Source of the DNA: Acetobacter sp. DsW_063
GTDB taxonomy: Bacteria; Pseudomonadota; Alphaproteobacteria; Acetobacterales; Acetobacteraceae
Direction: 5' to 3'
NCBI RefSeq assembly: GCF_002153745.1
Contig: NZ_JOPL01000005.1
Coordinates: 124,001 to 188,000 of the forward strand
DNA length: 64,000 bases
Position numbers and translations under genes: made by a program. Numbering within the stretch: position 1 is the first letter of the stretch; every line of letters begins with the position of its first letter. A model generated the notes under the pieces. That model was not told the DNA's origin. It did no database searches and saw only the letters and a program-made list of their open reading frames with translations. Below, in pieces: positions 1 to 64,000 of this stretch.

Positions 1-1
1 T

Positions 2-913
2 CTTGCGGACAACGAACTGATGACCCTTGCCGGAAGCTCGACGGTCGATCCGATGTATTGGTACGATCCCGAGTGGGGTGTGACCTTCCTGGTCAACACG
101 TATGTCTCTCAGGATCAGCTGACCCACTACAACGATCTGCTGAGCATCCCTGTCGACAAGGGTGATGACGACCCGAGCGGCAAGGACATGCAGCTGCTGG
201 GCGCCATGAGCAAGATTTCCGCCATCGGCACGCCGGGTGAGGTCTCGCACTACAACTCCATGCCGTCGTTCGACGTCTACGTCTCCGCGGAAGGCACCGA
301 TCTGGGAACGGTTCTGGCCGGCGTGCAGAAAGTCGTCGCCGATACCGCAAAGGATGTGCCGAAAGGCGCCGCCGTGGATATCGAGGGGCAGGCGACGACG
401 ATGAGCAGCGCCTATGGTCAGCTCGTGGGCGGACTGGCTGTCTCGATCGTGCTGATCTATCTGCTGATCGTGGTGAACTTCCAATCGTGGCTTGATCCGT
501 TCATCATCATCTCGGCTCTGCCGGGCGCGCTGGCTGGTATCGCGTGGTCGTTGTTCCTGACACACACGCATCTGTCCGTGCCTGCTCTGACTGGCGCGAT
601 CATGTGCATGGGAACTGCGACAGCGAACTCGATCCTTGTCGTCTCCTACGCCAGAGAGCGTCTCGAAGTTCACGGAGAGGCCCTGAAGGCGGCTGTCGAG
701 GCTGGATACGGCCGTATCCGTCCGGTCATCATGACCGCCGCAGCCATGATCGTCGGCATGGTGCCGATGTCGATCAGCAACTCGCAGAACGCGCCGCTTG
801 GAAAAGCGGTGATCGGCGGCCTGATCGTCGCTACGATCTCCACGTTGCTTTTTGTCCCCTGCGTTTATGCAATCGTCTACAACCGCCGCTCGCGCGCCAA
901 GGAGTCCGTCTGA
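2..913 (+). CDS. RND efflux permease, C-terminal part (5' end outside window)
   Basis: The reading frame is open to the left edge, so this is the last ~303 residues of a protein whose family is normally over 1000 residues. It is an inner-membrane RND proton/drug antiporter subunit. The visible part holds the second periplasmic porter loop followed by hydrophobic segments typical of the final transmembrane bundle (IVLIYLLIVV, FIIISALPGALAGIAW, and a last segment ending in VPCVYAIVY). The stretch MGTATANSILVVSYARE is the conserved RND motif near the penultimate helices. The stop codon overlaps the ATG of the adaptor gene (TGATG). The order permease-adaptor-outer membrane factor is less usual than adaptor first. 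The substrate cannot be told from this fragment. Confidence 0.93.
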   Translation, partial: LADNELMTLAGSSTVDPMYWYDPEWGVTFLVNTYVSQDQLTHYNDLLSIPVDKGDDDPSGKDMQLLGAMSKISAIGTPGEVSHYNSMPSFDVYVSAEGTDLGTVLAGVQKVVADTAKDVPKGAAVDIEGQATTMSSAYGQLVGGLAVSIVLIYLLIVVNFQSWLDPFIIISALPGALAGIAWSLFLTHTHLSVPALTGAIMCMGTATANSILVVSYARERLEVHGEALKAAVEAGYGRIRPVIMTAAAMIVGMVPMSISNSQNAPLGKAVIGGLIVATISTLLFVPCVYAIVYNRRSRAKESV

Positions 914-2094
914 TGGCTTCCTCCACCACCCGTACCATCTGCCTGGCCGGAGGTTGCGTCTTCGCACTCTACGTAGGCTGGCAGATTTTTGACCGTTTCC
1001 ACGCGATCACCACATTGCGTGCGGAAACTGCCCGCAATGCGATTCCTGACGTGCAGGTCGTATCGCCGAAGCCGGGACCAAAAACGGTCTCGCTCACCCT
1101 GCCGGGCAATCTTGACGCCTGGTACCAGGCGCCGCTGTACCCTCAGGCGTCCGGTTATGTGAAGATGTGGTATAAGGACTACGGCGCCGAGGTGAAGGCG
1201 GGAGATGTTCTCGCCGAAATCAACGCGCCAAGTCTCGACGCGCAGTATGCGCAGGCGAAAGCGGACTATCAGGCTGTCCAAGCCAAATACAATCTGGCTA
1301 GCGTCAGCGCGGATCGTTGGCACGCGATGGCGAAATCGCAGGCTGTGTCTGGTCAGTCGGTCTCAGTCGCGGACGCGAATCTGAAGTCGGGTCGCGCCGA
1401 GATGGAGGCGGCCGAGCACAACGTCGCCCGCTTCGAAGCGTTGGAAAAGTTCAAGACCATAGTTGCGCCGTTCGACGGAATCGTGACGTCGCGTGACATC
1501 AACGTCGGCGATTACGTCAGCAGCGGCGGCGGCGAACATGGTTCGAACGGTGACGCCAGCCAGATGTTCACGGTCGCGGACATGCACAAGATGCGTCTCT
1601 TCGTGTCCGTGCCGGAAGTTTTCTCCTACGTTCTGAAGCCGGGCATGACCGCCGATATGACGGTGCCGCAGTTCCCCAACCAGACGTTCAAGGCGAACTT
1701 CCTGACGGTGGCGAAAGGGTATGATCCCAACACTCGCACGGCGGTGACGGAGTTCATTGTCGACAACGACGATCATCGTCTCTGGTCCGGCACGTTCGCA
1801 TCTGTAAAGCTGACGGCGCCCACGCAAGGCGGTGTTTATGAAATCCCGAGCTCTGCGCTGGTCTTCCAGGAGCCCGGTATGCAGGTTGCGGTAGTCGATG
1901 CGAACAACAAGGTGCATTTCCGCGATATCGAAGTCGGGCGTATGGCCGATACCGCGACTGAGGTCCTGAACGGGGTTCAGCCCACCGATCGGATTATCAA
2001 AAATCCTCAGGCTGATCTTCTTGAGGGCGAGGAAGTTCACGTCGTGCAGCCGGCCAAGGGTTACGATGGCGCTACCGAAGAGATCGAAGGATGA
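913..2094 (+). CDS. RND efflux periplasmic adaptor (membrane fusion protein)
   Basis: A 393-residue adaptor that would bridge the RND permease and the outer-membrane channel. It starts with an N-terminal membrane anchor (LAGGCVFALYVGW). A lipoyl/barrel-sandwich half motif follows around residues 60-110 (GYVKMWYKDYGAEVKAGDVLAEI), then an alpha-hairpin region rich in Ala, Gln and Lys. The second lipoyl half comes next (IVAPFDGIVTSRDINVGDYV), followed by beta-barrel and membrane-proximal domains. The ATG at 913 overlaps the permease stop, which fixes the start; an in-frame extension further upstream lies inside the permease gene. The stop overlaps the next start by 4 bp, so the three genes are likely translated as a coupled operon. 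Confidence 0.93.
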   Translation: MASSTTRTICLAGGCVFALYVGWQIFDRFHAITTLRAETARNAIPDVQVVSPKPGPKTVSLTLPGNLDAWYQAPLYPQASGYVKMWYKDYGAEVKAGDVLAEINAPSLDAQYAQAKADYQAVQAKYNLASVSADRWHAMAKSQAVSGQSVSVADANLKSGRAEMEAAEHNVARFEALEKFKTIVAPFDGIVTSRDINVGDYVSSGGGEHGSNGDASQMFTVADMHKMRLFVSVPEVFSYVLKPGMTADMTVPQFPNQTFKANFLTVAKGYDPNTRTAVTEFIVDNDDHRLWSGTFASVKLTAPTQGGVYEIPSSALVFQEPGMQVAVVDANNKVHFRDIEVGRMADTATEVLNGVQPTDRIIKNPQADLLEGEEVHVVQPAKGYDGATEEIEG

Positions 2095-3674
2095 GCTTTT
2101 CCGCTTTGAAGTCGACGCTGACGGGCTGTTGCCTGTTGGCGCTCGCGTCGGGCCTGTCAGGATGCGATCTCGCGCCCAAATACGAGGCCCCCAAATTTGT
2201 CGTGCCGGCAAGCTGGGGAGGGCAGGCGCCCTTCGCGGTGGCGACGCCTGCGGACACTCAGCTTCCGTCTGACTGGTGGACGCTGTTTGGCGATCCCACG
2301 CTGAATGGACTGGAAAAGCAGGCGCTCAGCCAGAACGCCGACCTGCAGGCGACGGCTGAACGCTTCATTCAGGCGCGCGCTCAGGTGATGAATGCGCGTT
2401 CCGATCTGCTTCCGCATTTCGGTCTCGCCTTCGGCGCTTCCGACAACAAGCAGTCTGCTGACCGCCTGTTTCGCTACAAGGGCGCTATCACGCAAACCGA
2501 TGAATATTACAGCGGGCTTGCGTCGTGGGAGCCTGACTTCTGGTCCGAAATCCGTAACCGCGTGCGCATGAGCAAGGCGGCGGCGCAGGGTAAGGCCGCA
2601 GATTTCGCTGCAGCCCGCCTTAGCACCGAGGCTGAACTGGCGAGCGACTACATCGCGCTGCGCGGTTATGATGCGCAGGATGCGATCTACAAGCAGTCTA
2701 TCGCGTATTATCAGCGCGCCGTGGAAATGACGCAGACGCAGCTGGATAATCAGGCGGCGCCCCGTCTCGATCTTGCCCGTGCGCAGAACCGCCTTTACGT
2801 GACGCAGGCGCAGGAACTGGATCTGCAGGCGCGACGGCAGGTGACGGAGCACGCGATCGCCATTCTGGTGAACGTGGCCCCGAGCGCTTTCCACATCGCG
2901 CCGCTGCAGGACTTCCGCTTCCCGATCGTGAACGTGCCCGTTGGCGTTCCGTCCGAACTGTTGCAGCGTCGTCCGGACATTGCCTCGGCCGAGCGCGAGA
3001 TGGCGGGCGCAAACCGCCAGATCGGCGTGGCGCGCGCGGCGTTCTATCCGCATATATCGCTGAATGCGCTTGGTGGTTTCGACGCCAATGGCTTCACGCT
3101 GGCGAATCTCGCCAACAGCATGTGGTCGTATGGAGCGTCGGCGTCGTTGCCGTTGTTCGAAGGCGGTATGCGACGTGCTGAACTGCAACATTCTTGGTCG
3201 GACTATCGAGAGACGCGCGATAAATATCGCTCCACTATTCTCTCAGCCTTCCGCGAAGTGCAGGACGGTCTTTCGAAAACCGTGCTTCTTCGTCAGGAAA
3301 ACGAGCGTCTGAAGAAAGCGGTCGACACCGCCATGCAGATGCAGGACATGACGATGACCCTCTACAAGGGTGGGCTGTCGCCATATCTTGACGCCATCGT
3401 GGCGCAGGAAGCGGCGCTGGATGCGCGGATATCGCAGGTTCAGGTGGACATGCAGTCCGTGCAGGCGACGGTTGGCCTGATCCGCGCCGTAGGCGGTGGA
3501 TGGAGCGACAAGCTGCTGCCGACGCCTGACCAGACGATGACGTTCGATATCTTGCAGTACAACAAAGTCGATCATCCCGAGCCCGCTGGCGGAATTGACG
3601 TGCCACATGACACGACGGGATCGGAAAATCTGGTGACCGGCGGCGCCATCGGCCCACAACCGCAGGCTCACTGA
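2091..3674 (+). CDS. Outer-membrane efflux lipoprotein, NodT/OprM family
   Basis: A 527-residue TolC-like outer-membrane channel of the NodT group. The N-terminus is a lipoprotein signal with lipobox LSGC, so Cys 25 is the predicted acylation site. Two outer-membrane-efflux repeats are visible: the first half contains LASDYIALRGYDAQ, and the second contains LLQRRPDIASAEREMAGANRQIGVARAAFYP, a family signature (written here only as the landmark RRPDIASAE). The start overlaps the adaptor stop by 4 bp (ATGA). It closes the efflux operon, and a terminator-like hairpin follows. The C-terminal ~40 residues after the second repeat are Gly/Pro/His-rich and unassigned. Confidence 0.92.
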   Translation: MSFSALKSTLTGCCLLALASGLSGCDLAPKYEAPKFVVPASWGGQAPFAVATPADTQLPSDWWTLFGDPTLNGLEKQALSQNADLQATAERFIQARAQVMNARSDLLPHFGLAFGASDNKQSADRLFRYKGAITQTDEYYSGLASWEPDFWSEIRNRVRMSKAAAQGKAADFAAARLSTEAELASDYIALRGYDAQDAIYKQSIAYYQRAVEMTQTQLDNQAAPRLDLARAQNRLYVTQAQELDLQARRQVTEHAIAILVNVAPSAFHIAPLQDFRFPIVNVPVGVPSELLQRRPDIASAEREMAGANRQIGVARAAFYPHISLNALGGFDANGFTLANLANSMWSYGASASLPLFEGGMRRAELQHSWSDYRETRDKYRSTILSAFREVQDGLSKTVLLRQENERLKKAVDTAMQMQDMTMTLYKGGLSPYLDAIVAQEAALDARISQVQVDMQSVQATVGLIRAVGGGWSDKLLPTPDQTMTFDILQYNKVDHPEPAGGIDVPHDTTGSENLVTGGAIGPQPQAH

Positions 3675-3680
3675 TGAGAC

Positions 3681-3735
3681 ATAAGGCGAGGTGTGGTAAC
3701 GTATTGGCCGCATTCTCGCCTTATTCTCGTTTTCT
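3681..3735 (+). terminator. Terminator-like hairpin after the efflux operon
   Basis: A perfect 10-bp inverted repeat (ATAAGGCGAG at 3681-3690, CTCGCCTTAT at 3715-3724) with a 24-nt loop is followed by a T-rich run (TCTCGTTTTCTTCTC). It begins 6 bp after the last efflux gene. The long loop lowers confidence. Confidence 0.5.
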
Positions 3736-3800
3736 TCTCATATCGACCGCAGCTCCGTCCCGACGGCTCGCGTAACGGTCGGTGGTTGACGGAAGGAAGC

Positions 3801-4988
3801 ATGATGGATCGTCGTTGGAGCAGGCCGTTGTCTTGCGCGGCGATGACCATTCTGCTCGGCGTCGCAGCCTGTAGCAGTTCCAGACCGGGCGGTTCGCCCA
3901 GCCAGTGGGGGCAGGGGAATTATACTCCGCCCGGCCCGTCCAGCGATCCTTGGGGGCCTTACATCAGGGAGGCCGCGAGTCGGTTCTCCGTGCCGGAAGC
4001 CTGGATACGGGCCGTGATGAATCAGGAATCCGGCGGCCATCAATACATGAACGGGGAACTGACGCAGTCCGGCGCGGGCGCCATGGGACTGATGCAGTTG
4101 ATGCCCGCGACCTGGTCAGACCTTGCGTCCAATAATGGCCTGGGCGACGACCCGTTCGACCCTCACGACAATATTTTGGCTGGCGCCGCCTATATACGGC
4201 AGATGTACGACCGATTTGGCTCCCCCGGCTTTCTCGCCGCCTATAACGCCGGTCCGGGGCGCGTTGAGCAATATCTGCAGAACGGCGGGTCTCTGCCGGA
4301 CGAAACGGTCAATTACGTGGCTTCGATCTCTCCCCATCTTGGGGACGCTACGCCGACTGAAGCGGGGCCAGATTCCTATTCGGCGCCTGTTCAGGTCGCC
4401 AGCGCTGCGCCCACGCGTGTCACGGCGCCTGCGCCGACGACGCCGGTCGGGGATCTTTCCCGGACTGCAGACGGCTGCCTGCGTAATCCGGACGCCGCCT
4501 ACGACCCGAGCGGCTGCCTTATGGATCGTGACACGCCGCATCCGGATCCCACTCCGGCGGCGGATCCCGCTTACGTCGCTCCCGCCTATGCCTCGGCGTC
4601 CATGCCAGCGCCGACTCCCGTGGCGACACAGGCTCTGCCGGTTGAACTCGCCAGCTATGTTGAGCCGTCTTCGGCGCGATCCCGCGCTGTTGCGCAACCG
4701 CATTATCTCCCCGCGGCTCCGGTCGTCGCCTACTCGGGCGGGCAATGGGCAGTGCAGGTTGGCGCGTTCTCGTCAGATACAGAGGCGCGTCAGGCGCTAC
4801 GTCATGCACAGGCAATCATCGGCGGGGCGTCCGGCAGATTGGCTTCTGTCGTGACGAGAGCGCCGTCGGCGTCCCGTTCGCTCTATCGCGCGCGTCTGAC
4901 AGGGTTCGCAGCGTCTGACGCTACGGCGGCGTGCCACGTGCTGCACACGCATTCCGTGGCGTGCTTCACGGTTCCCGTCTCGACCTGA
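3801..4988 (+). CDS. Lytic transglycosylase lipoprotein with C-terminal SPOR domain
   Basis: A 395-residue predicted peptidoglycan lytic transglycosylase. The chosen ATG (3801) has a GGAAGG ribosome site 4 bases upstream; the frame runs further upstream, but without a ribosome site and through the terminator hairpin. A lipobox (VAAC) follows the signal segment. The SLT domain spans roughly residues 50-180, with the catalytic Glu in AVMNQESGG and the motifs GLMQLMP and AAYNAGPG. A long Ala/Pro-rich linker leads to a SPOR-like C-terminus (GGQWAVQVGAFSS...), the module that binds septal denuded glycan strands. This is a plausible division-site wall-remodelling enzyme, also called RlpA/MltE-like in loose annotation, but the SLT motifs favour family 1 transglycosylase. 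Confidence 0.88.
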   Translation: MMDRRWSRPLSCAAMTILLGVAACSSSRPGGSPSQWGQGNYTPPGPSSDPWGPYIREAASRFSVPEAWIRAVMNQESGGHQYMNGELTQSGAGAMGLMQLMPATWSDLASNNGLGDDPFDPHDNILAGAAYIRQMYDRFGSPGFLAAYNAGPGRVEQYLQNGGSLPDETVNYVASISPHLGDATPTEAGPDSYSAPVQVASAAPTRVTAPAPTTPVGDLSRTADGCLRNPDAAYDPSGCLMDRDTPHPDPTPAADPAYVAPAYASASMPAPTPVATQALPVELASYVEPSSARSRAVAQPHYLPAAPVVAYSGGQWAVQVGAFSSDTEARQALRHAQAIIGGASGRLASVVTRAPSASRSLYRARLTGFAASDATAACHVLHTHSVACFTVPVST

Positions 4989-5120
4989 TCCGCTCTTTCT
5001 CTAGATGAGAGGCTCGGCCTGTCGCCGCGAGAGCATTGTCGCCCGTCCCGGCCTCGGCTAGACCCGCGCCTTTCGAATATCTCTGCGCATAGGCGCGGTG
5101 AAACGACGAGGGTGAGGAAT

Positions 5121-6044
5121 ATGGCGCGCAACCGGGTCCGCAAAGGGCGCCCGCTCGACGGCTGGCTGGTGATCGACAAGCCGACGGATCTGACGTCGAC
5201 GGCTGTTGTCGCCATAGTCAAACGTGCGTTCAACGCGCAGAAAGTCGGGCATGGCGGCACGCTCGACCCCTTGGCGACCGGACTCCTGCCGATCGCGCTG
5301 GGGGCTGCGACGAAAACCGTTCCGTACATAATGGACGGCACGAAGCGATATCATTTCACGCTCCGGCTTGGCGAAGCCCGCGATAGCGACGACGCCGACG
5401 GCGAAGTGACGGCGACGTCCGACGTGCGCCCCACTGACGACGAGCTCCGCGAGGCGACGAAGGGCCTGACCGGCGACATCATGCAGGTGCCCCCGGTTTT
5501 CTCCGCTCTGAAAGTTGCGGGTGAACGCGCCTACGACATGGCGCGCGACGGTCGTCCGCCGGAACTGCCCCCTCGTCCCGCTCGCGTCGATCGCTTCGAA
5601 CTGGTCGACCGGCCCGACGCGGACCACGCCGTATTCGAAGTCGAATCCGGTAAAGGCGTCTACATGCGTTCCCTTGCGCGCGACGTCGCCCTGGCGTGCG
5701 GGACCGTAGGACACATCGCAGCCCTACGTCGTCTTCGGGTCGGCCCCTTCACAGAGGCTGATGCGATTTCTCTGGACAAACTCGTCGCGAGCGCCGAAGA
5801 AGCGCCTGCCTCACCGGAGCTGCTGCGTCCGGTCGCGACCGCGCTGGCCGACATCCCGGCGCTGGCCCTGACCTCCGACGAAGCGGCTCTTCTGTTGCAT
5901 GGACAGGCGCTTGGGCTCCTGAACCTCCTGGGACGTATCCCTGAGACTGGCCCTGACGCCGTCGTGCGCGCGATGGACGGTGAGCGTGTGCTTGGGTTGT
6001 GCCGCCTCGAAGAAGGATGGCTGCAGCCCGTGCGCCTGCTTTAA
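5121..6044 (+). CDS. truB: tRNA pseudouridine(55) synthase TruB
   Basis: A 307-residue TruB, which isomerises U55 of the T-loop of tRNAs. The catalytic motif [12 protein letters not shown] is present, with the nucleophile Asp at residue 49, and the later conserved VSSGTYVRSL region appears as [14 protein letters not shown]. The C-terminal PUA-like tail ([16 protein letters not shown]) is complete. The ATG at 5121 is preferred because GAGG sits 9 bases upstream; a GTG at 5112 would add three residues. It lies 20 bp upstream of rpsO, the same truB-rpsO-pnp order as in many bacteria, so cotranscription is likely. Confidence 0.97.
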
Positions 6045-6064
6045 CTTCTGTTCTGGAGACGATG

Positions 6065-6334
6065 ATGTCGATTACGGCTGAGCGCCGCACGGCGCTGATT
6101 GAAGAATACCGCACGAACGCCACCGACACGGGATCGCCTGAGGTTCAGGTCGCGATCCTGACGGAGCGCATCAACAACCTGACCGAGCACCTGAAGACGC
6201 ACGCGAAGGACTTCCACTCCCGCCGTGGCCTGCTGGTCATGGTCGGCAACCGTCGCAGCCTGCTCGATTACCTGAAGCGCAAGAGCCAGGGCCGTTACGA
6301 GACGCTGATCGGCCGCCTCGGCCTCCGTCGCTGA
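6065..6334 (+). CDS. rpsO: 30S ribosomal protein S15
   Basis: An 89-residue protein, the exact family length, with the invariant core [17 protein letters not shown] and LLDYLKRK and the C-terminus RLGLRR. S15 binds 16S rRNA early in small-subunit assembly. Two in-frame ATGs (6062 and 6065) are adjacent; the second gives the usual N-terminus and is 6 bases from a GGAG ribosome site. It follows truB by 20 bp and precedes pnp across a structured 364-bp spacer. Confidence 0.98.
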
Positions 6335-6340
6335 CGGCTG

Positions 6341-6401
6341 GCCGGGTCGGGATCGCAGAGCGCCGCCGATGTCCGCGCGCTCTGTGTTTCCCCGACCCGG
6401 C
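6341..6401 (+). promoter_or_regulatory. Long two-part hairpin after rpsO (candidate RNase III processing site)
   Basis: An outer 11-bp perfect stem (GCCGGGTCGGG at 6341-6351 with CCCGACCCGGC at 6391-6401) encloses an inner 8-bp stem (CAGAGCGC 6356-6363 with GCGCTCTG 6377-6384). No U-tract follows, so it is a poor terminator but a good double-stranded RNA. In enterobacteria the rpsO-pnp spacer carries an RNase III site that starts PNPase autoregulation; a similar role here is inference. Confidence 0.6.
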
Positions 6402-6420
6402 TATTCCTGTATGGCTATGC

Positions 6421-6454
6421 GCCGAGGCCCCGATGACGGGTTCCTCGGTTTTTT
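6421..6454 (+). terminator. Rho-independent terminator in rpsO-pnp spacer
   Basis: Stem CCGAGG (6422-6427) pairs with CCTCGG (6443-6448), extended inward by CCC/GGG with a small bulge, and is followed at once by six T residues (6449-6454). This is the clearest intrinsic terminator on the + strand here and would separate truB-rpsO transcription, at least in part, from pnp. Confidence 0.8.
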
Positions 6455-6539
6455 ATCATCCGGCGACAGGGCCGGAGCCAACACACGCCTTACCCCGGTA
6501 GTCTAAAGGTTACCCGGCATGCTGCGGCGTTTCAGGCCA

Positions 6540-6601
6540 CATGGCGCTCTGACAATTTTCCCCGTCAGCCACCATGCCGTCCGAGACGCTGTCCCGACAG
6601 C
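6540..6601 (+). promoter_or_regulatory. Paired hairpins in the pnp leader
   Basis: CATGG (6540-6544) and CTGAC (6549-6553) pair with GTCAG (6564-6568) and CCATG (6572-6576) to give one interrupted hairpin. A second short stem, GCTGT (6588-6592) with ACAGC (6597-6601), has a four-base loop. The rest of the 6455-6698 leader shows no gene. They may fold the pnp 5' leader and take part in autoregulation, but this is only inferred from position. Confidence 0.4.
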
Positions 6602-6698
6602 CGGAAACCAAACATGGCGCAGGTCGAGCCTCAGGCAGGCTGGCGCCGCCGGACGATCCGGGACTGAGGCAGTCACAGTCCGAAGGGCCTGACAAAGC

Positions 6699-8846
6699 AT
6701 GTTCAATTATTTCCGCAAAGAAATCGAATGGGGCGGCCGGCCCCTTATCCTCGAAACCGGCAAGATCGCACGTCAGGCTGACGGCGCCGTCGTCGCCACC
6801 TACGGCGACACCATCGTGCTCTGCACCGCCGTCGGCGCGAAGAGCGTGAAGGCCGGGCAGGACTTCTTCCCGCTGACCGTCAACTATCAGGAAAAAGCCT
6901 ACGCGGCTGGCAAGATCCCCGGCGGCTTCTTCAAGCGCGAAGGCCGCCCGAGCGAGATCGAGACGCTGAATTCGCGCCTGATCGACCGTCCGATCCGTCC
7001 GCTGTTCCCGGAAGGGTTCCTGAACGAAGTCCAGGTCATCACGACCGTTCTCTCCCACGATATGGAGAACGATCCGGCGATTCCCGCCCTGATCGGCGCT
7101 TCGGCGGCCCTGACGCTGTCAGGCATCCCCTTCTTCGGCCCGGTCGCGGCCTGCCGCGTCGGTTACGTGGACGGCGAATACGTCCTGAACCCGACGATCG
7201 AAGAGACCAAGGGCAGCGAGCTTGATCTCGTCGTCGCGGGCACGTCGGAAGGCGTGCTGATGGTCGAATCCGAAGCAAACGAACTGTCCGAAGCCACGAT
7301 GCTCGGCGCCGTGACCTTCGGTCATCAGGCGTTCCAGCCGGTCATCGACGCGATCATCTCTCTGGCGGAGCACGCTGCGAAGGCGCCGTGGGATATGCCG
7401 GAGCCGTCCAAGGAAGCCATCGCTCTTCGCAAGAAGGTCGACACCCTTGGCCGCAAGCTGCTGACCGCCGCCTACAAGGAGAAGGTCAAGCAGGCGCGTT
7501 ATGAGAAGATCGCCGCCGCGAAGAAGACGGTCATCGAGAAGCTCGTCGCCGCCGATCTGAACGCCGACGCCGCGAAGCCAATGCTGAAGGATCTGGAGGC
7601 TTCCATCGTGCGCGGTTCGGTGCTGAGCACCGGCCTGCGCATTGACGGCCGCGACCTGAAGACCGTGCGTCCGATTGTGTCGGAAGTCGGCATCCTGCCG
7701 CGCGCTCATGGTTCGTCGCTGTTCACCCGTGGCGAGACGCAGGCGCTTGTCGTCGCAACCCTCGGCACCGGTCAGGACGAGCAGGTGATCGACGCGCTCG
7801 AAGGCGAATACCGCACGAACTTCATGCTGCACTACAACTTCCCTCCGTATTCGGTGGGCGAGTGCGGCCGCACGGGTTCGCCGGGCCGTCGTGAAATCGG
7901 CCATGGCAAGCTGGCGTGGCGTGCGGTTCACCCGCTGCTGCCGACGAAGACCGAATTCCCCTACACGATGCGCGTGGTCTCCGAGATCACGGAAAGCAAC
8001 GGCTCGTCCTCGATGGCGACCGTCTGCGGCACGTCTCTGGCGCTGATGGACGCGGGCGTTCCGCTGAAGCGCCCCGTGGCGGGCATCGCCATGGGCCTGA
8101 TCAAGGAAGACGAAGGTTTCGCGGTTCTGTCTGACATCCTTGGCGACGAGGATCACCTCGGCGACATGGACTTCAAGGTCGCAGGCACAGAGAAGGGCGT
8201 GACCGCTCTTCAGATGGACATCAAGATCACGTCCATCACGCCTGAGATCATGGAAATCGCGCTCGATCAGGCGCGCGGCGGCCGTTTGCATATCCTTGGC
8301 GAGATGGCCAAGGCGCTGACAGAAGGCCGGACGGACGTGTCTTCCACGGCGCCGAAGATCACCACGATGAGCGTGCCGAAAGAGAAGATCCGCGACGTGA
8401 TCGGCTCCGGCGGCAAGGTCATCCGAGAGATCGTCGAATACTCGGGCGCCAAGGTCGACATCGGCGACGACGGCACGATCACCATCGCGGCGATGTCCGA
8501 CGAGCAGGCGCAGAAGGCGATCAACCGCATCAACGGCATTGTCGCCGAGCCGGAAATCGGTCGCATCTACGACGGCAAGGTCGTGAAGACCGCCGATTTC
8601 GGCGCCTTCGTGAACTTCCTCGGCGCGAAGGACGGTCTGGTTCACATCTCCGAACTGGCGCAGGGCCGCGTGGCCCGCACGACGGATGTCGTGAAGCAGG
8701 GCGACGCCGTGAAAGTGAAGGTCGTCGGTTTTGATGATCGTGGCAAAGTAAAGCTGTCCATGCGGGTTGTGGATCAGGCCACGGGCGCCGACATCAGTGC
8801 TGAGGTCGGTGATCGGCCTGCGCGCGCGCCTCGCCGCGAGGACTGA
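6699..8846 (+). CDS. pnp: Polyribonucleotide nucleotidyltransferase (PNPase)
   Basis: A 715-residue PNPase, normal length, that degrades RNA 3' to 5' by phosphorolysis and is a core degradosome partner. Two RNase PH-like domains are visible (N-terminal [15 protein letters not shown]; second around residues 310-540 with GRDLKTVRP and LPRAHGS). A KH domain ([11 protein letters not shown], ~residue 568) and an S1 domain ([18 protein letters not shown], ~residue 625) follow. The ATG at 6699 has GAAGGG about 11 bases upstream. Its leader is long and structured, as expected for a gene that controls its own mRNA decay. Confidence 0.98.
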
Positions 8847-8871
8847 GCGGAAGTCCAGTTTCCGGTGTAGG

Positions 8872-8904
8872 GCGGGCGTTGTGACGAAGCGTCGCAGCGC
8901 CCGC
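8872..8904 (+). terminator. Strong hairpin after pnp without U-tract
   Basis: GCGGGCGTTG (8872-8881) pairs with CAGCGCCCGC (8895-8904), 10 bp with one G-U pair, 26 bp after the pnp stop. No T-run follows, so termination may be weak or the hairpin may protect the 3' end. Confidence 0.45.
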
Positions 8905-8982
8905 TTGCGTATAGCGTTGCGGCGGAAGGCGCGTTAAAGACGCCGCGAGCTTCAATTGTGCAAGAATAACGACAGGGCGGCC

Positions 8983-10401
8983 ATGAAGGCGATCAATGCG
9001 GTTCGAGTTGGGGGCGTCGATGTTTTGCCGCTGGTGGAAGGCGGCAAAGGCGTTTCCGTGTCGACCGGCCTTTCAGCGGGAAGCTGGGCGGCGGCAGGCG
9101 GCGTCGGGACCGTCTCGCTCGTCAACGCTGACAGCTATAACGAGGACGGTCAGCCCGTTCAGCAAATCTACCGTGGCCGGACACGGCGCGAGCGGCACGA
9201 GGAACTGATTGATTACGCCATTCGCGGCGGTATCGCCCAGGCGCAGATCGCGCATGAGCAGTCGTCTGGAAAAGGGCGTATCCACGCCAACATCCTGTGG
9301 GAAATGGGCGGCGCCGAGCGTGTTATCACTGGCGTTCTGGAGGGCGCGAAGGGGCTGATTCATGGTCTGACGTGTGGCGCCGGCATGCCTTATCGTCTGT
9401 CCGAGATCGCGGCCCGTTTCGGCGTCCATTATTACCCGATCGTCTCCTCTGCGCGTGCGTTCAGCGCGTTGTGGAAGCGGGCTTATAACAAGACGGCGCA
9501 TTTGCTTGGCGGAGTCGTCTACGAGGATCCGTGGCGCGCGGGTGGTCACAACGGTCTGTCCAACACTGAAAACCCGCTCAACCCGGAAGACCCGTACCCG
9601 CGCGTCGCCGCTCTGCGCAAGCTGATGCGCGAGTTCGGGCTGGGCGATACGCCAATCATCATGGCCGGCGGCGTCTGGTGGCTGGAAGAATGGCAGGACT
9701 GGATCGATAACCCGGAACTCGGGCCGATCATCTTCCAGTTCGGCACGCGTCCGTTGCTGACCAAGGAAAGCCCCATTCCGGAAGCATGGAAGCAGCGTCT
9801 GCTGACGTTGAAGGAAGGGGACGTGTTCCTCAACCGCTTCTCGCCCACCGGCTTCTATTCTTCCGCCGTGAACAACAGCTTCCTGCAGGAACTGCGCGAG
9901 CGGTCGGAACGGCAGGTGGCATTTTCGTCGGAGCCGGTCGGCGAACATGTCGCCGCGTATGGCGTCGGCGCCCGCAAGCGTCTGGTCTTCGTCACGCCTA
10001 CAGATCTGGAGCATATCCGTGCCTGGGAGGCTCAGGGCTTCACCGAGGCCATGCGGACTCCCGATTCAACCCTGATCTTCGTCACGCCTGATCGGGGTCG
10101 CGAAATCGTCACCGATCAGGTCGACTGCATGGGGTGTCTTTCGGAGTGCCGGTTTTCCAACTGGAGCCAGCGTGAGCCGGAGTTCAGCAACGGTCGCAAG
10201 GCCGACCCGCGCTCCTTCTGCATTCAGAAGACACTCCAGACCATCGCGCACGCGCATGGTCCCGATCAGGAACTGGTGGCTGACAACAACCTTATGTTCG
10301 GCGGCACCAGCGCATGGCGCTTCGGGACTGACCCCTTCTACTCGAACGGCTTCGTCCCTACGGTGAAGCAACTGGTCGAGCGGATCATGACGGGCCGCTG
10401 A
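8983..10401 (+). CDS. Nitronate-monooxygenase-like FMN flavoprotein with C-terminal Cys cluster
   Basis: A 472-residue protein resembling the NAD(P)H-dependent flavin oxidoreductase / nitronate monooxygenase (2-nitropropane dioxygenase-like) TIM-barrel family. Family-like features are the GLTCGAGMPYRLSEIAARF region, phosphate-binding-type glycines in PIIMAGGVWW, and FQFGTRPLLT. The usual enzyme is 320-380 residues; this one is about 100 longer. Near the C-terminus is a cysteine group C-x2-C-x3-C with a fourth Cys about 24 residues later, which resembles an iron-sulfur or zinc site. The ATG at 8983 follows AGGGCGG; a GTG at 8956 is less likely. A hairpin terminator follows. The true substrate is unknown, so nitroalkane oxidation should be taken as family-level only. 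Confidence 0.75.
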   Translation: MKAINAVRVGGVDVLPLVEGGKGVSVSTGLSAGSWAAAGGVGTVSLVNADSYNEDGQPVQQIYRGRTRRERHEELIDYAIRGGIAQAQIAHEQSSGKGRIHANILWEMGGAERVITGVLEGAKGLIHGLTCGAGMPYRLSEIAARFGVHYYPIVSSARAFSALWKRAYNKTAHLLGGVVYEDPWRAGGHNGLSNTENPLNPEDPYPRVAALRKLMREFGLGDTPIIMAGGVWWLEEWQDWIDNPELGPIIFQFGTRPLLTKESPIPEAWKQRLLTLKEGDVFLNRFSPTGFYSSAVNNSFLQELRERSERQVAFSSEPVGEHVAAYGVGARKRLVFVTPTDLEHIRAWEAQGFTEAMRTPDSTLIFVTPDRGREIVTDQVDCMGCLSECRFSNWSQREPEFSNGRKADPRSFCIQKTLQTIAHAHGPDQELVADNNLMFGGTSAWRFGTDPFYSNGFVPTVKQLVERIMTGR

Positions 10402-10419
10402 ACGACGGAAACCGGAAAA

Positions 10420-10443
10420 GCTCGCCGCTGGAACGCGGCGAGC
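10420..10443 (+). terminator. Hairpin terminator-like after the flavoprotein gene
   Basis: Perfect 9-bp stem GCTCGCCGC (10420-10428) and GCGGCGAGC (10435-10443) with loop TGGAAC, 18 bp past the stop. Lack of a T-run makes it a moderate call. Confidence 0.5.
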
Positions 10444-11020
10444 CGAATGGCTCCCTTGGCGTTCTTTCTGCCGATAGTGAATTTGGAGAAATCGCCTGTC
10501 GCCATGAGATGTCGGAGCGCGGTGGCGTAGATTTTCTTCGTTGGAAAATCAAAAATTTTCTGCGTATCGAGAGTAACACAGCGGTCTATGCTGGGCGAGC
10601 TTTCGTTCTCAAGCAAAAAATACCAAATCTCCCGCGGGAGATAGCCGCAGGGCACGCAGTAAGTGCGTCTGTGCGAGGTGACTCAATTTGTAATAAGGGT
10701 GCGAACTTCCCTTGAAACATTGGGGTATTGCAGGAAGCTTTGCAACAGACACAGTAAACGCATGCTCCGCTATGGCGCTATCCAACCAAAGAGCGGCTTG
10801 CTGAATTGAAGGTGCATTCAATCCCAAGCGTCGGAGCCATATTCGTGCGCCAACGCGAAAGGATATGGCTTGGCCGTGCCTGACGCTGTTGCTGAGTTGC
10901 GACATGGCGCCGCAGAGCGCGCTCCAGTCTCTAAATTGTGCATGAGAATAAGAAAGGTTTTCATTCGTATTATTGTAAAAAATTTTGCGAATTGTACGTT
11001 TGTTCAGTAAAAGCGCAGGT
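10444..11020 (+). other. 577-bp AT-richer spacer, no supported gene
   Basis: Visibly AT-richer than the flanks. Two overlapping minus-strand open frames (to about 105 and 139 codons) have no recognisable domain, no ribosome site and atypical composition, so they are not called; they could be remnants of a decayed insert. The stretch contains a perfect 16-bp palindrome (listed separately) and the promoter region of mbfA. I looked for an iron-control (Irr/ICE, TTTAGAA-N3-TTCTAAA) element ahead of mbfA and did not find a convincing one. Confidence 0.5.
10627..10642. repeat. Perfect 16-bp palindrome
   Basis: ATCTCCCGCGGGAGAT reads identically on both strands. It lies in the spacer about 380 bp upstream of mbfA. 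It could be a regulator operator or a relic of an insertion; nothing in its flanks decides. Confidence 0.7.
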
Positions 11021-11980
11021 ATGCGCAAATTCTCAGACCTCTCCGATCAGGAAATTCTTGCCCTCGCAATTTCGAACGAGGAAGAAGACAGTCGCATCTA
11101 TGCAGACTTCGCTCATGCGCTTGCGGAGAACTACCCAGACAGCGCCAGCGTTTTTAGCGGAATGTCGGAGGAAGAGGACGAGCATCGGCGGGATCTGATC
11201 GACGCTTACACCGCACGTTTCGGGTCCCACATTCCGCTAATCCGCCGTCAGGATATTCGTGGGTACATTCCTCGCAAGGCCGCGTGGGAGCTTCGCACCA
11301 GAGGCATAGAGACGATTCGCGGTTACGTGAGCGAGATCGAAGCCGACGCGGCCAGATTTTATCGTGAGGCTGCGCAGAGGACGACGGACGCCGCAACACG
11401 CCGTCTTCTGGGCGATCTGGCGCAGGCCGAAGATACGCATGTGGGAGTGGCTCGGGAGATAGAGGAGCAGCGTCTTCCCCTCGAGAAGCGGGACGCCGAG
11501 GATCAGCAGGCCCGACGGCGCTTCGTTTTACAGATCGTTCAGCCCGGTCTCGTGGGGCTTATGGATGGTTCGGTCTCGACGCTGGCGCCGGTGTTCGCAG
11601 CGGCTCTGGCGACGCACGCTCCATGGAACGCCTTTCTGGTCGGCCTCGCGGCGTCTCTGGGCGCGGGCATATCCATGGGATTCGCGGAGGCTCTGTCCGA
11701 CGACGGAAAACTCTCCGGACGAGGCGCGCCGCTGCTACGTGGGCTGGTGTGTGGCGCGATGACGACGCTCGGCGGCATAGGGCACACGCTGCCATTCCTG
11801 ATCGGTAATTTCGCGACAGCCATGGCGGTGGCCATGGGGGTCGTGGTGGTGGAGTTGATCGCGATAGCCTGGATACGCTGGAAGTATCAGGAAACGCCGT
11901 TTGGTTCGGCCATCGTGCAAATCATTTTCGGCGGTCTGCTGGTTTTTATCACTGGCGTGTTGATCGGCAGCGCCGGTTGA
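11021..11980 (+). CDS. mbfA: Membrane-bound ferritin / VIT1-type iron exporter MbfA
   Basis: A 319-residue fusion of an N-terminal ferritin-like (erythrin-type) four-helix domain and a C-terminal vacuolar-iron-transporter (VIT1/CCC1) domain. The ferritin half holds iron-ligand-type acidic motifs ([52 protein letters not shown]). The membrane half starts near residue 185 with [21 protein letters not shown] and continues with [12 protein letters not shown]. In Bradyrhizobium and Agrobacterium MbfA exports iron and protects against peroxide. The ATG at 11021 gives the usual N-terminus; a TTG 36 bp upstream is possible. It is alone in its transcript as far as can be seen. Confidence 0.93.
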
Positions 11981-12131
11981 TGTTCCGGCGCGTTCATTGT
12001 TCCGCCACGATTTTCGGTTCCTCTCATCGACGCGACCTTGACGGGCAGGTCTGATCTCGCCTGAAACAGGGTTTCGTCGGGGCTGCCCGACGCGGAACGG
12101 TGTTCCGGAGATCGACGGGAGTACAGGGCTG

Positions 12132-13310
12132 GTGTCTGTTGAATTCGCGGATCTGGCTGCGCCCAGACCCGGCCTGGGCGCCGTAAGACCCTCGCTGATC
12201 CAGAAAGTCGCCGAACAGGGCGCGGGTCTTGAGGGCGTCATCAAACTCTGGTTCGGAGAGCCGGATCGGGTCACGCCGAAATTCATCCGCGATGCGGCGA
12301 CTGCTGCGCTCGATGACGGACATACATTCTATGTTTCGAATTTTGGCGTGCCGCCGCTGAGACAGGCGCTGTCAGATTACAACGTGCGGCTTGGCCGTGA
12401 CATCGGGGTGGAGCGGATATTCGTCACGTCGTCGGGCGTCAATGCCATTCAGCTTGTGTGCGATGCGCTCCTTTCTCCGGGCGATCGGGTTGTTCTGCCC
12501 GGTCCTTACTGGCCCAATTTAAGTGGCATTCCAGCCGTTCGCGGCGCGGAAGTCGTGTCGCCGGACCTGACGCTCGACGGGGACGTCTGGCGGCTAGACA
12601 TGGACGTGTTGCTGGACGCCATCACGCCTGAGACCCGGATGGTCATGTTGAACGCGCCGGGAAATCCCAGCGGCTGGATGCTGACCCGTGCTGAGCAGGA
12701 GACGATCCTCGCGCATTGCCGCCGTCTTGGCGTCTGGATCCTTGCCGACGACGTCTACGAACGCGTCGTTTTCTCCGGCGATTGCGCTCCGTCGTTTCTG
12801 GATATCGCGACGCCCGAGGACCGGGTCGTGTCGATCAATTCTTTTTCCAAGAACTGGGCGATGACCGGCTGGAGGCTGGGCTGGATCGTGGCGCCGCCGA
12901 CATTGTTGCCGACGCTCGCGATGCTTGGCGAGTACAGCATCTCCTGCGTCGCCCCCTTCATCCAGCACGCGGGCGTTGTAGCGCTTCGCGATGGCGAGGC
13001 GTTTTTGGCTGAGATGCGTGCACGGTACCACGACAACCGAGATCTGGTGGTCGAGCGCCTTCGCGCCATTCCGAGGCTGCAAGTTCCTCGGCCGGAAGGC
13101 GCCATGTACGCATTTTTCCGTGTCGAAGGCTGTGACGACAGTTTTGCTCTCGCGCTGGATCTGCTGCGCAAGGAGCGCGTCGGACTTGCGCCGGGCGTCG
13201 CTTTCGGGCCGCGCGGCGAAGGGTGCCTGCGCCTTTGTTTTGCAGCGGAAGCCAGCGTTCTCGCCGAAGCATGCGACCGTATCGGCGCTTACCTCTCACG
13301 ACAGGGATAA
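12132..13310 (+). CDS. Class I/II PLP aminotransferase (AspC-like)
   Basis: A 392-residue fold-type I aminotransferase. The PLP lysine is Lys 240 in SINSFSKNWAMTGWRLGW. Other family marks are the cofactor-phosphate segment TSSGVNAIQL, NAPGNPSGW (contacts the pyridine ring) and ILADDVYERVVF. The C-terminus GCLRLCFAAE carries the substrate-carboxylate Arg. It probably uses aspartate, alanine or an aromatic amino acid; the sequence does not decide. The start is a GTG at 12132 with GGGAG about 12 bases upstream, so it is less certain than the body. Only 4 bp separate its stop from the next gene, which suggests cotranscription. Confidence 0.88.
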   Translation: MSVEFADLAAPRPGLGAVRPSLIQKVAEQGAGLEGVIKLWFGEPDRVTPKFIRDAATAALDDGHTFYVSNFGVPPLRQALSDYNVRLGRDIGVERIFVTSSGVNAIQLVCDALLSPGDRVVLPGPYWPNLSGIPAVRGAEVVSPDLTLDGDVWRLDMDVLLDAITPETRMVMLNAPGNPSGWMLTRAEQETILAHCRRLGVWILADDVYERVVFSGDCAPSFLDIATPEDRVVSINSFSKNWAMTGWRLGWIVAPPTLLPTLAMLGEYSISCVAPFIQHAGVVALRDGEAFLAEMRARYHDNRDLVVERLRAIPRLQVPRPEGAMYAFFRVEGCDDSFALALDLLRKERVGLAPGVAFGPRGEGCLRLCFAAEASVLAEACDRIGAYLSRQG

Positions 13311-13314
13311 TCCT

Positions 13315-13941
13315 ATGCGTCGCCGGATTTTTACTCGTCGTTCGTTGTTTTTGCTGGCTGGACTGGCGATGTCGTCCGCAGCCTTGGCTCCTGCACGCGC
13401 CGAGGTGACCCTGACGCCCGCCGACAAGGGGTGGGTAGGCCGTATTCAGGAAACACTGAACCAGATCACCACGTTGCGCGCGCGGTTCGAACAGATCGCG
13501 CCAGACGGGCAACGGACGACGGGCGTCGTATGGCTGTCACGGCCGGGGCGCATGCGGTTCGCCTACGACAAGCCAAGCCCTCTGCTGTTGGTGGCGAATG
13601 ACGGGAAAGTGGTCTTTCGTGACGAGCAACTGGATCAGACGACCGAAATCCCGATAGACCGCACGCCGCTCGGGCTCTTGCTGGGCGCGCACATCGTGCT
13701 CTCGGGAGACGTAACGGTGACCGGGTTCTCGCATGAAAATGGCCTGCTGCGTCTGTCGGTCGTCAGGACCGCGACGCCGGGAGAGGGGACCCTGATCATG
13801 TTCTTCGACGAAAAACCGCTCGCCTTGCGGTCCTGGATCGTCGTGGATGCGCAGGGGCGACAGACGCAGGTGTCGTTGTCTCAGATCGTCCCCGGCGTGG
13901 CGACGCCTGATGCTCTTTTTGCACTTCCTCACGCTGAGTGA
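13315..13941 (+). CDS. lolA: LolA-like outer-membrane lipoprotein carrier
   Basis: A 208-residue periplasmic protein with a twin-arginine-containing signal peptide ending in ARA (residues ~1-25) and a LolA/LolB-fold domain. The landmark is the LolA-type sentence LNQITTLRARFEQ near residue 45, followed by GVVWLSRPGRMRFAYD and PLALRSWIVVDAQGRQTQVSL. LolA ferries lipoproteins from the LolCDE transporter to the outer membrane. It starts 4 bp after the aminotransferase stop. The pairing with an aminotransferase does not help its assignment. Paralogues of LolA that are not lipoprotein carriers exist, so the symbol is tentative. Confidence 0.82.
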   Translation: MRRRIFTRRSLFLLAGLAMSSAALAPARAEVTLTPADKGWVGRIQETLNQITTLRARFEQIAPDGQRTTGVVWLSRPGRMRFAYDKPSPLLLVANDGKVVFRDEQLDQTTEIPIDRTPLGLLLGAHIVLSGDVTVTGFSHENGLLRLSVVRTATPGEGTLIMFFDEKPLALRSWIVVDAQGRQTQVSLSQIVPGVATPDALFALPHAE

Positions 13942-14067
13942 AGGCGGCTGCCGCAGTTTCATGTCAGCTCGTCGTGAGGCAGAGCGTTGTTTCGTTCCAG
14001 TCAGGGTCGGTCCGCACAAACTCTTGCCGAGCGCCCGGCGTTACATTCGATAAGTCAAGGAGGTATC

Positions 14068-14316
14068 ATGCGACGTTTTGGAAACGCCATTGCCGTCGCT
14101 GCGCTGCTGGCGCTCGGCGGGTGCTATTACGGGGATTACGAATATCGTCCCTCCGGCTGGAACCAGGGCTGGTATTACGGGACGTATGGCGGTCACCGGG
14201 GCTGGTATGACAATGGCGGCGCGTGGCGCGGTTGGCACGGCCGCGGCGGTTGGCATGACGAACGTGGACGAGGCTGGCGCGATCCGCGTTGGCGTGGGGG
14301 CGGTCGTTGGCGCTGA
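14068..14316 (+). CDS. Small Gly/Trp/Tyr-rich lipoprotein, function unknown
   Basis: An 82-residue protein with a textbook ribosome site (AAGGAGGT, 4 bases before ATG 14068). The signal sequence ends in a lipobox-like LGGC (Cys 19). The mature part is almost entirely Gly, Trp, Tyr, Arg and His in irregular repeats (GWYDNGGAW, GWHGRGGWHD, GWRDPRW). No family is recognised. The strong translation start and clean lipobox argue for a real, well-expressed envelope protein, perhaps surface or matrix associated. Confidence 0.75.
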   Translation: MRRFGNAIAVAALLALGGCYYGDYEYRPSGWNQGWYYGTYGGHRGWYDNGGAWRGWHGRGGWHDERGRGWRDPRWRGGGRWR

Positions 14317-14358
14317 AGCCGGTTCGGGCGTACCGGCGGCCGCGTATTGTCGCATAAC

Positions 14359-14376
14359 CGCGGCTCCGCCGCGTTT
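14359..14376 (+). terminator. Short GC hairpin with TTT after the small lipoprotein gene
   Basis: CGCGGC (14359-14364) pairs with GCCGCG (14368-14373) around a TCC loop and is followed by TTTAT. It is 42 bp past the stop of the small lipoprotein gene. The stem is short but GC-only. Confidence 0.45.
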
Positions 14377-14669
14377 ATCCAACGTCTCGTGCGGATGGCG
14401 GCTGATTGAGGGGCAAGCCTGAAGAGGCCGTCCTCAAGCGAGTTTTGAGATGTGGCTTCGAGACGCCGCGCGGAGGCCGCTGTACACGGTAGCGTTCGGT
14501 TCTCTGTGTTTATCTACTCAGGCGTCGGCAGTTCGCACCGGGATGGGCTTTCTGCGAGAAGCCCCTCTCCCACATGCCGACATATGAACTCGGTCGCGAT
14601 CAGCGCTCCTCGTCGAACCGTCGCGGTCGGCTCTGGCGTTTCGGCGCGGTCGGCGGCATATAACCACGC
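14377..14669. other. 293-bp spacer before gltX
   Basis: With the 3' end of the previous transcript this makes 353 bp without a gene. No tRNA, T-box element or clear promoter was recognised. The gltX start lacks a good ribosome site, so a leaderless or weakly initiated transcript is possible. Confidence 0.4.
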
Positions 14670-15998
14670 ATGAAATTACGCTTCGCGCCCAGCCCCACCG
14701 GCATGCTCCATGTCGGCAACGCCCGTCAGGCAATCGCCAACGCCCTGTTCGCTCGCCGTCACAAGGCGGCGTTCCAATTGCGCATCGACGACACGGACAC
14801 GGCGCGGTCGAAAGAGACCTATGCCGAGGCCATTCGCACCGACCTGTCGTGGTTGGGGATCGAATGGAGCGAAACCTTCTCCCAGACCGAACGGCTGGAT
14901 CGTTACGCGGCCGCGATCGCGACGTTGAAGCGTTCGGGGCGGCTGTATCCGTGCTTTGAGACTGAGCAGGAGCTGGCGGCGAAGCGCGAGATGCGCATCC
15001 GTCAGCGCAAGCCGCCCATCTATGACCGCGCCATGCTGAAGATGACGCACGAACAGCGGGCGCAGGCCGAAGCGAACGGCAAGGTTCCTTACTGGCGCTT
15101 CCGCCTTTCCGACGAGATCCGCGCCTGGGCCGATATGGTCATGGGATCGTGTTCGGTGAAGCTGACCGCGATTTCCGATCCGGTGCTGGTGCGCGCGGAC
15201 GGGACTGTCCTCTACACTCTGGCGTCGGTCGTCGACGACCTTGAAACCGGGGTCACGCATATCATTCGCGGTGAAGACCACATCACCAATACCGGCGTGC
15301 AGATCGATATTGCCGAGGCGTTGGGCGCGCGCGCTGACCGTTTCCGGTTCGCGCATCTTCCGCTGCTGCTGGACGAAGGCGGCGGCAAGCTCTCCAAGCG
15401 GTTCGACTCGCTTTCGCTGAAGACGTTGCGGCAGGATGGCGTGGAGGCCTCTGCGCTGGTCTCTTACCTCGCGCGTCTTGGCAGTTCGGATGATCCGGAG
15501 CCTCTGGATTTCGACACTTTGGCAGTGTCCTATGACCTGTCGCATATCTCGAAATCCGCCGCGCGTTTCGACATGCGGCAGTTGCTTGCGCTGAATCGCC
15601 GGGTTCTGGCGCAGACGGCCTTCGAGGCGGTGCGCGACAGGCTGCCCGAAGGCGCCACCGAAGCGTTCTGGATCGCTATCCGCGGAAATATTGAGTTGTT
15701 CTCGGAAGCGCGTCACTGGTGGGACGTCACCCACGGGGATATCACGCCGCCGGTGCAGGACGAAGACAGGGCCTATTTAGCCCAAGCTGTAGATTTTTTG
15801 CCGCCTGAACCCTGGGACATCCAGACCTGGGCGACGTGGACGGCGGAAATCAAGGCGGCGACAGGCCGCTCGGGCAAGGCCCTGTTTCGTCCCTTGCGGC
15901 TGGCTTTGACGGGTGAGGAACACGGTCCGGAGTTACGGGATCTGTTGCCGCTGATCGGCGCCGATCGCGTTCGCGCGCGTCTGACCGTAGGGGGCTGA
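14670..15998 (+). CDS. gltX: Glutamyl-tRNA synthetase
   Basis: A 442-residue class I aminoacyl-tRNA synthetase that charges tRNA with glutamate. The ATP-binding HIGH motif appears as HVGN (residues 14-17, after APSPTGML) and the KMSKS loop as KLSKR (GGGKLSKRFD). The discriminating GluRS/GlnRS active-site core RIDDTD and IRGEDHITNT are present. Alphaproteobacteria often carry two GluRS paralogues that differ in use of tRNA-Glu and tRNA-Gln; the shorter type seen here is common in acetic acid bacteria. Which specificity it has cannot be read by eye. Confidence 0.93.
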   Translation: MKLRFAPSPTGMLHVGNARQAIANALFARRHKAAFQLRIDDTDTARSKETYAEAIRTDLSWLGIEWSETFSQTERLDRYAAAIATLKRSGRLYPCFETEQELAAKREMRIRQRKPPIYDRAMLKMTHEQRAQAEANGKVPYWRFRLSDEIRAWADMVMGSCSVKLTAISDPVLVRADGTVLYTLASVVDDLETGVTHIIRGEDHITNTGVQIDIAEALGARADRFRFAHLPLLLDEGGGKLSKRFDSLSLKTLRQDGVEASALVSYLARLGSSDDPEPLDFDTLAVSYDLSHISKSAARFDMRQLLALNRRVLAQTAFEAVRDRLPEGATEAFWIAIRGNIELFSEARHWWDVTHGDITPPVQDEDRAYLAQAVDFLPPEPWDIQTWATWTAEIKAATGRSGKALFRPLRLALTGEEHGPELRDLLPLIGADRVRARLTVGG

Positions 15999-16387
15999 GG
16001 CGCACAGGCGACGCTTCTCTTCCGTTCGAACTGGTGAGGGGGCTACGTCGCTCATAAGGCTGGGCGGACGCTGTTTGGTCGACGCCAGTATGCGTCGTTT
16101 CCGGGCATAGTCCGTTATTTTTTGCAAAGGCGGCAGCCGCTCCTGACTACCCTGCCCAATATACAAAGTATTTTCAAAAAACTCGTCTAAACGGCGTGGT
16201 TGGGTATGATCGGGACGCGGCTGTCCCCAGTTGCTACAGCCCTCCAATCATGATGTTCGGAACTGCGTCTTGCCGCGCACGTCCTGAACGGCTTCTTTCC
16301 GGCCTGTGTCATGAAGCACAGATGCGTGACGCAGGTGAGCGCTCATGAAAATTGACTCGGGGCGACTTTCTACAGTCTGCTACGCCC
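15999..16387. other. 389-bp spacer, no supported gene
   Basis: Mixed-composition DNA. A minus-strand open frame of about 100 codons overlaps the end of gltX but looks like a shadow. No terminator with a U-tract was seen behind gltX. Confidence 0.4.
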
Positions 16388-16828
16388 ATGATCGAGCCGA
16401 CGTCGACAGGGGACGCGCAGCCGACGGGAACGACAGTCTTTGCGTTCCCGAACAGGCAGGTGCTGTCGCGTCACGACGCGGCGCGATATCTCGGCGTGAC
16501 GCCTTTCTGCATGCGACTTCTGACGACAATGCGTTGTGGGCCGGAGATGTTTTCGCCGGGCTTGTTTCGTGTCGACGCGCTGGATCATTACCGTACCGGT
16601 TTGTTCGAGCGGGCGGGATTGCCCCTGTCGGAGGCCGAGCGGCGGCGGAACGGGCGGAAGACATCGATCGAACAGTTGCTGCCCGATCCCTTTGTGGAGA
16701 TGGCCGCGCGGCAGGAATTGCGAGAGGCGTTTACCTTTGTCGCCGGGCGAGCGGCGATAGGGCTGGGTCTGGCGATCATCGTGCTGTCTCACACACCCGT
16801 CTGGAGGCTGTTACGAAGTGCCGTGTAA
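16388..16828 (+). CDS. Hypothetical protein: HTH-like N-terminus and C-terminal membrane helix
   Basis: A 146-residue protein of unknown function. Residues ~25-65 (SRHDAARYLGVTPFCMRLL...LFRVDALDHY) resemble the small winged helix-turn-helix of excisionase/MerR-like DNA-binding proteins, where an insertion-site residue pattern YLGV-x-FxMR recurs. The last 25 residues are hydrophobic (AAIGLGLAIIVLSHTPVW), so it may be membrane anchored. The ATG at 16388 has a weak ribosome site; a TTG at 16352 would add 12 residues. A different frame of the same DNA is also open but has shadow-like composition. Confidence 0.5.
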   Translation: MIEPTSTGDAQPTGTTVFAFPNRQVLSRHDAARYLGVTPFCMRLLTTMRCGPEMFSPGLFRVDALDHYRTGLFERAGLPLSEAERRRNGRKTSIEQLLPDPFVEMAARQELREAFTFVAGRAAIGLGLAIIVLSHTPVWRLLRSAV

Positions 16829-16965
16829 CAGGCGGAAAGCCGCCCGGGACGCCGGTTGTGCTTGCCCGGCGTCGTGCGACCGGCGATAAGCCGTTCGCTT
16901 GCCGTCTTTTCAGGTGCGTGGTCGAAGGAGTATCCTACCCCCGCGTGACCAGTCAGGATCGATCC

Positions 16966-17427
16966 ATGAAGCGTAGACCGTCGTTCCGAGTTTCATCGAA
17001 GAGCGTCCTGATTGCGTGTCTTCTGGCCGCCGGGTGCGGCGTCACAGGCCCGTTTCAGGTTGTGGCAAGCAACCAGTATGTGGCGTCGACCGGTCGAATC
17101 ATCGACGTCACATCGGTAGATGGGCGCGAAGTTCCGCTGCAGACGATGGTGGTCTTGCAGCCCGATTGTTCGTCCGCCGGGGCGTCGGTCATTACCGTGG
17201 ATAGTCGTCCGTCCAACGGGACGGTGGATATCCGGCCGGGATCTTATTACTCCGCTTATCCGGCATCCGACAGACAACGCTATGCCTGCAACATGAGTAA
17301 ACATGCGGGTGTCGCTGCGGTCTATCGGCCGAATCCCGGATATCACGGAACCGACCTGACGACGCTCTCGACGACTGGACCTGAAGGCCGCAGCTTCTCG
17401 CGTACCTACCGTATAGCCGTTCAATAA
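16966..17427 (+). CDS. Hypothetical lipoprotein
   Basis: A 153-residue protein with a basic N-terminus, a hydrophobic stretch and lipobox LAAGC (Cys ~23). The mature part has four further cysteines or fewer, and motifs VVLQPDC and VYRPNPGYHGTD, typical of a small beta-sandwich domain, but no family is recognised. It reads through from a longer upstream open frame; the ATG at 16966 is chosen because a signal sequence begins there. It lies 137 bp after the membrane-anchored hypothetical. Confidence 0.65.
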   Translation: MKRRPSFRVSSKSVLIACLLAAGCGVTGPFQVVASNQYVASTGRIIDVTSVDGREVPLQTMVVLQPDCSSAGASVITVDSRPSNGTVDIRPGSYYSAYPASDRQRYACNMSKHAGVAAVYRPNPGYHGTDLTTLSTTGPEGRSFSRTYRIAVQ

Positions 17428-17838
17428 TCTCGGCGGTCTCGCACGTTATTTCGTTCCTGCGCTTGCGTGGCGGGAGCAGGGTGACGTCTCAACAACGGTC
17501 GTAAGCGACATGGCCGAGATTCATGCGGGTCGCCGGGAGCCCTCTATTCGCTCTTCCGTTTCAGCAAAAAAACGACTGTTCAGGCGCCATGACGGGTGAT
17601 CTCGCGTCGATGCGATTATCCCCGTTCTGTTCAGAACATTGTCTGCTCGTAGCTGTTCGTAGATAAGGCCCCGACCTGTTTTTTAACGAGCATCCTCATC
17701 CGATCAGCCGTTTTCGTCTGATCGAGAAATTTTCTGGCGGGAGCGCTCCATCTAGACGGACGCCCTCCAGGGGCAGGAACTCTTGGTAGGGTAGGAAAGA
17801 ACGGCGCTTCCAAAAAAACACCGTTCTCAAGAGGCTTC
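17428..17838. other. 411-bp spacer between convergent genes
   Basis: Spacer between a + strand lipoprotein gene and a - strand dikinase regulator. Overlapping short minus-strand frames here have the look of decayed coding sequence but no recognisable domain. A hairpin in 17799-17826 is listed separately. Confidence 0.4.
17799..17826 (-). terminator. Candidate terminator after the PPDK regulator gene
   Basis: On the minus strand GAACGGTG pairs with CGCCGTTC (one G-U pair) around a 12-nt loop that contains seven T's, then TTTCC. It starts 13 bp beyond the regulator stop. Confidence 0.4.
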
Positions 17839-18690
17839 TTAGCCCGGCAGTCCGGCTGGAGTCGGGTGCTCGAGAATGTCCAGAATGGCGGCGCTGGTTT
17901 CCTCGACCGACCGGCGCGTGACGTCGACTACGGGCCATCCATGCCGGGCGCAGAGGCGCCGCGCCCAGAGAAGTTCGGCGCGCACTTCTTCTGGATCGAC
18001 GTAGCGCGATTCATGCAGCGCCATATCCATGCGCGACTTGGCTGGCACCATTGACGACACGCGGGTGCGCCTTATCTCGACAAGAGAATCCGGATCGATC
18101 GTAAGGCCGATCACAGGAATTTCGAGAGCGAACAGCTCGTCCGGCAAAGGGCGTTCCATGACCAGAGGAATGTTCGCCGCCTTGATCCCGCGATTCGCCA
18201 GATAGAAGCAGGTCGGGGTCTTCGAAGACCGAGAAACTCCGACCAGAACGACGTCGGCTTCCTTGAGTTCACGGGCCTGCTGTCCGTCGTCATGCTCGAC
18301 GACGAAATGCATGGCGTCGATCCGGCGGTAATAATTGTCGTCCATCACGTACTGCCCGCCGGGGCGTCCGGAGGCGTGGGAGCCTGTAACGTCCTGCAGC
18401 AACGTAAGCGCCTGCGTCATCACGTCGAGCAATCGCACGCCCAGCCGCGCGCAACCTTCTTCAAGGTGCTGCTGCAGGTCGGGCTCGGTCAGGGAGGACA
18501 ACACAGGTCCGGGAGCGCTGGCGATGCCTGTCAGGGCCCGCCGTAACTGGTTGCGGGTGCGGATCAGGTTCCAGTGCTGAAACTCGAACTCGTGTTCAGG
18601 GAACTGGGCTACGCAGGCGCGAAGCATGGAATCGAGGGTCTGACCAGTAGCGCCGGAGACAAGGTGGAGGAGGATGCGTCTGTGGGGCAT
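17839..18690 (-). CDS. ppsR: Pyruvate phosphate dikinase regulatory protein (kinase/phosphotransferase)
   Basis: A 283-residue member of the PSRP/DUF299 family, which both inactivates PPDK by ADP-dependent phosphorylation of a Thr near the catalytic His and reactivates it by phosphate-dependent dephosphorylation. Landmarks: an N-terminal strand ILLHLVSGATGQTLDSML, and the nucleotide-binding stretch ADVVLVGVSRSSKTPTCFYLA (the conserved G-V-S-R-S-x-K-T-P). It lies downstream of ppdK on the same strand, 185 bp away, which is the expected partner. Symbol tentative because the same family also controls PEP synthase. Confidence 0.92.
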   Translation of the reverse strand: MPHRRILLHLVSGATGQTLDSMLRACVAQFPEHEFEFQHWNLIRTRNQLRRALTGIASAPGPVLSSLTEPDLQQHLEEGCARLGVRLLDVMTQALTLLQDVTGSHASGRPGGQYVMDDNYYRRIDAMHFVVEHDDGQQARELKEADVVLVGVSRSSKTPTCFYLANRGIKAANIPLVMERPLPDELFALEIPVIGLTIDPDSLVEIRRTRVSSMVPAKSRMDMALHESRYVDPEEVRAELLWARRLCARHGWPVVDVTRRSVEETSAAILDILEHPTPAGLPG

Positions 18691-18824
18691 GGGACTATCA
18701 ACAATGTTGGCTGGACGAACGCCAGTCGTGCCCGGATGTTTGCGCCAGGCAGGAGAAATCAGCGGAAACGTCCTGTTGTGAACTGGACGAAAACAATCAG
18801 AGAAAACGTGAACCCTTGACGAAG

Positions 18825-18850
18825 AAGGGCGGCGCTTGCGCGCCGCCCTT
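18825..18850 (-). terminator. GC-rich terminator after ppdK
   Basis: An 11-bp perfect stem (AAGGGCGGCGC 18825-18835 with GCGCCGCCCTT 18840-18850) with a 4-nt loop, 25 bp past the ppdK stop on the minus strand. The run following it on that strand is CTTCTTC rather than pure T, so termination may be partial and let the regulator gene be transcribed. Confidence 0.55.
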
Positions 18851-18875
18851 TCCGAAAAGCGTCAGTTCACGCCGA

Positions 18876-21551
18876 TCAGGCTGGTACTTCCGCCGCTTTG
18901 CGACGCAGCAGCGCCGCCTGCGCCGCCGCAAGGCGTGCGACAGGCACGCGGAACGGGGAGCATGACACGTAGTCGAGGCCGACCTGTTCGAAGAACGCGA
19001 TGGAGTCCGGATCGCCGCCGTGCTCACCGCAGACGCCAAGCTTGAGAGACGGCTTGGTGGAGCGGCCGCTTTCGGCGCCAAGACGAACCAGTCCGCCCAC
19101 GCCTTCGCGGTCGATCGACACGAACGGGTCTTTCGGCAGGAGGCCGTGATCGACGTAGTAGGGCAGGAACGAGCCTGCGTCGTCGCGCGACAGGCCAAGC
19201 GTGGTCTGCGTCAGGTCGTTGGTGCCGAACGAGAAGAAGTCGGCGACCTCGGCGATCTGGGCGGCAGTGATGGCGGCGCGGGGCAACTCGATCATGGTGC
19301 CGATCAGGTATTCCAGCGTCGTGCCCTGTTCGCCGAACACGGCCGCGACGACGTCTTCCGCAGCCTTGCGGGTGCGGTCGAGCTCGGTCTTCATGCCGAC
19401 CAGCGGAATCATGATCTCAGGGACGATGGCTTCTCCGGTCTCACGGGAGACGAGGATCGCCGCTTCCATGATCGCGCGGACCTGCATCGCGTAGATCTCC
19501 GGGTAGGAGATGCCGAGGCGGCAGCCACGATGACCGAGCATCGGGTTGGCTTCTGAAAGCGCGGCGCGACGGGCGCGCAGGGCTTCGACGCTCTGGCCCA
19601 GCGCCTTGGCGATGTCGACCAGCTCGGTCTCGCCATGCGGCAGGAACTCGTGCAGCGGCGGGTCGAGCAGACGGATCGTGACCGGCAGGCCGGACATGAT
19701 GCGGAAAAGCGACGCGAAATCGTCACGCTGGAACGGCAGCAGCGCGTCGATGGCGCGGGCGCGGGCTTCCGATTCGTCAGCCATGATCATCTGGCGCACA
19801 TGGCCGATGCGGTCAGGGCCGAAGAACATGTGCTCCGTGCGGCACAGGCCGATGCCTTCGGCGCCGAACTTGCGAGCGGTCTCAGCATCGTCCGGGGTCT
19901 CGGCGTTAGCGCGAACGCGCAGGCGGCGAACGTCGTCGGCCCAACCCATCAGCGTGCTGAAATCGCCGGACAGGGTCGGCGGAATGGTTGCGACCTTGCC
20001 GATATAGACAGCGCCCGTGCCGCCATCGAGAGTGATCCAGTCGCCAGCCTTCAGCACGTGGCTGCCAGCGGTCAGCGTCTGGGCCTTGTAGTCGACGTGG
20101 ATGCTGCCCGCGCCTGCGACGCAGACGCGTCCCATGCCGCGCGCGACGACGGCGGCGTGGGAGGTCATGCCGCCACGCGTCGTCAGAACGCCGCGCGCCG
20201 CGTGCATGCCGTGCACGTCCTCAGGGGAGGTCTCGATACGGACAAGAATGACGTCCTGACCCTGCGCCGCACGCTCCTCGACTTCCTCAGCCGTGAACAC
20301 GATGGCGCCAGCCGCTGCGCCCGGGGAGGCAGGCAGGCCACGAGCAAGCTGCGTGCGCTCGGCGTTCGGGTCGAGCGTCGGGTGCAGAAGCTGGTCGAGC
20401 GACGCGGGCGGAACGCGTTGGATCGCTTCTTCCTGCGTGATCAGTCCTTCGCGCGCCATGTCGATAGCGATCTTCAGAGCCGCCGCCGCCGTGCGCTTAC
20501 CCGTGCGGGTCTGCAGCATGTAGAGCGTGTTGCTCTGCACGGTGAATTCGATGTCCTGCATGTCGCGATAATGCTTTTCCAGCAGATCGCGGACGCGCAG
20601 AAGTTCGGCGTAGGCTTCCGGCAGGACGGTCTCCATCGGCCGCTGTTCGGCGGCGGCGCGGAGAGCGGACATCGGTTGCGGGGTGCGGATGCCGGCGACG
20701 ACGTCCTCGCCCTGCGCGTTCACAAGGTATTCGCCGTAGAAGATGTTTTCGCCGGTCGAGGGATCGCGCGTGAAGCAGACGCCGGTGGCGCAGTCTTCGC
20801 CCATGTTGCCGAAAACCATCGCCTGCACGTTGACCGCCGTGCCCCAGTTGGCCGGAATGTCATGAAGGCGGCGATACGTATGCGCACGCGGGTTCATCCA
20901 GGACCCGAAGACCGCGCTGACGGCGCCCCACAACTGGGCCTGCGGATCGGAGGGGAAGTGCTTGCCGGTCTCTCGGAGCACGATCTCCTTGTAGCCCTCG
21001 ACCACGTCACGCCAGCTTTCGGCGGAAATTGCGGTGTCGTCGGCCACGTTCAGAGTGCGCTTGCTCTGCTCCAGGAGATCTTCGAAGCGGTGATGGGGGA
21101 CGCCCATCACGACCGAGCCATACATCTGGATGAAGCGGCGGTAGCTGTCCCATGCGAAGCGGGCGTCGCCGGAGGAGTGCGCCAGACCTTCGACGGTCTC
21201 GTCATTCAGGCCAAGGTTGAGAACGGTGTCCATCATGCCGGGCATGGAGACGCGGGCGCCGGAGCGCACGGAAACCAGCAGAGGCGCGTTGGCGTCGCCG
21301 AAGGTCAGGCCCATCGCTGTTTCGATGCGGTGGAGCGCCGTCGCGACCTGCCCGGCGAGGTCGTCCGGATAGGCGTTGCCGTTCTCGTAAAAAGCTGAGC
21401 AGACTTCAGTGGTAATCGTGAAGCCCGGCGGTACGGGTAGCCCGATGGACGCCATTTCTGCAAGGTTGGCGCCTTTGCCACCCAGCAGATTGCGCATCCC
21501 GGCGCCGCCCTCGTTAAGGCCTCCGCCGAAGCTATATACCCATTTCGTCAT
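18876..21551 (-). CDS. ppdK: Pyruvate, phosphate dikinase
   Basis: An 891-residue PPDK (usual ~870-900), which interconverts ATP + Pi + pyruvate and AMP + PPi + PEP and would supply PEP for gluconeogenesis. The ATP-grasp N-terminal domain begins with VYSFGGGLNEG and GGKGANLAEM. The phosphohistidine domain carries GGMTSHAAVVARGMGRVCV, with the phosphorylated His and the regulatory Thr two residues before it. The C-terminal PEP-binding TIM barrel ends with FFSFGTNDLTQTTLG and CGEHGGDP. The ATG at 21551 has GGAGAG upstream on the same strand; an upstream extension of 25 residues lacks family similarity. Its regulator follows directly. Confidence 0.97.
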   Translation of the reverse strand: MTKWVYSFGGGLNEGGAGMRNLLGGKGANLAEMASIGLPVPPGFTITTEVCSAFYENGNAYPDDLAGQVATALHRIETAMGLTFGDANAPLLVSVRSGARVSMPGMMDTVLNLGLNDETVEGLAHSSGDARFAWDSYRRFIQMYGSVVMGVPHHRFEDLLEQSKRTLNVADDTAISAESWRDVVEGYKEIVLRETGKHFPSDPQAQLWGAVSAVFGSWMNPRAHTYRRLHDIPANWGTAVNVQAMVFGNMGEDCATGVCFTRDPSTGENIFYGEYLVNAQGEDVVAGIRTPQPMSALRAAAEQRPMETVLPEAYAELLRVRDLLEKHYRDMQDIEFTVQSNTLYMLQTRTGKRTAAAALKIAIDMAREGLITQEEAIQRVPPASLDQLLHPTLDPNAERTQLARGLPASPGAAAGAIVFTAEEVEERAAQGQDVILVRIETSPEDVHGMHAARGVLTTRGGMTSHAAVVARGMGRVCVAGAGSIHVDYKAQTLTAGSHVLKAGDWITLDGGTGAVYIGKVATIPPTLSGDFSTLMGWADDVRRLRVRANAETPDDAETARKFGAEGIGLCRTEHMFFGPDRIGHVRQMIMADESEARARAIDALLPFQRDDFASLFRIMSGLPVTIRLLDPPLHEFLPHGETELVDIAKALGQSVEALRARRAALSEANPMLGHRGCRLGISYPEIYAMQVRAIMEAAILVSRETGEAIVPEIMIPLVGMKTELDRTRKAAEDVVAAVFGEQGTTLEYLIGTMIELPRAAITAAQIAEVADFFSFGTNDLTQTTLGLSRDDAGSFLPYYVDHGLLPKDPFVSIDREGVGGLVRLGAESGRSTKPSLKLGVCGEHGGDPDSIAFFEQVGLDYVSCSPFRVPVARLAAAQAALLRRKAAEVPA

Positions 21552-21782
21552 GACGAGCGCTCTCTCCGAACGCGACGTGCGCCTCCCGACAGCCCTCGGA
21601 CCGGGGAGGGACTGAAAGGAAGACACGCGTCGCTGGGATTTAATATTATGTCGACTAACGTGTTTCGGTCCCGGTGAAGCATGATGCCGGGAAAGCGACG
21701 TTGCGGCAACTCACGTTTTTGGACTGATATATTTCGTTGTAAGCCGCCTTTTTGACGTCACATTTTCGCCGCGGCCGTTTCC

Positions 21783-25641
<3,859 letters not shown>

Positions 25642-26009
25642 GGCGGAAGCTGTTTCCCCTCCCACGGCGGCCGCGCTTTTTTCAAATGTGTCCGCCTGAT
25701 CGAATCTGGCGACGGGGTCTGAAGCCGAAACGCATTGTGACTGGGCGGAGCCGTTCAATCATGTTGGATCGTTTCGGCATTGCTGCCCCGTGCCAAAGCG
25801 CAAGCTGTGCGACGGCCATCCGGTTAGATGAGATAAAGGCGTCCTGCAAACAGAGAGTCAGGACGTCTTCGCAAATATGGAGACTTCTGAGGTCACGGCC
25901 TGTGGACCAGCGACGCCGCTCAAAACGGAGGCGGCCAGCCAAGGGGGCCGTGAAGGGATGTAACCGAGGTGTCCTGTGGCTGGTCATGCCCGGAAAACCG
26001 CCGCCGCTG
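25642..26009. other. 368-bp spacer between bamD and recN
   Basis: No supported gene. It contains the hairpin at 25840-25865, and presumably the recN promoter on the minus strand. A 101-codon minus-strand open frame looks like a shadow. Confidence 0.4.
25840..25865 (-). terminator. Hairpin after bamD
   Basis: CGTCCTG (25840-25846) pairs with CAGGACG (25859-25865); reading the minus strand it is followed by CCTTTATC. Seven-bp stem, short T-run, 145 bp past the bamD stop, so a modest terminator candidate that would make recN-ligA a separate transcript. Confidence 0.4.
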
Positions 26010-27035
26010 TTATTGGGCGGACGTACCCGGCACTGTCGCGCGCGTAATGGTCGGCCGGCGCGGCGTCACGGTTCCGGTGGGCGTCATGCCGTCGGCGGAG
26101 GGAAGAGTCTGGGCCGAAACGCCACCGACCGGCGCGGTGGACAGGGACGGCGGCGCGTCCGCACGACCGACGCCGCGCGCGGCTGACTGGGCGGGAGTCT
26201 CCGTGGAGCCCGCTTTCGTGTTCGGTTGAGCGCCGACCGTCGTCCCCGGCGTCGGGATATTGGGGCCAAGCAGGCGATATCTCTTCAGGTTGCTGTAGGC
26301 GTATCGATACCACTTGCTGCCCGGGTAGTTGTAGGCCAACACAGCTCCGGTCTGGCGCGCCTGATCGGTAAGGCCGAGCCGGAGATAGACCTCGACCAGC
26401 CGCTCGAGTGCTTCGGCTACGTGGTTCGTGGTCTGGTAATCCTGCACGACGTGCTGGTAGCGGTTCACAGCGCCTTCGTAGTTGTGCTGCTGCTGATAAT
26501 ACCGCCCGACGAGCATTTCCTTACCGGCGAGGTGATCGCGGCAGAGATCGATCTTGAGCTGTGCGTCGCGCGCGTATTTTGACTGAGGGAAGCGGGCGAT
26601 GACGTCTTCGAGGCGGCCCATGGCTTCCAGCGTCAGTTGCTGATCGCGCTTCACGTCGGCGATCTGCTCATAATAACACAGGGCGAGCAGGTAGAACGCA
26701 TAGGCGGAATCGGCCGATGTCGGGTGCAATTCGATGAAGCGGTCGAGCTGCTGCGCGGCTTCGGGATACTTGTCCTGCAGGTAGTAGGCGTAACCCTCCA
26801 TCAACTGGGAGTTCGCCGTGTAACCGGAGTAGGGGTAGTTCTGCTGCAACGCCTCGAATTCAGCGGCGGCGAGGCCATAACGATGCGTGCGAAGGGCGTC
26901 CACGCCGTTGTTGTACATGGTGTCGGGCGCCGCGAGTTCCGGCGGCTTCTGCTGTTCGTTCTTGAACAGCGAGCAGCCTGTGAGGAGCAACGACAAACCG
27001 CCATAGGCGGTGACTCCGGCCAGCCTCGTCGACAT
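26010..27035 (-). CDS. bamD: Outer-membrane assembly lipoprotein BamD (ComL)
   Basis: A 341-residue BamD, part of the BAM complex that inserts beta-barrel proteins. The signal ends in a lipobox LLTGC. TPR-like helices follow (MYNNGVDALRTHRYGLAAAEFEAL, YPYSGYTANSQLMEGYAYY). The last ~90 residues are Thr/Pro/Ala-rich and disordered, longer than in most homologues. The start is uncertain: ATG 27035 gives a short signal sequence, while a GTG at 27080 adds 15 basic residues that could be part of the signal. It lies between lpxC and recN. Confidence 0.93.
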   Translation of the reverse strand: MSTRLAGVTAYGGLSLLLTGCSLFKNEQQKPPELAAPDTMYNNGVDALRTHRYGLAAAEFEALQQNYPYSGYTANSQLMEGYAYYLQDKYPEAAQQLDRFIELHPTSADSAYAFYLLALCYYEQIADVKRDQQLTLEAMGRLEDVIARFPQSKYARDAQLKIDLCRDHLAGKEMLVGRYYQQQHNYEGAVNRYQHVVQDYQTTNHVAEALERLVEVYLRLGLTDQARQTGAVLAYNYPGSKWYRYAYSNLKRYRLLGPNIPTPGTTVGAQPNTKAGSTETPAQSAARGVGRADAPPSLSTAPVGGVSAQTLPSADGMTPTGTVTPRRPTITRATVPGTSAQ

Positions 27036-27214
27036 TTTATTGGGTATGCGCGAGGACGGTTTTGCCACGTATCTGCTCACTCAGGAAAACTCAATTTGCG
27101 GCTGCGCTTATAACACGGATTGTCGACGCGCATAGGCGTCGGGATCCCGCGATGGCGGAGAGAGCGCCTGCGGGCAACGCTTTCCGAAGCTGAGGAATTT
27201 TCGGCCGCTGGCCT

Positions 27215-28252
27215 TCAGGCAGCGGCGCGACGCGGTGCTGGCTGGCGGTAGGTCGGGCCCGAACCGGCCCAGCGCCAGGCCAGTGGATCGGCGAAGAGCG
27301 CGCGCAGCAGGCGGTTATTGAGGCCATGCCCGGATTTGTGTCCAGTGAACCGTCCGTGCAGCCGTGCTCCGGCGAGGTAGAGATCGCCAACGGCGTCCAG
27401 CATCTTGTGACGAACGAATTCGTCAGGCGCGCGGAGACCTGTCGGGTTCAGGATCGCTTCGTTTTCGACGACAATCGCGTTGCTCAGGGAACCGCCGCGA
27501 GCGAGGCCAACCGCGTGGAGAGCTTCTATTTCCTGACGGTTGGTGAATGTCCGTGAGAAGGCCAGTTCACGCCGAAATCCGGACTGATCAAGAGCGAGGG
27601 ACAGCGCCTGCCGTCCGATCGCGCGGGCAGGGAAATCTATGCTCATCGCGAGCGAGAGGCGTTGTGGCGCGTCCGGCGAGAGTTGGGCGAAGGCGTCGCC
27701 CTCGTCGACGCGCACGGTCTTCAGGATTTCGATCTCGCGCCGGGGAGTTTCCTGAGCGCGGACGCCAGCGCAATCGATCAGAAACACGAAGTCGGCGGAG
27801 GACCCGTCGAGCACCGGAATTTCCGGTCCGTCGACGAATATGGATGCGTTGTCGATGCCGCACCCATGGAGCGCGGCCATCAGATGCTCGATTGTAGCGA
27901 TGCGATTACCCGGTTGCTCAGCCGTGCCGATGACGGTGCTGAGGCGCGTGTCGATCACTGCGTCGTAACGCGCAGGAACGGGAGACGCGTCGAGGTCACT
28001 GCGATGAAAGACGATGCCGGACCCGGCCTCGGCGGGTTCCAGACGCAGGGAGATATTACGGCCAGTATGAAGACCGATGCCGGTGCAGGAAATGCTCTTT
28101 TGCAAGGTCTGCTGCATAGATGCGCGCTCAGCGCCGCTGCGTGTGAATGACGCGGGCAACAGGCCAACTATCGTCTTGTCGGTATTGTGCAACGATCTGT
28201 CATCGTCTGCGATCCCGGCCACGAGATCGGCTTCTAGATTGAAGCTGTCCAT
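27215..28252 (-). CDS. lpxC: UDP-3-O-acyl-N-acetylglucosamine deacetylase LpxC
   Basis: A 345-residue LpxC, the zinc enzyme that commits lipid A synthesis. Motifs are TGIGLHTG, the zinc region with IEHLMAAL (His), and a C-terminal GHKSGHGLNNRLL (His). The ATG at 28252 has a good GAGAG site and adds about 45 residues before the canonical MQQTLQKSISCTGIGLHTG; the internal ATG at 28117 has no obvious site, so the long form is favoured. It follows ftsZ, as in E. coli, behind a strong terminator. Confidence 0.93.
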   Translation of the reverse strand: MDSFNLEADLVAGIADDDRSLHNTDKTIVGLLPASFTRSGAERASMQQTLQKSISCTGIGLHTGRNISLRLEPAEAGSGIVFHRSDLDASPVPARYDAVIDTRLSTVIGTAEQPGNRIATIEHLMAALHGCGIDNASIFVDGPEIPVLDGSSADFVFLIDCAGVRAQETPRREIEILKTVRVDEGDAFAQLSPDAPQRLSLAMSIDFPARAIGRQALSLALDQSGFRRELAFSRTFTNRQEIEALHAVGLARGGSLSNAIVVENEAILNPTGLRAPDEFVRHKMLDAVGDLYLAGARLHGRFTGHKSGHGLNNRLLRALFADPLAWRWAGSGPTYRQPAPRRAAA

Positions 28253-28422
28253 TTTTTCTCTCTAGCGCGTCCGGATTTATCCAGATGTTCGGGCAGTCTT
28301 TGAAACAAAAATAGAGTTTTGCCTGCGTTGGTTCCATTCAAGGATTATTGCGGCATATTACGATCTAAGTTTCTGTTTTTGTTTGAATAATTTTTCGCGC
28401 GTGAAGAGGGAGCCGCGAGAGG

Positions 28423-28461
28423 CGAAACAAAACGGGGCCGACGACATATCGACGGCCCCGT
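28423..28461 (-). terminator. Rho-independent terminator after ftsZ
   Basis: Nine-bp perfect stem ACGGGGCCG (28432-28440) with CGGCCCCGT (28453-28461) and a 12-nt loop. On the minus strand it is followed by TTTTGTTTC. It ends the ftsZ transcript 62 bp past the stop, so lpxC likely has its own promoter in the AT-rich 28270-28420 stretch. Confidence 0.8.
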
Positions 28462-28522
28462 CATGGGTGCTCGGTGAAGCGCGCCCCGAACGCCATTGCG
28501 CAGGGGCGATGTTTGCCTGCTT

Positions 28523-30046
28523 TTAGGAAGGACGGCGCATGAAGGCAGGGATATCCAGTCCCGTGTCGTCGGGCTGGGCAGGACGCACGGTCGGAGCGAC
28601 CTGAGCGTGCGGCGCCGGGTTGATCTGAGGCGCTGCGCTCTCGGACGCGGAGTCGGCGCGGGGTTCGGCCTGACGACGAAGAGCGCCAGTGACCATGCCG
28701 AACAGGCTGCGGCCCTGCTGAGGCTCAGGCGCGCGGGCTTGCGGGGCCGGGCTGCGCGTCGCGTCGGTGAACAGGCCTGCACGCGGTGACGCCGGTCGGG
28801 CCGGGGCCTCCATATTGAAGTTCGGCGTCGGGCGCGGCGCTGACGGGTAGGTCGGCGCCACGAACGGAGCAGCCTCGCCGGTCATGGGTGAAGCATGAGC
28901 GCCGGAAGCCGGCGTCGCCGCGCGGCCGACGGGTTGCTGCGCCGTGTTCACGCCATGCGCGAAACCCGGAGCCGTGGGGGCGGCCTGTGTAACGTAGGCG
29001 CCGTCCGTGCCGGTCGCGGCGACGGGAGGCTGCTCGGCGGCGACGTTATCAACCGCCAGACGTGGACGCTGCGTCGGGATGTCGATGCCCGTAGCGACGA
29101 CCGAAACGCGGATCTTGCCATTCAGCGATTCATCGACAGCGGAACCGAAGATGATGTTCGCGTCTTCCGCGACTTCTTCGCGGATGCGGTTGGCGGCCTG
29201 ATCGACTTCGAACAGCGTCATGTCTTCGCCGCCCGTGATGTTGATCAGCAGGCCGCGCGCGCCGCCCATCGACGTGTCTTCGAGAAGTGGGTTCGAGATC
29301 GCGGCTTCGGCTGCGAGACGAGCGCGGTCGTCGCCCTCGGCCTCGCCCGTGCCCATCATTGCCTTGCCCATCTCGGCCATGACGGTGCGGATGTCGGCGA
29401 AATCGAGGTTGACGAGGCCCGGGGCCATCATCAGGTCCGTGACGCCGCGCACGCCCATGTAAAGAACGTTGTCGGCCATCTTGAACGCGTCCTTGTAGGT
29501 CGTGCGTTCATTGGCCAGACGGAAAAGGTTCTGGTTGGGGATGACGATCAGCGTATCGACATACTGTTGAAGCTCAGCGATTCCTTCGTCCGCCGCCTTG
29601 GCGCGACGCGGTCCCTCGAAGCTGAACGGCTTCGTCACCACACCTACCGTCAGGATGCCGCGTTCGCGCGCCATGCGCGCCACGATCGGCGCAGCGCCTG
29701 TGCCTGTACCGCCGCCCATGCCCGCCGTCACGAACACCATGTGCGAGCCGTCGAGGTGGCGGGCGAGTTCATCGCCAGCTTCCTCGGCTGCGGCGCGGCC
29801 GATTTCCGGCTTCGCGCCAGCGCCGAGTCCCTGAGTCAGGTGCGGGCCAAGTTGAATGCGACGATCCGCGCGCGAATGCATCAATTGCTGCGCGTCGGTG
29901 TTGGCGACGACAAACTCCACGCCCTTGAGATCGGCGAGGATCATGTTGTCCACGGCGTTCGTTCCGCCGCCACCCACGCCGATAACCGTAATCTTCGGTG
30001 TAAAGTCGGAGTGAGACTGGGGCGGCACGGTCAGGTTCAGGGTCAT
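28523..30046 (-). CDS. ftsZ: Cell division protein FtsZ
   Basis: A 507-residue tubulin-like GTPase that forms the Z-ring. The GTP signature [10 protein letters not shown] lies near residue 113, with [11 protein letters not shown] at the N-terminus. The tubulin core ends near residue 320. Then comes a long linker rich in Pro, Ala and Thr, and the conserved C-terminal peptide [13 protein letters not shown] that binds FtsA and other partners. E. coli FtsZ is 383 residues; the long linker is typical of alphaproteobacteria. It lies 97 bp after ftsA. Confidence 0.98.
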
Positions 30047-30143
30047 TTACGCTTCCTTGGACGATGATGCGGCGTCGTGACCGTCACGGTACACCCCGCG
30101 AATCGGCCTGTGAATCGAAAAAATGCGTGTCTAGGCGAACATA

Positions 30144-31532
30144 TCAGACACGATCGCGGATAAACGATACCAGACGGTTCATAAATCCTGCCGGACGCTC
30201 GTCTGTAAACTCGATGTCTCCGAATGGGCGCTCGACCGAGGCCGCCCAGGCGAGGAGGCCTGCGGTCGTGGCGAAGGTCGCCGCGGCGCATTCCGCGGGC
30301 AGTCCGACGACGTTCATCGGCTTGCCGAGCCGCACGGGCCGGTTGAGCACGCGCGCCGCAACCGAACCGACGCCGTCCAGCAACGACGCTCCACCCGTCA
30401 GCACCACGCGGCCCCCCGCGAGTCGACCGAGACCAGCGCCGTCGAGACGGTCGCGGACCAGTTCGAAGGTTTCCTCGATTCGTGGGCGGATGATGTCGCC
30501 CAGCGCGGCGCGCGGCATCAGTTCGAAACTCGGCGCATCGACGCCTGCACGTTCAATGCGGATAGACACGCCGTCGTCGCTGTCCCCCGACAGGTCTGCG
30601 TGACCATGCATGGTTTTCAGCCGCTCGGCGTTATCGGACGACGTGCCAAGTCCGCGCGCTATATCGCGTGTCACGTGCTCCCCGCCGACGCCGATCTGTG
30701 CGGTGTGGACCAGTTGTCCTTCCGCAAAGACTGCAAGAGACGTGGTGCCGCCGCCCATGTCGACGACCGTGGTGCCGATCATTCTCTGGTCGGCGTCCGT
30801 GACGGCGAGGCCGGATGCGAGCGGCGCGGAGACGAGCGCGTCGAGTTTCAGCTCGGCGCGGCCGAGCAGGGAGTCCAGTGTGCGCAGCGCGGTGGAAGCC
30901 GAATCGATGACGTGGAGCCGCGCGCGCAGTTGGTCGCACAGATGGCCGCGCGGATCGGTCACGCCGTCGGTCTCGTCCACCGCGAAATCCAGAGGCAAGG
31001 TGTGAATGACCGCGCGTCCTTCGGACTGCGCTTTCATCCGCCCTTCGGTAACGATTCGCCGGATGTCGGCGTCGGTGATTTCGCGCCCACCCACGGGCCA
31101 GTGCACGTTGAACAACCGGCTTTCCGGTTGTCCGCTGGACAGGTTGACGACGACCTTGTCGAGAGAGCGGCCAAATTCGCGTTCGGCGTTGCCGACGACG
31201 TGCCGGATGATCGCTTCGGCCGCTCGGAGATCGACAACGGCGCCGTTCTTGACGCCGTTCGACCGTAGCCAACCGCATCCCAGCACCCGCAACGTTCCGT
31301 CGGGCTCGCCTTTGCCGATCAGGCAGGTGATTTTGGTCGAGCCGATATCGAGGACGCCAACCACCTCACGACGCCATGCGCGCGCCTGAGGACGGCTTTC
31401 GGAAGGCGGCAGGCCAAGCGGGCGCGAAGAATCGTCGCTCTCTCCGCGTCCCGTCGGGCGGCGACGTTCCGGACCTTTGCCGACGAGCGCCAGAGCGCCT
31501 GATGTTGAGGGAGTCTCGACGAGGTCGTTCAT
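30144..31532 (-). CDS. ftsA: Cell division protein FtsA
   Basis: A 462-residue actin-like ATPase that tethers FtsZ to the membrane. The nucleotide-binding motif is VGVLDIGSTKITCLIG (~residue 58), followed by VVDMGGGTTSLAVF. The C-terminal tail VSFIRDRV is amphipathic-like and would bind the membrane. About 55 extra residues (charged, Arg/Ser/Pro-rich) precede the core. The ATG overlaps the ftsQ stop by 4 bp, which supports this start. Confidence 0.95.
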   Translation of the reverse strand: MNDLVETPSTSGALALVGKGPERRRPTGRGESDDSSRPLGLPPSESRPQARAWRREVVGVLDIGSTKITCLIGKGEPDGTLRVLGCGWLRSNGVKNGAVVDLRAAEAIIRHVVGNAEREFGRSLDKVVVNLSSGQPESRLFNVHWPVGGREITDADIRRIVTEGRMKAQSEGRAVIHTLPLDFAVDETDGVTDPRGHLCDQLRARLHVIDSASTALRTLDSLLGRAELKLDALVSAPLASGLAVTDADQRMIGTTVVDMGGGTTSLAVFAEGQLVHTAQIGVGGEHVTRDIARGLGTSSDNAERLKTMHGHADLSGDSDDGVSIRIERAGVDAPSFELMPRAALGDIIRPRIEETFELVRDRLDGAGLGRLAGGRVVLTGGASLLDGVGSVAARVLNRPVRLGKPMNVVGLPAECAAATFATTAGLLAWAASVERPFGDIEFTDERPAGFMNRLVSFIRDRV

Positions 31533-32545
31533 GCCGGCAGCCCTTCTTCCGTTGTGTTCGCGCGTCCGCTGCGTTCGTTGCTTCCACCGGTCGTCCCGTT
31601 TTCTGCGCCGGGTTGTTGTCCGGAATGCGGCGCGGCGGCATCGCCATGACCATCGGCAGGCGCTGCGCCCGGCGTGCTGTCGGGCGTTGGCGGAGCCTGA
31701 CGCTCGCGGATGGTCAGTCGATCAGGCAAGCGCATGTCAATGACCTCAACCGGGCGGTCAAGCAGTCCGAACTGTTTCTGCAGGCGTTCGAGGCGGTTGA
31801 GCGCAGCCTCTTCCTCAGCTTCAGGCAGTTGCACCACCGTACCGTCGCGCAGGCTGATCGACCAGCGGCGTTCGCCAACCAGAGTCGCAGCCGTCATGCG
31901 TGCGCTGACGTCTGGCGCTTTCGCGAGGGCGTCGAGCAGTTCCGCCGCGCTGTGCGCAGCACCTTCGCCCACTACCAGAGGGAGTTTCATGAACGCCTGG
32001 GCGTCCTTGCCGGTCATGCCCTTGTCGGGAACAGGTTCGCCGTTCCGGTCGATCAATACGAAACGTCCCTTGTTCTGCCACACGGCGAATGGCGGGCGTT
32101 CGACGAGGCGAACCACGATCAGGCCGGACAGGTGCCGTTCGACGCTGGCGTGATCGACGAATGGCAGATCATCAAGGCGTTGGCGTGCTTCCGTCACATG
32201 AAAGCCCAGCATTGAGTCGCCGACGGAAACGCCGAGAGCCGTGCGGATAGAATCGAGGCTTGTGAGGTTCTGGCCTTCGACCCGGATCGCCGTCACCTTC
32301 AGCGGGATGGCGGCCTCAAGCCTGTTCCTCAGCGGTGTCAACAGAGCGTCGTTGCCGTGAAACGAAAGGAATGCGAAGCCGCCCGCGCCGACAACGCCCA
32401 GCAGCCCAAGAGTTTTCAAAAGGCCTTTGCGGCGTCGCAAAAGAAGCCCGATGCGCGATGGGCGATCCATGCGTGTCGAACGACGCCCGGTCGCGCCCGT
32501 GCCGTTTCCGGCGTTTGGTTGGGGTGAGACCGGGCGCTGGCTCAA
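31529..32545 (-). CDS. ftsQ: Cell division protein FtsQ (DivIB)
   Basis: A 338-residue divisome protein. The cytoplasmic N-terminus is basic, followed by a single membrane helix (TLGLLGVVGAGGFAFL, ~residue 45-60). A POTRA domain follows (ALPLKVTAIRVEGQNLTSLDSI reads as a POTRA entry), then a beta domain (FVLIDRNGEPVPDKG, RWSISLRDGTVVQLP). The C-terminal ~60 residues are Gly/Pro/Asn-rich and probably unstructured. It overlaps ddl upstream and ftsA downstream by 4 bp each. Confidence 0.94.
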   Translation of the reverse strand: MSQRPVSPQPNAGNGTGATGRRSTRMDRPSRIGLLLRRRKGLLKTLGLLGVVGAGGFAFLSFHGNDALLTPLRNRLEAAIPLKVTAIRVEGQNLTSLDSIRTALGVSVGDSMLGFHVTEARQRLDDLPFVDHASVERHLSGLIVVRLVERPPFAVWQNKGRFVLIDRNGEPVPDKGMTGKDAQAFMKLPLVVGEGAAHSAAELLDALAKAPDVSARMTAATLVGERRWSISLRDGTVVQLPEAEEEAALNRLERLQKQFGLLDRPVEVIDMRLPDRLTIRERQAPPTPDSTPGAAPADGHGDAAAPHSGQQPGAENGTTGGSNERSGRANTTEEGLPA

Positions 32546-33522
32546 CGGCGGCTTCTTTCGGCGCGACGCTCGGCCTCTCGCACCAGACGATCGCAGAGTT
32601 CCTCATAGGAAATTCCACAAAACGCCGCCTGCTCCGGCAGGAGCGAGGTTGGAGTCATGCCCGGCTGAGTATTCACTTCCAGCAGGGCAAGGCGTCCCGG
32701 TTCGTCGGGACCGCAGCCGGTGTCGTCGTAACGAAAGTCGGAGCGTGACGCGCCGGCACAACCCAGAACCTTGTGCGCAGCGATCGCTATTTCGCAGGCG
32801 CGCCGGAAAATGTCGGGGTGGATCACGGCGGGCAGGACGTGCCGACTTCCGCCGTCTCCATATTTTGCGTCGTAATCGTAGAAATCGTGGCCCGTTGCGA
32901 CGTTCGGCAAGATGTCCGTGACGGTCAGGGCCTGCGGCTCGTTCTCACCGTCGTCGAGGACGCCGACAGTGATTTCCCGACCCGCGATATAGGACTCCAC
33001 CAGCGCGAGTGGCCCGTAGCGCCACGCGTTTGCGATTTCGGCGCGACGGTTCGAGCCTTCGCGGACGATGGAAACGCCGACCGAAGATCCTTCGTCCAGG
33101 GGTTTGACGACGTATGGGGCGGGCAGCGGATCCGCCTCCGCAAGCTCAGCGATCGTCACCGTTTTGCCGTTAGCCATTGGCAAGCCTGCGGCGATGAACA
33201 ACGCGCGAGAGGCCGCCTTGTCCATGGCTGTGGCGGAGGCGCGAATGCCAGAATGGGTATAGGGAAGCCCCATCCATTCAAGCACGCCCTGAATGGCGCC
33301 GTCTTCGCCGAAGCGGCCGTGCAGGGCGTTGAACACCACGTCCGGCCGTTGCTCGCGAAGCCCGGAGACCAGCGCCATGACGTCTTGGCCGGGGTCGAGC
33401 GGCGTGACTTCGTGTCCGGCGGCCCGCAACGCCTTGATGACCTCCCCGCCGGAAGACAGGCTGACCTCGCGCTCGGCGGAGGCGCCGCCGAGCAGCACTG
33501 TGACCCGTCGCATCGCACTCAT
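32542..33522 (-). CDS. ddl: D-alanine--D-alanine ligase
   Basis: A 326-residue ATP-grasp ligase making the D-Ala-D-Ala dipeptide of peptidoglycan. Motifs: VLLGGASAEREVSL at the N-terminus, PYVVKPLDEGSSVGV for ATP binding, and LLEVNTQPGMTPTSLLPEQA at the C-terminus. Start and stop overlap murB and ftsQ by 4 bp. Confidence 0.97.
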   Translation of the reverse strand: MSAMRRVTVLLGGASAEREVSLSSGGEVIKALRAAGHEVTPLDPGQDVMALVSGLREQRPDVVFNALHGRFGEDGAIQGVLEWMGLPYTHSGIRASATAMDKAASRALFIAAGLPMANGKTVTIAELAEADPLPAPYVVKPLDEGSSVGVSIVREGSNRRAEIANAWRYGPLALVESYIAGREITVGVLDDGENEPQALTVTDILPNVATGHDFYDYDAKYGDGGSRHVLPAVIHPDIFRRACEIAIAAHKVLGCAGASRSDFRYDDTGCGPDEPGRLALLEVNTQPGMTPTSLLPEQAAFCGISYEELCDRLVREAERRAERSRR

Positions 33523-34517
33523 GCTGCGCCTCCTGTCTCGGTCGATGGAATTCCCAGGCGCTTGATCTCCCAGTGCAGAGACACGCCGGACTGTTCCATC
33601 ACACGCTTGCGCACTGTTTCTCCCAGCGTTTCCAAATCGGCGGCTGTCGCGCCGCCCGTGTTGATCAGAAAGTTGCAGTGTTTTTCACTGACTTGCGCGC
33701 CGCCGATCGTCAGGCCGCGGCACCCGGCGGCGTCGATTAGCTGCCAGGCTTTCAGTTGCGAAGTCGCTGCGTCCGGGTTGCGGAACGTCGAGCCGCCGGT
33801 GCGCGCACGAACGGGCTGAGCGCTTTCGCGCGCTGCGCGCACGTCAGCGATGCGGGCTGCGATGTCGGCGCGGTCGCCCGCCGTGGCGCGCAGGCGCGCC
33901 CGAACGACGACAGAGCCGTCGGTCAGTGCGGAGTGGCGGTATCCGAACCTGAGGTCGCCAGCATGCAGCCTGACAAGGCCGCCGTCGCGCGTGACGATCT
34001 CCGCCCAGTCGAGCACGGTCGCCATGTCGGACCCGTAGGCGCCGGCGTTCATGCGTACCGCGCCGCCGATCGAGCCCGGGATTCCAGCGAGAAACTCAAG
34101 CCCAGCGAGCCCGGCTGCGGCGGCTGTCTCCGCAACCGTTGCATCCAGCGCCGCGCCGCCGACCACAAGTCCTTCTTCTTCCGTGACGATGGCGGCGAAG
34201 GCGCCGCCAAGACGCACGACAAGGCCGGACAGGCCACCATCGCGGATAATCACGTTGGAGCACGCCCCGAGCGTCGTCACCGGCAATTCAGGGGAGAGGC
34301 GGGACAGAGCCGACGCGAGGTCGTCTCCATCCGCTGGCTGAAACAGGCAGTCAGCGGGGCCGCCGACACGAAACCAGCTGCGGGGGGCGAGCGGTTGTCC
34401 AAACGAGACCTTGCCGCGCGCGCCGCGCATCGCGTCGCCGAGCGCATGCGCCAGCGTTCCGGCGGCTTGGGAGCCTTCGGTCGTCGGGGCTTTTCGCAGG
34501 GCGAGCGCGTCCGTCAT
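33519..34517 (-). CDS. murB: UDP-N-acetylenolpyruvoylglucosamine reductase MurB
   Basis: A 332-residue FAD enzyme making UDP-MurNAc. FAD-binding motif [10 protein letters not shown], then [24 protein letters not shown], and the catalytic GSTFRNP serine region and C-terminal glutamate region ([10 protein letters not shown]). The ATG at 34517 overlaps the murC stop by 4 bp, which rules out the 31-residue upstream extension. Confidence 0.97.
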
Positions 34518-35947
34518 GCGGCGAAACCGCCTTTCTGTCCGCTCTGCAGGGCGGCGAGTTCGGAAGGCAGCGCCTGCGCCCAGTTGGTGATGGAGCCTGC
34601 GCCGAGGCACACGACGTAATCACCCGGCTTGGCCATGGCGTTGATCATTTCGGCGAGGTGCGCGGGGTCGGTCAGCGGCACCACGGAGCGGTGTCCGCGC
34701 TCGCGCAGGCCATCGACCAGAAAATCGCGGTTCACGCCGTCGATGGGAGCCTCTCCCGCAGCGTAGACATCCGCCACGATTACCGAATCCGCGTCGTTCA
34801 TGCAGGTGCAGAACTCGCCGAACAGCGTCTGGAGGCGGGAGTAGCGATGGGGCTGCACGACGGCGATGACACGGCGCGCGCCAGCCTGTCGGGCTGCTTT
34901 CAGTACGGCGGCGATCTCGACGGGGTGGTGCCCGTAATCGTCGATCACCGTCACGCCCGCCGTTTCGCCGGTGCGGGTGAAGCGACGCTTCACGCCACGG
35001 AAGGACGCGAGGCCGGAGCGGATGGTGGCGTCGTCGATGTCCATTTCGGTGGCGACGGCGATCGCAGCCAGCGCGTTCTGGACGTTGTGGCTGCCGAGCA
35101 TCGGCAGGCGGAACGGCCCTGCACGACGCGAACGACGACGGGTGCGGTCAGTGATCTGGACCTCGAATGTGGCGCCCAGCTTGTCGGTGATCAGCTTCTC
35201 CGCGCGGACGTCGGCCTGTGGCGAGAAGCCGTAGGTGACGATCCGATGGTCGGACAGGCGCGGGATCATCTGCTGCACGGCCGGGTGGTCGATGCACAGC
35301 ACCGCAAAACCGTAGAACGGCACGTTGGAGACGAACTGGTCGTACGCGGCCTCCATGGCCTCGGCCGATCCCCAGTGGTCAAGATGCTCCGGGTCCATGT
35401 TGGTGACGACCGAAATGACCGAAGGCAGGCGCAGGAACGACCCGTCGCTCTCGTCGGCCTCGACCACCATCCACTCGCCTTTGCCCATGCGCGTGTTGGT
35501 GCCATAAGCCTCGATGATGCCGCCGTTGATCACGGTCGGGTCCAATTTGGCCGCTTCCAGCACGGCGGCCACCAGACTGGTCGTCGTGGTCTTGCCATGC
35601 GTGCCGCCGATGGCGACCGACCAGCGCAGACGCATCAGCTCGGCCAGCATTTCCGCGCGGCGTACGACCGGTATCAGACGGCTGCGCGCCGCCACAACTT
35701 CGGGATTGTCACGGCCCACGGCGGTCGAGATCACCACGACCTGCGCCTGCCCGAGATTGGCGGCGTCGTGGCCGATGGTCACGGAGACGCCTGCGGCGCG
35801 CAGACGGCGGACATTGGCGTTCTCCGACATGTCCGACCCCTGAACCTTATAGCCCAGCAGGTGCAGCACTTCGGCGATCCCGGACATTCCGATCCCGCCG
35901 ATGCCCACGAAGTGGATGACGCCGATGGACAGCGGAAGAGCTCTCAT
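34514..35947 (-). CDS. murC: UDP-N-acetylmuramate--L-alanine ligase MurC
   Basis: A 477-residue Mur ligase that adds L-Ala to UDP-MurNAc. The N-terminal UDP-binding loop is [16 protein letters not shown]. The ATP loop is [14 protein letters not shown]. Later motifs [21 protein letters not shown] and [10 protein letters not shown] complete the family pattern. It overlaps murG by 4 bp upstream and murB by 4 bp downstream. Confidence 0.97.
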
Positions 35948-37200
35948 ACGTGGGACTCCATGGACAGGGCGGGCGAGCGACTTGCGTCGCCGGAAAGCGT
36001 GACGGACACAGGGGAGCCGAGGGGCGGCGTTTGCGCGCCAGAGCCGTCCGGCCCGGACGAGTGGGGGTGGGCATAAGCGCTCGGCGGCGCCTGATGCAAG
36101 CTTGCTTCCACAAGGTCGGCCAGTCTTTCGGCGGCGTCGGGTCGGGCCAACGTCGCGGCGGCTGCGGCCTGCGCCGTCAGGGTGTTCGGATTTTCAAGCA
36201 GGGGCAGCAACGCCGCTGCGAGGGATTCCACTGTAAAAACGGGCTGCGGCATCAGCCGCGCCGCGCCGATCGTCTCCAACGAACGCGCGTTGGCCGTCTG
36301 CTCGTCGCTTGCTGCGACGGGAAGGGGAACCAGGATCGAGGGGCGTCCGGCGGTGGCGATTTCCGCAACGGACGACCCGCCTGCGCGTCCGATCACCAAG
36401 TGTGCGTCGCGTAGCAGGGCGGGGACGTCGGAGAAAAACGACTCCACGCGCGCAGGTATGCCAGCGGCGGCATAGGCGGCGCGAACGCGTTCGGCGTCTT
36501 CAGTCCGCGCCTGCTGCGTCACATGCAGGCGGGCGCGCAGCGAGAGCGGCAGGGCGGCGAGGGCGGACGGTGCGACGTCAGAGAACACCCGCGCGCCGAG
36601 GGAGCCGCCCCAGACCAGAACCCGGATGGTCTCGTCAGGCGCGCGATAGGCCTCCCCGGCGAGGGCTGCGATGGCGGGGCGGACGGGCATGCCGGTCATG
36701 TGGGCAGTCGCGCGCGAAGGCAATCCGGCGACGCTCGGGAAGGATGTCGCCACGGCGTCAGCGAAGCGCGCCAGCACGGAGTTTGCGCGACCAAGCACCG
36801 CGTTGCCTTCGTGCAGGATGATGGCGGGGCGGTTCGTGCGTCCCAGAAGCCGGGCGCCGAGCAGCGGCGGAACGGAGGGATAGCCTCCGAAGCCGACGAC
36901 AGCGGAGGGACGCAGCGCAGTCATGACGCCACGCGCTGCCCATGCGCCTTTAAGGAGAGCCAGTCCGCCGCGCAGCGCACGTATCGGCCCGCGTCCCGCC
37001 ACTCCCGCGCCGGGAAGCACGAATTGCTCTGCGTCGGCGAAGACGCCCGTCGTGCGTTGCCCGGCGCGTGCGTCGGTCATCAGGACGACGCGGCGACCGC
37101 GCGCCACCAGCGCGTCGGCCAACGCTTCGGCCGGGAAGAAATGCCCGCCGGTGCCGCCCGCTGCGATTACGATCGGACCGTTTTCGTCACGCATGCTCAT
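35944..37200 (-). CDS. murG: Lipid II synthase MurG (GlcNAc transferase)
   Basis: A 418-residue GT-B glycosyltransferase that converts lipid I to lipid II at the inner membrane. N-terminal [10 protein letters not shown] loop, [11 protein letters not shown], and [24 protein letters not shown] for UDP-GlcNAc binding. The last ~50 residues are Pro/Ser-rich and extra relative to E. coli MurG. The ATG at 37200 overlaps the ftsW stop by 4 bp; an upstream TTG is not preferred. Confidence 0.97.
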
Positions 37201-38363
37201 GTCGCCGCCTTCCAAGCGCCGGTCGGGGTCGCCAGTGTTCGGCCGAGGCGGCTTTGCCGGACATGTTGGCGCGTGAGCGCGAGCATCATGCCGATTGTCA
37301 GCGCGACGGACATGGCGGACGAGCCGCCGTAGGAGATGAACGGCAGCGTCATGCCCTTCGTAGGAATGAGATGCAGAGTCGAGCCCATGTTAACGAACGC
37401 CTGCAGGCCGAACCCGGTGACCAGACCGGATGTCGCGAGGATCAGGAACGGGTCGTCTTCACGCAACAGGCGGAGGACCGTCCTGATAACGATTGTCGCA
37501 AACACCGCGATGATGAACAAGCAGATCAGCATGCCGTATTCTTCGCCAGCGACTGCGAAAACGAAGTCGGCATGCGCGTCGGGCAGCAGATCCTTGACGC
37601 GGCCTTCGCCGGGGCCGCGCCCCATCAGGCCACCGTTGCCGAAAGCGCGGAGCGCGGTGTCGATTTGGTAATGGTCGCCGACATTGGGGTGGAGGAAGCG
37701 TTCGACGCGAGAACGGACGTGCGGGAAAATGAAATAGGCCGCAACGCCCGCGCCGCCCATCGCGCCAAAGCCGATGCCCACCAGCAGGATGTTGAGGCCA
37801 TCGACGAAAAGCTGCGCCATGAACACGGTGGTGATGACGGTGAGCATCCCGATATCAGGCTGCGACTTCAGCAGGACGAGAATGACCCCGTACCCAGCAA
37901 AAGCGAGAAGCATTCCCGGGAAATACCGGCGTACGCGTCTCTGGGCGAGAAGCCACGCCGTGACGACCGCGAAACAGGGTTTGAGAAATTCCGAAGGCTG
38001 CACCGACATCATGGGAAGTGCGATCCAGCGGCGCGCTCCCTTGATTTCGATACCGTGGACCAGGGTCATGGCGGTGGCGCCGATGGCGACGACGCATCCG
38101 ATGAAGGCGAGGCGCATGACGCCTTTACGCGACAGCATCGACACGCCGACGACGATCAGACCCGCGATGGCCAGAAACATGACTTGCTTGAAAATGAACA
38201 TGTTGCGCGAGGCGCCGATGCGCACCGCGACGGCGGGACTCGCTGCCAGCATCAGGATGTAGCCGAAGCCGATGAGGGTTCCGACGCATGCGAGCGTCAT
38301 GCGATCGACGCTGCGCCACCAACGACCGATCGACGAATTGTCGATGCGTGAAAGTCTGCTCAT
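37197..38363 (-). CDS. ftsW: Lipid II polymerase FtsW
   Basis: A 388-residue SEDS protein with about ten membrane helices, the septal peptidoglycan glycosyltransferase. Landmarks are RWIALPMMSVQPSEFLKPCF, KSQPDIGM, and the C-terminal PFISYGGSSAMSVAL. It overlaps murD and murG by 4 bp on each side. Confidence 0.96.
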   Translation of the reverse strand: MSRLSRIDNSSIGRWWRSVDRMTLACVGTLIGFGYILMLAASPAVAVRIGASRNMFIFKQVMFLAIAGLIVVGVSMLSRKGVMRLAFIGCVVAIGATAMTLVHGIEIKGARRWIALPMMSVQPSEFLKPCFAVVTAWLLAQRRVRRYFPGMLLAFAGYGVILVLLKSQPDIGMLTVITTVFMAQLFVDGLNILLVGIGFGAMGGAGVAAYFIFPHVRSRVERFLHPNVGDHYQIDTALRAFGNGGLMGRGPGEGRVKDLLPDAHADFVFAVAGEEYGMLICLFIIAVFATIVIRTVLRLLREDDPFLILATSGLVTGFGLQAFVNMGSTLHLIPTKGMTLPFISYGGSSAMSVALTIGMMLALTRQHVRQSRLGRTLATPTGAWKAAT

Positions 38364-39769
38364 CGTTCCGGGAGCCCCGATTTGCCCTGATTCATTAGTA
38401 AAGCACGCGAAAGCGCAATGAAATGTAAACCTCGCGCTTCAAAGCCGGAAAATTGATCGAAACTGGCGCAGGCGGGCGACAGCAGGACGACTTCGGCGCC
38501 GGTGGCCTTCGCTGCCGCGAAGGCGGCGGGGACGGCATGTTCCAGATCGCCCACGAGCCTGTGCGCCACGCCATGCCGTGCGAGCGTTTCCGCCAGCATC
38601 GGCGCGTCGCGCCCGATCAGAAAAGCCTCCTCAATACGCGGAAAATACGGCGCCAGATCTTCGATCCCGCCCGCCTTGGCGATGCCTCCGGCGATCCACA
38701 CGATACGGTCGTAGCACGCAAGCGCGCGGGCGGAGGCGTCGGCGTTGGTCGCCTTGCTGTCGTCGACGAACGCGACGCCGTCGGCGTTGGCGATCAGTTT
38801 CTGCCGGTGGGCCAGGCCGTCGAAATTTCCAATGGATTTGGCGAGAACATCGCGAGGCGCACCGAGACGAAGCGCCATCGCGAGGGCGGCGCATGCGTTT
38901 TCGGCATTGTGCGCGCCTGGAAGGGACGAGCCCGGCGTGGCGATCAGGCCGCTTTCATCAACGATCCCACTGTCATCAGCGTGAATGTCCGCGTGTTTGT
39001 CGGTGGCCGAAATGGTTTGCACGGGAACGCCGCGCGTGCGCAGGTCAGACGCGACGCCATCCAGCATCGGGTCGTTCATGCCGATAACGGCAAGATCGTG
39101 TGCGTCCATGCGGTCGAAAATATGCGATTTTGCGTTGACGTACCCGGTCATGTCGCCGTGACGGTCGATGTGGTCGGGGCTGAGGTTTAGCAGGCACGCT
39201 ACGTCGAAATGCAAGTCCAAAAGTCGTTCCAACATGTAGGAGGACATCTCCAGAACATACACGCCGGAATCGGGCAAAAATGGGAGCGAAAGCGCGGCTG
39301 GGCCGAGATTCCCGCCTTCGGCGACAGGAACGCCGGAGGAACGCAAAAGATGCGCGAGCAATGCGGTTGTCGTCGATTTTCCGTTCGTCCCGGTGACGCC
39401 AGCGAAGCGCGCTTTTGAGCCAGCCTTGCGCACGGCCTGAAAAAGCAGCTCCGCGTCGGAGACGATGGGAACACCTGCATCCCGCGCCAGCAACGCGACC
39501 GGGTGCGGTTTGGGCAAAATATGGGGAATTCCGGGCGACATCACCAGAGCGTCGAAGCCTGCTAGGGTGTCGAACGGCGCCACAACGAGTTCGCCGGATA
39601 TCCCGGTTTCGGTTTCCGCCAGAGCGGCGCGGCCGTTTTCGCCGTCGTCCCACGCCTGCACCGTGGCACCCATGCGCGCCAGAGCGCGCGCCGCCGGGGC
39701 GCCATTCCGTCCGAGTCCAAGAACCGCGAAGCGGCGTCCGGAGAAAATGTCTGTCGGAAACTCCGTCAT
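38360..39769 (-). CDS. murD: UDP-MurNAc-L-Ala--D-Glu ligase MurD
   Basis: A 469-residue Mur ligase adding D-glutamate. N-terminal VLGLGRNGAPAARAL, ATP loop GVTGTNGKSTTTALLAH, LNLSPDHIDRHGDM and DDSKATNADASARAL. Ends with a 4-bp overlap to ftsW; 13 bp separates it from mraY. Confidence 0.97.
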   Translation of the reverse strand: MTEFPTDIFSGRRFAVLGLGRNGAPAARALARMGATVQAWDDGENGRAALAETETGISGELVVAPFDTLAGFDALVMSPGIPHILPKPHPVALLARDAGVPIVSDAELLFQAVRKAGSKARFAGVTGTNGKSTTTALLAHLLRSSGVPVAEGGNLGPAALSLPFLPDSGVYVLEMSSYMLERLLDLHFDVACLLNLSPDHIDRHGDMTGYVNAKSHIFDRMDAHDLAVIGMNDPMLDGVASDLRTRGVPVQTISATDKHADIHADDSGIVDESGLIATPGSSLPGAHNAENACAALAMALRLGAPRDVLAKSIGNFDGLAHRQKLIANADGVAFVDDSKATNADASARALACYDRIVWIAGGIAKAGGIEDLAPYFPRIEEAFLIGRDAPMLAETLARHGVAHRLVGDLEHAVPAAFAAAKATGAEVVLLSPACASFDQFSGFEARGLHFIALSRALLMNQGKSGLPER

Positions 39770-39782
39770 GCGCGTCCTGTCC

Positions 39783-40874
39783 TCACCGCAGTTTCAACGT
39801 GGCGAGGCCGAACAGGCCGAGAACGATGGAAACGATCCAGAAGCGGATGACGATCTTGGGCTCCTGCCATCCCTTTTTTTCGAAATGATGGTGCAACGGC
39901 GCCATCAGGAACACACGGCGCTTCGTGCGCTTGTACCAGAAGACCTGAATGACGACGGACAGGGTTTCGATAACGAACAGGCCGCCGACGATGCAGAGCA
40001 CCAGCTCATGCTTGACCGCCACGGCCACAGCGCCAAGCGCGCCGCCGAGCGACAGGGAGCCGGTGTCGCCCATGAACACCGCTGCCGGAGGCGCGTTGAA
40101 CCAGAGAAAGCCAAGGCCTGCGCCAACGAGTCCGGCGCAGAAAATCGCCAGTTCGCCGGTGCCGGGCACGGCGTGAAGTTGCAGATAATCGGCAAAGAGA
40201 TGGTTGCCGACCAGATAGGAGATCAGCGCGAACACGAAAGCAGCAACAACAACAGGCACAGTTGCAAGCCCGTCGAGCCCGTCAGTGAAATTCACCGCAT
40301 TGCCGAAACCGGCGATGGTGATCATCGCGAAGATTGGGAACGCGAAACCCAAGGGCAGAAGCAGGTCCTTTACGAACGGAAACGCGACGTAGTTCGCAAG
40401 GTCCGGCGGCATCATGCTTTCCATCCACCACCCGGCGACAAGCGAGGCCGCGAACTCGCAGCCCAGCCGCGTGCGTTTTGACACGCCGTCCGTGTTGCGG
40501 CGGGAAAGCTTCAGGTAGTCGTCAGCGAACCCGATTGCGCCGAAAGCCGCCGTAACGAACAGAACGGCCCAGACGAACCCGTCCTCCAGATCCGCCCAGA
40601 GCAGGGTCGATGCGAAGAGCGCAATGAGGATCAGCACGCCGCCCATGGTGGGTGTGCCCGCCTTTTCCAGAATATGCCGCTCCGGCCCGAGGGCGCGGAT
40701 CGGTTGTCCTTCACGCTGAATCCGGCGAAGTTCGCGAATGACCGGGTTGCCGAGCATCAACGCGATAGCAAGCGCCGTCAGGCACGCGCCGCCGGAACGA
40801 AAGGTGATGTAGCGGAACAGGTTGAGCAGATTTGTGTGCCCATGCGCGTGATGGGAGACCAGAAGATAGAGCAT
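39783..40874 (-). CDS. mraY: Phospho-MurNAc-pentapeptide transferase MraY
   Basis: A 363-residue integral membrane enzyme that makes lipid I. Landmarks: TPTMGGVLIL, FADDYLK, the catalytic NFTDGLDGLA, and the C-terminal APLHHHFEKKGW. The ATG at 40874 shares one base with the murF stop (TGATG), which fixes the start; a longer upstream frame is a shadow of murF. Confidence 0.97.
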   Translation of the reverse strand: MLYLLVSHHAHGHTNLLNLFRYITFRSGGACLTALAIALMLGNPVIRELRRIQREGQPIRALGPERHILEKAGTPTMGGVLILIALFASTLLWADLEDGFVWAVLFVTAAFGAIGFADDYLKLSRRNTDGVSKRTRLGCEFAASLVAGWWMESMMPPDLANYVAFPFVKDLLLPLGFAFPIFAMITIAGFGNAVNFTDGLDGLATVPVVVAAFVFALISYLVGNHLFADYLQLHAVPGTGELAIFCAGLVGAGLGFLWFNAPPAAVFMGDTGSLSLGGALGAVAVAVKHELVLCIVGGLFVIETLSVVIQVFWYKRTKRRVFLMAPLHHHFEKKGWQEPKIVIRFWIVSIVLGLFGLATLKLR

Positions 40875-42289
40875 CAAACGGTCTCCGCCGCGCGCAGGGT
40901 TTCGACGATGACGCGCATGCGGGTGCCGAGGCTGCCTTTGACGAGAACGGCGTCGCCGCTGTGGAGGGCGGCGCGCACGATCGGCGCGAGCGTGTCGGAG
41001 TCCGCGCGCCATGCGCCCTGAAGAGGCGAAGGCAGGGCGTCGAAAAGTTCTTTCATATGAGGTCCGCAACAAAAAACGAGGTCTGCGCAGGCAACGACCG
41101 GATCGACGAGGGACAGATGCTCGGCGCTGGCGAAGTCGCCGAGTTCGCGCATATCGCCGAGGACGGCTACGCGGCGATTGGCTGGCGCAAGCGCCAGCAC
41201 GTCGAGGGCTGCGCGAATGGCGAGGACGGAGGCGTTATAGCTTTCGTCGAGCAAAGTGACCCGGCCGTCCATGATGGTCGTGAGCGCCCCGCGTCCGGCG
41301 CCGGGAGAGAACGTCGCCAAGGCCTGCGCGGCCGCGGCGAGAGCGCGTTCGGTCGAGGTCCGGTCATCCGCGAAGAGCGTCGCGACGACGGCCAGCGCCG
41401 TCAGGGCGTTGCGCGCCAGATGCAATCCGGGAGCGTGCAGCATTACAGACGTCTCGACACCTGCAATGTGAGCGACGAAAGAGCCGCTTGAAGAGGTGGT
41501 TGTGAAGCCACTGATCCGCGCTTCGCTTTTGTCCAGAAGGCCGCAGCGCCACAGGGAGACGTCGGCTGCGCGAGCGACCTCGTCAAAGATGTCCTGTCCC
41601 GCCGCGTCGTCCGGGACGACGGCGATGGAGCCGGGACGCAGCGCGGCGATAAGCGCCGCCTTTTCACGGGCAATGGCGTCCAGACCGCCCATATGCCCGA
41701 CATGCGCAGAACCGATGGTGGTGATCGCCGCCGTATCCGGGCGGGTGAGGGCCGCCAGTGGCGCGATTTCGCCGGGGTGGTTCATCCCGATCTCGATCAC
41801 GCAGAATGCGGCGTCGCGCGGCAGGCGTGCGAGCGTCAGCGGCACGCCCCAGTGATTGTTGTAGGATGCGACAGCGGCATGCGTCGGCCCAAGCGCGGAC
41901 AGGGCGACGCGCAACATTTCTTTCGTCGTCGTCTTGCCGACGCTGCCGGTCACGGCTGCGACCTTGCCGACGAAACGCGCGCGCGCATGACGGCCCAGAT
42001 CCCACAACGCCGTCATGGTGTCAGCGACGCGCAGCACGCGCGGGTCATCGGCAAGACCCGCTGCGTCGCGATGCGCGAAGACTGCCGATGCGCCTTTTTC
42101 AAGAGCCGCACGAATATGCTGGTGTCCGTCTGACGTTTCACCGACCAGAGCGATGAACAGGTCGCCGGGGACCAGTGCTCGTGTGTCTATGGAGACGCCT
42201 GTGACGACGATGTCGCGGGCTTTGTCGGCGTCCGGGAAAGATCCCGTCGTCGCTTCGACAAGTTCCGGACCGGTCCAGAGTGCGCTCAT
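40874..42289 (-). CDS. murF: UDP-MurNAc-tripeptide--D-Ala-D-Ala ligase MurF
   Basis: A 471-residue Mur ligase adding D-Ala-D-Ala. ATP loop VTGSVGKTTTKEML, the EIGMNHPGEI and GSAHVGHMGG motifs, and DESYNASVLAIRAAL. It overlaps murE by 4 bp and mraY by one base. Confidence 0.96.
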   Translation of the reverse strand: MSALWTGPELVEATTGSFPDADKARDIVVTGVSIDTRALVPGDLFIALVGETSDGHQHIRAALEKGASAVFAHRDAAGLADDPRVLRVADTMTALWDLGRHARARFVGKVAAVTGSVGKTTTKEMLRVALSALGPTHAAVASYNNHWGVPLTLARLPRDAAFCVIEIGMNHPGEIAPLAALTRPDTAAITTIGSAHVGHMGGLDAIAREKAALIAALRPGSIAVVPDDAAGQDIFDEVARAADVSLWRCGLLDKSEARISGFTTTSSSGSFVAHIAGVETSVMLHAPGLHLARNALTALAVVATLFADDRTSTERALAAAAQALATFSPGAGRGALTTIMDGRVTLLDESYNASVLAIRAALDVLALAPANRRVAVLGDMRELGDFASAEHLSLVDPVVACADLVFCCGPHMKELFDALPSPLQGAWRADSDTLAPIVRAALHSGDAVLVKGSLGTRMRVIVETLRAAETV

Positions 42290-43749
42290 GCCGCGCCCGC
42301 CAGTTCGCGTACGACGCTAACGTCATCGAATGGATGCACGACGCCGCCGATGGTCTGCCCCTGCTCATGCCCTTTTCCGGCGACGAGCAGTACGTCGCCG
42401 GGCTGGAGCATGTCGAGACCAGCGGCGATAGCTTTCGCGCGGTCGCCGATTTCGAGCGCGTCGGGCGCGCCCGCCAACACGTCGTGGCGGATGTCGGCGG
42501 GGTTCTCACTTCTCGGGTTGTCGTCGGTGACGATGACGACGTCGGCGTTGGCGGCGGCTTCACGGGCCATCAAGGGACGCTTTCCGCGATCACGGTCACC
42601 ACCCGCGCCAAAGGCGACAAGCAGACGCCCGCGCGCGTGAGGGCGCAGGCTCGTCAGCGCCCGCGCCAATGCGTCGGGCGTGTGGGCGTAATCGACGTAA
42701 ACAGCGGAGCCGTTGCCAAGCAGGGCGGCGCGCTCCATTCGCCCGCGCACGCCGCGAAGTTGCTGTGCATGCGCAAGAGCAGTTTCAACGCCAGCCTGGT
42801 CCTGCGCCGCGAGAGCGATGGCGAGCAGAACGTTGTCAACCTGAAAACGTCCAGGCAGCGACAGGGCGATATCGTGATCGCGACCGAAGGCGGAAACTCG
42901 GAGGCGTTGTCCTTCAGGCAGGGATTCCTGCTTCAACAAGCGTAATGTGTCGCCATTTTCACCGACAAGCCGCAGGACCAGCCCGCGCCGCTTCGCGATG
43001 TCGCAGATTGCGTCGAGCGTTTCGCCGTCCATGTCGGCGTTGGCGGCGGCTACGGCTCCTTCGGGTAGTAACGTGTCGAACAGGCGGAGCTTGGCGGCGC
43101 GGTAGGCGGCGAGGTCGCCGTGATAGTCGAGGTGGTCGCGGGTCAGGTTCGTAAAACCGGCGGCCGAGAGTCGCACGCCGTCGAGCCGACGCTGATCGAG
43201 GCCGTGGGAGGAGGCTTCCATGGCGACGTCCGTCACTCCCGACGTGCGAAGGGCGGCGAGGCCGCGCGCCAACGTGACCGGGTCCGGCGTCGTAAGCGAG
43301 GGAATCTCGAACGGCAGCGTGACGGGCGCCTTCAGGCCGAGGGTGCCGAGGCTGGCGGCGGAGTGTCCGCTCGCGGTCCAGAGCTGGCGCAGGAAATCGA
43401 CCGTGCTGGTCTTGCCGTTCGTTCCGGTGACGGCGACCTGATGGTCTGGCTGCGGTCCGGCGAAAGCGGCGGCGAGAAGAGAAAGCGTACGGCGTACGTC
43501 TGCACTTTTTACAAGCGCCACGTTCGCTTGTTCGATGTCCGGCGTGTCCGCCGGCGCCAGAATCGCGGCGGCTTCGGCGGCGATGACGGAAGGGATGAAA
43601 CGACGTCCATCCGTCTTCGCGCCCGGCAGTGCTGCGAACAGGACGCCTGGCGCGGCCTCACGGCTGTCAGCTGTGATCGCGGTTATGTCCGGATCATGGC
43701 CTGCAGAAAGATGCAATCCCACTGAAGCGAGAAGGGCGGACAGACGCAT
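42286..43749 (-). CDS. murE: UDP-MurNAc-L-Ala-D-Glu--meso-DAP ligase MurE
   Basis: A 487-residue Mur ligase. ATP loop VTGTNGKTSTVDFLRQ and the substrate motif TDDNPRSENPADI, where DNPR is the mark of meso-diaminopimelate specificity, so the cell wall is likely DAP-type. It starts 1 bp after the ftsI stop and overlaps murF by 4 bp. Confidence 0.97.
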   Translation of the reverse strand: MRLSALLASVGLHLSAGHDPDITAITADSREAAPGVLFAALPGAKTDGRRFIPSVIAAEAAAILAPADTPDIEQANVALVKSADVRRTLSLLAAAFAGPQPDHQVAVTGTNGKTSTVDFLRQLWTASGHSAASLGTLGLKAPVTLPFEIPSLTTPDPVTLARGLAALRTSGVTDVAMEASSHGLDQRRLDGVRLSAAGFTNLTRDHLDYHGDLAAYRAAKLRLFDTLLPEGAVAAANADMDGETLDAICDIAKRRGLVLRLVGENGDTLRLLKQESLPEGQRLRVSAFGRDHDIALSLPGRFQVDNVLLAIALAAQDQAGVETALAHAQQLRGVRGRMERAALLGNGSAVYVDYAHTPDALARALTSLRPHARGRLLVAFGAGGDRDRGKRPLMAREAAANADVVIVTDDNPRSENPADIRHDVLAGAPDALEIGDRAKAIAAGLDMLQPGDVLLVAGKGHEQGQTIGGVVHPFDDVSVVRELAGAA

Positions 43750-43750
43750 G

Positions 43751-45913
43751 TCAGCCTCTCCGTGTCGGGGATGGCGGGGCGAGCGTTGATTGCGTCGAAA
43801 TCGGAAGAACGGGCGGGCGGCCGGGCGCGCCGCGTTCCGCGACCTGTTTCTTGCGCGTGCGTTCTTCCGCTGCGGCGTTGCGCGGATCTCCGGGGTCGTT
43901 CCCGGGGCCTAGCGGGCGGTAGCCGCGCGGCGCGGAGGGCTGCATCGGAATCGCCAACGCTGCGTCGATTTCCGCCGCGTGTGCGGTGTCAGGGAACATC
44001 TGCAACATCGGTCCGACGCGGGAGATGATTTTCGACACGGTCGGCGCGGCGTTCCACGCGGCGGTCGTCCAGCCATGCGTGGCGGCGGTGGCCTTGGGGC
44101 TATCGAGCATTACGTAAACCGCGTAGCGCGGCGCGTTCATCGGAAAGATGCTTGTGAATGCCGCAATATTCACATGCTTGAGGTAGCCGCCGTGCGGACC
44201 GATCTTTTCGGCCGTGCCGGTTTTGCCACCGACGAAATAGCCGGGAGATTCGGCGGTTTTGCCGGTGCCTTTGGTGACGTCGAGACGGAGGATGCGACGA
44301 AGCAGGTGTGACGTCTCTTCGGACAGCACGCGAGGACCTTCCGGCGTCGCCGAATGGTCGTCTGCAGACGGCGCTCCCTGTGAAGCCAAGGCGTCTGGAG
44401 CGCCGCCGACAGGGCTGCGCAGTGTCGCGTCGTCGAGGCCGCCGGAAGATGCGGCCCCCGTGGTGGTTTCCGTGTCGGATAGTGCGGCGGCGGGCGTCAG
44501 GCGAGGGGACTGATCCCCGGCGTCGCTGGCGGACGCGGCGTCGATCGCCGCTTCGCGGTCCAGCAATGTCGGTTTTACGAGAATGCCGCCGTTCACCGTC
44601 GCGGCGGTTCCGCGCACGATTGCCAGCGGTGGTTCCGCCACGCCGTGACCGAAGCCCACAGTCATGACGGTAGAGATTCCCCAGTTGCGCATCGCGGGGA
44701 CGATCGGACGCCCCGCTTCGGGCAGTTCGATCGGCACCGGCGCGAAGAAGCCCATGTTGCGCAGCCATTCCTGCTGGCGCGCGGCGCCGACGTCGAGCGC
44801 GATATGTGCTGCGGCCGGGTTGGACGAATACGCCATGACTTCCGTCAGGGACAGCCAGGGAGAGAAGTGGTCCGACTTCATGTCGGAGATGGTGAAGCGG
44901 CCGATATGGATGGGGATCGAGGAAAAACGGTCCCAGATATGCGCGACGCCGAGTTGCAGCGCCATGGCGGCGGTCTGCAGCTTGAAGGTCGAGCCCGGCT
45001 CGTACATGCCCGTCACGGCGCGGTTGAAGCGAGAGTCCGGCGGCGCGTGACCAAAATCATTCGCGTCGTAATCGGGAAGACTCGCCATGGCGATGACTTC
45101 GCCCGAGTTCACGTCCATCACGATGGCGGCTGCGCCGATCGCGCTGAACTCGTCCTTGGCTTTCGCAAGTTCCTCACGCACCACGGCCTGCACGCGAACG
45201 TCGAGCGAAAGGCGCAACGGCGCGCGGTCGGAGTTCAGGCGCTTGTCGAAATAACGTTCGACGCCCGCCACGCCATGGTCGTCGATGTCCACTGCGCCCA
45301 TGACCTGCGCCGCGATGATGCCGAGGGGATAATGTCGCCGTTCGCCAGCTTCGAAATAAATGCCGGGAATGCCGAGATCGTTGATCGCCAGTTCCTGCGC
45401 GGGCGCGATGTCGCGTGCGATGTAGACGAACTGCTTCTTCGACGACAGGCGACGGACCGTTTCGTCCAGATTGAGGTTGGGCAGTATCTTCTTGAGCTTG
45501 GCCGCGACGTCCTGCGCGTCGATCAGTTCCTGCGGGTTGGCGTAGACCTGCGCCACGGGCAGGGAGATGGCGAGGGTTTGTCCGTTGCGATCGACAATCG
45601 TGGCCCGGCGCACCTGCGGCAGGCTGAGATCGCCCGCGAGGGAGCCCTTCGGGTCAATTTTCGGAATTTCAGGGACCTGCGGGGCGATCTGCCGCTGCTC
45701 CGGCGCCATCGGGGAGATCACGGTGGCGAAGCTGAGCTTCAACGCCACCATGCCGAACAGGCCGCAAAATCCCGCCGCCACGCCAAGAAGCCGAACGTGC
45801 ATGCGTTCCAGATGGGCGCGGGTCCGCAGTTCGGCGCTGGTGACGTGGACGTCGCGCGGAAGCCGCCCTTCGGCGAGGTCTTGCATATCGGGCGGTGTTG
45901 ACTGACGCGACAT
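43751..45913 (-). CDS. ftsI: Septal transpeptidase FtsI (PBP3) with internal insertion
   Basis: A 720-residue class B penicillin-binding protein that crosslinks septal peptidoglycan (E. coli PBP3 is 588). A single membrane helix lies at residues ~42-66. Catalytic motifs: STFK with Ser 308, SSN at 363-365, KTGT at 564-567. Between the NGGILVKPTLL landmark (~441) and the usual RVLSEETSHLL (~528) is a ~70-residue Ala/Ser/Thr/Asp-rich insert not seen in typical PBP3. The C-terminus adds a further Pro-rich tail. It lies 160 bp after ftsL and 1 bp before murE. Confidence 0.95.
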   Translation of the reverse strand: MSRQSTPPDMQDLAEGRLPRDVHVTSAELRTRAHLERMHVRLLGVAAGFCGLFGMVALKLSFATVISPMAPEQRQIAPQVPEIPKIDPKGSLAGDLSLPQVRRATIVDRNGQTLAISLPVAQVYANPQELIDAQDVAAKLKKILPNLNLDETVRRLSSKKQFVYIARDIAPAQELAINDLGIPGIYFEAGERRHYPLGIIAAQVMGAVDIDDHGVAGVERYFDKRLNSDRAPLRLSLDVRVQAVVREELAKAKDEFSAIGAAAIVMDVNSGEVIAMASLPDYDANDFGHAPPDSRFNRAVTGMYEPGSTFKLQTAAMALQLGVAHIWDRFSSIPIHIGRFTISDMKSDHFSPWLSLTEVMAYSSNPAAAHIALDVGAARQQEWLRNMGFFAPVPIELPEAGRPIVPAMRNWGISTVMTVGFGHGVAEPPLAIVRGTAATVNGGILVKPTLLDREAAIDAASASDAGDQSPRLTPAAALSDTETTTGAASSGGLDDATLRSPVGGAPDALASQGAPSADDHSATPEGPRVLSEETSHLLRRILRLDVTKGTGKTAESPGYFVGGKTGTAEKIGPHGGYLKHVNIAAFTSIFPMNAPRYAVYVMLDSPKATAATHGWTTAAWNAAPTVSKIISRVGPMLQMFPDTAHAAEIDAALAIPMQPSAPRGYRPLGPGNDPGDPRNAAAEERTRKKQVAERGAPGRPPVLPISTQSTLAPPSPTRRG

Positions 45914-46073
45914 GGACGGCTGCGGCCCCTTAGGTTCAGTTCAGGCCGCCCACCTTGACGCTCGAAACCCGGAATGCCGGGCCGGGACGGATACGTACGC
46001 CGCGACGGGGACGCTCACGCGCGCCGCCGCGTCTTCTTCCGCTATCCCTGTCGGGAGGTCGCGGTCGAAGCGA

Positions 46074-47060
46074 TCAGTTGGCCACCGGAACCGGGGGCGG
46101 CAGACCGCCTCCCAGCGCCGAATGGCCGAGGAGCGAGCCGTTGTAGCTCGCGCGGGCCTCGATATAGCGTGGGGCCGCCTGCGCCGCCACCGGGCGCCAC
46201 GTGGCTGTTTGCGCCTGCGCGGGGTGCGCCGGGTGATAGGCTGCGAGTTGAACGGCCGGACGCGGCGCGGCGACATGCGCGGCTTCGGGCGCCGCGACGT
46301 GACGGGGCGCCGTAGCGCTGGCGAGGACTGTATGCGCAGTGCGGCGTTCGCCCTGTGCATCCGGGCCGCCGAGTGCGGAGTCGAGCGCGTCGGTGGCCGG
46401 CTTCTTCGCTGCGTGGCGCACGGTGGGAACGGTGTCGAGAGCGAGCGTCGTGGTGTTTCGCGACTGGACGGCCTGCGTCGACGCGACTGCCGGACGCTCC
46501 ACGCTGGCGAGCATCGTTGCGGGGCGCGGGGCGCGGGGCGCTGCAGGAGGCTGAGCCGCCGCAACCTGAGTTGCTGCATGGGGCGCAGTCGCCTGTGCGA
46601 CGTCGGTGTGCGCGGGCGCTTCGACTTTGGCCAAAGCCTTTGGTTCCGACGTTTTCGTTTCGGTCGACTGCGCCACGGGCGCTTTTGCGTCGGCGAGGGC
46701 AAGAGCTTCGCCGTGAGTCTCGATCACGCCCGGAGAGATCGCGTCGCGCGGGTTGGGTGCGTGGACGGAACCGGGCGCGGGCAGATGTCCCGCGAGGTCG
46801 CTCAGGCGCACGAACTGGCGCGGCGTCATCGGTTGCAGCGACGGTTCGAAGCGTGCGGCGAGACGGCTGAGGCGATCGGGTTGGTTGAGCAGCGCCCATT
46901 CCGTGCGCAGCATCGCCGTCTGCTGGCGAATGTGTTGCGTATCTGAAACGATCGACGAAATCTGCTGATCCAGAACCGTGGTCTGGTGTTTCTTGCTGTA
47001 AAGGAACAGCCCCGACAGGCCTGCGGAGACGGCGCAGAGCAGCGTGAAATACCTGATCAT
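46074..47060 (-). CDS. ftsL: Cell division protein FtsL, long alphaproteobacterial form
   Basis: A 328-residue protein assigned to FtsL by position between rsmH and ftsI and by architecture: a short N-terminus, one membrane helix (residues 3-21), then a coiled-coil-like segment ([29 protein letters not shown]) and the FtsL-typical [14 protein letters not shown]. coli FtsL is only 121 residues. From about residue 98 the protein is Ala/Pro/Thr-rich, low complexity. The ATG overlaps the rsmH stop by 4 bp. A second frame of the same DNA is open but is a shadow. Confidence 0.82.
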
Positions 47061-48133
47061 GGTTCGGTTCCTTCGGCGGCCGACGCGGCCGTGCGTGTGA
47101 GGGCGGCGTCGGACGACGCATTGGAAGGGCGTAGGCGGGCGATGGCGCGCAGGCGGGCGCTGCGCGCGCGGGGATTGCGCGCGCATTCCTCGTCGCCGGG
47201 GCGCAGAGGTTTGCGGGTAAGCAGAGCGTAACCGGCTTCCGCTGCGCCGCCGGTAAAGGCGCGGGGATCGTGACGGGAGACCCCGGCGTTGCGCCCGGCG
47301 GCGTCAGCCATCGCGCGCTTCACCAGACGGTCTTCCAGCGAATGGAACGAAACGACCACCAGACGGCCGCCGGGCGCCAGAAGGTCGAGCGCCTGCGCAA
47401 GCGCGCGTTCGATTTCTCCAAGCTCGTCATTGACGGCGATCCGCAGTCCCTGAAACGAGCGTGTCGCGGGGTCGATGCCTGAACGATCAGGCGGCACGGC
47501 GGACCGGATCGCAGCGGCGAGTTGCCCGGTGGTGCTGAACGGCGTTTCCGTGCGCGCCGCGACGATCGTTCGCGCGACGCGGCGCGCATGCCGCTCCTCT
47601 CCATAGTGATGGAAAATATCGGCCAGTTCGGCTTCCGACGCTGAGTTCACCAGATCGGCGGCGCTGCGTCCGGCGCGTTCCATACGCATGTCCAATGGGC
47701 CGTCGGCGCGAAAGGAAAACCCGCGTTCCGGATCGTCGATCTGGAAGGAGGAGACGCCGAGATCGAGCATGACGCCATCGACGGCTGTCACCCCCTCCGC
47801 CGCGAGCATGTCCTGCATGCCGCCGAATCCGCCTTGAAGCAGCCTCAGGCGCTGAGACCCGTCTTCGCCGTTACCCCAGATTGCCGAGAGCGCCCGGCCG
47901 CGTGCGATCGCGTCCGGGTCGCGATCGACGCCCCATACGTGGCAATCGGCCGCCGCCAGCACGGCGTTTGTGTAACCGCCTCCGCCGAACGTGCCGTCGA
48001 CATAAACCTCGCCTGCACGAGGCGACAGCGCTTCGAGAACTTCGGCGCGCATGACGGGGATATGGCCCGGATCGTGATCGGGCACGGATGTTCCTGCGGG
48101 CGTCAGGCGGGATGTGTCGGGCATGGCGTTCAT
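47057..48133 (-). CDS. rsmH: 16S rRNA (cytosine(1402)-N4)-methyltransferase RsmH
   Basis: A 358-residue SAM-dependent methyltransferase (MraW). N-terminal [16 protein letters not shown] loop [34 protein letters not shown], and [14 protein letters not shown]. The ATG at 48133 overlaps the mraZ stop by 4 bp; a longer upstream frame (33 residues) lies inside mraZ. Confidence 0.97.
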
Positions 48134-48603
48134 GCGCCCCCGTTCCCGCCAGACCCGCCACCCGGCAACGTCACCCGGCGCGAGCGCAGACGCGCCTCCG
48201 AACGTCGCCGCTCGGCCGCTTCGGGTTCCCATATCTGGAAGATGCGCCCAAGCCCCATGAACGCCACGGCTTCGCCAAGTCCTGCGTGTTCGCGCAGAAA
48301 ATCCGGAAGAATGATGCGTCCCTCACGGTCTGCGTCGATCGGGTAGGCGTCGGCATAAAGCGCCGCAGCGAGATCGTCGTGCTCGTCGGAAAACATGTCC
48401 AGGCGATCAAGAGGCTGCGCAAGCGTCGCGAATGCGGTGGACGGCCACGCCTCGATGCAAGGCTGGGTATGGGAGGGGCGGAGCACCATCAGCGCCTCGC
48501 CCTCAACCGCCTGCGCGCGCAGAACCGTGCGGAATCCGGCAGGAATCGAGACGCGCCCTTTGGCGTCTATTCGATTCTGATGTGTGCCGAGAAACACGCT
48601 CAC
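48130..48603 (-). CDS. mraZ: Transcriptional regulator MraZ
   Basis: A 157-residue AbrB/SpoVT-fold DNA-binding protein, the first gene of the division cluster. Both half domains are visible: [22 protein letters not shown] and [19 protein letters not shown], with the DAKGR and DREGR signatures. The start is a GTG at 48603. MraZ represses its own operon in E. coli, and the matching repeat array lies just upstream of this gene. Confidence 0.95.
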
Positions 48604-48634
48604 CGGGTTTGCGGTCCTTCTTGCGAGGCTGGTT

Positions 48635-48695
48635 TGGGTTCACTTGGGCTCGTTCTCCATCTCATGGGATATCATGGGATTTTATGGGACGTCAA
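48635..48695 (-). promoter_or_regulatory. MraZ operator (phased TGGG repeats) over candidate dcw promoter
   Basis: TGGG occurs on the + strand at 48635, 48645, 48665, 48675 and 48685, i.e. at exact 10-bp steps with the 48655 position missing. This is the arrangement MraZ recognises in E. coli (TGGGN with 5-nt spacers). On the minus strand, the direction of mraZ, a TTGACG -35 candidate at 48690-48695 and an 18-bp-spaced TATCCC -10 candidate at 48666-48671 overlap the array, which fits repression by blocking polymerase. Promoter assignment is inference; the phased repeats are seen directly. Confidence 0.8.
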
Positions 48696-49543
48696 ATGAA
48701 ACTGTAATAAAAAACCGCAGAAATCTGGGAAAAAGAAGATATCGATGCGCAATACGCCCGTTAAGATTATGGCAATAGAATGATCGCTCAAGGAACAAAC
48801 GTTCTTAACTTTAGTTCTTGTTTTGTTCTCATTTTTTGACTGCATGAAGGATTTACGCGGTTGCTGCGTCGGTGCATCGCGCTGAAAAATTACTTAATTT
48901 CTGAAAAATAAACCTTTGATGCGGTATTTTAATGCGAAGGCGTCTCGTTCCACTCGCGCTGCCTGCGCCGTCGTGTCAGCGTTTTTTTGTGCGTGTTCAG
49001 CTCCGGACAGTAACGACGTAACGTTCGACACTATAAATTCCGGGTCGAAATGCATCTGTTCGACCTGGGCGGGAAAAGTTCCACGAGTGGTGACGATTTT
49101 GCCTATTTTTTTTCGTTGCGTCGTTCGGGTTTGCGATGCCGCGGTAGCTTCATGCTGATTGTAATTTTCCGAACCTTCGCTTTCCCTGATCAAGCGCAGT
49201 CGTTCGTGGCGTAATCGACCGGTTGGCTTTTCGTTGTATTTTTTGCGCTTGCTCCAAGTCATTTCTGAAAGTCGTTGCATTTCCTCGAAACGACGAGCGG
49301 GAGGCCATCAGGGGCCGTTTTGCCGGTTGCCTGCGCTTTTTACGGCTGCGGCGCGTCAGTAGAATTCGGCTGGGTACTTGGTTCGCGTCATTCGCATATG
49401 ACGCTTCGGGGAGGGCGTAATGTGTCCACGGTGCGGTTCATCGGTGGGCGGATCAAGGAGGCCGCAGCAGAGTCGAAATGACTCTGCCTAGTAATAAAGA
49501 GGACTCATTTTCCGATTGCGTCAGCGAATTTGAACGTTTCGAG
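48696..49543. other. ~850-bp AT-rich spacer upstream of mraZ
   Basis: No supported gene. The longest minus-strand frame is about 128 codons with lysine/threonine-rich composition but no family, signal or ribosome site. A + strand frame begins with a weak lipobox-like segment but reads into low-likelihood sequence. The region may carry further promoters of the division operon. Confidence 0.4.
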
Positions 49544-49944
<401 letters not shown>

Positions 49945-49950
49945 GCGCGG

Positions 49951-49979
49951 AACCTGCGCGTATGGGCGAACGCCGTCAA
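49951..49979 (-). promoter_or_regulatory. Candidate rnpB promoter
   Basis: On the minus strand a TTGACG hexamer (49974-49979) is followed after 17 bp by CAGGTT (49951-49956), placing the start at the RNA 5' end. The -35 is good, the -10 poor, so this is only a candidate. Confidence 0.4.
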
Positions 49980-50039
49980 GTCTTCTCGCGTGGTGGAGCG
50001 CGTCGCCGGTAATGGACAAGCGCGAGGAGCACAGGCACG

Positions 50040-51131
50040 ATGCGGGTTATGTCCCATCTGGCGCACACCATACCGCCTGTCGATGCAGCGGCGAGCGGCG
50101 ATGAATCACTCGTCGCGTGGCTGTCGCAGCCGGACGATGCGAGGCCTGATGTCTCGTCCCGGCTGTTCCTGCGTTGGATCGCCCGCACGACGTCCTCGCG
50201 ATCTTCAGTTCCGGGAACCTTGCACAGCGCTGAAGCTGCGTTGGCCGAGTTGCGTCGTTCCGCGAATCGACCGTCCTTCCCCAAGGCGCTCTCTTCGTTA
50301 CAGGTGCGCAGGGTTCTCGACGTTCGGGTTCCGGGCGCGACCGAGCTTCGCCCGGCGAGACTTTACGTCCCGTACGGACGGGTGCAGGGCGTCGTGCTGT
50401 ATCTGCACGGTGGCGGTTTCGTGCATTGCGGCCTCGATTCCCATCATGGGGTATGTTGTCGCCTCGCGCGCGCTTCGGGCGCGGCTATTCTTTCATTCGA
50501 TTACCGCCTTGCGCCGGAGCACAAATTTCCAGCTGCGCCCGACGATTGCTGGGCGGCGTTCCGTTGGCTGACCAGCGAGGCGTGGCGCTGGGGAGGGCGT
50601 GTCGCGGTTGCCGGCGATAGCGCAGGCGGCGGTTTGGCGGCGTTCGTGGCGCAGCGTGCGCGCGATGAACGTCGGCAGATAGAACGCATTGGCGGAAAGT
50701 CGCGACGAGAGAGCGATATCGCCATGCAGGTGCTGTTCTATCCGATTACACATGGCGAGCAGGATTTCGCGTCCCGGCGCGCGTTCTCCGACGGATATTT
50801 CCTCACGCGTCGAATGATGGAGTGGTACGGCGAGCAATACGCGCGTAGCGTGGACGACCTCTCGGATCCAAAATTCTCGCCGGGCCTCGCGGAAGATCTG
50901 AGCGATCTGCCGCCAGCGTTGATTGTTACGGCGCAGTTCGACCCGCTACGTGACGAGGGCGAACGCTATGCCGAGGAGATGCGTGCGGCGGGCGTCGCTG
51001 TGATCTGCCGCCGTGTTCCGGGCACAATTCATGGATTTCTGAATTTCTACCCGGTCATGCGGAAGGCGCGTCGTGTCATTCATGTCAGCGGTCGCGCGTT
51101 GCGGAAGGCCTTCGCGACCTTTCCGCCTTAG
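50040..51131 (+). CDS. Alpha/beta hydrolase, hormone-sensitive-lipase family
   Basis: A 363-residue predicted esterase. The HSL-family oxyanion motif HGGG is in VLYLHGGGFVHCGL (~residue 125), the nucleophile Ser in GDSAGGGLAAF, and later Asp (FDPLRDEGER) and His (TIHGFLNF) complete the triad. The N-terminal ~80 residues form a cap. The ATG at 50040 follows GAGGAG; a second ATG 9 bases downstream is also plausible. The substrate is unknown. It converges with hmp, 17 bp apart. Confidence 0.88.
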   Translation: MRVMSHLAHTIPPVDAAASGDESLVAWLSQPDDARPDVSSRLFLRWIARTTSSRSSVPGTLHSAEAALAELRRSANRPSFPKALSSLQVRRVLDVRVPGATELRPARLYVPYGRVQGVVLYLHGGGFVHCGLDSHHGVCCRLARASGAAILSFDYRLAPEHKFPAAPDDCWAAFRWLTSEAWRWGGRVAVAGDSAGGGLAAFVAQRARDERRQIERIGGKSRRESDIAMQVLFYPITHGEQDFASRRAFSDGYFLTRRMMEWYGEQYARSVDDLSDPKFSPGLAEDLSDLPPALIVTAQFDPLRDEGERYAEEMRAAGVAVICRRVPGTIHGFLNFYPVMRKARRVIHVSGRALRKAFATFPP

Positions 51132-51148
51132 TGGTGAGCGTCTCTTTA

Positions 51149-52348
51149 TTAAAGGACCAGTTCCACGTCCGTGGCTGAACCGAAGAACTCGTAACAGATT
51201 TGTGCGGGCGGGAGCCCGATCTCACGCAATGTCCGGGTCATGTCTCGCATGAAGCCCTCTGGGCCGCACACGTAATATGTGGCGTCGCGTTCAACAGTGG
51301 CGCGCAGCCAGTCTGCCGTGATGCGGCCTTCGCGCGCTGTGACGCCTTTGGAGGGCGGCGCAGCGGCGTGCGTGTAAAACAGGTCGGCGGTCAACGCGCC
51401 TTCCGCTGCCCCGCGGCGAATATCTTCAACAAAAAGATCGTCCGCAGCCGAATGCGCCGCGTGGACGTAATGAATCTTCGCTGTCGGGCGCGTAGCCAAT
51501 TCTTGCAGCATCGAAATTACAGGCGTGGAGCCGACGCCTGCTGTCAGGAATACGGACGAACCGGATGGGCTGTCCGGCAACGTAAAATCCCCGGCCGGGT
51601 TGGAGACCAGCAGCGTCGCGCCTTCCTGAATCGAGTCATGGAGCCACTGCGACACTACGCCGCCGGGCGCGCGCCGGACGGTGATGCGATAATGATCCGC
51701 TCCGGGCGCGGAGGAGATGCTGTAGTTCCTGCGTTGCGGGCCGTGCTCAGGCAAATTCAGATTGAAGCTGAGATATTGTCCGGCTTTGTGGCGCGCGATT
51801 GGCCCGCCGTCCTGCGGCGTCAGTTCGAACGACGTGATTACAGGCGTTTCGGCTGTGCGTTTCCTGACGACGAAGGGGCGCCATCCGCGCCACCCGCCCG
51901 GAGCCGTTTCATGAGCGCGATAGATCTGCGCTTCGCGGCCTGTCAGGATATCGGCAAGGAACCAGTAAGCTTTGCCCCAGGCTTCGAGAATCGCGGGCGT
52001 CGCCGCCTCTCCCAGAACATGGCCGATCGCGCCGAGCAGGGCGTCGGCAACGAACGGGTAGTGCTCGGGAAGAATGTTCAGGCCGACGTGTTTCTCAGCG
52101 ATGCGTTCGACCATTCCGCCCAACGCGTCGAGCCTGTCTATGTTTCGCGCGTATGCGAGTACGGCTAGCGCAAGCGCCCTCGGTTGTTCGCCGTCTTTCT
52201 GATGCGACTGATTGAACAGGTCCCGTATTTCCGGGGTCGTCAGCAGGCGTCGATACATTTCGGTCATGATGGCGAGGCCGTGCGCGTCGAGCGCGGGCAC
52301 GGTGGCGCGAATTATGGCGCGTGTGGCGTCGTCCAGTGCGGTTGGCAT
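51149..52348 (-). CDS. hmp: Flavohemoprotein / nitric oxide dioxygenase
   Basis: A 399-residue Hmp that detoxifies NO to nitrate with O2 and NAD(P)H. The globin domain (1-140) has the proximal heme His at residue 87 (AEKHVGLN). The FAD domain carries RRNYSISSA (~207) and the NAD domain VFLTAGVGSTPVISML and YVCGPEGFM. It is divergent from nsrR with a 77-bp gap that holds two NsrR-like boxes, so NO-inducible expression is expected. Confidence 0.96.
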   Translation of the reverse strand: MPTALDDATRAIIRATVPALDAHGLAIMTEMYRRLLTTPEIRDLFNQSHQKDGEQPRALALAVLAYARNIDRLDALGGMVERIAEKHVGLNILPEHYPFVADALLGAIGHVLGEAATPAILEAWGKAYWFLADILTGREAQIYRAHETAPGGWRGWRPFVVRKRTAETPVITSFELTPQDGGPIARHKAGQYLSFNLNLPEHGPQRRNYSISSAPGADHYRITVRRAPGGVVSQWLHDSIQEGATLLVSNPAGDFTLPDSPSGSSVFLTAGVGSTPVISMLQELATRPTAKIHYVHAAHSAADDLFVEDIRRGAAEGALTADLFYTHAAAPPSKGVTAREGRITADWLRATVERDATYYVCGPEGFMRDMTRTLREIGLPPAQICYEFFGSATDVELVL

Positions 52349-52362
52349 GCGGCGATCCTTAT

Positions 52363-52385
52363 AAGGTGTATATATGGCACACCTT
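52363..52385. promoter_or_regulatory. NsrR-like operator, box 1
   Basis: A 23-bp inverted repeat AAGGTGT-N9-ACACCTT with perfect 7-bp arms, the same length and spacing as the NsrR consensus (AAGATG...CATCTT). It lies 14 bp upstream of the hmp start on the divergent side. Confidence 0.85.
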
Positions 52386-52402
52386 TATTGGCTGCCTTGG
52401 AA

Positions 52403-52425
52403 AAGATGTCAACGATGGATACCTT
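52403..52425. promoter_or_regulatory. NsrR-like operator, box 2
   Basis: AAGATGT-N9-ATACCTT with 5 of 7 arm positions matching. It ends directly at the nsrR ATG (52426) and its centre is exactly 40 bp from box 1, i.e. near-integral helical phasing. It would allow autorepression. Confidence 0.7.
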
Positions 52426-52878
52426 ATGGCCATGAAGCTGACCCTCCACACGGACTATGCGCTGCGCGTGCTGATTTTTCTGGGGTGCAACACGACGCGC
52501 CTCGCCTCGATACGCGAGATCGCCGACGCGTACGGGATATCGGAAAATCATCTGGTGAAGGTCGTGCACAGGCTTGGTCAGGGCGGTTTTATCGAGACCG
52601 TTCGTGGGCGGGGGGGCGGTCTGCGTCTCGGGCGTTTGGCGTCTGATATCGTGATCGGCGACGTGGTGCGGTACACGGAAGACGATCTCGCGCTGCTCGG
52701 CTGCATGAACGCTGAGGACCCTGCGGCTTGTGCGCTGATGCCTGCGTGTCGGTTGCGCGGCGTTCTGGGAGAGGCGCTGACGGCGTTCACGACAGTTCTG
52801 GAGCGTTACACTCTCGCCGACATCATCTCGCCTTTCGAGAGGGCGCGTCTGGGTGATCGTTCTGCGGGAGGGGGGTGA
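52426..52878 (+). CDS. nsrR: NO-sensing Rrf2-family repressor NsrR
   Basis: A 150-residue Rrf2 regulator. The winged helix-turn-helix is MKLTLHTDYALRVL...SIREIADAYGISENHLVKVVHRL. Three cysteines (93, 102, 108; C-x8-C-x5-C) form the Fe-S site that reacts with NO. The ATG at 52426 (MAMKL) is preferred; a second ATG at 52432 gives MKL. It is divergent from hmp, its expected target. Confidence 0.95.
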   Translation: MAMKLTLHTDYALRVLIFLGCNTTRLASIREIADAYGISENHLVKVVHRLGQGGFIETVRGRGGGLRLGRLASDIVIGDVVRYTEDDLALLGCMNAEDPAACALMPACRLRGVLGEALTAFTTVLERYTLADIISPFERARLGDRSAGGG

Positions 52879-53142
52879 TCGCTGACGACAGATCGTGAAG
52901 CGCGGTGGTTTTGCCTTCGCAGTTTTGGAAGGTCCGGCAGGGCGCGTGCGCCACGTTGAGTCCGCTCCGTCCTTGGATATTGCGGAGCGTTGCGGCGATT
53001 TGTCGGACCGCGTGTGGCGGGGTATTGTAACGCCGCTTCGATGGGCGATCTTTCCGGACGCACCCGTCCAGGCATGAACGTAGGCTGACACGAAAGCCTG
53101 ATCCGTCCGGACACCATCGTCGTCGATGTATGGAGTTTCACC

Positions 53143-53940
53143 ATGAAGCCAAGTCTATCGGGCGGTCGATCGATCGCGTTCGCCGTTTCCCTTCTTATGA
53201 CCGCAGCAATTCACGACGCTTGCGCCCGCGTGCCTGCAGGTTCGACCGGCAGGACGCGCGTGACTGCTATCGCCGCCGCCGTGGCGGACGCCGACCGACC
53301 TGCAGAGGACAAGGCGCGTGACGGCGTCCGCAAGCCGGCCGCGCTCCTCGCTTTCGCGGGCGTATCTTCGGGGATGAAGGTCGCCGATCTGTTGCCGGGC
53401 GGCGGGTATTTCACCCGACTGTTCAGCAATGTTGTAGGCAAGACCGGCCATGTTTACGCGGTGGTTCCTGCGGAGCTTCTGGCGAAGAAGCCGCAGGCGG
53501 GCGACGCCGTGCGTGCGATCGCCGCGCAGCCTTCGTTTTCGAACGTGAGCGTGATTGTCTCTCCGATCGCGTCATTCACGACGCCGGAGCCGCTGGATGT
53601 GGTCTGGACGTCTGACAACTACCACGACGTGTATGGTCAAGGCGCGGAGGTCGGTCTTGCGTTCGACAAGGCCGCGTTCGACGCGCTGCGTCCGGGCGGG
53701 GTGTTTCTGGTCATCGACCATGTCGCGGAGAAGGGGAGCGGCGCTGACGTGACGCACACCCTGCATCGGATCGACCCGGACCTGATCCGCAAGCAGGTGA
53801 CGCAGGCTGGCTTCGTGTTCGAGGCGCAGAGTTCAGTGCTGGCCAATCCGGCTGATACGCATCAGGTCGCGGTGTTCGATCCGTCGATACGCGGTCGTAC
53901 GGATCAGGTCGTGCTGAAATTTCGCAAACCGGCGCGCTGA
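53143..53940 (+). CDS. Exported SAM-dependent methyltransferase-like protein 1
   Basis: A 265-residue protein with an N-terminal signal-like segment (SIAFAVSLLMTAAIHDACA) and a class I methyltransferase-like domain. Motif I is VADLLPGGGYFTRLF, followed by VDVVWTSDNYHD-type motif II/III (LDVVWTSDNYHDVY) and VFLVIDHVAEKG. It matches COG4798 predicted methyltransferases. An export signal on a SAM enzyme is odd, since SAM is cytoplasmic; the segment could also be a membrane anchor. A homologue lies at 60885-61742. Confidence 0.8.
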   Translation: MKPSLSGGRSIAFAVSLLMTAAIHDACARVPAGSTGRTRVTAIAAAVADADRPAEDKARDGVRKPAALLAFAGVSSGMKVADLLPGGGYFTRLFSNVVGKTGHVYAVVPAELLAKKPQAGDAVRAIAAQPSFSNVSVIVSPIASFTTPEPLDVVWTSDNYHDVYGQGAEVGLAFDKAAFDALRPGGVFLVIDHVAEKGSGADVTHTLHRIDPDLIRKQVTQAGFVFEAQSSVLANPADTHQVAVFDPSIRGRTDQVVLKFRKPAR

Positions 53941-54113
53941 CCGTCGGGATGGTCCTTTCATCCGCCCTTGATCGAGGGTGGTGAAGGGACCACTTCCTAT
54001 CCCTAAGACTTGAGGCATGGCGTACCCGTGTCAGCGCGGACGATGATCTCTGCAGCATCGTTGTGATGAGCGGCGTGGGCGCTGATCTGCTTGCATGTGA
54101 AGCGGGAGGGAAT

Positions 54114-55286
54114 GTGAGGGATATCTACCTCGATAATGCGGCGACGACGCCCTGCGATCCGCGTGTGATGGCGGTCATGGCTCCGCTGTTCGTTGAGGAG
54201 TTCGGTAACCCGCACAGCACCAGTCATATTTTTGGACTCCGCGCGGCGGACGCCGTGGAGACGGCGCGTGCGCAGGTGGCGGCCCTGATAGGGGCTGATC
54301 CGCGCGAGATCGTCTTCGTCTCCGGCGCGACCGAGGCTAACAACCTTGCGATAAAAGGCGCTGCACGACATCGGCTGCGCCACGGCGACGGGCGTCGTCG
54401 CGTGATTACGGTCGCGACCGAACATAAATGCGTGCTGGAGAGCGTGCGGGGCCTTGCCGCAGAGGGATTCGATCCGGTGATCCTGCCGGTCGGCCAGGAC
54501 GGCGTGCTGGATCCGGATCTGCTGCGCGAGGCCTTGGCGACTCCCTCCGCGCTCGTCAGCGTGATGGCCGCGAATAACGAGACTGGCGTTTTACAGGATA
54601 TCGGTGCGCTGGCGCGAATAGCGCGCGAGTCCGGAGCGCTGTTCCACAGCGACATGGCGCAGGCGGCGGGCAAGATTCCGGTCGACGTCAGGGCTCTCGA
54701 CATCGATATGGCCTCGCTCTCGGCTCACAAGCTCTATGGCCCCAAGGGCGTAGGCGCGCTCTATGTAAGAAGGAAGCCGCGTGTGCGTCTGGAGCCCTTG
54801 TTCTCCGGCGGTGGGCAGGAGCGGGGCATGCGCTCCGGCACGCTTCCGGCGGCGCTGGTCGCAGGTTTCGGCAAGGCGGCGGAGATCGCCGAAGCCAGCC
54901 TCGCCGACGAGGCGGTGCGGCTGACCGCCTTGCGCGATGCTTTGATCGACGCTTTGCATGAGAGGCAGGTGCCTGTCGCCGTCAACGGAGCGAAGGCGAG
55001 GCTTCCCGGCATCGTCAGTTTGCGTTTCCTGGGAACGTCGGCGTTGGCGATCATGGCCAGCGCGCCGGAGGTGGCGATGTCGGTCGGCTCGGCCTGCTCA
55101 TCGGCCGCCATCGAGCCGTCCTATGTCCTCACTGCGATGGGTCTTTCCGTGGATGAGGCCGCGGAAAGCTTGCGTCTGTCGCCCGGACGCTTTACGTCAC
55201 CCGCCGATATCGCGCGCGCGGCCGAGGTGCTTGCGTGCGCGGCGCAGCGCGTGCGCGGCCAGCAGGCCGCCCGGATGACAGCCTGA
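54114..55286 (+). CDS. Cysteine desulfurase (NifS/IscS family)
   Basis: A ~390-residue PLP enzyme that frees sulfur from cysteine as a persulfide. N-terminal [10 protein letters not shown], the PLP lysine in [29 protein letters not shown], and the active-site Cys in [14 protein letters not shown]. The GTG at 54114 is favoured by GGGAGGG just upstream and because it gives the standard N-terminus; ATG 54066 (or GTG 54063) would add 16-17 residues without family similarity. The next genes, a ferredoxin and MnmA, suggest it feeds Fe-S or tRNA-thiolation sulfur. Confidence 0.92.
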
Positions 55287-55299
55287 GCGGGACAAGCGA

Positions 55300-55614
55300 A
55301 TGCCTACTATGATTTTTCTCGAACCGGACGGCGTTGAGCGTAAGGTGGACGCGCCTCTGGGTCTTTCGGTGCTCGAGATCGCGCACAAGCACGGCATTGA
55401 CCTTGAGGGCGCCTGCGAAGGCTCGCTGGCCTGCGCCACCTGCCATGTAATCGTCGACCCGTCATGGGCTCCGAAGCTGGCCGAACCGACCGAGGACGAG
55501 GAAGACATGCTCGACCTGGCGTTCGGGCTTGAGAAGACATCCCGTCTGGGGTGCCAGATCGTGATGACCGAGGCTCTGGACGGTCTTGTCGTCCGCCTGC
55601 CCGGCAAGAAGTGA
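55300..55614 (+). CDS. fdx: ISC-type [2Fe-2S] ferredoxin
   Basis: A 104-residue adrenodoxin-like ferredoxin. Cluster ligands are Cys 39, 45, 48 and 85 (C-x5-C-x2-C-x36-C), inside [17 protein letters not shown] and SRLGCQIV. Such ferredoxins supply electrons for Fe-S assembly. It starts 13 bp after the desulfurase stop. Confidence 0.95.
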
Positions 55615-55718
55615 GACCCTGAAGTCGTGATGTTCCGCTGCTCCTGCCCTTGGGTCGCGTTCGCCGTGGTTTCCGCCGCGGCGGTTGCGCGCGCCCACAT
55701 TTCGGCGGGCTGACGGCG

Positions 55719-56813
55719 GTGCGCGTGCTTGTGGCCATGTCGGGCGGTGTCGACAGTTCGGTGGTAGCCGCGCGCCTCGTCGAGCAGGGGCACGACGTGA
55801 TCGGCGCGACGCTTCAGCTTTACGACGTGCGCGGCGCGGCCAAGAAGGGCGCGTGTTGCGCGGGCCGGGACATTCAGGACGCGCGTGAAGTCGCGGAGCG
55901 GCTGGGTTTCCCGCATTACGTGATCGACGCGGAGCAACGGTTTCACGACAGCGTCATTTCCTCCTTCGCGAATTCCTACGCTGCGGGCGAGACGCCCGTG
56001 CCCTGCGTCTCTTGCAATCAGGGCGTGAAGTTCACGGATTTGTTGGGGCTGGCCAAGGATGTCGGCGCCGACGCCATGGCCACGGGGCATTATGTGCGTC
56101 GCGTCGAGGGCGCGAACGGACCGGAACTGCATCGTCCAATGGATGCGGAGCGTGACCAGAGCTGGTTTCTCTTCGCGACGACCCGCGACCAGCTCGATTA
56201 TCTGCGCTTCCCTCTCGGGGAGATGCCGGACAAGCGGGCGGTGCGCGAGGAGGCCGAGCGCTTCGGTCTGGCCGTGGCGGAGAAACCCGACAGTCAGGAT
56301 CTTTGCTTCGTCCCGAACGGCTCCTATGCCGATCTCGTCGAGACATTGCGTCCCGACATGCGCGGCGAGGGGGAGATCGTCGATCGCGCAGGCAACGTTC
56401 TGGGACGCCATGAAGGCGTGACGCGCTACACCTACGGTCAGACCAAAAGGCTGGGCCCCGCGGCGCAGCTTGAGGGCGAGCGGCAGATGGTCGTTGGCAT
56501 CGAGCCCGCACGTCGTCGGATCGTGGTGGCGCCGCGCCGTGGGGCCGCCGTGACGACGTGCCTGTTGCGAGACGTGAACTGGCTGATCCCTGAGCCGGAA
56601 GATGGCGGTTCGTCTGTGCGTTGCATGGTGCAGCTTCGCGCGCGCGAGGCCCCACGCGCGGCGTCCGTGCAGCGTGACGGGACGGGCGCGCGCGTGTTCC
56701 TCAACGAACCGGCTCTGCCGACGCCGGGGCAGGCGTGCGTGTTTTACGATGGCACACGCGTGCTTGGCGGCGGCGTGATTTGCAGGGACATGGCGGCGGA
56801 GTCTGCGGCTTAA
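55719..56813 (+). CDS. mnmA: tRNA-specific 2-thiouridylase MnmA
   Basis: A 364-residue enzyme that thiolates U34 of tRNA-Lys/Glu/Gln. PP-loop SGGVDSS at residues ~8-14. Catalytic cysteines in TPVPCVSCNQGVKF and DSQDLCFVPNGSYADL. The GTG at 55719 gives the standard N-terminus MRVLVAMSGGVDSS; an upstream TTG (55650) would add 23 residues that look non-coding. Sulfur comes from a cysteine desulfurase, so the gene order is meaningful. Confidence 0.95.
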   Translation: MRVLVAMSGGVDSSVVAARLVEQGHDVIGATLQLYDVRGAAKKGACCAGRDIQDAREVAERLGFPHYVIDAEQRFHDSVISSFANSYAAGETPVPCVSCNQGVKFTDLLGLAKDVGADAMATGHYVRRVEGANGPELHRPMDAERDQSWFLFATTRDQLDYLRFPLGEMPDKRAVREEAERFGLAVAEKPDSQDLCFVPNGSYADLVETLRPDMRGEGEIVDRAGNVLGRHEGVTRYTYGQTKRLGPAAQLEGERQMVVGIEPARRRIVVAPRRGAAVTTCLLRDVNWLIPEPEDGGSSVRCMVQLRAREAPRAASVQRDGTGARVFLNEPALPTPGQACVFYDGTRVLGGGVICRDMAAESAA

Positions 56814-56860
56814 AATTGTCGCCGTTGCCGCGCTCGGTGCGGGCGCATAGCATTGCGCCC

Positions 56861-57190
56861 ATGAGCTATTTTTTTCTCCTCATCGCGATACTGGCCGAAG
56901 TTACGGCGACGTCGTTTCTTAAGCTCTCCAATGGTTTTACGCGCCCCGGACCGACAGCGATTATGGCTGCCGGGTATGTGGTGGCCTTTTACTTTCTTTC
57001 CGTTTCCCTGCGTGAAATTCCGACCGGCGTCGCCTACGCCATATGGTCCGGTGTGGGGGTGGTGCTGATCGCCGCAATAGCCTGGGTCACGCAGGGGCAA
57101 AAACTCGACGCGCCGGCGCTCGCGGGGATCGCGCTGATTGTGGCGGGCGTTCTGGTCATGAATGTGTTTTCGAAAACTGTGGGGCATTGA
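56861..57190 (+). CDS. Small multidrug resistance (SMR) transporter
   Basis: A 109-residue, four-helix EmrE-type drug/proton antiporter. Family marks: the membrane-embedded Glu 13 (ILAEVTATSFLKLSNGF), VAYAIWSGVGVV and a last helix LIVAGVLVMNVFSK. The ATG at 56861 gives the standard N-terminus. Close after mnmA but separated by 47 bp. Confidence 0.93.
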   Translation: MSYFFLLIAILAEVTATSFLKLSNGFTRPGPTAIMAAGYVVAFYFLSVSLREIPTGVAYAIWSGVGVVLIAAIAWVTQGQKLDAPALAGIALIVAGVLVMNVFSKTVGH

Positions 57191-57477
57191 GAAGGGCGTT
57201 TAGGTTTTCGTGAGTGCGAGAATGCGTGGTCTGGCTAGAGTGCGCGTTCCTGCCATATTCGAACCCTTGCGTCGCCGTGTCTTCTCCAAGGCGACGTCGC
57301 TTCCGTTCGGAAGGCTCTGCCCGTAATGCGCCTGGCCGATCCGGGTTAGAGATGAACCGGATGCGTGATGAAGTCTGATCACTGATTCGTCTGGATTGCT
57401 TCGCGTTCTCGACGGGCGCCAGCAAAGACGATACCCTGCGTCAACAGGGACATAACAAACGGAACGAACCCCCTCAG

Positions 57478-58260
57478 ATGACCGACGTGACTGTGCGCGA
57501 GGCCGAACTGCAAGACCTTCCGGTAAGAATTCTGGTCGTTGAGGACGACCCCGGCATGCGGACCTTACTTACGCGCGCGCTTCAAGCGGACGGCTATCGC
57601 GTCCGCGCTGTTCCGGACGCACGGGCCATGTGGCAGGCGCTGGAGACGGAGACTGCGGATCTGTTGATCCTCGATGTGATGATGCCCGGCATGAATGGTC
57701 TCGACCTGTGCCGGAACCTGCGTCAGGGCGGCGTGAAGGGTGGTCTTGAAGACGAAGCCTTCACCGCGATGCCGATCATCATCGTCTCCGCGCGTGGGGA
57801 GGAGCTTGACCGTGTGCTTGGGCTGGAACTGGGTGCGGATGACTACGTCGCCAAGCCGTTTGGTCAGAAGGAGCTGCTCGCTCGCGTGCGGGCCGTGTTG
57901 CGACGTGGCCAGCAGGCTCCGGCGGTCGCCGCCGGACGGCCCCGGCGTGAGGTCATCAACTTCGCTGGCTGGTCGCTCGACCTGCGCCGCCGGGAGTTGT
58001 TCGACCCCAACGGCGCCACGGTTGAGATTTCAGGCGCCGAGCACGATCTTCTGGTGAGCTTTCTCGACAATCCGCAGCGGGTGATCGGACGCGATCGTCT
58101 GCTTGAATTGTCGCGCACGCGGCTGGGCGATGTATCGGACCGTTCCATCGACGTGCTGGTGAGCCGACTGCGCCGCAAGCTTGGCAGTGAATCGGAGAGC
58201 CTGATTCGCACCGTGCGCGGCCAAGGGTATATTTTCACCGCGCCGATAGAGCGCGTGTGA
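57478..58260 (+). CDS. OmpR-family response regulator
   Basis: A 260-residue regulator. The receiver domain has the phospho-acceptor Asp 66 (LILDVMMPGMNG), acidic VEDD near residue 22 and AKPFG near 118. A winged-helix DNA-binding domain of the Trans_reg_C type follows, ending RRKLGSESESLIRTVRGQGYIF. The first 14 residues before PVRILVVEDD are extra. It is 10 bp upstream of a sensor kinase gene. The input signal is unknown. Confidence 0.94.
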   Translation: MTDVTVREAELQDLPVRILVVEDDPGMRTLLTRALQADGYRVRAVPDARAMWQALETETADLLILDVMMPGMNGLDLCRNLRQGGVKGGLEDEAFTAMPIIIVSARGEELDRVLGLELGADDYVAKPFGQKELLARVRAVLRRGQQAPAVAAGRPRREVINFAGWSLDLRRRELFDPNGATVEISGAEHDLLVSFLDNPQRVIGRDRLLELSRTRLGDVSDRSIDVLVSRLRRKLGSESESLIRTVRGQGYIFTAPIERV

Positions 58261-58270
58261 CAGGTCGCGC

Positions 58271-59626
58271 GTGACTGCGCGTCCGGGGATCATGCCGGAA
58301 GCGCCGCCCAGAGAGCGGCGTATTCTGCTTTGGCCGAGAGGGCTGGTCGGCCGTGTCATGTTCGTGCTGCTGGCGTCGATCGGGCTGGTGTTCGTCGTCA
58401 GCTGGACCCTGTATGAACATGCTGAAATCTATATCGAGGACGACGACCGGCTGGGGCTGATTGGCGAGCGTCTGGCCACGGATTTACGTGTGCTGGAGGG
58501 AACGGGTCCGAGCATGCGCCCGGTGCTTGCGACCATGCTTTCGAACGGCGACCTTCATATAGACTGGCGACCGTCCAAGGCGTCTGATGACGACGTTCCT
58601 GAGCAGTCCCGGTTCAGTGCGCTTCATGAGCAGTTAGTCACGGCCAATCCCATGCTTGGGCGGCATGGGCTGCGGCTTCAGCCGGGACGGGGCTCCGATC
58701 CGGACGTCAATGGCATGCTCATGCTGTCGGACGGCAGCCTTGTGCATTTCACGGCTCCAGACATCCTGCGTACGCATCTGGTGACGCGGGGGCTCGTCAC
58801 GGCGGCTATCGTTTCGCTGGCCGTGTTGCTGGCGGCTGCCATGCTCGTGCACACGCTCAGCCTGCCGCTGCGGGCATTGGCGACCGTAGCTGACACGGTC
58901 GGTTCAGGCGAGTGGGAGCCCCTTGCGGAGAGGGGGCCGCGTGAAGTGCGGCGACTGGCGCACGCCATCAATGCGATGCAGGAACGAATCACGCATCTTA
59001 TCGATGACCGTACGGAGGCGTTGGCTGCCGTGTCGCATGACCTTCGCACGCCACTTGCGCGCCTGAAGCTGCGAGCAGGGTTTTTGTCGGATGAAGAGGC
59101 GCAGGAGGCGATTGAGGCCGACATCGTCGAGATGGAGGCGATGGTGGGCGGAGTGCTTGCCTATCTTGCCGGAGAGAAAAAGCGTGAAGAGCCACGTTCG
59201 ATGGATCTTGCGGCGATGCTGAGCACCATCGCGGACGATGCGGCGGATCGTGGGGAGAATGTCGTCTATAATGGACCGGACCGGTTGCCGGTTCGACTGC
59301 CGCAATTGTCGATGAAGAGGGCGTTCACGAATCTGGTCGAAAATGCGTTGAATTACGCGGGATCAGCTACGATATCTGTGCATGAGGCCTCAGGCTGGGT
59401 CACCGTGGATGTTGAGGATGACGGGCCGGGAATTCCCGACACGGAGATAGCGCGGGTTACGACGCCATTTTATCGTGTTGAATCATCGCGTTCACGTAAA
59501 ACCGGCGGTTTGGGGCTCGGTCTCGCCATCGTCAAGCGGGAAGTCGAGCGCGCAGCGGGGACGTTCTTGCTCGAAAACCGTCCGGCAGGTGGATTGCGCG
59601 CGCGCGTGTCACTGCGCGCCGGTTGA
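58271..59626 (+). CDS. Sensor histidine kinase, EnvZ-like
   Basis: A 451-residue inner-membrane kinase with two transmembrane helices (~28-48 and ~175-195) framing a periplasmic sensor of about 125 residues. A HAMP segment follows, then the phospho-acceptor His 256 in AAVSHDLRTPLARL, and an ATPase domain with NLVENALNYA, DDGPGIP and GGLGLGLAIVK. A GTG at 58271 (with AGGT upstream) or ATG 58292 could start it. It forms a two-component pair with the regulator before it. Confidence 0.94.
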   Translation: MTARPGIMPEAPPRERRILLWPRGLVGRVMFVLLASIGLVFVVSWTLYEHAEIYIEDDDRLGLIGERLATDLRVLEGTGPSMRPVLATMLSNGDLHIDWRPSKASDDDVPEQSRFSALHEQLVTANPMLGRHGLRLQPGRGSDPDVNGMLMLSDGSLVHFTAPDILRTHLVTRGLVTAAIVSLAVLLAAAMLVHTLSLPLRALATVADTVGSGEWEPLAERGPREVRRLAHAINAMQERITHLIDDRTEALAAVSHDLRTPLARLKLRAGFLSDEEAQEAIEADIVEMEAMVGGVLAYLAGEKKREEPRSMDLAAMLSTIADDAADRGENVVYNGPDRLPVRLPQLSMKRAFTNLVENALNYAGSATISVHEASGWVTVDVEDDGPGIPDTEIARVTTPFYRVESSRSRKTGGLGLGLAIVKREVERAAGTFLLENRPAGGLRARVSLRAG

Positions 59627-59791
59627 TCTAAAGCTTCGCGTCCAAGGCGCATTGTCAGTGCGGAAAGGCTGTGCGAAAGGTCGGACTGCAGCCGTGCGGA
59701 CGCCGCAGCGCGCCTATCCGACTGAACGTCGATGCGCCCGTGCCGGGTGATTTGTCATGTGGACGCCAACCGGAAAGAGGAGGTGGGATCG

Positions 59792-60829
59792 ATGAGTGAA
59801 ACCCGTTCGCTTTCCCTCGTCCCGACGGACGCTGGCGCCATGATGAACGAAGGCCTCGTCTGGGCAATCCTCTGCAATCCCGGTGAAAGACCTGAAAAGT
59901 TGGCGCAGGAGGAGGTTTCCCGGCGTCTTGAGGGTGCTCCACTGGAGCGGCCGGGTTGGGTCTGGCTGCATTTCGACATCGTGCACAGCATGTCGCGGGC
60001 GCAGGTGGATAATATTCCCTGCCTGCCTGAGGACGCGCGGCAGGCGCTTACCAGCACGGATCGGGGCGCCCGTCTGGAGTCTGAGGACGATCTGGTGTTC
60101 GGTGCGCTGCCCGCGTTTGATGACGCCATGTCGGACGATGAGCGCGATGTGTGCATCTGGCGGTTCGCGGCGTTGCCGGATCTGCTGATCACGACGCGTC
60201 GGCATCCCATTCCGGCGCTGGGCGTCGTGTATCGGGAGTTGCAGCGTCGGCAGGTGCCGCCGAATCCAGCGCGGCTTGTCGATCGCGCGTTGCTTGAGTT
60301 CGCGGACACGGCGCGGCGGGATCTGGCGCGCCTGGACGATCAGCTTGATCGCGCCGAGGACGTGCTGTTGCTGCTCGACCGGGACACCGATCTTGGTCGT
60401 ATGAGCGGTATGCTCGGACAGGTGCGCCGTCGTTCGACCGAGCTGCGCCGCGTCATCGCGCCGGTCAACCGTATCTTTCACGATGAAGAGCTAGAACTTC
60501 CAGAGTGGGCTGAGGATGATTTGCGTGATCGGTCGCAGCGTCAAATCCACGGCGCCCTGGACGATCTTCTCGCCTTGCAGGACCGGGCGCGATCGCTTCA
60601 GGACGAGTTGACGTCCAATCAGGCGGAAGAAACCAACCGTCGCCTTTATATCGTCTCGGTCGGGACGACCTTGATGCTCCCTGCGACGTTCGTGACCGGC
60701 TTCTTCGGTATGAACACGGGGGGAATGTTCCTGAGCGGCGGGGCTTGGGACACCGTGATCGCGGGCGGTATCTGCTTCATGATCATGCTCGGCACCTGGT
60801 TGGTTCTAAAAGTAACGCGTCTGCTCTGA
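59792..60829 (+). CDS. zntB: CorA/ZntB-type metal transporter
   Basis: A 345-residue member of the CorA superfamily, closest in layout to ZntB (zinc efflux or uptake). The cytoplasmic funnel is acidic and rich in Glu/Asp/Arg. Two C-terminal membrane helices carry the pore signature GMN in TGFFGMNTGGMF, then a last helix and basic end. ATG 59792 follows a strong GAGGAGGTG. The exact ion is inference: CorA Mg2+/Co2+ and ZntB Zn2+ transporters share this signature. Confidence 0.85.
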   Translation: MSETRSLSLVPTDAGAMMNEGLVWAILCNPGERPEKLAQEEVSRRLEGAPLERPGWVWLHFDIVHSMSRAQVDNIPCLPEDARQALTSTDRGARLESEDDLVFGALPAFDDAMSDDERDVCIWRFAALPDLLITTRRHPIPALGVVYRELQRRQVPPNPARLVDRALLEFADTARRDLARLDDQLDRAEDVLLLLDRDTDLGRMSGMLGQVRRRSTELRRVIAPVNRIFHDEELELPEWAEDDLRDRSQRQIHGALDDLLALQDRARSLQDELTSNQAEETNRRLYIVSVGTTLMLPATFVTGFFGMNTGGMFLSGGAWDTVIAGGICFMIMLGTWLVLKVTRLL

Positions 60830-60884
60830 TTTTTTCGTGCCACGATGGAACGATGACGACGAGACGCACAGAGGAGGCACCGTT

Positions 60885-61742
60885 ATGAAAGTCCGTTCGT
60901 TCAGTGCGCTTTTCGTCAACACAATTGCGGCCTTTGCCGTGTCGACCCCGCTGGCTTACAGCGCGACCGTTACGATGAAAGGACTTTCCTCAGGCCCTGC
61001 GGCGGCGATCGAAGCTGCTGTGCATGCGCCGACGCGGAGTCCGAAATTTCTGGCACGAGACGCTGCGAGGCATCCGGCTGATGAGTTGAGCTTTTTCGGG
61101 ATAAAGCCAGACTCGTCCGTTGTTGAAATATGGCCCGGTGGTGGGTACTGGACGCAGATTCTGGCCCCGCTACTGCATGATAAAGGCGCGTATTATCTGG
61201 CGATGGGCAACCCGGCGGGGGATGAGGTCGAGGCGGAGTTCGCCCTGACATCGCGCTTCAAAGCGATGCTTGGTGCCGAGCCTGGTGTTTACGATCGGGT
61301 GAAAATTACGAAACTGGGAGCGCGCGACGCGGATATGGCGCCGCCGGGCAGCGTCGATTTCGTGCTGACGTTCCGTAATCTGCATAACTGGATGGATGCG
61401 GGGGACGCTCAGGTTATTCTGGCGGCCATTCGCCGTGCGCTAAAGAACGGCGGTTCTCTTTGCGTTGAAGATCATCGAGGCTCGACCGCGACAGAACAGG
61501 ATCCTCAGGCGAAAAGCGGTTACGTCCGGCAGGACTATGCGATCAGGCTGATCGAGGCGGCAGGATTCAAGCTGGTGGCCTCGTCGGAAATCGACGCCAA
61601 TCCGCGTGACACCGCCAACTGGCCCAAGGGCGTGTGGACGCTACCACCGACGCTCGCTCTGGGCGACAAGGATCGCGCAAAATATGAGGCGGTAGGGGAA
61701 GCGGATAACTTTGTCCTGAAGTTTCAGAAGGTCGGCGGGTAA
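60885..61742 (+). CDS. Exported SAM-dependent methyltransferase-like protein 2
   Basis: A 285-residue protein with a signal peptide-like N-terminus (residues 1-26, ending LAYSA) and the same domain layout as the gene at 53143: motif I VVEIWPGGGYWTQIL, FVLTFRNLHNWMDAG, and GGSLCVEDHRGS. ATG 60885 follows GAGGAGG by 7 bases. The two genes belong to the same COG4798-like group but are not near-identical, so they are old paralogues. Confidence 0.8.
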   Translation: MKVRSFSALFVNTIAAFAVSTPLAYSATVTMKGLSSGPAAAIEAAVHAPTRSPKFLARDAARHPADELSFFGIKPDSSVVEIWPGGGYWTQILAPLLHDKGAYYLAMGNPAGDEVEAEFALTSRFKAMLGAEPGVYDRVKITKLGARDADMAPPGSVDFVLTFRNLHNWMDAGDAQVILAAIRRALKNGGSLCVEDHRGSTATEQDPQAKSGYVRQDYAIRLIEAAGFKLVASSEIDANPRDTANWPKGVWTLPPTLALGDKDRAKYEAVGEADNFVLKFQKVGG

Positions 61743-61800
61743 AGGGTCTGTACCGTTATTGTTGCGATTTGATCTGGCGTGACTGTGGCCGTAAGAATTG

Positions 61801-61823
61801 CGATCTGAGTAAACATCAGATCG
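61801..61823 (+). terminator. Hairpin after methyltransferase-like gene 2
   Basis: CGATCTGA (61801-61808) pairs with TCAGATCG (61816-61823); loop of 7. No strong T-run follows, so a weak call. Confidence 0.35.
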
Positions 61824-61981
61824 CCTTATGCTGTGAAGGCGTAAAGAATTTACTTGAGGGGTATGTTGTTCTTTCCGCGATTTTTTGTTCATAAGGCTTA
61901 TGATTTTCAATTTTTGTGCGTGGAAAAATAGCTCTCATATCGGGTTCATGCAGATCAAGCTAATTTATAGGATTTGGACTC

Positions 61982-62590
61982 GTGTTATATGATCGGGGTG
62001 GAGTTCATAAGGAGAGGATCTGTAGTGTTCATCTTGAGCGCCTGATTTTTATGAGTCCACCGCTACGCAAGGTGTTGGACGCGTGGTCGGTTATTGATCT
62101 AAAGAATTGCTGGTTGGTGGCAGGATGTCTTGCTCAAACGGTGTGGAACGAGAAATTTGGATTTCCTCTTGAACACGGTGTTTTAGATCTGGACCTTGTG
62201 TATTTCGATTCGACCGACATTTCCGCAGATAGTGAACAACAAAATTCTGAGCGCGTTCGCAGCGTTCTTTCTGACATTCCTCTCTGGGTCGATGTAAAGA
62301 ATGAAGCGAGGGTTCACGTCTGGTATAAGGAAAAATTCGGCTATTCAATTGCGCCATATCGTTCCGTCACAGACGCGATTGACACGTTTCCGACAACGGC
62401 GACAGCAGCGGGGATTCGCCCGGGAGAGGATGACATTGAGGTTTATGCGCCATTTGGTTTGACGGATATGTTCGACGGCATTGTCCGAGCGAACAAACGG
62501 CAGATCACGGCACAGATTTATGAAGCCAAGGTGTCGCGATGGCTTTCTCATTGGCCGAATTTACAAATTGTTCCGTGGGACGAGTCCTGA
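61982..62590 (+). CDS. Nucleotidyltransferase-family protein (COG3575-like)
   Basis: A 202-residue protein with the family pattern LVAGCLAQTVWN followed by LDLDLVYFDSTD, where the Asp-x-Asp pair is the metal-binding signature of nucleotidyltransferases. C-terminal part has VYAPFGLTDMFDGIVRANK, typical of this DUF925/NTP_transf_6 group. Codon use and base composition are AT-richer than flanking genes, a sign of transfer. The GTG at 61982 is taken because the family needs ~20 residues before LRKVLDAW; ATG 62051 is possible. Confidence 0.7.
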   Translation: MLYDRGGVHKERICSVHLERLIFMSPPLRKVLDAWSVIDLKNCWLVAGCLAQTVWNEKFGFPLEHGVLDLDLVYFDSTDISADSEQQNSERVRSVLSDIPLWVDVKNEARVHVWYKEKFGYSIAPYRSVTDAIDTFPTTATAAGIRPGEDDIEVYAPFGLTDMFDGIVRANKRQITAQIYEAKVSRWLSHWPNLQIVPWDES

Positions 62591-62797
62591 ACGATCCGTG
62601 TTTCGGAACGAACGGCGTAAGTTCAGCATCCAAGATATGAGCGGCGGCATATTCAGGTGCACGGCTATTTTTCTTCGTCGTGGAGAATAGTGGACGTCGC
62701 GTGCTAGTTGGTTATAGTCTACGAATTATAATTTTTTATTTTCTTCATTTATTGCTGAAAACGTTAGATGGTGACGCATGGTTGCTGTATTTTTACA

Positions 62798-63364
62798 CTA
62801 CTTAACGGCAGCATAGATGAAGCAGTCACGTGGAGAAGAACTGACATTGGGATGAACGATATAACGACGGAGGACGCCTTCACGCGTCAATCCAGCTTTT
62901 TCCATGACGCGAGCAGATCCTATGTTCTCCATGTCACAGATGCCGCTAACTCTGAAACACTCTCTCTGAGACAGCATTAATGTTACGGTCGTTTTCAAGA
63001 CATCAGTCATGACGCCGCGTCCCCACCACGGTCGCGCCAATACATATCCGACTTCTACGTGGAACGGCTTGATCTGGCGTAGAGAAAGCAAGCCACGAAA
63101 GCTGGTTTCTTTGGTGTCGTATACTGAATATGTTCTTCTTAATTCAGGCGGTGTAGAAATGCAGGTGGCAACGAACTCCTTCGTCTCTGACAGACGTTTG
63201 TGTGGGGCCCAGATCGTATATCGCGACACTTCAGGATCCTGCGCGTAGCCATTAAATATGTTCTCCGCATCCTCCATGGATAAAGGGCGAAGAACATGGT
63301 CAGGAGAGTGAAAGCGGTCGGGTAGCATGGCAGCGACTATGGGCGTCGCAAAACTGTAATGCAA
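62798..63364 (-). CDS. GNAT-family N-acetyltransferase (RimJ/RimL-like)
   Basis: A 188-residue acetyltransferase. Motif HVEVGYVLARPWWGRGVMTDVL contains the acetyl-CoA loop (the R/Q-x-x-G-x-G/A equivalent in WWGRGVM), and NIGSARVMEKAGLTREGVLRRY is the C-terminal signature of the RimJ/RimL/ribosomal-protein group. ATG 63364 or 63328 could start it; neither has a clear ribosome site. It is convergent with the nucleotidyltransferase and shares its AT-rich composition. Confidence 0.8.
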   Translation of the reverse strand: MHYSFATPIVAAMLPDRFHSPDHVLRPLSMEDAENIFNGYAQDPEVSRYTIWAPHKRLSETKEFVATCISTPPELRRTYSVYDTKETSFRGLLSLRQIKPFHVEVGYVLARPWWGRGVMTDVLKTTVTLMLSQRECFRVSGICDMENIGSARVMEKAGLTREGVLRRYIVHPNVSSSPRDCFIYAAVK

Positions 63365-63614
63365 GAATATGCGGTCGTCGGACCCGTTTGACGCCCGGCG
63401 GCCGATATAAGGTGCGTTCGTTCCCAGATTCGGGACGATTTTCGCTACATCGGAGATCCATCTGGTTGGCCGAGCGTTATTCGGTCATCAAATTTTCTGT
63501 AATATATATCTATAATAGAGCGCAATGTTCGGTTTCAGGGTGACCGTTCGGAAGTCTTCACATCAAACGACGTATCGCTATATGCCCCTGATAAGGAGCA
63601 GACCGTAGCGCCAA

Positions 63615-64000
63615 TCACCACGCGAGGTGGGGATCGGTCTTCTTGGTCTTGAGAATTTTGATGGCGCGGATATTGGGTTTTTTCTCCTCAGTCGGAATGG
63701 CTCCTGAGGACAGGAATGTAGGCGCGAGCGAGGTCGTTTCTGAATCGCGACGCAGTGTCACCTCTTTTCCGGTAATTGCCGTGACGGTCCAGTCGTTGAT
63801 CGTTTGCCCAACGACCCGTGGCTTGCTGCGCGAGTCTGCCGGACCGTCATGAAAGATGGCGGTCCAGCGTCCGTCTCGTCCGACAATGCCGGATAATCTC
63901 AAGGCGTCACGCGACTGTGCGGCGTCACCTTTGGGCCGTCGGTCGGGTTCGAACAGAGGACGATCCAGTAAAGCAGCGGCGACGGGGCTGAGAGGTTCTT
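63615..64000 (-). CDS. Partial protein, possibly type II secretion GspC/GspN-like (start outside window)
   Basis: Open on the minus strand from 63615 to the right edge (~127 residues). The visible end contains LLDRPLFEPDRRPK followed by a small beta domain (LRLSGIVGRDGRWTAIFHDG, VGQTINDWTVTAITGKEVTLRR). This pattern, a membrane-proximal LDRPLF-P-RRP linker and a homology-region-like beta domain, resembles GspC/GspN-type proteins of type II secretion, but there is too little sequence to be sure. An internal TTG at 63902 is not the true start. Confidence 0.45.
   Translation of the reverse strand, partial: EPLSPVAAALLDRPLFEPDRRPKGDAAQSRDALRLSGIVGRDGRWTAIFHDGPADSRSKPRVVGQTINDWTVTAITGKEVTLRRDSETTSLAPTFLSSGAIPTEEKKPNIRAIKILKTKKTDPHLAW

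Follow-up and report, generated by a model that had tools for sequence, protein, structure and literature searches.

The region between hmp and nsrR in the Acetobacter window (the whole 64,000-nt stretch of DNA that was analysed) carries two 23-bp inverted repeats that are probably a pair of NsrR operators laid on the overlapping promoters of the two divergent genes. Box 1, the proximal predicted operator (52363–52385), reads AAGGTGT-N9-ACACCTT and is an exact 7-9-7 dyad in which all 7+7 arm positions pair. It lies over the edge of the predicted hmp -10 element and the predicted hmp start site. Box 2, the distal predicted operator (52403–52425), reads AAGATGT-N9-ATACCTT with two mismatches, covers the predicted hmp -35 element and coincides with the predicted spacer and -10 element of nsrR. 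Both the starts and the centres of the boxes are 40 bp apart. An earlier sequence-only reading of this DNA had described two 23-bp boxes 40 bp apart between hmp and nsrR, the first a perfect inverted repeat. Its coordinates, distance and symmetry are confirmed, and its proposal that both boxes are NsrR-type operators is supported by their conservation and their association with hmp.

The hmp-nsrR locus and its regulator

The hmp gene (51149–52348, minus strand) encodes a 399-residue NO-inducible flavohaemoglobin with Pfam globin, FAD and NAD domains that scores 470.9 bits on NCBIfam NF009805 (cut-off 432). The nsrR gene (52432–52878, plus strand) encodes, from its conserved start, a 148-residue Rrf2-family regulator, assigned by its Rrf2 domain (PF02082, 115.6 bits in the Pfam search, cut-off 30), its PDB match and its invariant residues. 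The top PDB match is S. coelicolor NsrR (ScNsrR; 5n07). Asp8 is a cluster ligand in ScNsrR, and the alignment to the PDB match shows that D8 is common to the two proteins. D8, C91, C100 and C106 of the window regulator are unchanged across an alignment of ten homologues. The three cysteines sit where ScNsrR has Cys93, Cys99 and Cys105, as numbered in the available text of PMC9338935; in the ScNsrR alignment the third cysteine is paired, and the fit near the other two is loose. A loop of variable length (52702–52749) joins cluster cysteines one and two, with 8 residues in the window regulator and 25 in that of locus L041. The nearest named relatives of the regulator, among the 80 of 574 kept for comparison, come from A. 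sacchari (100% over 147 residues) and A. nitrogenifigens (98%), and these relatives place the window in Acetobacter. The regulator scores 126.5 bits on the NCBIfam NsrR equivalog model against a cut-off of 182, which is a naming threshold and not a biochemical one. Residues 1–132 of the proven S. coelicolor NsrR score only 91 bits on the same model, so the missed cut-off does not exclude NsrR. The regulator gene adjoins hmp in the window and lies divergent from it in 93 of the 130 loci examined, and its product is a probable NsrR-type repressor of hmp. A 265-residue open reading frame 3′ of nsrR (53143–53940) has no Pfam match at E 0.001 and, by eye, begins like a secreted protein.

The window's own genome assembly (68.9% complete; 3.03 Mb in 176 contigs) was searched for the box pattern, and the exact form of the pattern is present at a single place. 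Allowing up to three mismatches gives 44 palindromic places, made up of one with none, one with two (box 2) and 42 with three; the reversed pattern used as a control gives 80 places at the same limit. For this motif, and within the 68.9% of the genome represented, there is no site with two or fewer mismatches besides boxes 1 and 2, and thus none at iron-uptake genes. Dinucleotide shuffling of the intergenic region, repeated 20,000 times, produced a best box of at least 13 of 14 positions twice and a second box of at least 13 in no case, and a chance dyad is rejected on these shuffles and the genome-wide mismatch counts. A perfect 7-9-7 dyad of any sequence turned up in 19 of 5,000 shuffles, so the case is carried by consensus, pairing and conservation, not by the dyad alone. 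The boxes match the published NsrR consensus gATGyAT-N5-ATrCATc (available text of PMC1274295) at 10 of 14 positions for box 1 and 8 of 14 for box 2, and the family means are 10.8 and 9.5.

The location of these sites bears on the alternative that the regulator belongs to the iron-responsive RirA type and that the boxes serve iron regulation. The NCBIfam RirA equivalog model does score the regulator slightly above the NsrR model (132.1 versus 126.5 bits), as it does the Roseomonas-group relative L129 (122.8 versus 120.7 bits). Against this, the RirA cut-off (193) is missed like that for NsrR, on whose model the ScNsrR fragment itself scores low; the top PDB match is NsrR; and the closely matching sites in the 68.9%-complete genome assembly lie at hmp-nsrR and not at iron genes. 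A RirA identity was rejected on the cut-offs, the PDB match and the site location, and is most improbable.

Conservation of the box pair

A search of 61 genomes for the regulator gave a match in 54. Counting identical intergenic regions once reduced the 93 linked loci to 74 distinct regions: 44 in group A, where box 2 adjoins the nsrR start; 8 in group B, where box 2 is kept and the nsrR start is at least 20 nt away; 12 from Gluconobacter; and 10 others. A further 23 hmp genes were classed as stand-alone, meaning that nsrR is absent from the fetched DNA, about 1.5 kb on each side; one of them (L161) ends near a contig edge, and hmp-nsrR adjacency is possible there. Nine of the 23 were found through the strict box pattern itself in 49 genus genomes, and 14 were found by the Hmp protein in 12 Komagataeibacter genomes, in which 14 of 15 matches had loci. 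The strict pattern has a match in 31 of the 49 genus genomes, and 25 of the 29 loci fetched contain hmp or nsrR; it is missing from the other 18, several of which retain degenerate boxes. Komagataeibacter also supplied 14 regulator loci, 12 without an adjoining hmp and two (L080 and L083) with one. A free box search paired boxes wrongly in Gluconobacter and some other loci, and fixed-range scoring, with box 2 sought only 36–43 bp from box 1, was used instead. The loci are related, so the counts are not independent and the contrasts between groups outweigh any P value.

By fixed-range scoring both boxes match at least 11 of 14 positions in 50 of the 62 linked regions outside Gluconobacter and in 21 of the 23 stand-alone hmp regions, including 12 of the 14 found by protein. 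Upstream of hmp as a whole, the proximal box reaches this level in 93 of 97 regions and the distal box in 75 of 97. A second box of at least 12, placed 36–43 bp from the best box, is present in 47 of 74 linked regions versus none of 14,800 shuffles. Box 2 is weak or lost in all 12 Gluconobacter loci and in about ten other linked loci, and is therefore not essential everywhere. Judged by these sequence comparisons, the box pair belongs to the hmp promoter. Five of 36 genus relatives have no NsrR orthologue, one of these (G031) retaining a fragment, and four of the five have no hmp at E 1e-40. The remaining one, G012 (locus L185), has hmp and no box, the best match in 250 nt being 9 of 14; this is the expected direction in a single genome.

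Several other arrangements were seen in the set. In the 1.7-Mb G012 assembly TGATCTAAATCA lies upstream of hmp; it resembles an FNR-type dyad, and there may have been a change of regulator. Three loci (L027, L031 and L035) have nsrR-like genes without hmp and one perfect-consensus box about 70 nt upstream. Five genus genomes (L044–L048) carry NsrR-like paralogues that lack the three cluster cysteines, do not adjoin hmp and have in common a conserved stretch before the start. Six loci on contigs of 8–28 kb (L016, L017, L102, L103, L106 and L107) have identical hmp-nsrR intergenic DNA that spans three named Acetobacter species plus Gluconobacter japonicus, which suggests recent transfer.

Promoter elements, box spacing and the nsrR start

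Natural rearrangements split hmp from nsrR and separate the short elements that overlap in the window, where promoter-like sequences come and go with each gene. On the minus strand, hmp has a Shine-Dalgarno-like AAGGAT (52355–52360) 6 nt before its ATG, a predicted -10 element AATAAA (52384–52389), a predicted -35 element TTGACA (52407–52412) inside box 2 and a consensus-based transcription start near 52377. The -10 element stands 17 bp from the -35 and was picked by consensus match with a script that demanded at least 5 of 6 at -35 and favoured 17-bp spacers, so that its spacer counts are biased; two loci (L011 and L173) were mis-anchored by it. On the plus strand, the -35 element reads TGTCAA. 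This sequence or TGTAAA is present at the hmp -35 place in 58 of 62 linked loci, all 12 Gluconobacter loci and all 23 stand-alone hmp loci, and TGTCAA occurs within 45 nt of the start in none of the 12 stand-alone Komagataeibacter nsrR loci. It is read as the hmp -35 because it is present with hmp and missing at stand-alone nsrR. The predicted nsrR -35 element, TTGGAA (52397–52402, plus strand), lies directly 5′ of box 2, and the predicted -10 element, TACCTT (52420–52425), follows 17 bp later and ends 6 nt before the ATG at 52432. The YTGG motif beside box 2 is conserved in 41 of 44 group A, 8 of 10 other linked and 11 of 12 stand-alone nsrR loci. It is found in none of the 43 loci that have no nsrR start at that place, namely 23 stand-alone hmp, 12 Gluconobacter and 8 group B loci, with the unanchorable L135 counted as lacking it, and is read as the nsrR -35 on that contrast. 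As the elements follow hmp and nsrR separately, box 1 is placed on the hmp -10 and start, and box 2 on the hmp -35 together with the nsrR spacer and -10. The suggestion that box 2 could block polymerase agrees with this predicted placement; a block to ribosome loading, also suggested, is not needed where box 2 corresponds to the predicted nsrR spacer and -10.

The same overlap could mean that box 1 alone works as an operator and that promoter elements generate box 2 incidentally, with TGTCAA contributed by the hmp -35 and the right arm by the nsrR -10. Promoter elements do account for much of box 2, which is imperfect in the window and lacking in Gluconobacter and some others, and in the available text of PMC8175989 V. 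vulnificus has one site in use. Against this, the stand-alone hmp loci keep the right arm though no nsrR -10 is needed; the 14 found by protein retain on average 3.6 of 4 positions of the left AAGR and 5.8 of 7 of the right RCAYCTT (L171, which was mis-anchored in this arm-score analysis, included). Six group B Acetobacter loci (L022, L025, L030, L034, L036 and L037) in which box 2 ends 40–44 nt before nsrR, not 4–9, still carry both boxes at 10–13 of 14. A perfect 7/7 dyad stands at the box 2 position in L111, L114, L116, L129, L134 and L138, several of them distant relatives. A single working operator is thus unlikely, and a pair of operators is preferred.

The distance within the operator pair had been taken as near-integral helical spacing that suggests cooperative or looped binding. 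Boxes phased on the helix for contact between two NsrR dimers, or for looping, would fit the 38 of 50 clear linked pairs that are 39–40 bp apart, but clear pairs range from 37 to 41 bp in linked and from 36 to 41 bp in stand-alone loci (36–43 bp searched), and the main range from the free search of linked loci was the same, with a single weak pair at 47 bp. A distance of 40 bp corresponds to 3.8 helical turns of 10.5 bp each. The box distance equals the distance to the -35-anchored position in 68 of 71 clear pairs, and at 39 bp the -10 formed by the end of box 1 stands 17 bp from TTGACA. All 12 Gluconobacter loci, having lost box 2, retain TTGACA 38 bp out. Two 23-bp sites at 40 bp leave 17 bp free between them, and the bound NsrR dimer is about as long as its 23-bp site (available text of PMC9338935), so dimer contact or looping is not indicated. 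Helical phasing and looping were rejected on the distance spread and the Gluconobacter loci and are very unlikely; the box distance is best read as hmp promoter geometry.

Box 2 does abut an in-frame ATG at 52426, as the sequence-only reading had noted, but homologues share a start (MKLT/MRLT...) that corresponds to another in-frame ATG, at 52432. Among the intergenic regions listed, an ATG at the 52426 position is confined to the window, A. sacchari and A. nitrogenifigens; it was rejected as the start because aligned homologues begin at the position of 52432, which is probably the nsrR start. The spacer is then 83 bp, not the 77 bp first given, with 6 nt between the end of box 2 and the start codon.

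We infer that the predicted promoters are used and, with somewhat better than even confidence, that the nsrR mRNA is leaderless, with its 5′ end at or a few bases from the ATG. Pairing of group A nsrR leaders with the anti-Shine-Dalgarno sequence averages -2.0 kcal/mol versus -1.3 kcal/mol in shuffles, and that of hmp leaders -6.6 versus -2.0 kcal/mol. Some group A nsrR leaders pair well (L006, -10.8 kcal/mol; L041, -6.9 kcal/mol). The nsrR leaders of 17 loci that lack box 2 (11 from Gluconobacter) average -6.4 kcal/mol, and eight have AGAGGAG; the hmp start in Gluconobacter seems to be misplaced by about 12 nt, so the hmp pairing values there are unreliable. The profile of -10-like hexamers before nsrR in the 44 group A loci peaks at -7 with 2.36 of 6 (mean 1.66; 2.32 at -18), and the peak is clearer in Komagataeibacter, where TATATATCT lies shortly 5′ of the nsrR ATG. 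The group A peak is weak, and the stronger grounds for a leaderless mRNA are the missing Shine-Dalgarno sequence, YTGG and Komagataeibacter. In G. oxydans, 62 of 1,344 mapped 5′ untranslated regions are 3 nt or shorter (available text of PMC5756330).

Proposed switch and known NsrR systems

From this arrangement we infer NsrR binding and a response to NO. An Fe-S-loaded NsrR dimer on box 1 would cover the edge of the hmp -10 and the start site, and a dimer on box 2 would cover the -35 of hmp as well as the nsrR -10 and spacer, which belong to the opposite strand. Access of RNA polymerase would be barred twice at hmp and once at nsrR, so that NsrR would repress both the detoxifying enzyme Hmp and itself. 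NO would damage the cluster and release the dimers, switching on both hmp and nsrR, and removal of NO by Hmp would restore repression. The spacing of about 40 bp would be set by the hmp promoter, with one box built on the -35 and the other abutting the -10. A bolder form, which we advance tentatively and hold to be somewhat short of an even chance, is that box 2 is a single joint operator hiding two elements of opposite strands, the hmp -35 and the nsrR -10, and that unequal box strengths set separate NO thresholds. If so, one binding event at box 2 would tie NO detoxification to a leaderless repressor mRNA, and variation among species in the strengths of the two boxes would amount to an evolving two-step switch across Acetobacteraceae. 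Evolution has separated hmp and nsrR in several ways, so each short element can be assigned from sequence to one promoter or operator, and the assignments yield sharp predictions about the way in which divergent promoters accommodate a repressor site.

Searches of titles and abstract openings found nothing on NsrR with Acetobacteraceae hmp, Gluconacetobacter or Acetobacter, or on a flavohemoglobin-NsrR switch in Komagataeibacter. In the passages of PMC1274295 available, no NsrR is reported from alpha-proteobacteria except R. capsulatus E1F1, and those of PMC11014258 give loose 19-bp consensuses for Magnetospirillum NsrR and no footprint. The NsrR-hmp switch would be extended to many members of the industrially used acetic acid bacteria family.

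The protein resembles S. coelicolor NsrR, an Rrf2 protein with three cysteines and Asp8. The operators of the latter, as described in the available text of PMC4432287 and PMC9338935, are likewise 23-bp inverted repeats (11-1-11) and serve a small regulon of hmp genes and nsrR; their base consensus is not the same as that of the boxes. Multiple predicted NsrR sites also occur at the promoter of B. subtilis hmp, where they lie over it in tandem, and at Neisseria norB-nirK, a region that is likewise divergent and has two (PMC1274295); the passages found there describe no spacing or joint hmp/nsrR -35/-10 operator. The closest likeness is to V. vulnificus, where the divergent hmpA and nsrR promoters overlap and are both repressed via a single NsrR site that spans -2 to +18 of hmpA, to which box 1 corresponds in lying over the hmp start (available text of PMC8175989). 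V. vulnificus has one footprinted NsrR site plus Lrp and CRP sites, whereas the Acetobacter locus adds box 2 at the hmp -35 and has an nsrR leader without a Shine-Dalgarno sequence. The comparative sequence evidence gives good support to reading the locus as ordinary NsrR biology plus a second operator, in an arrangement widespread among Acetobacteraceae relatives.
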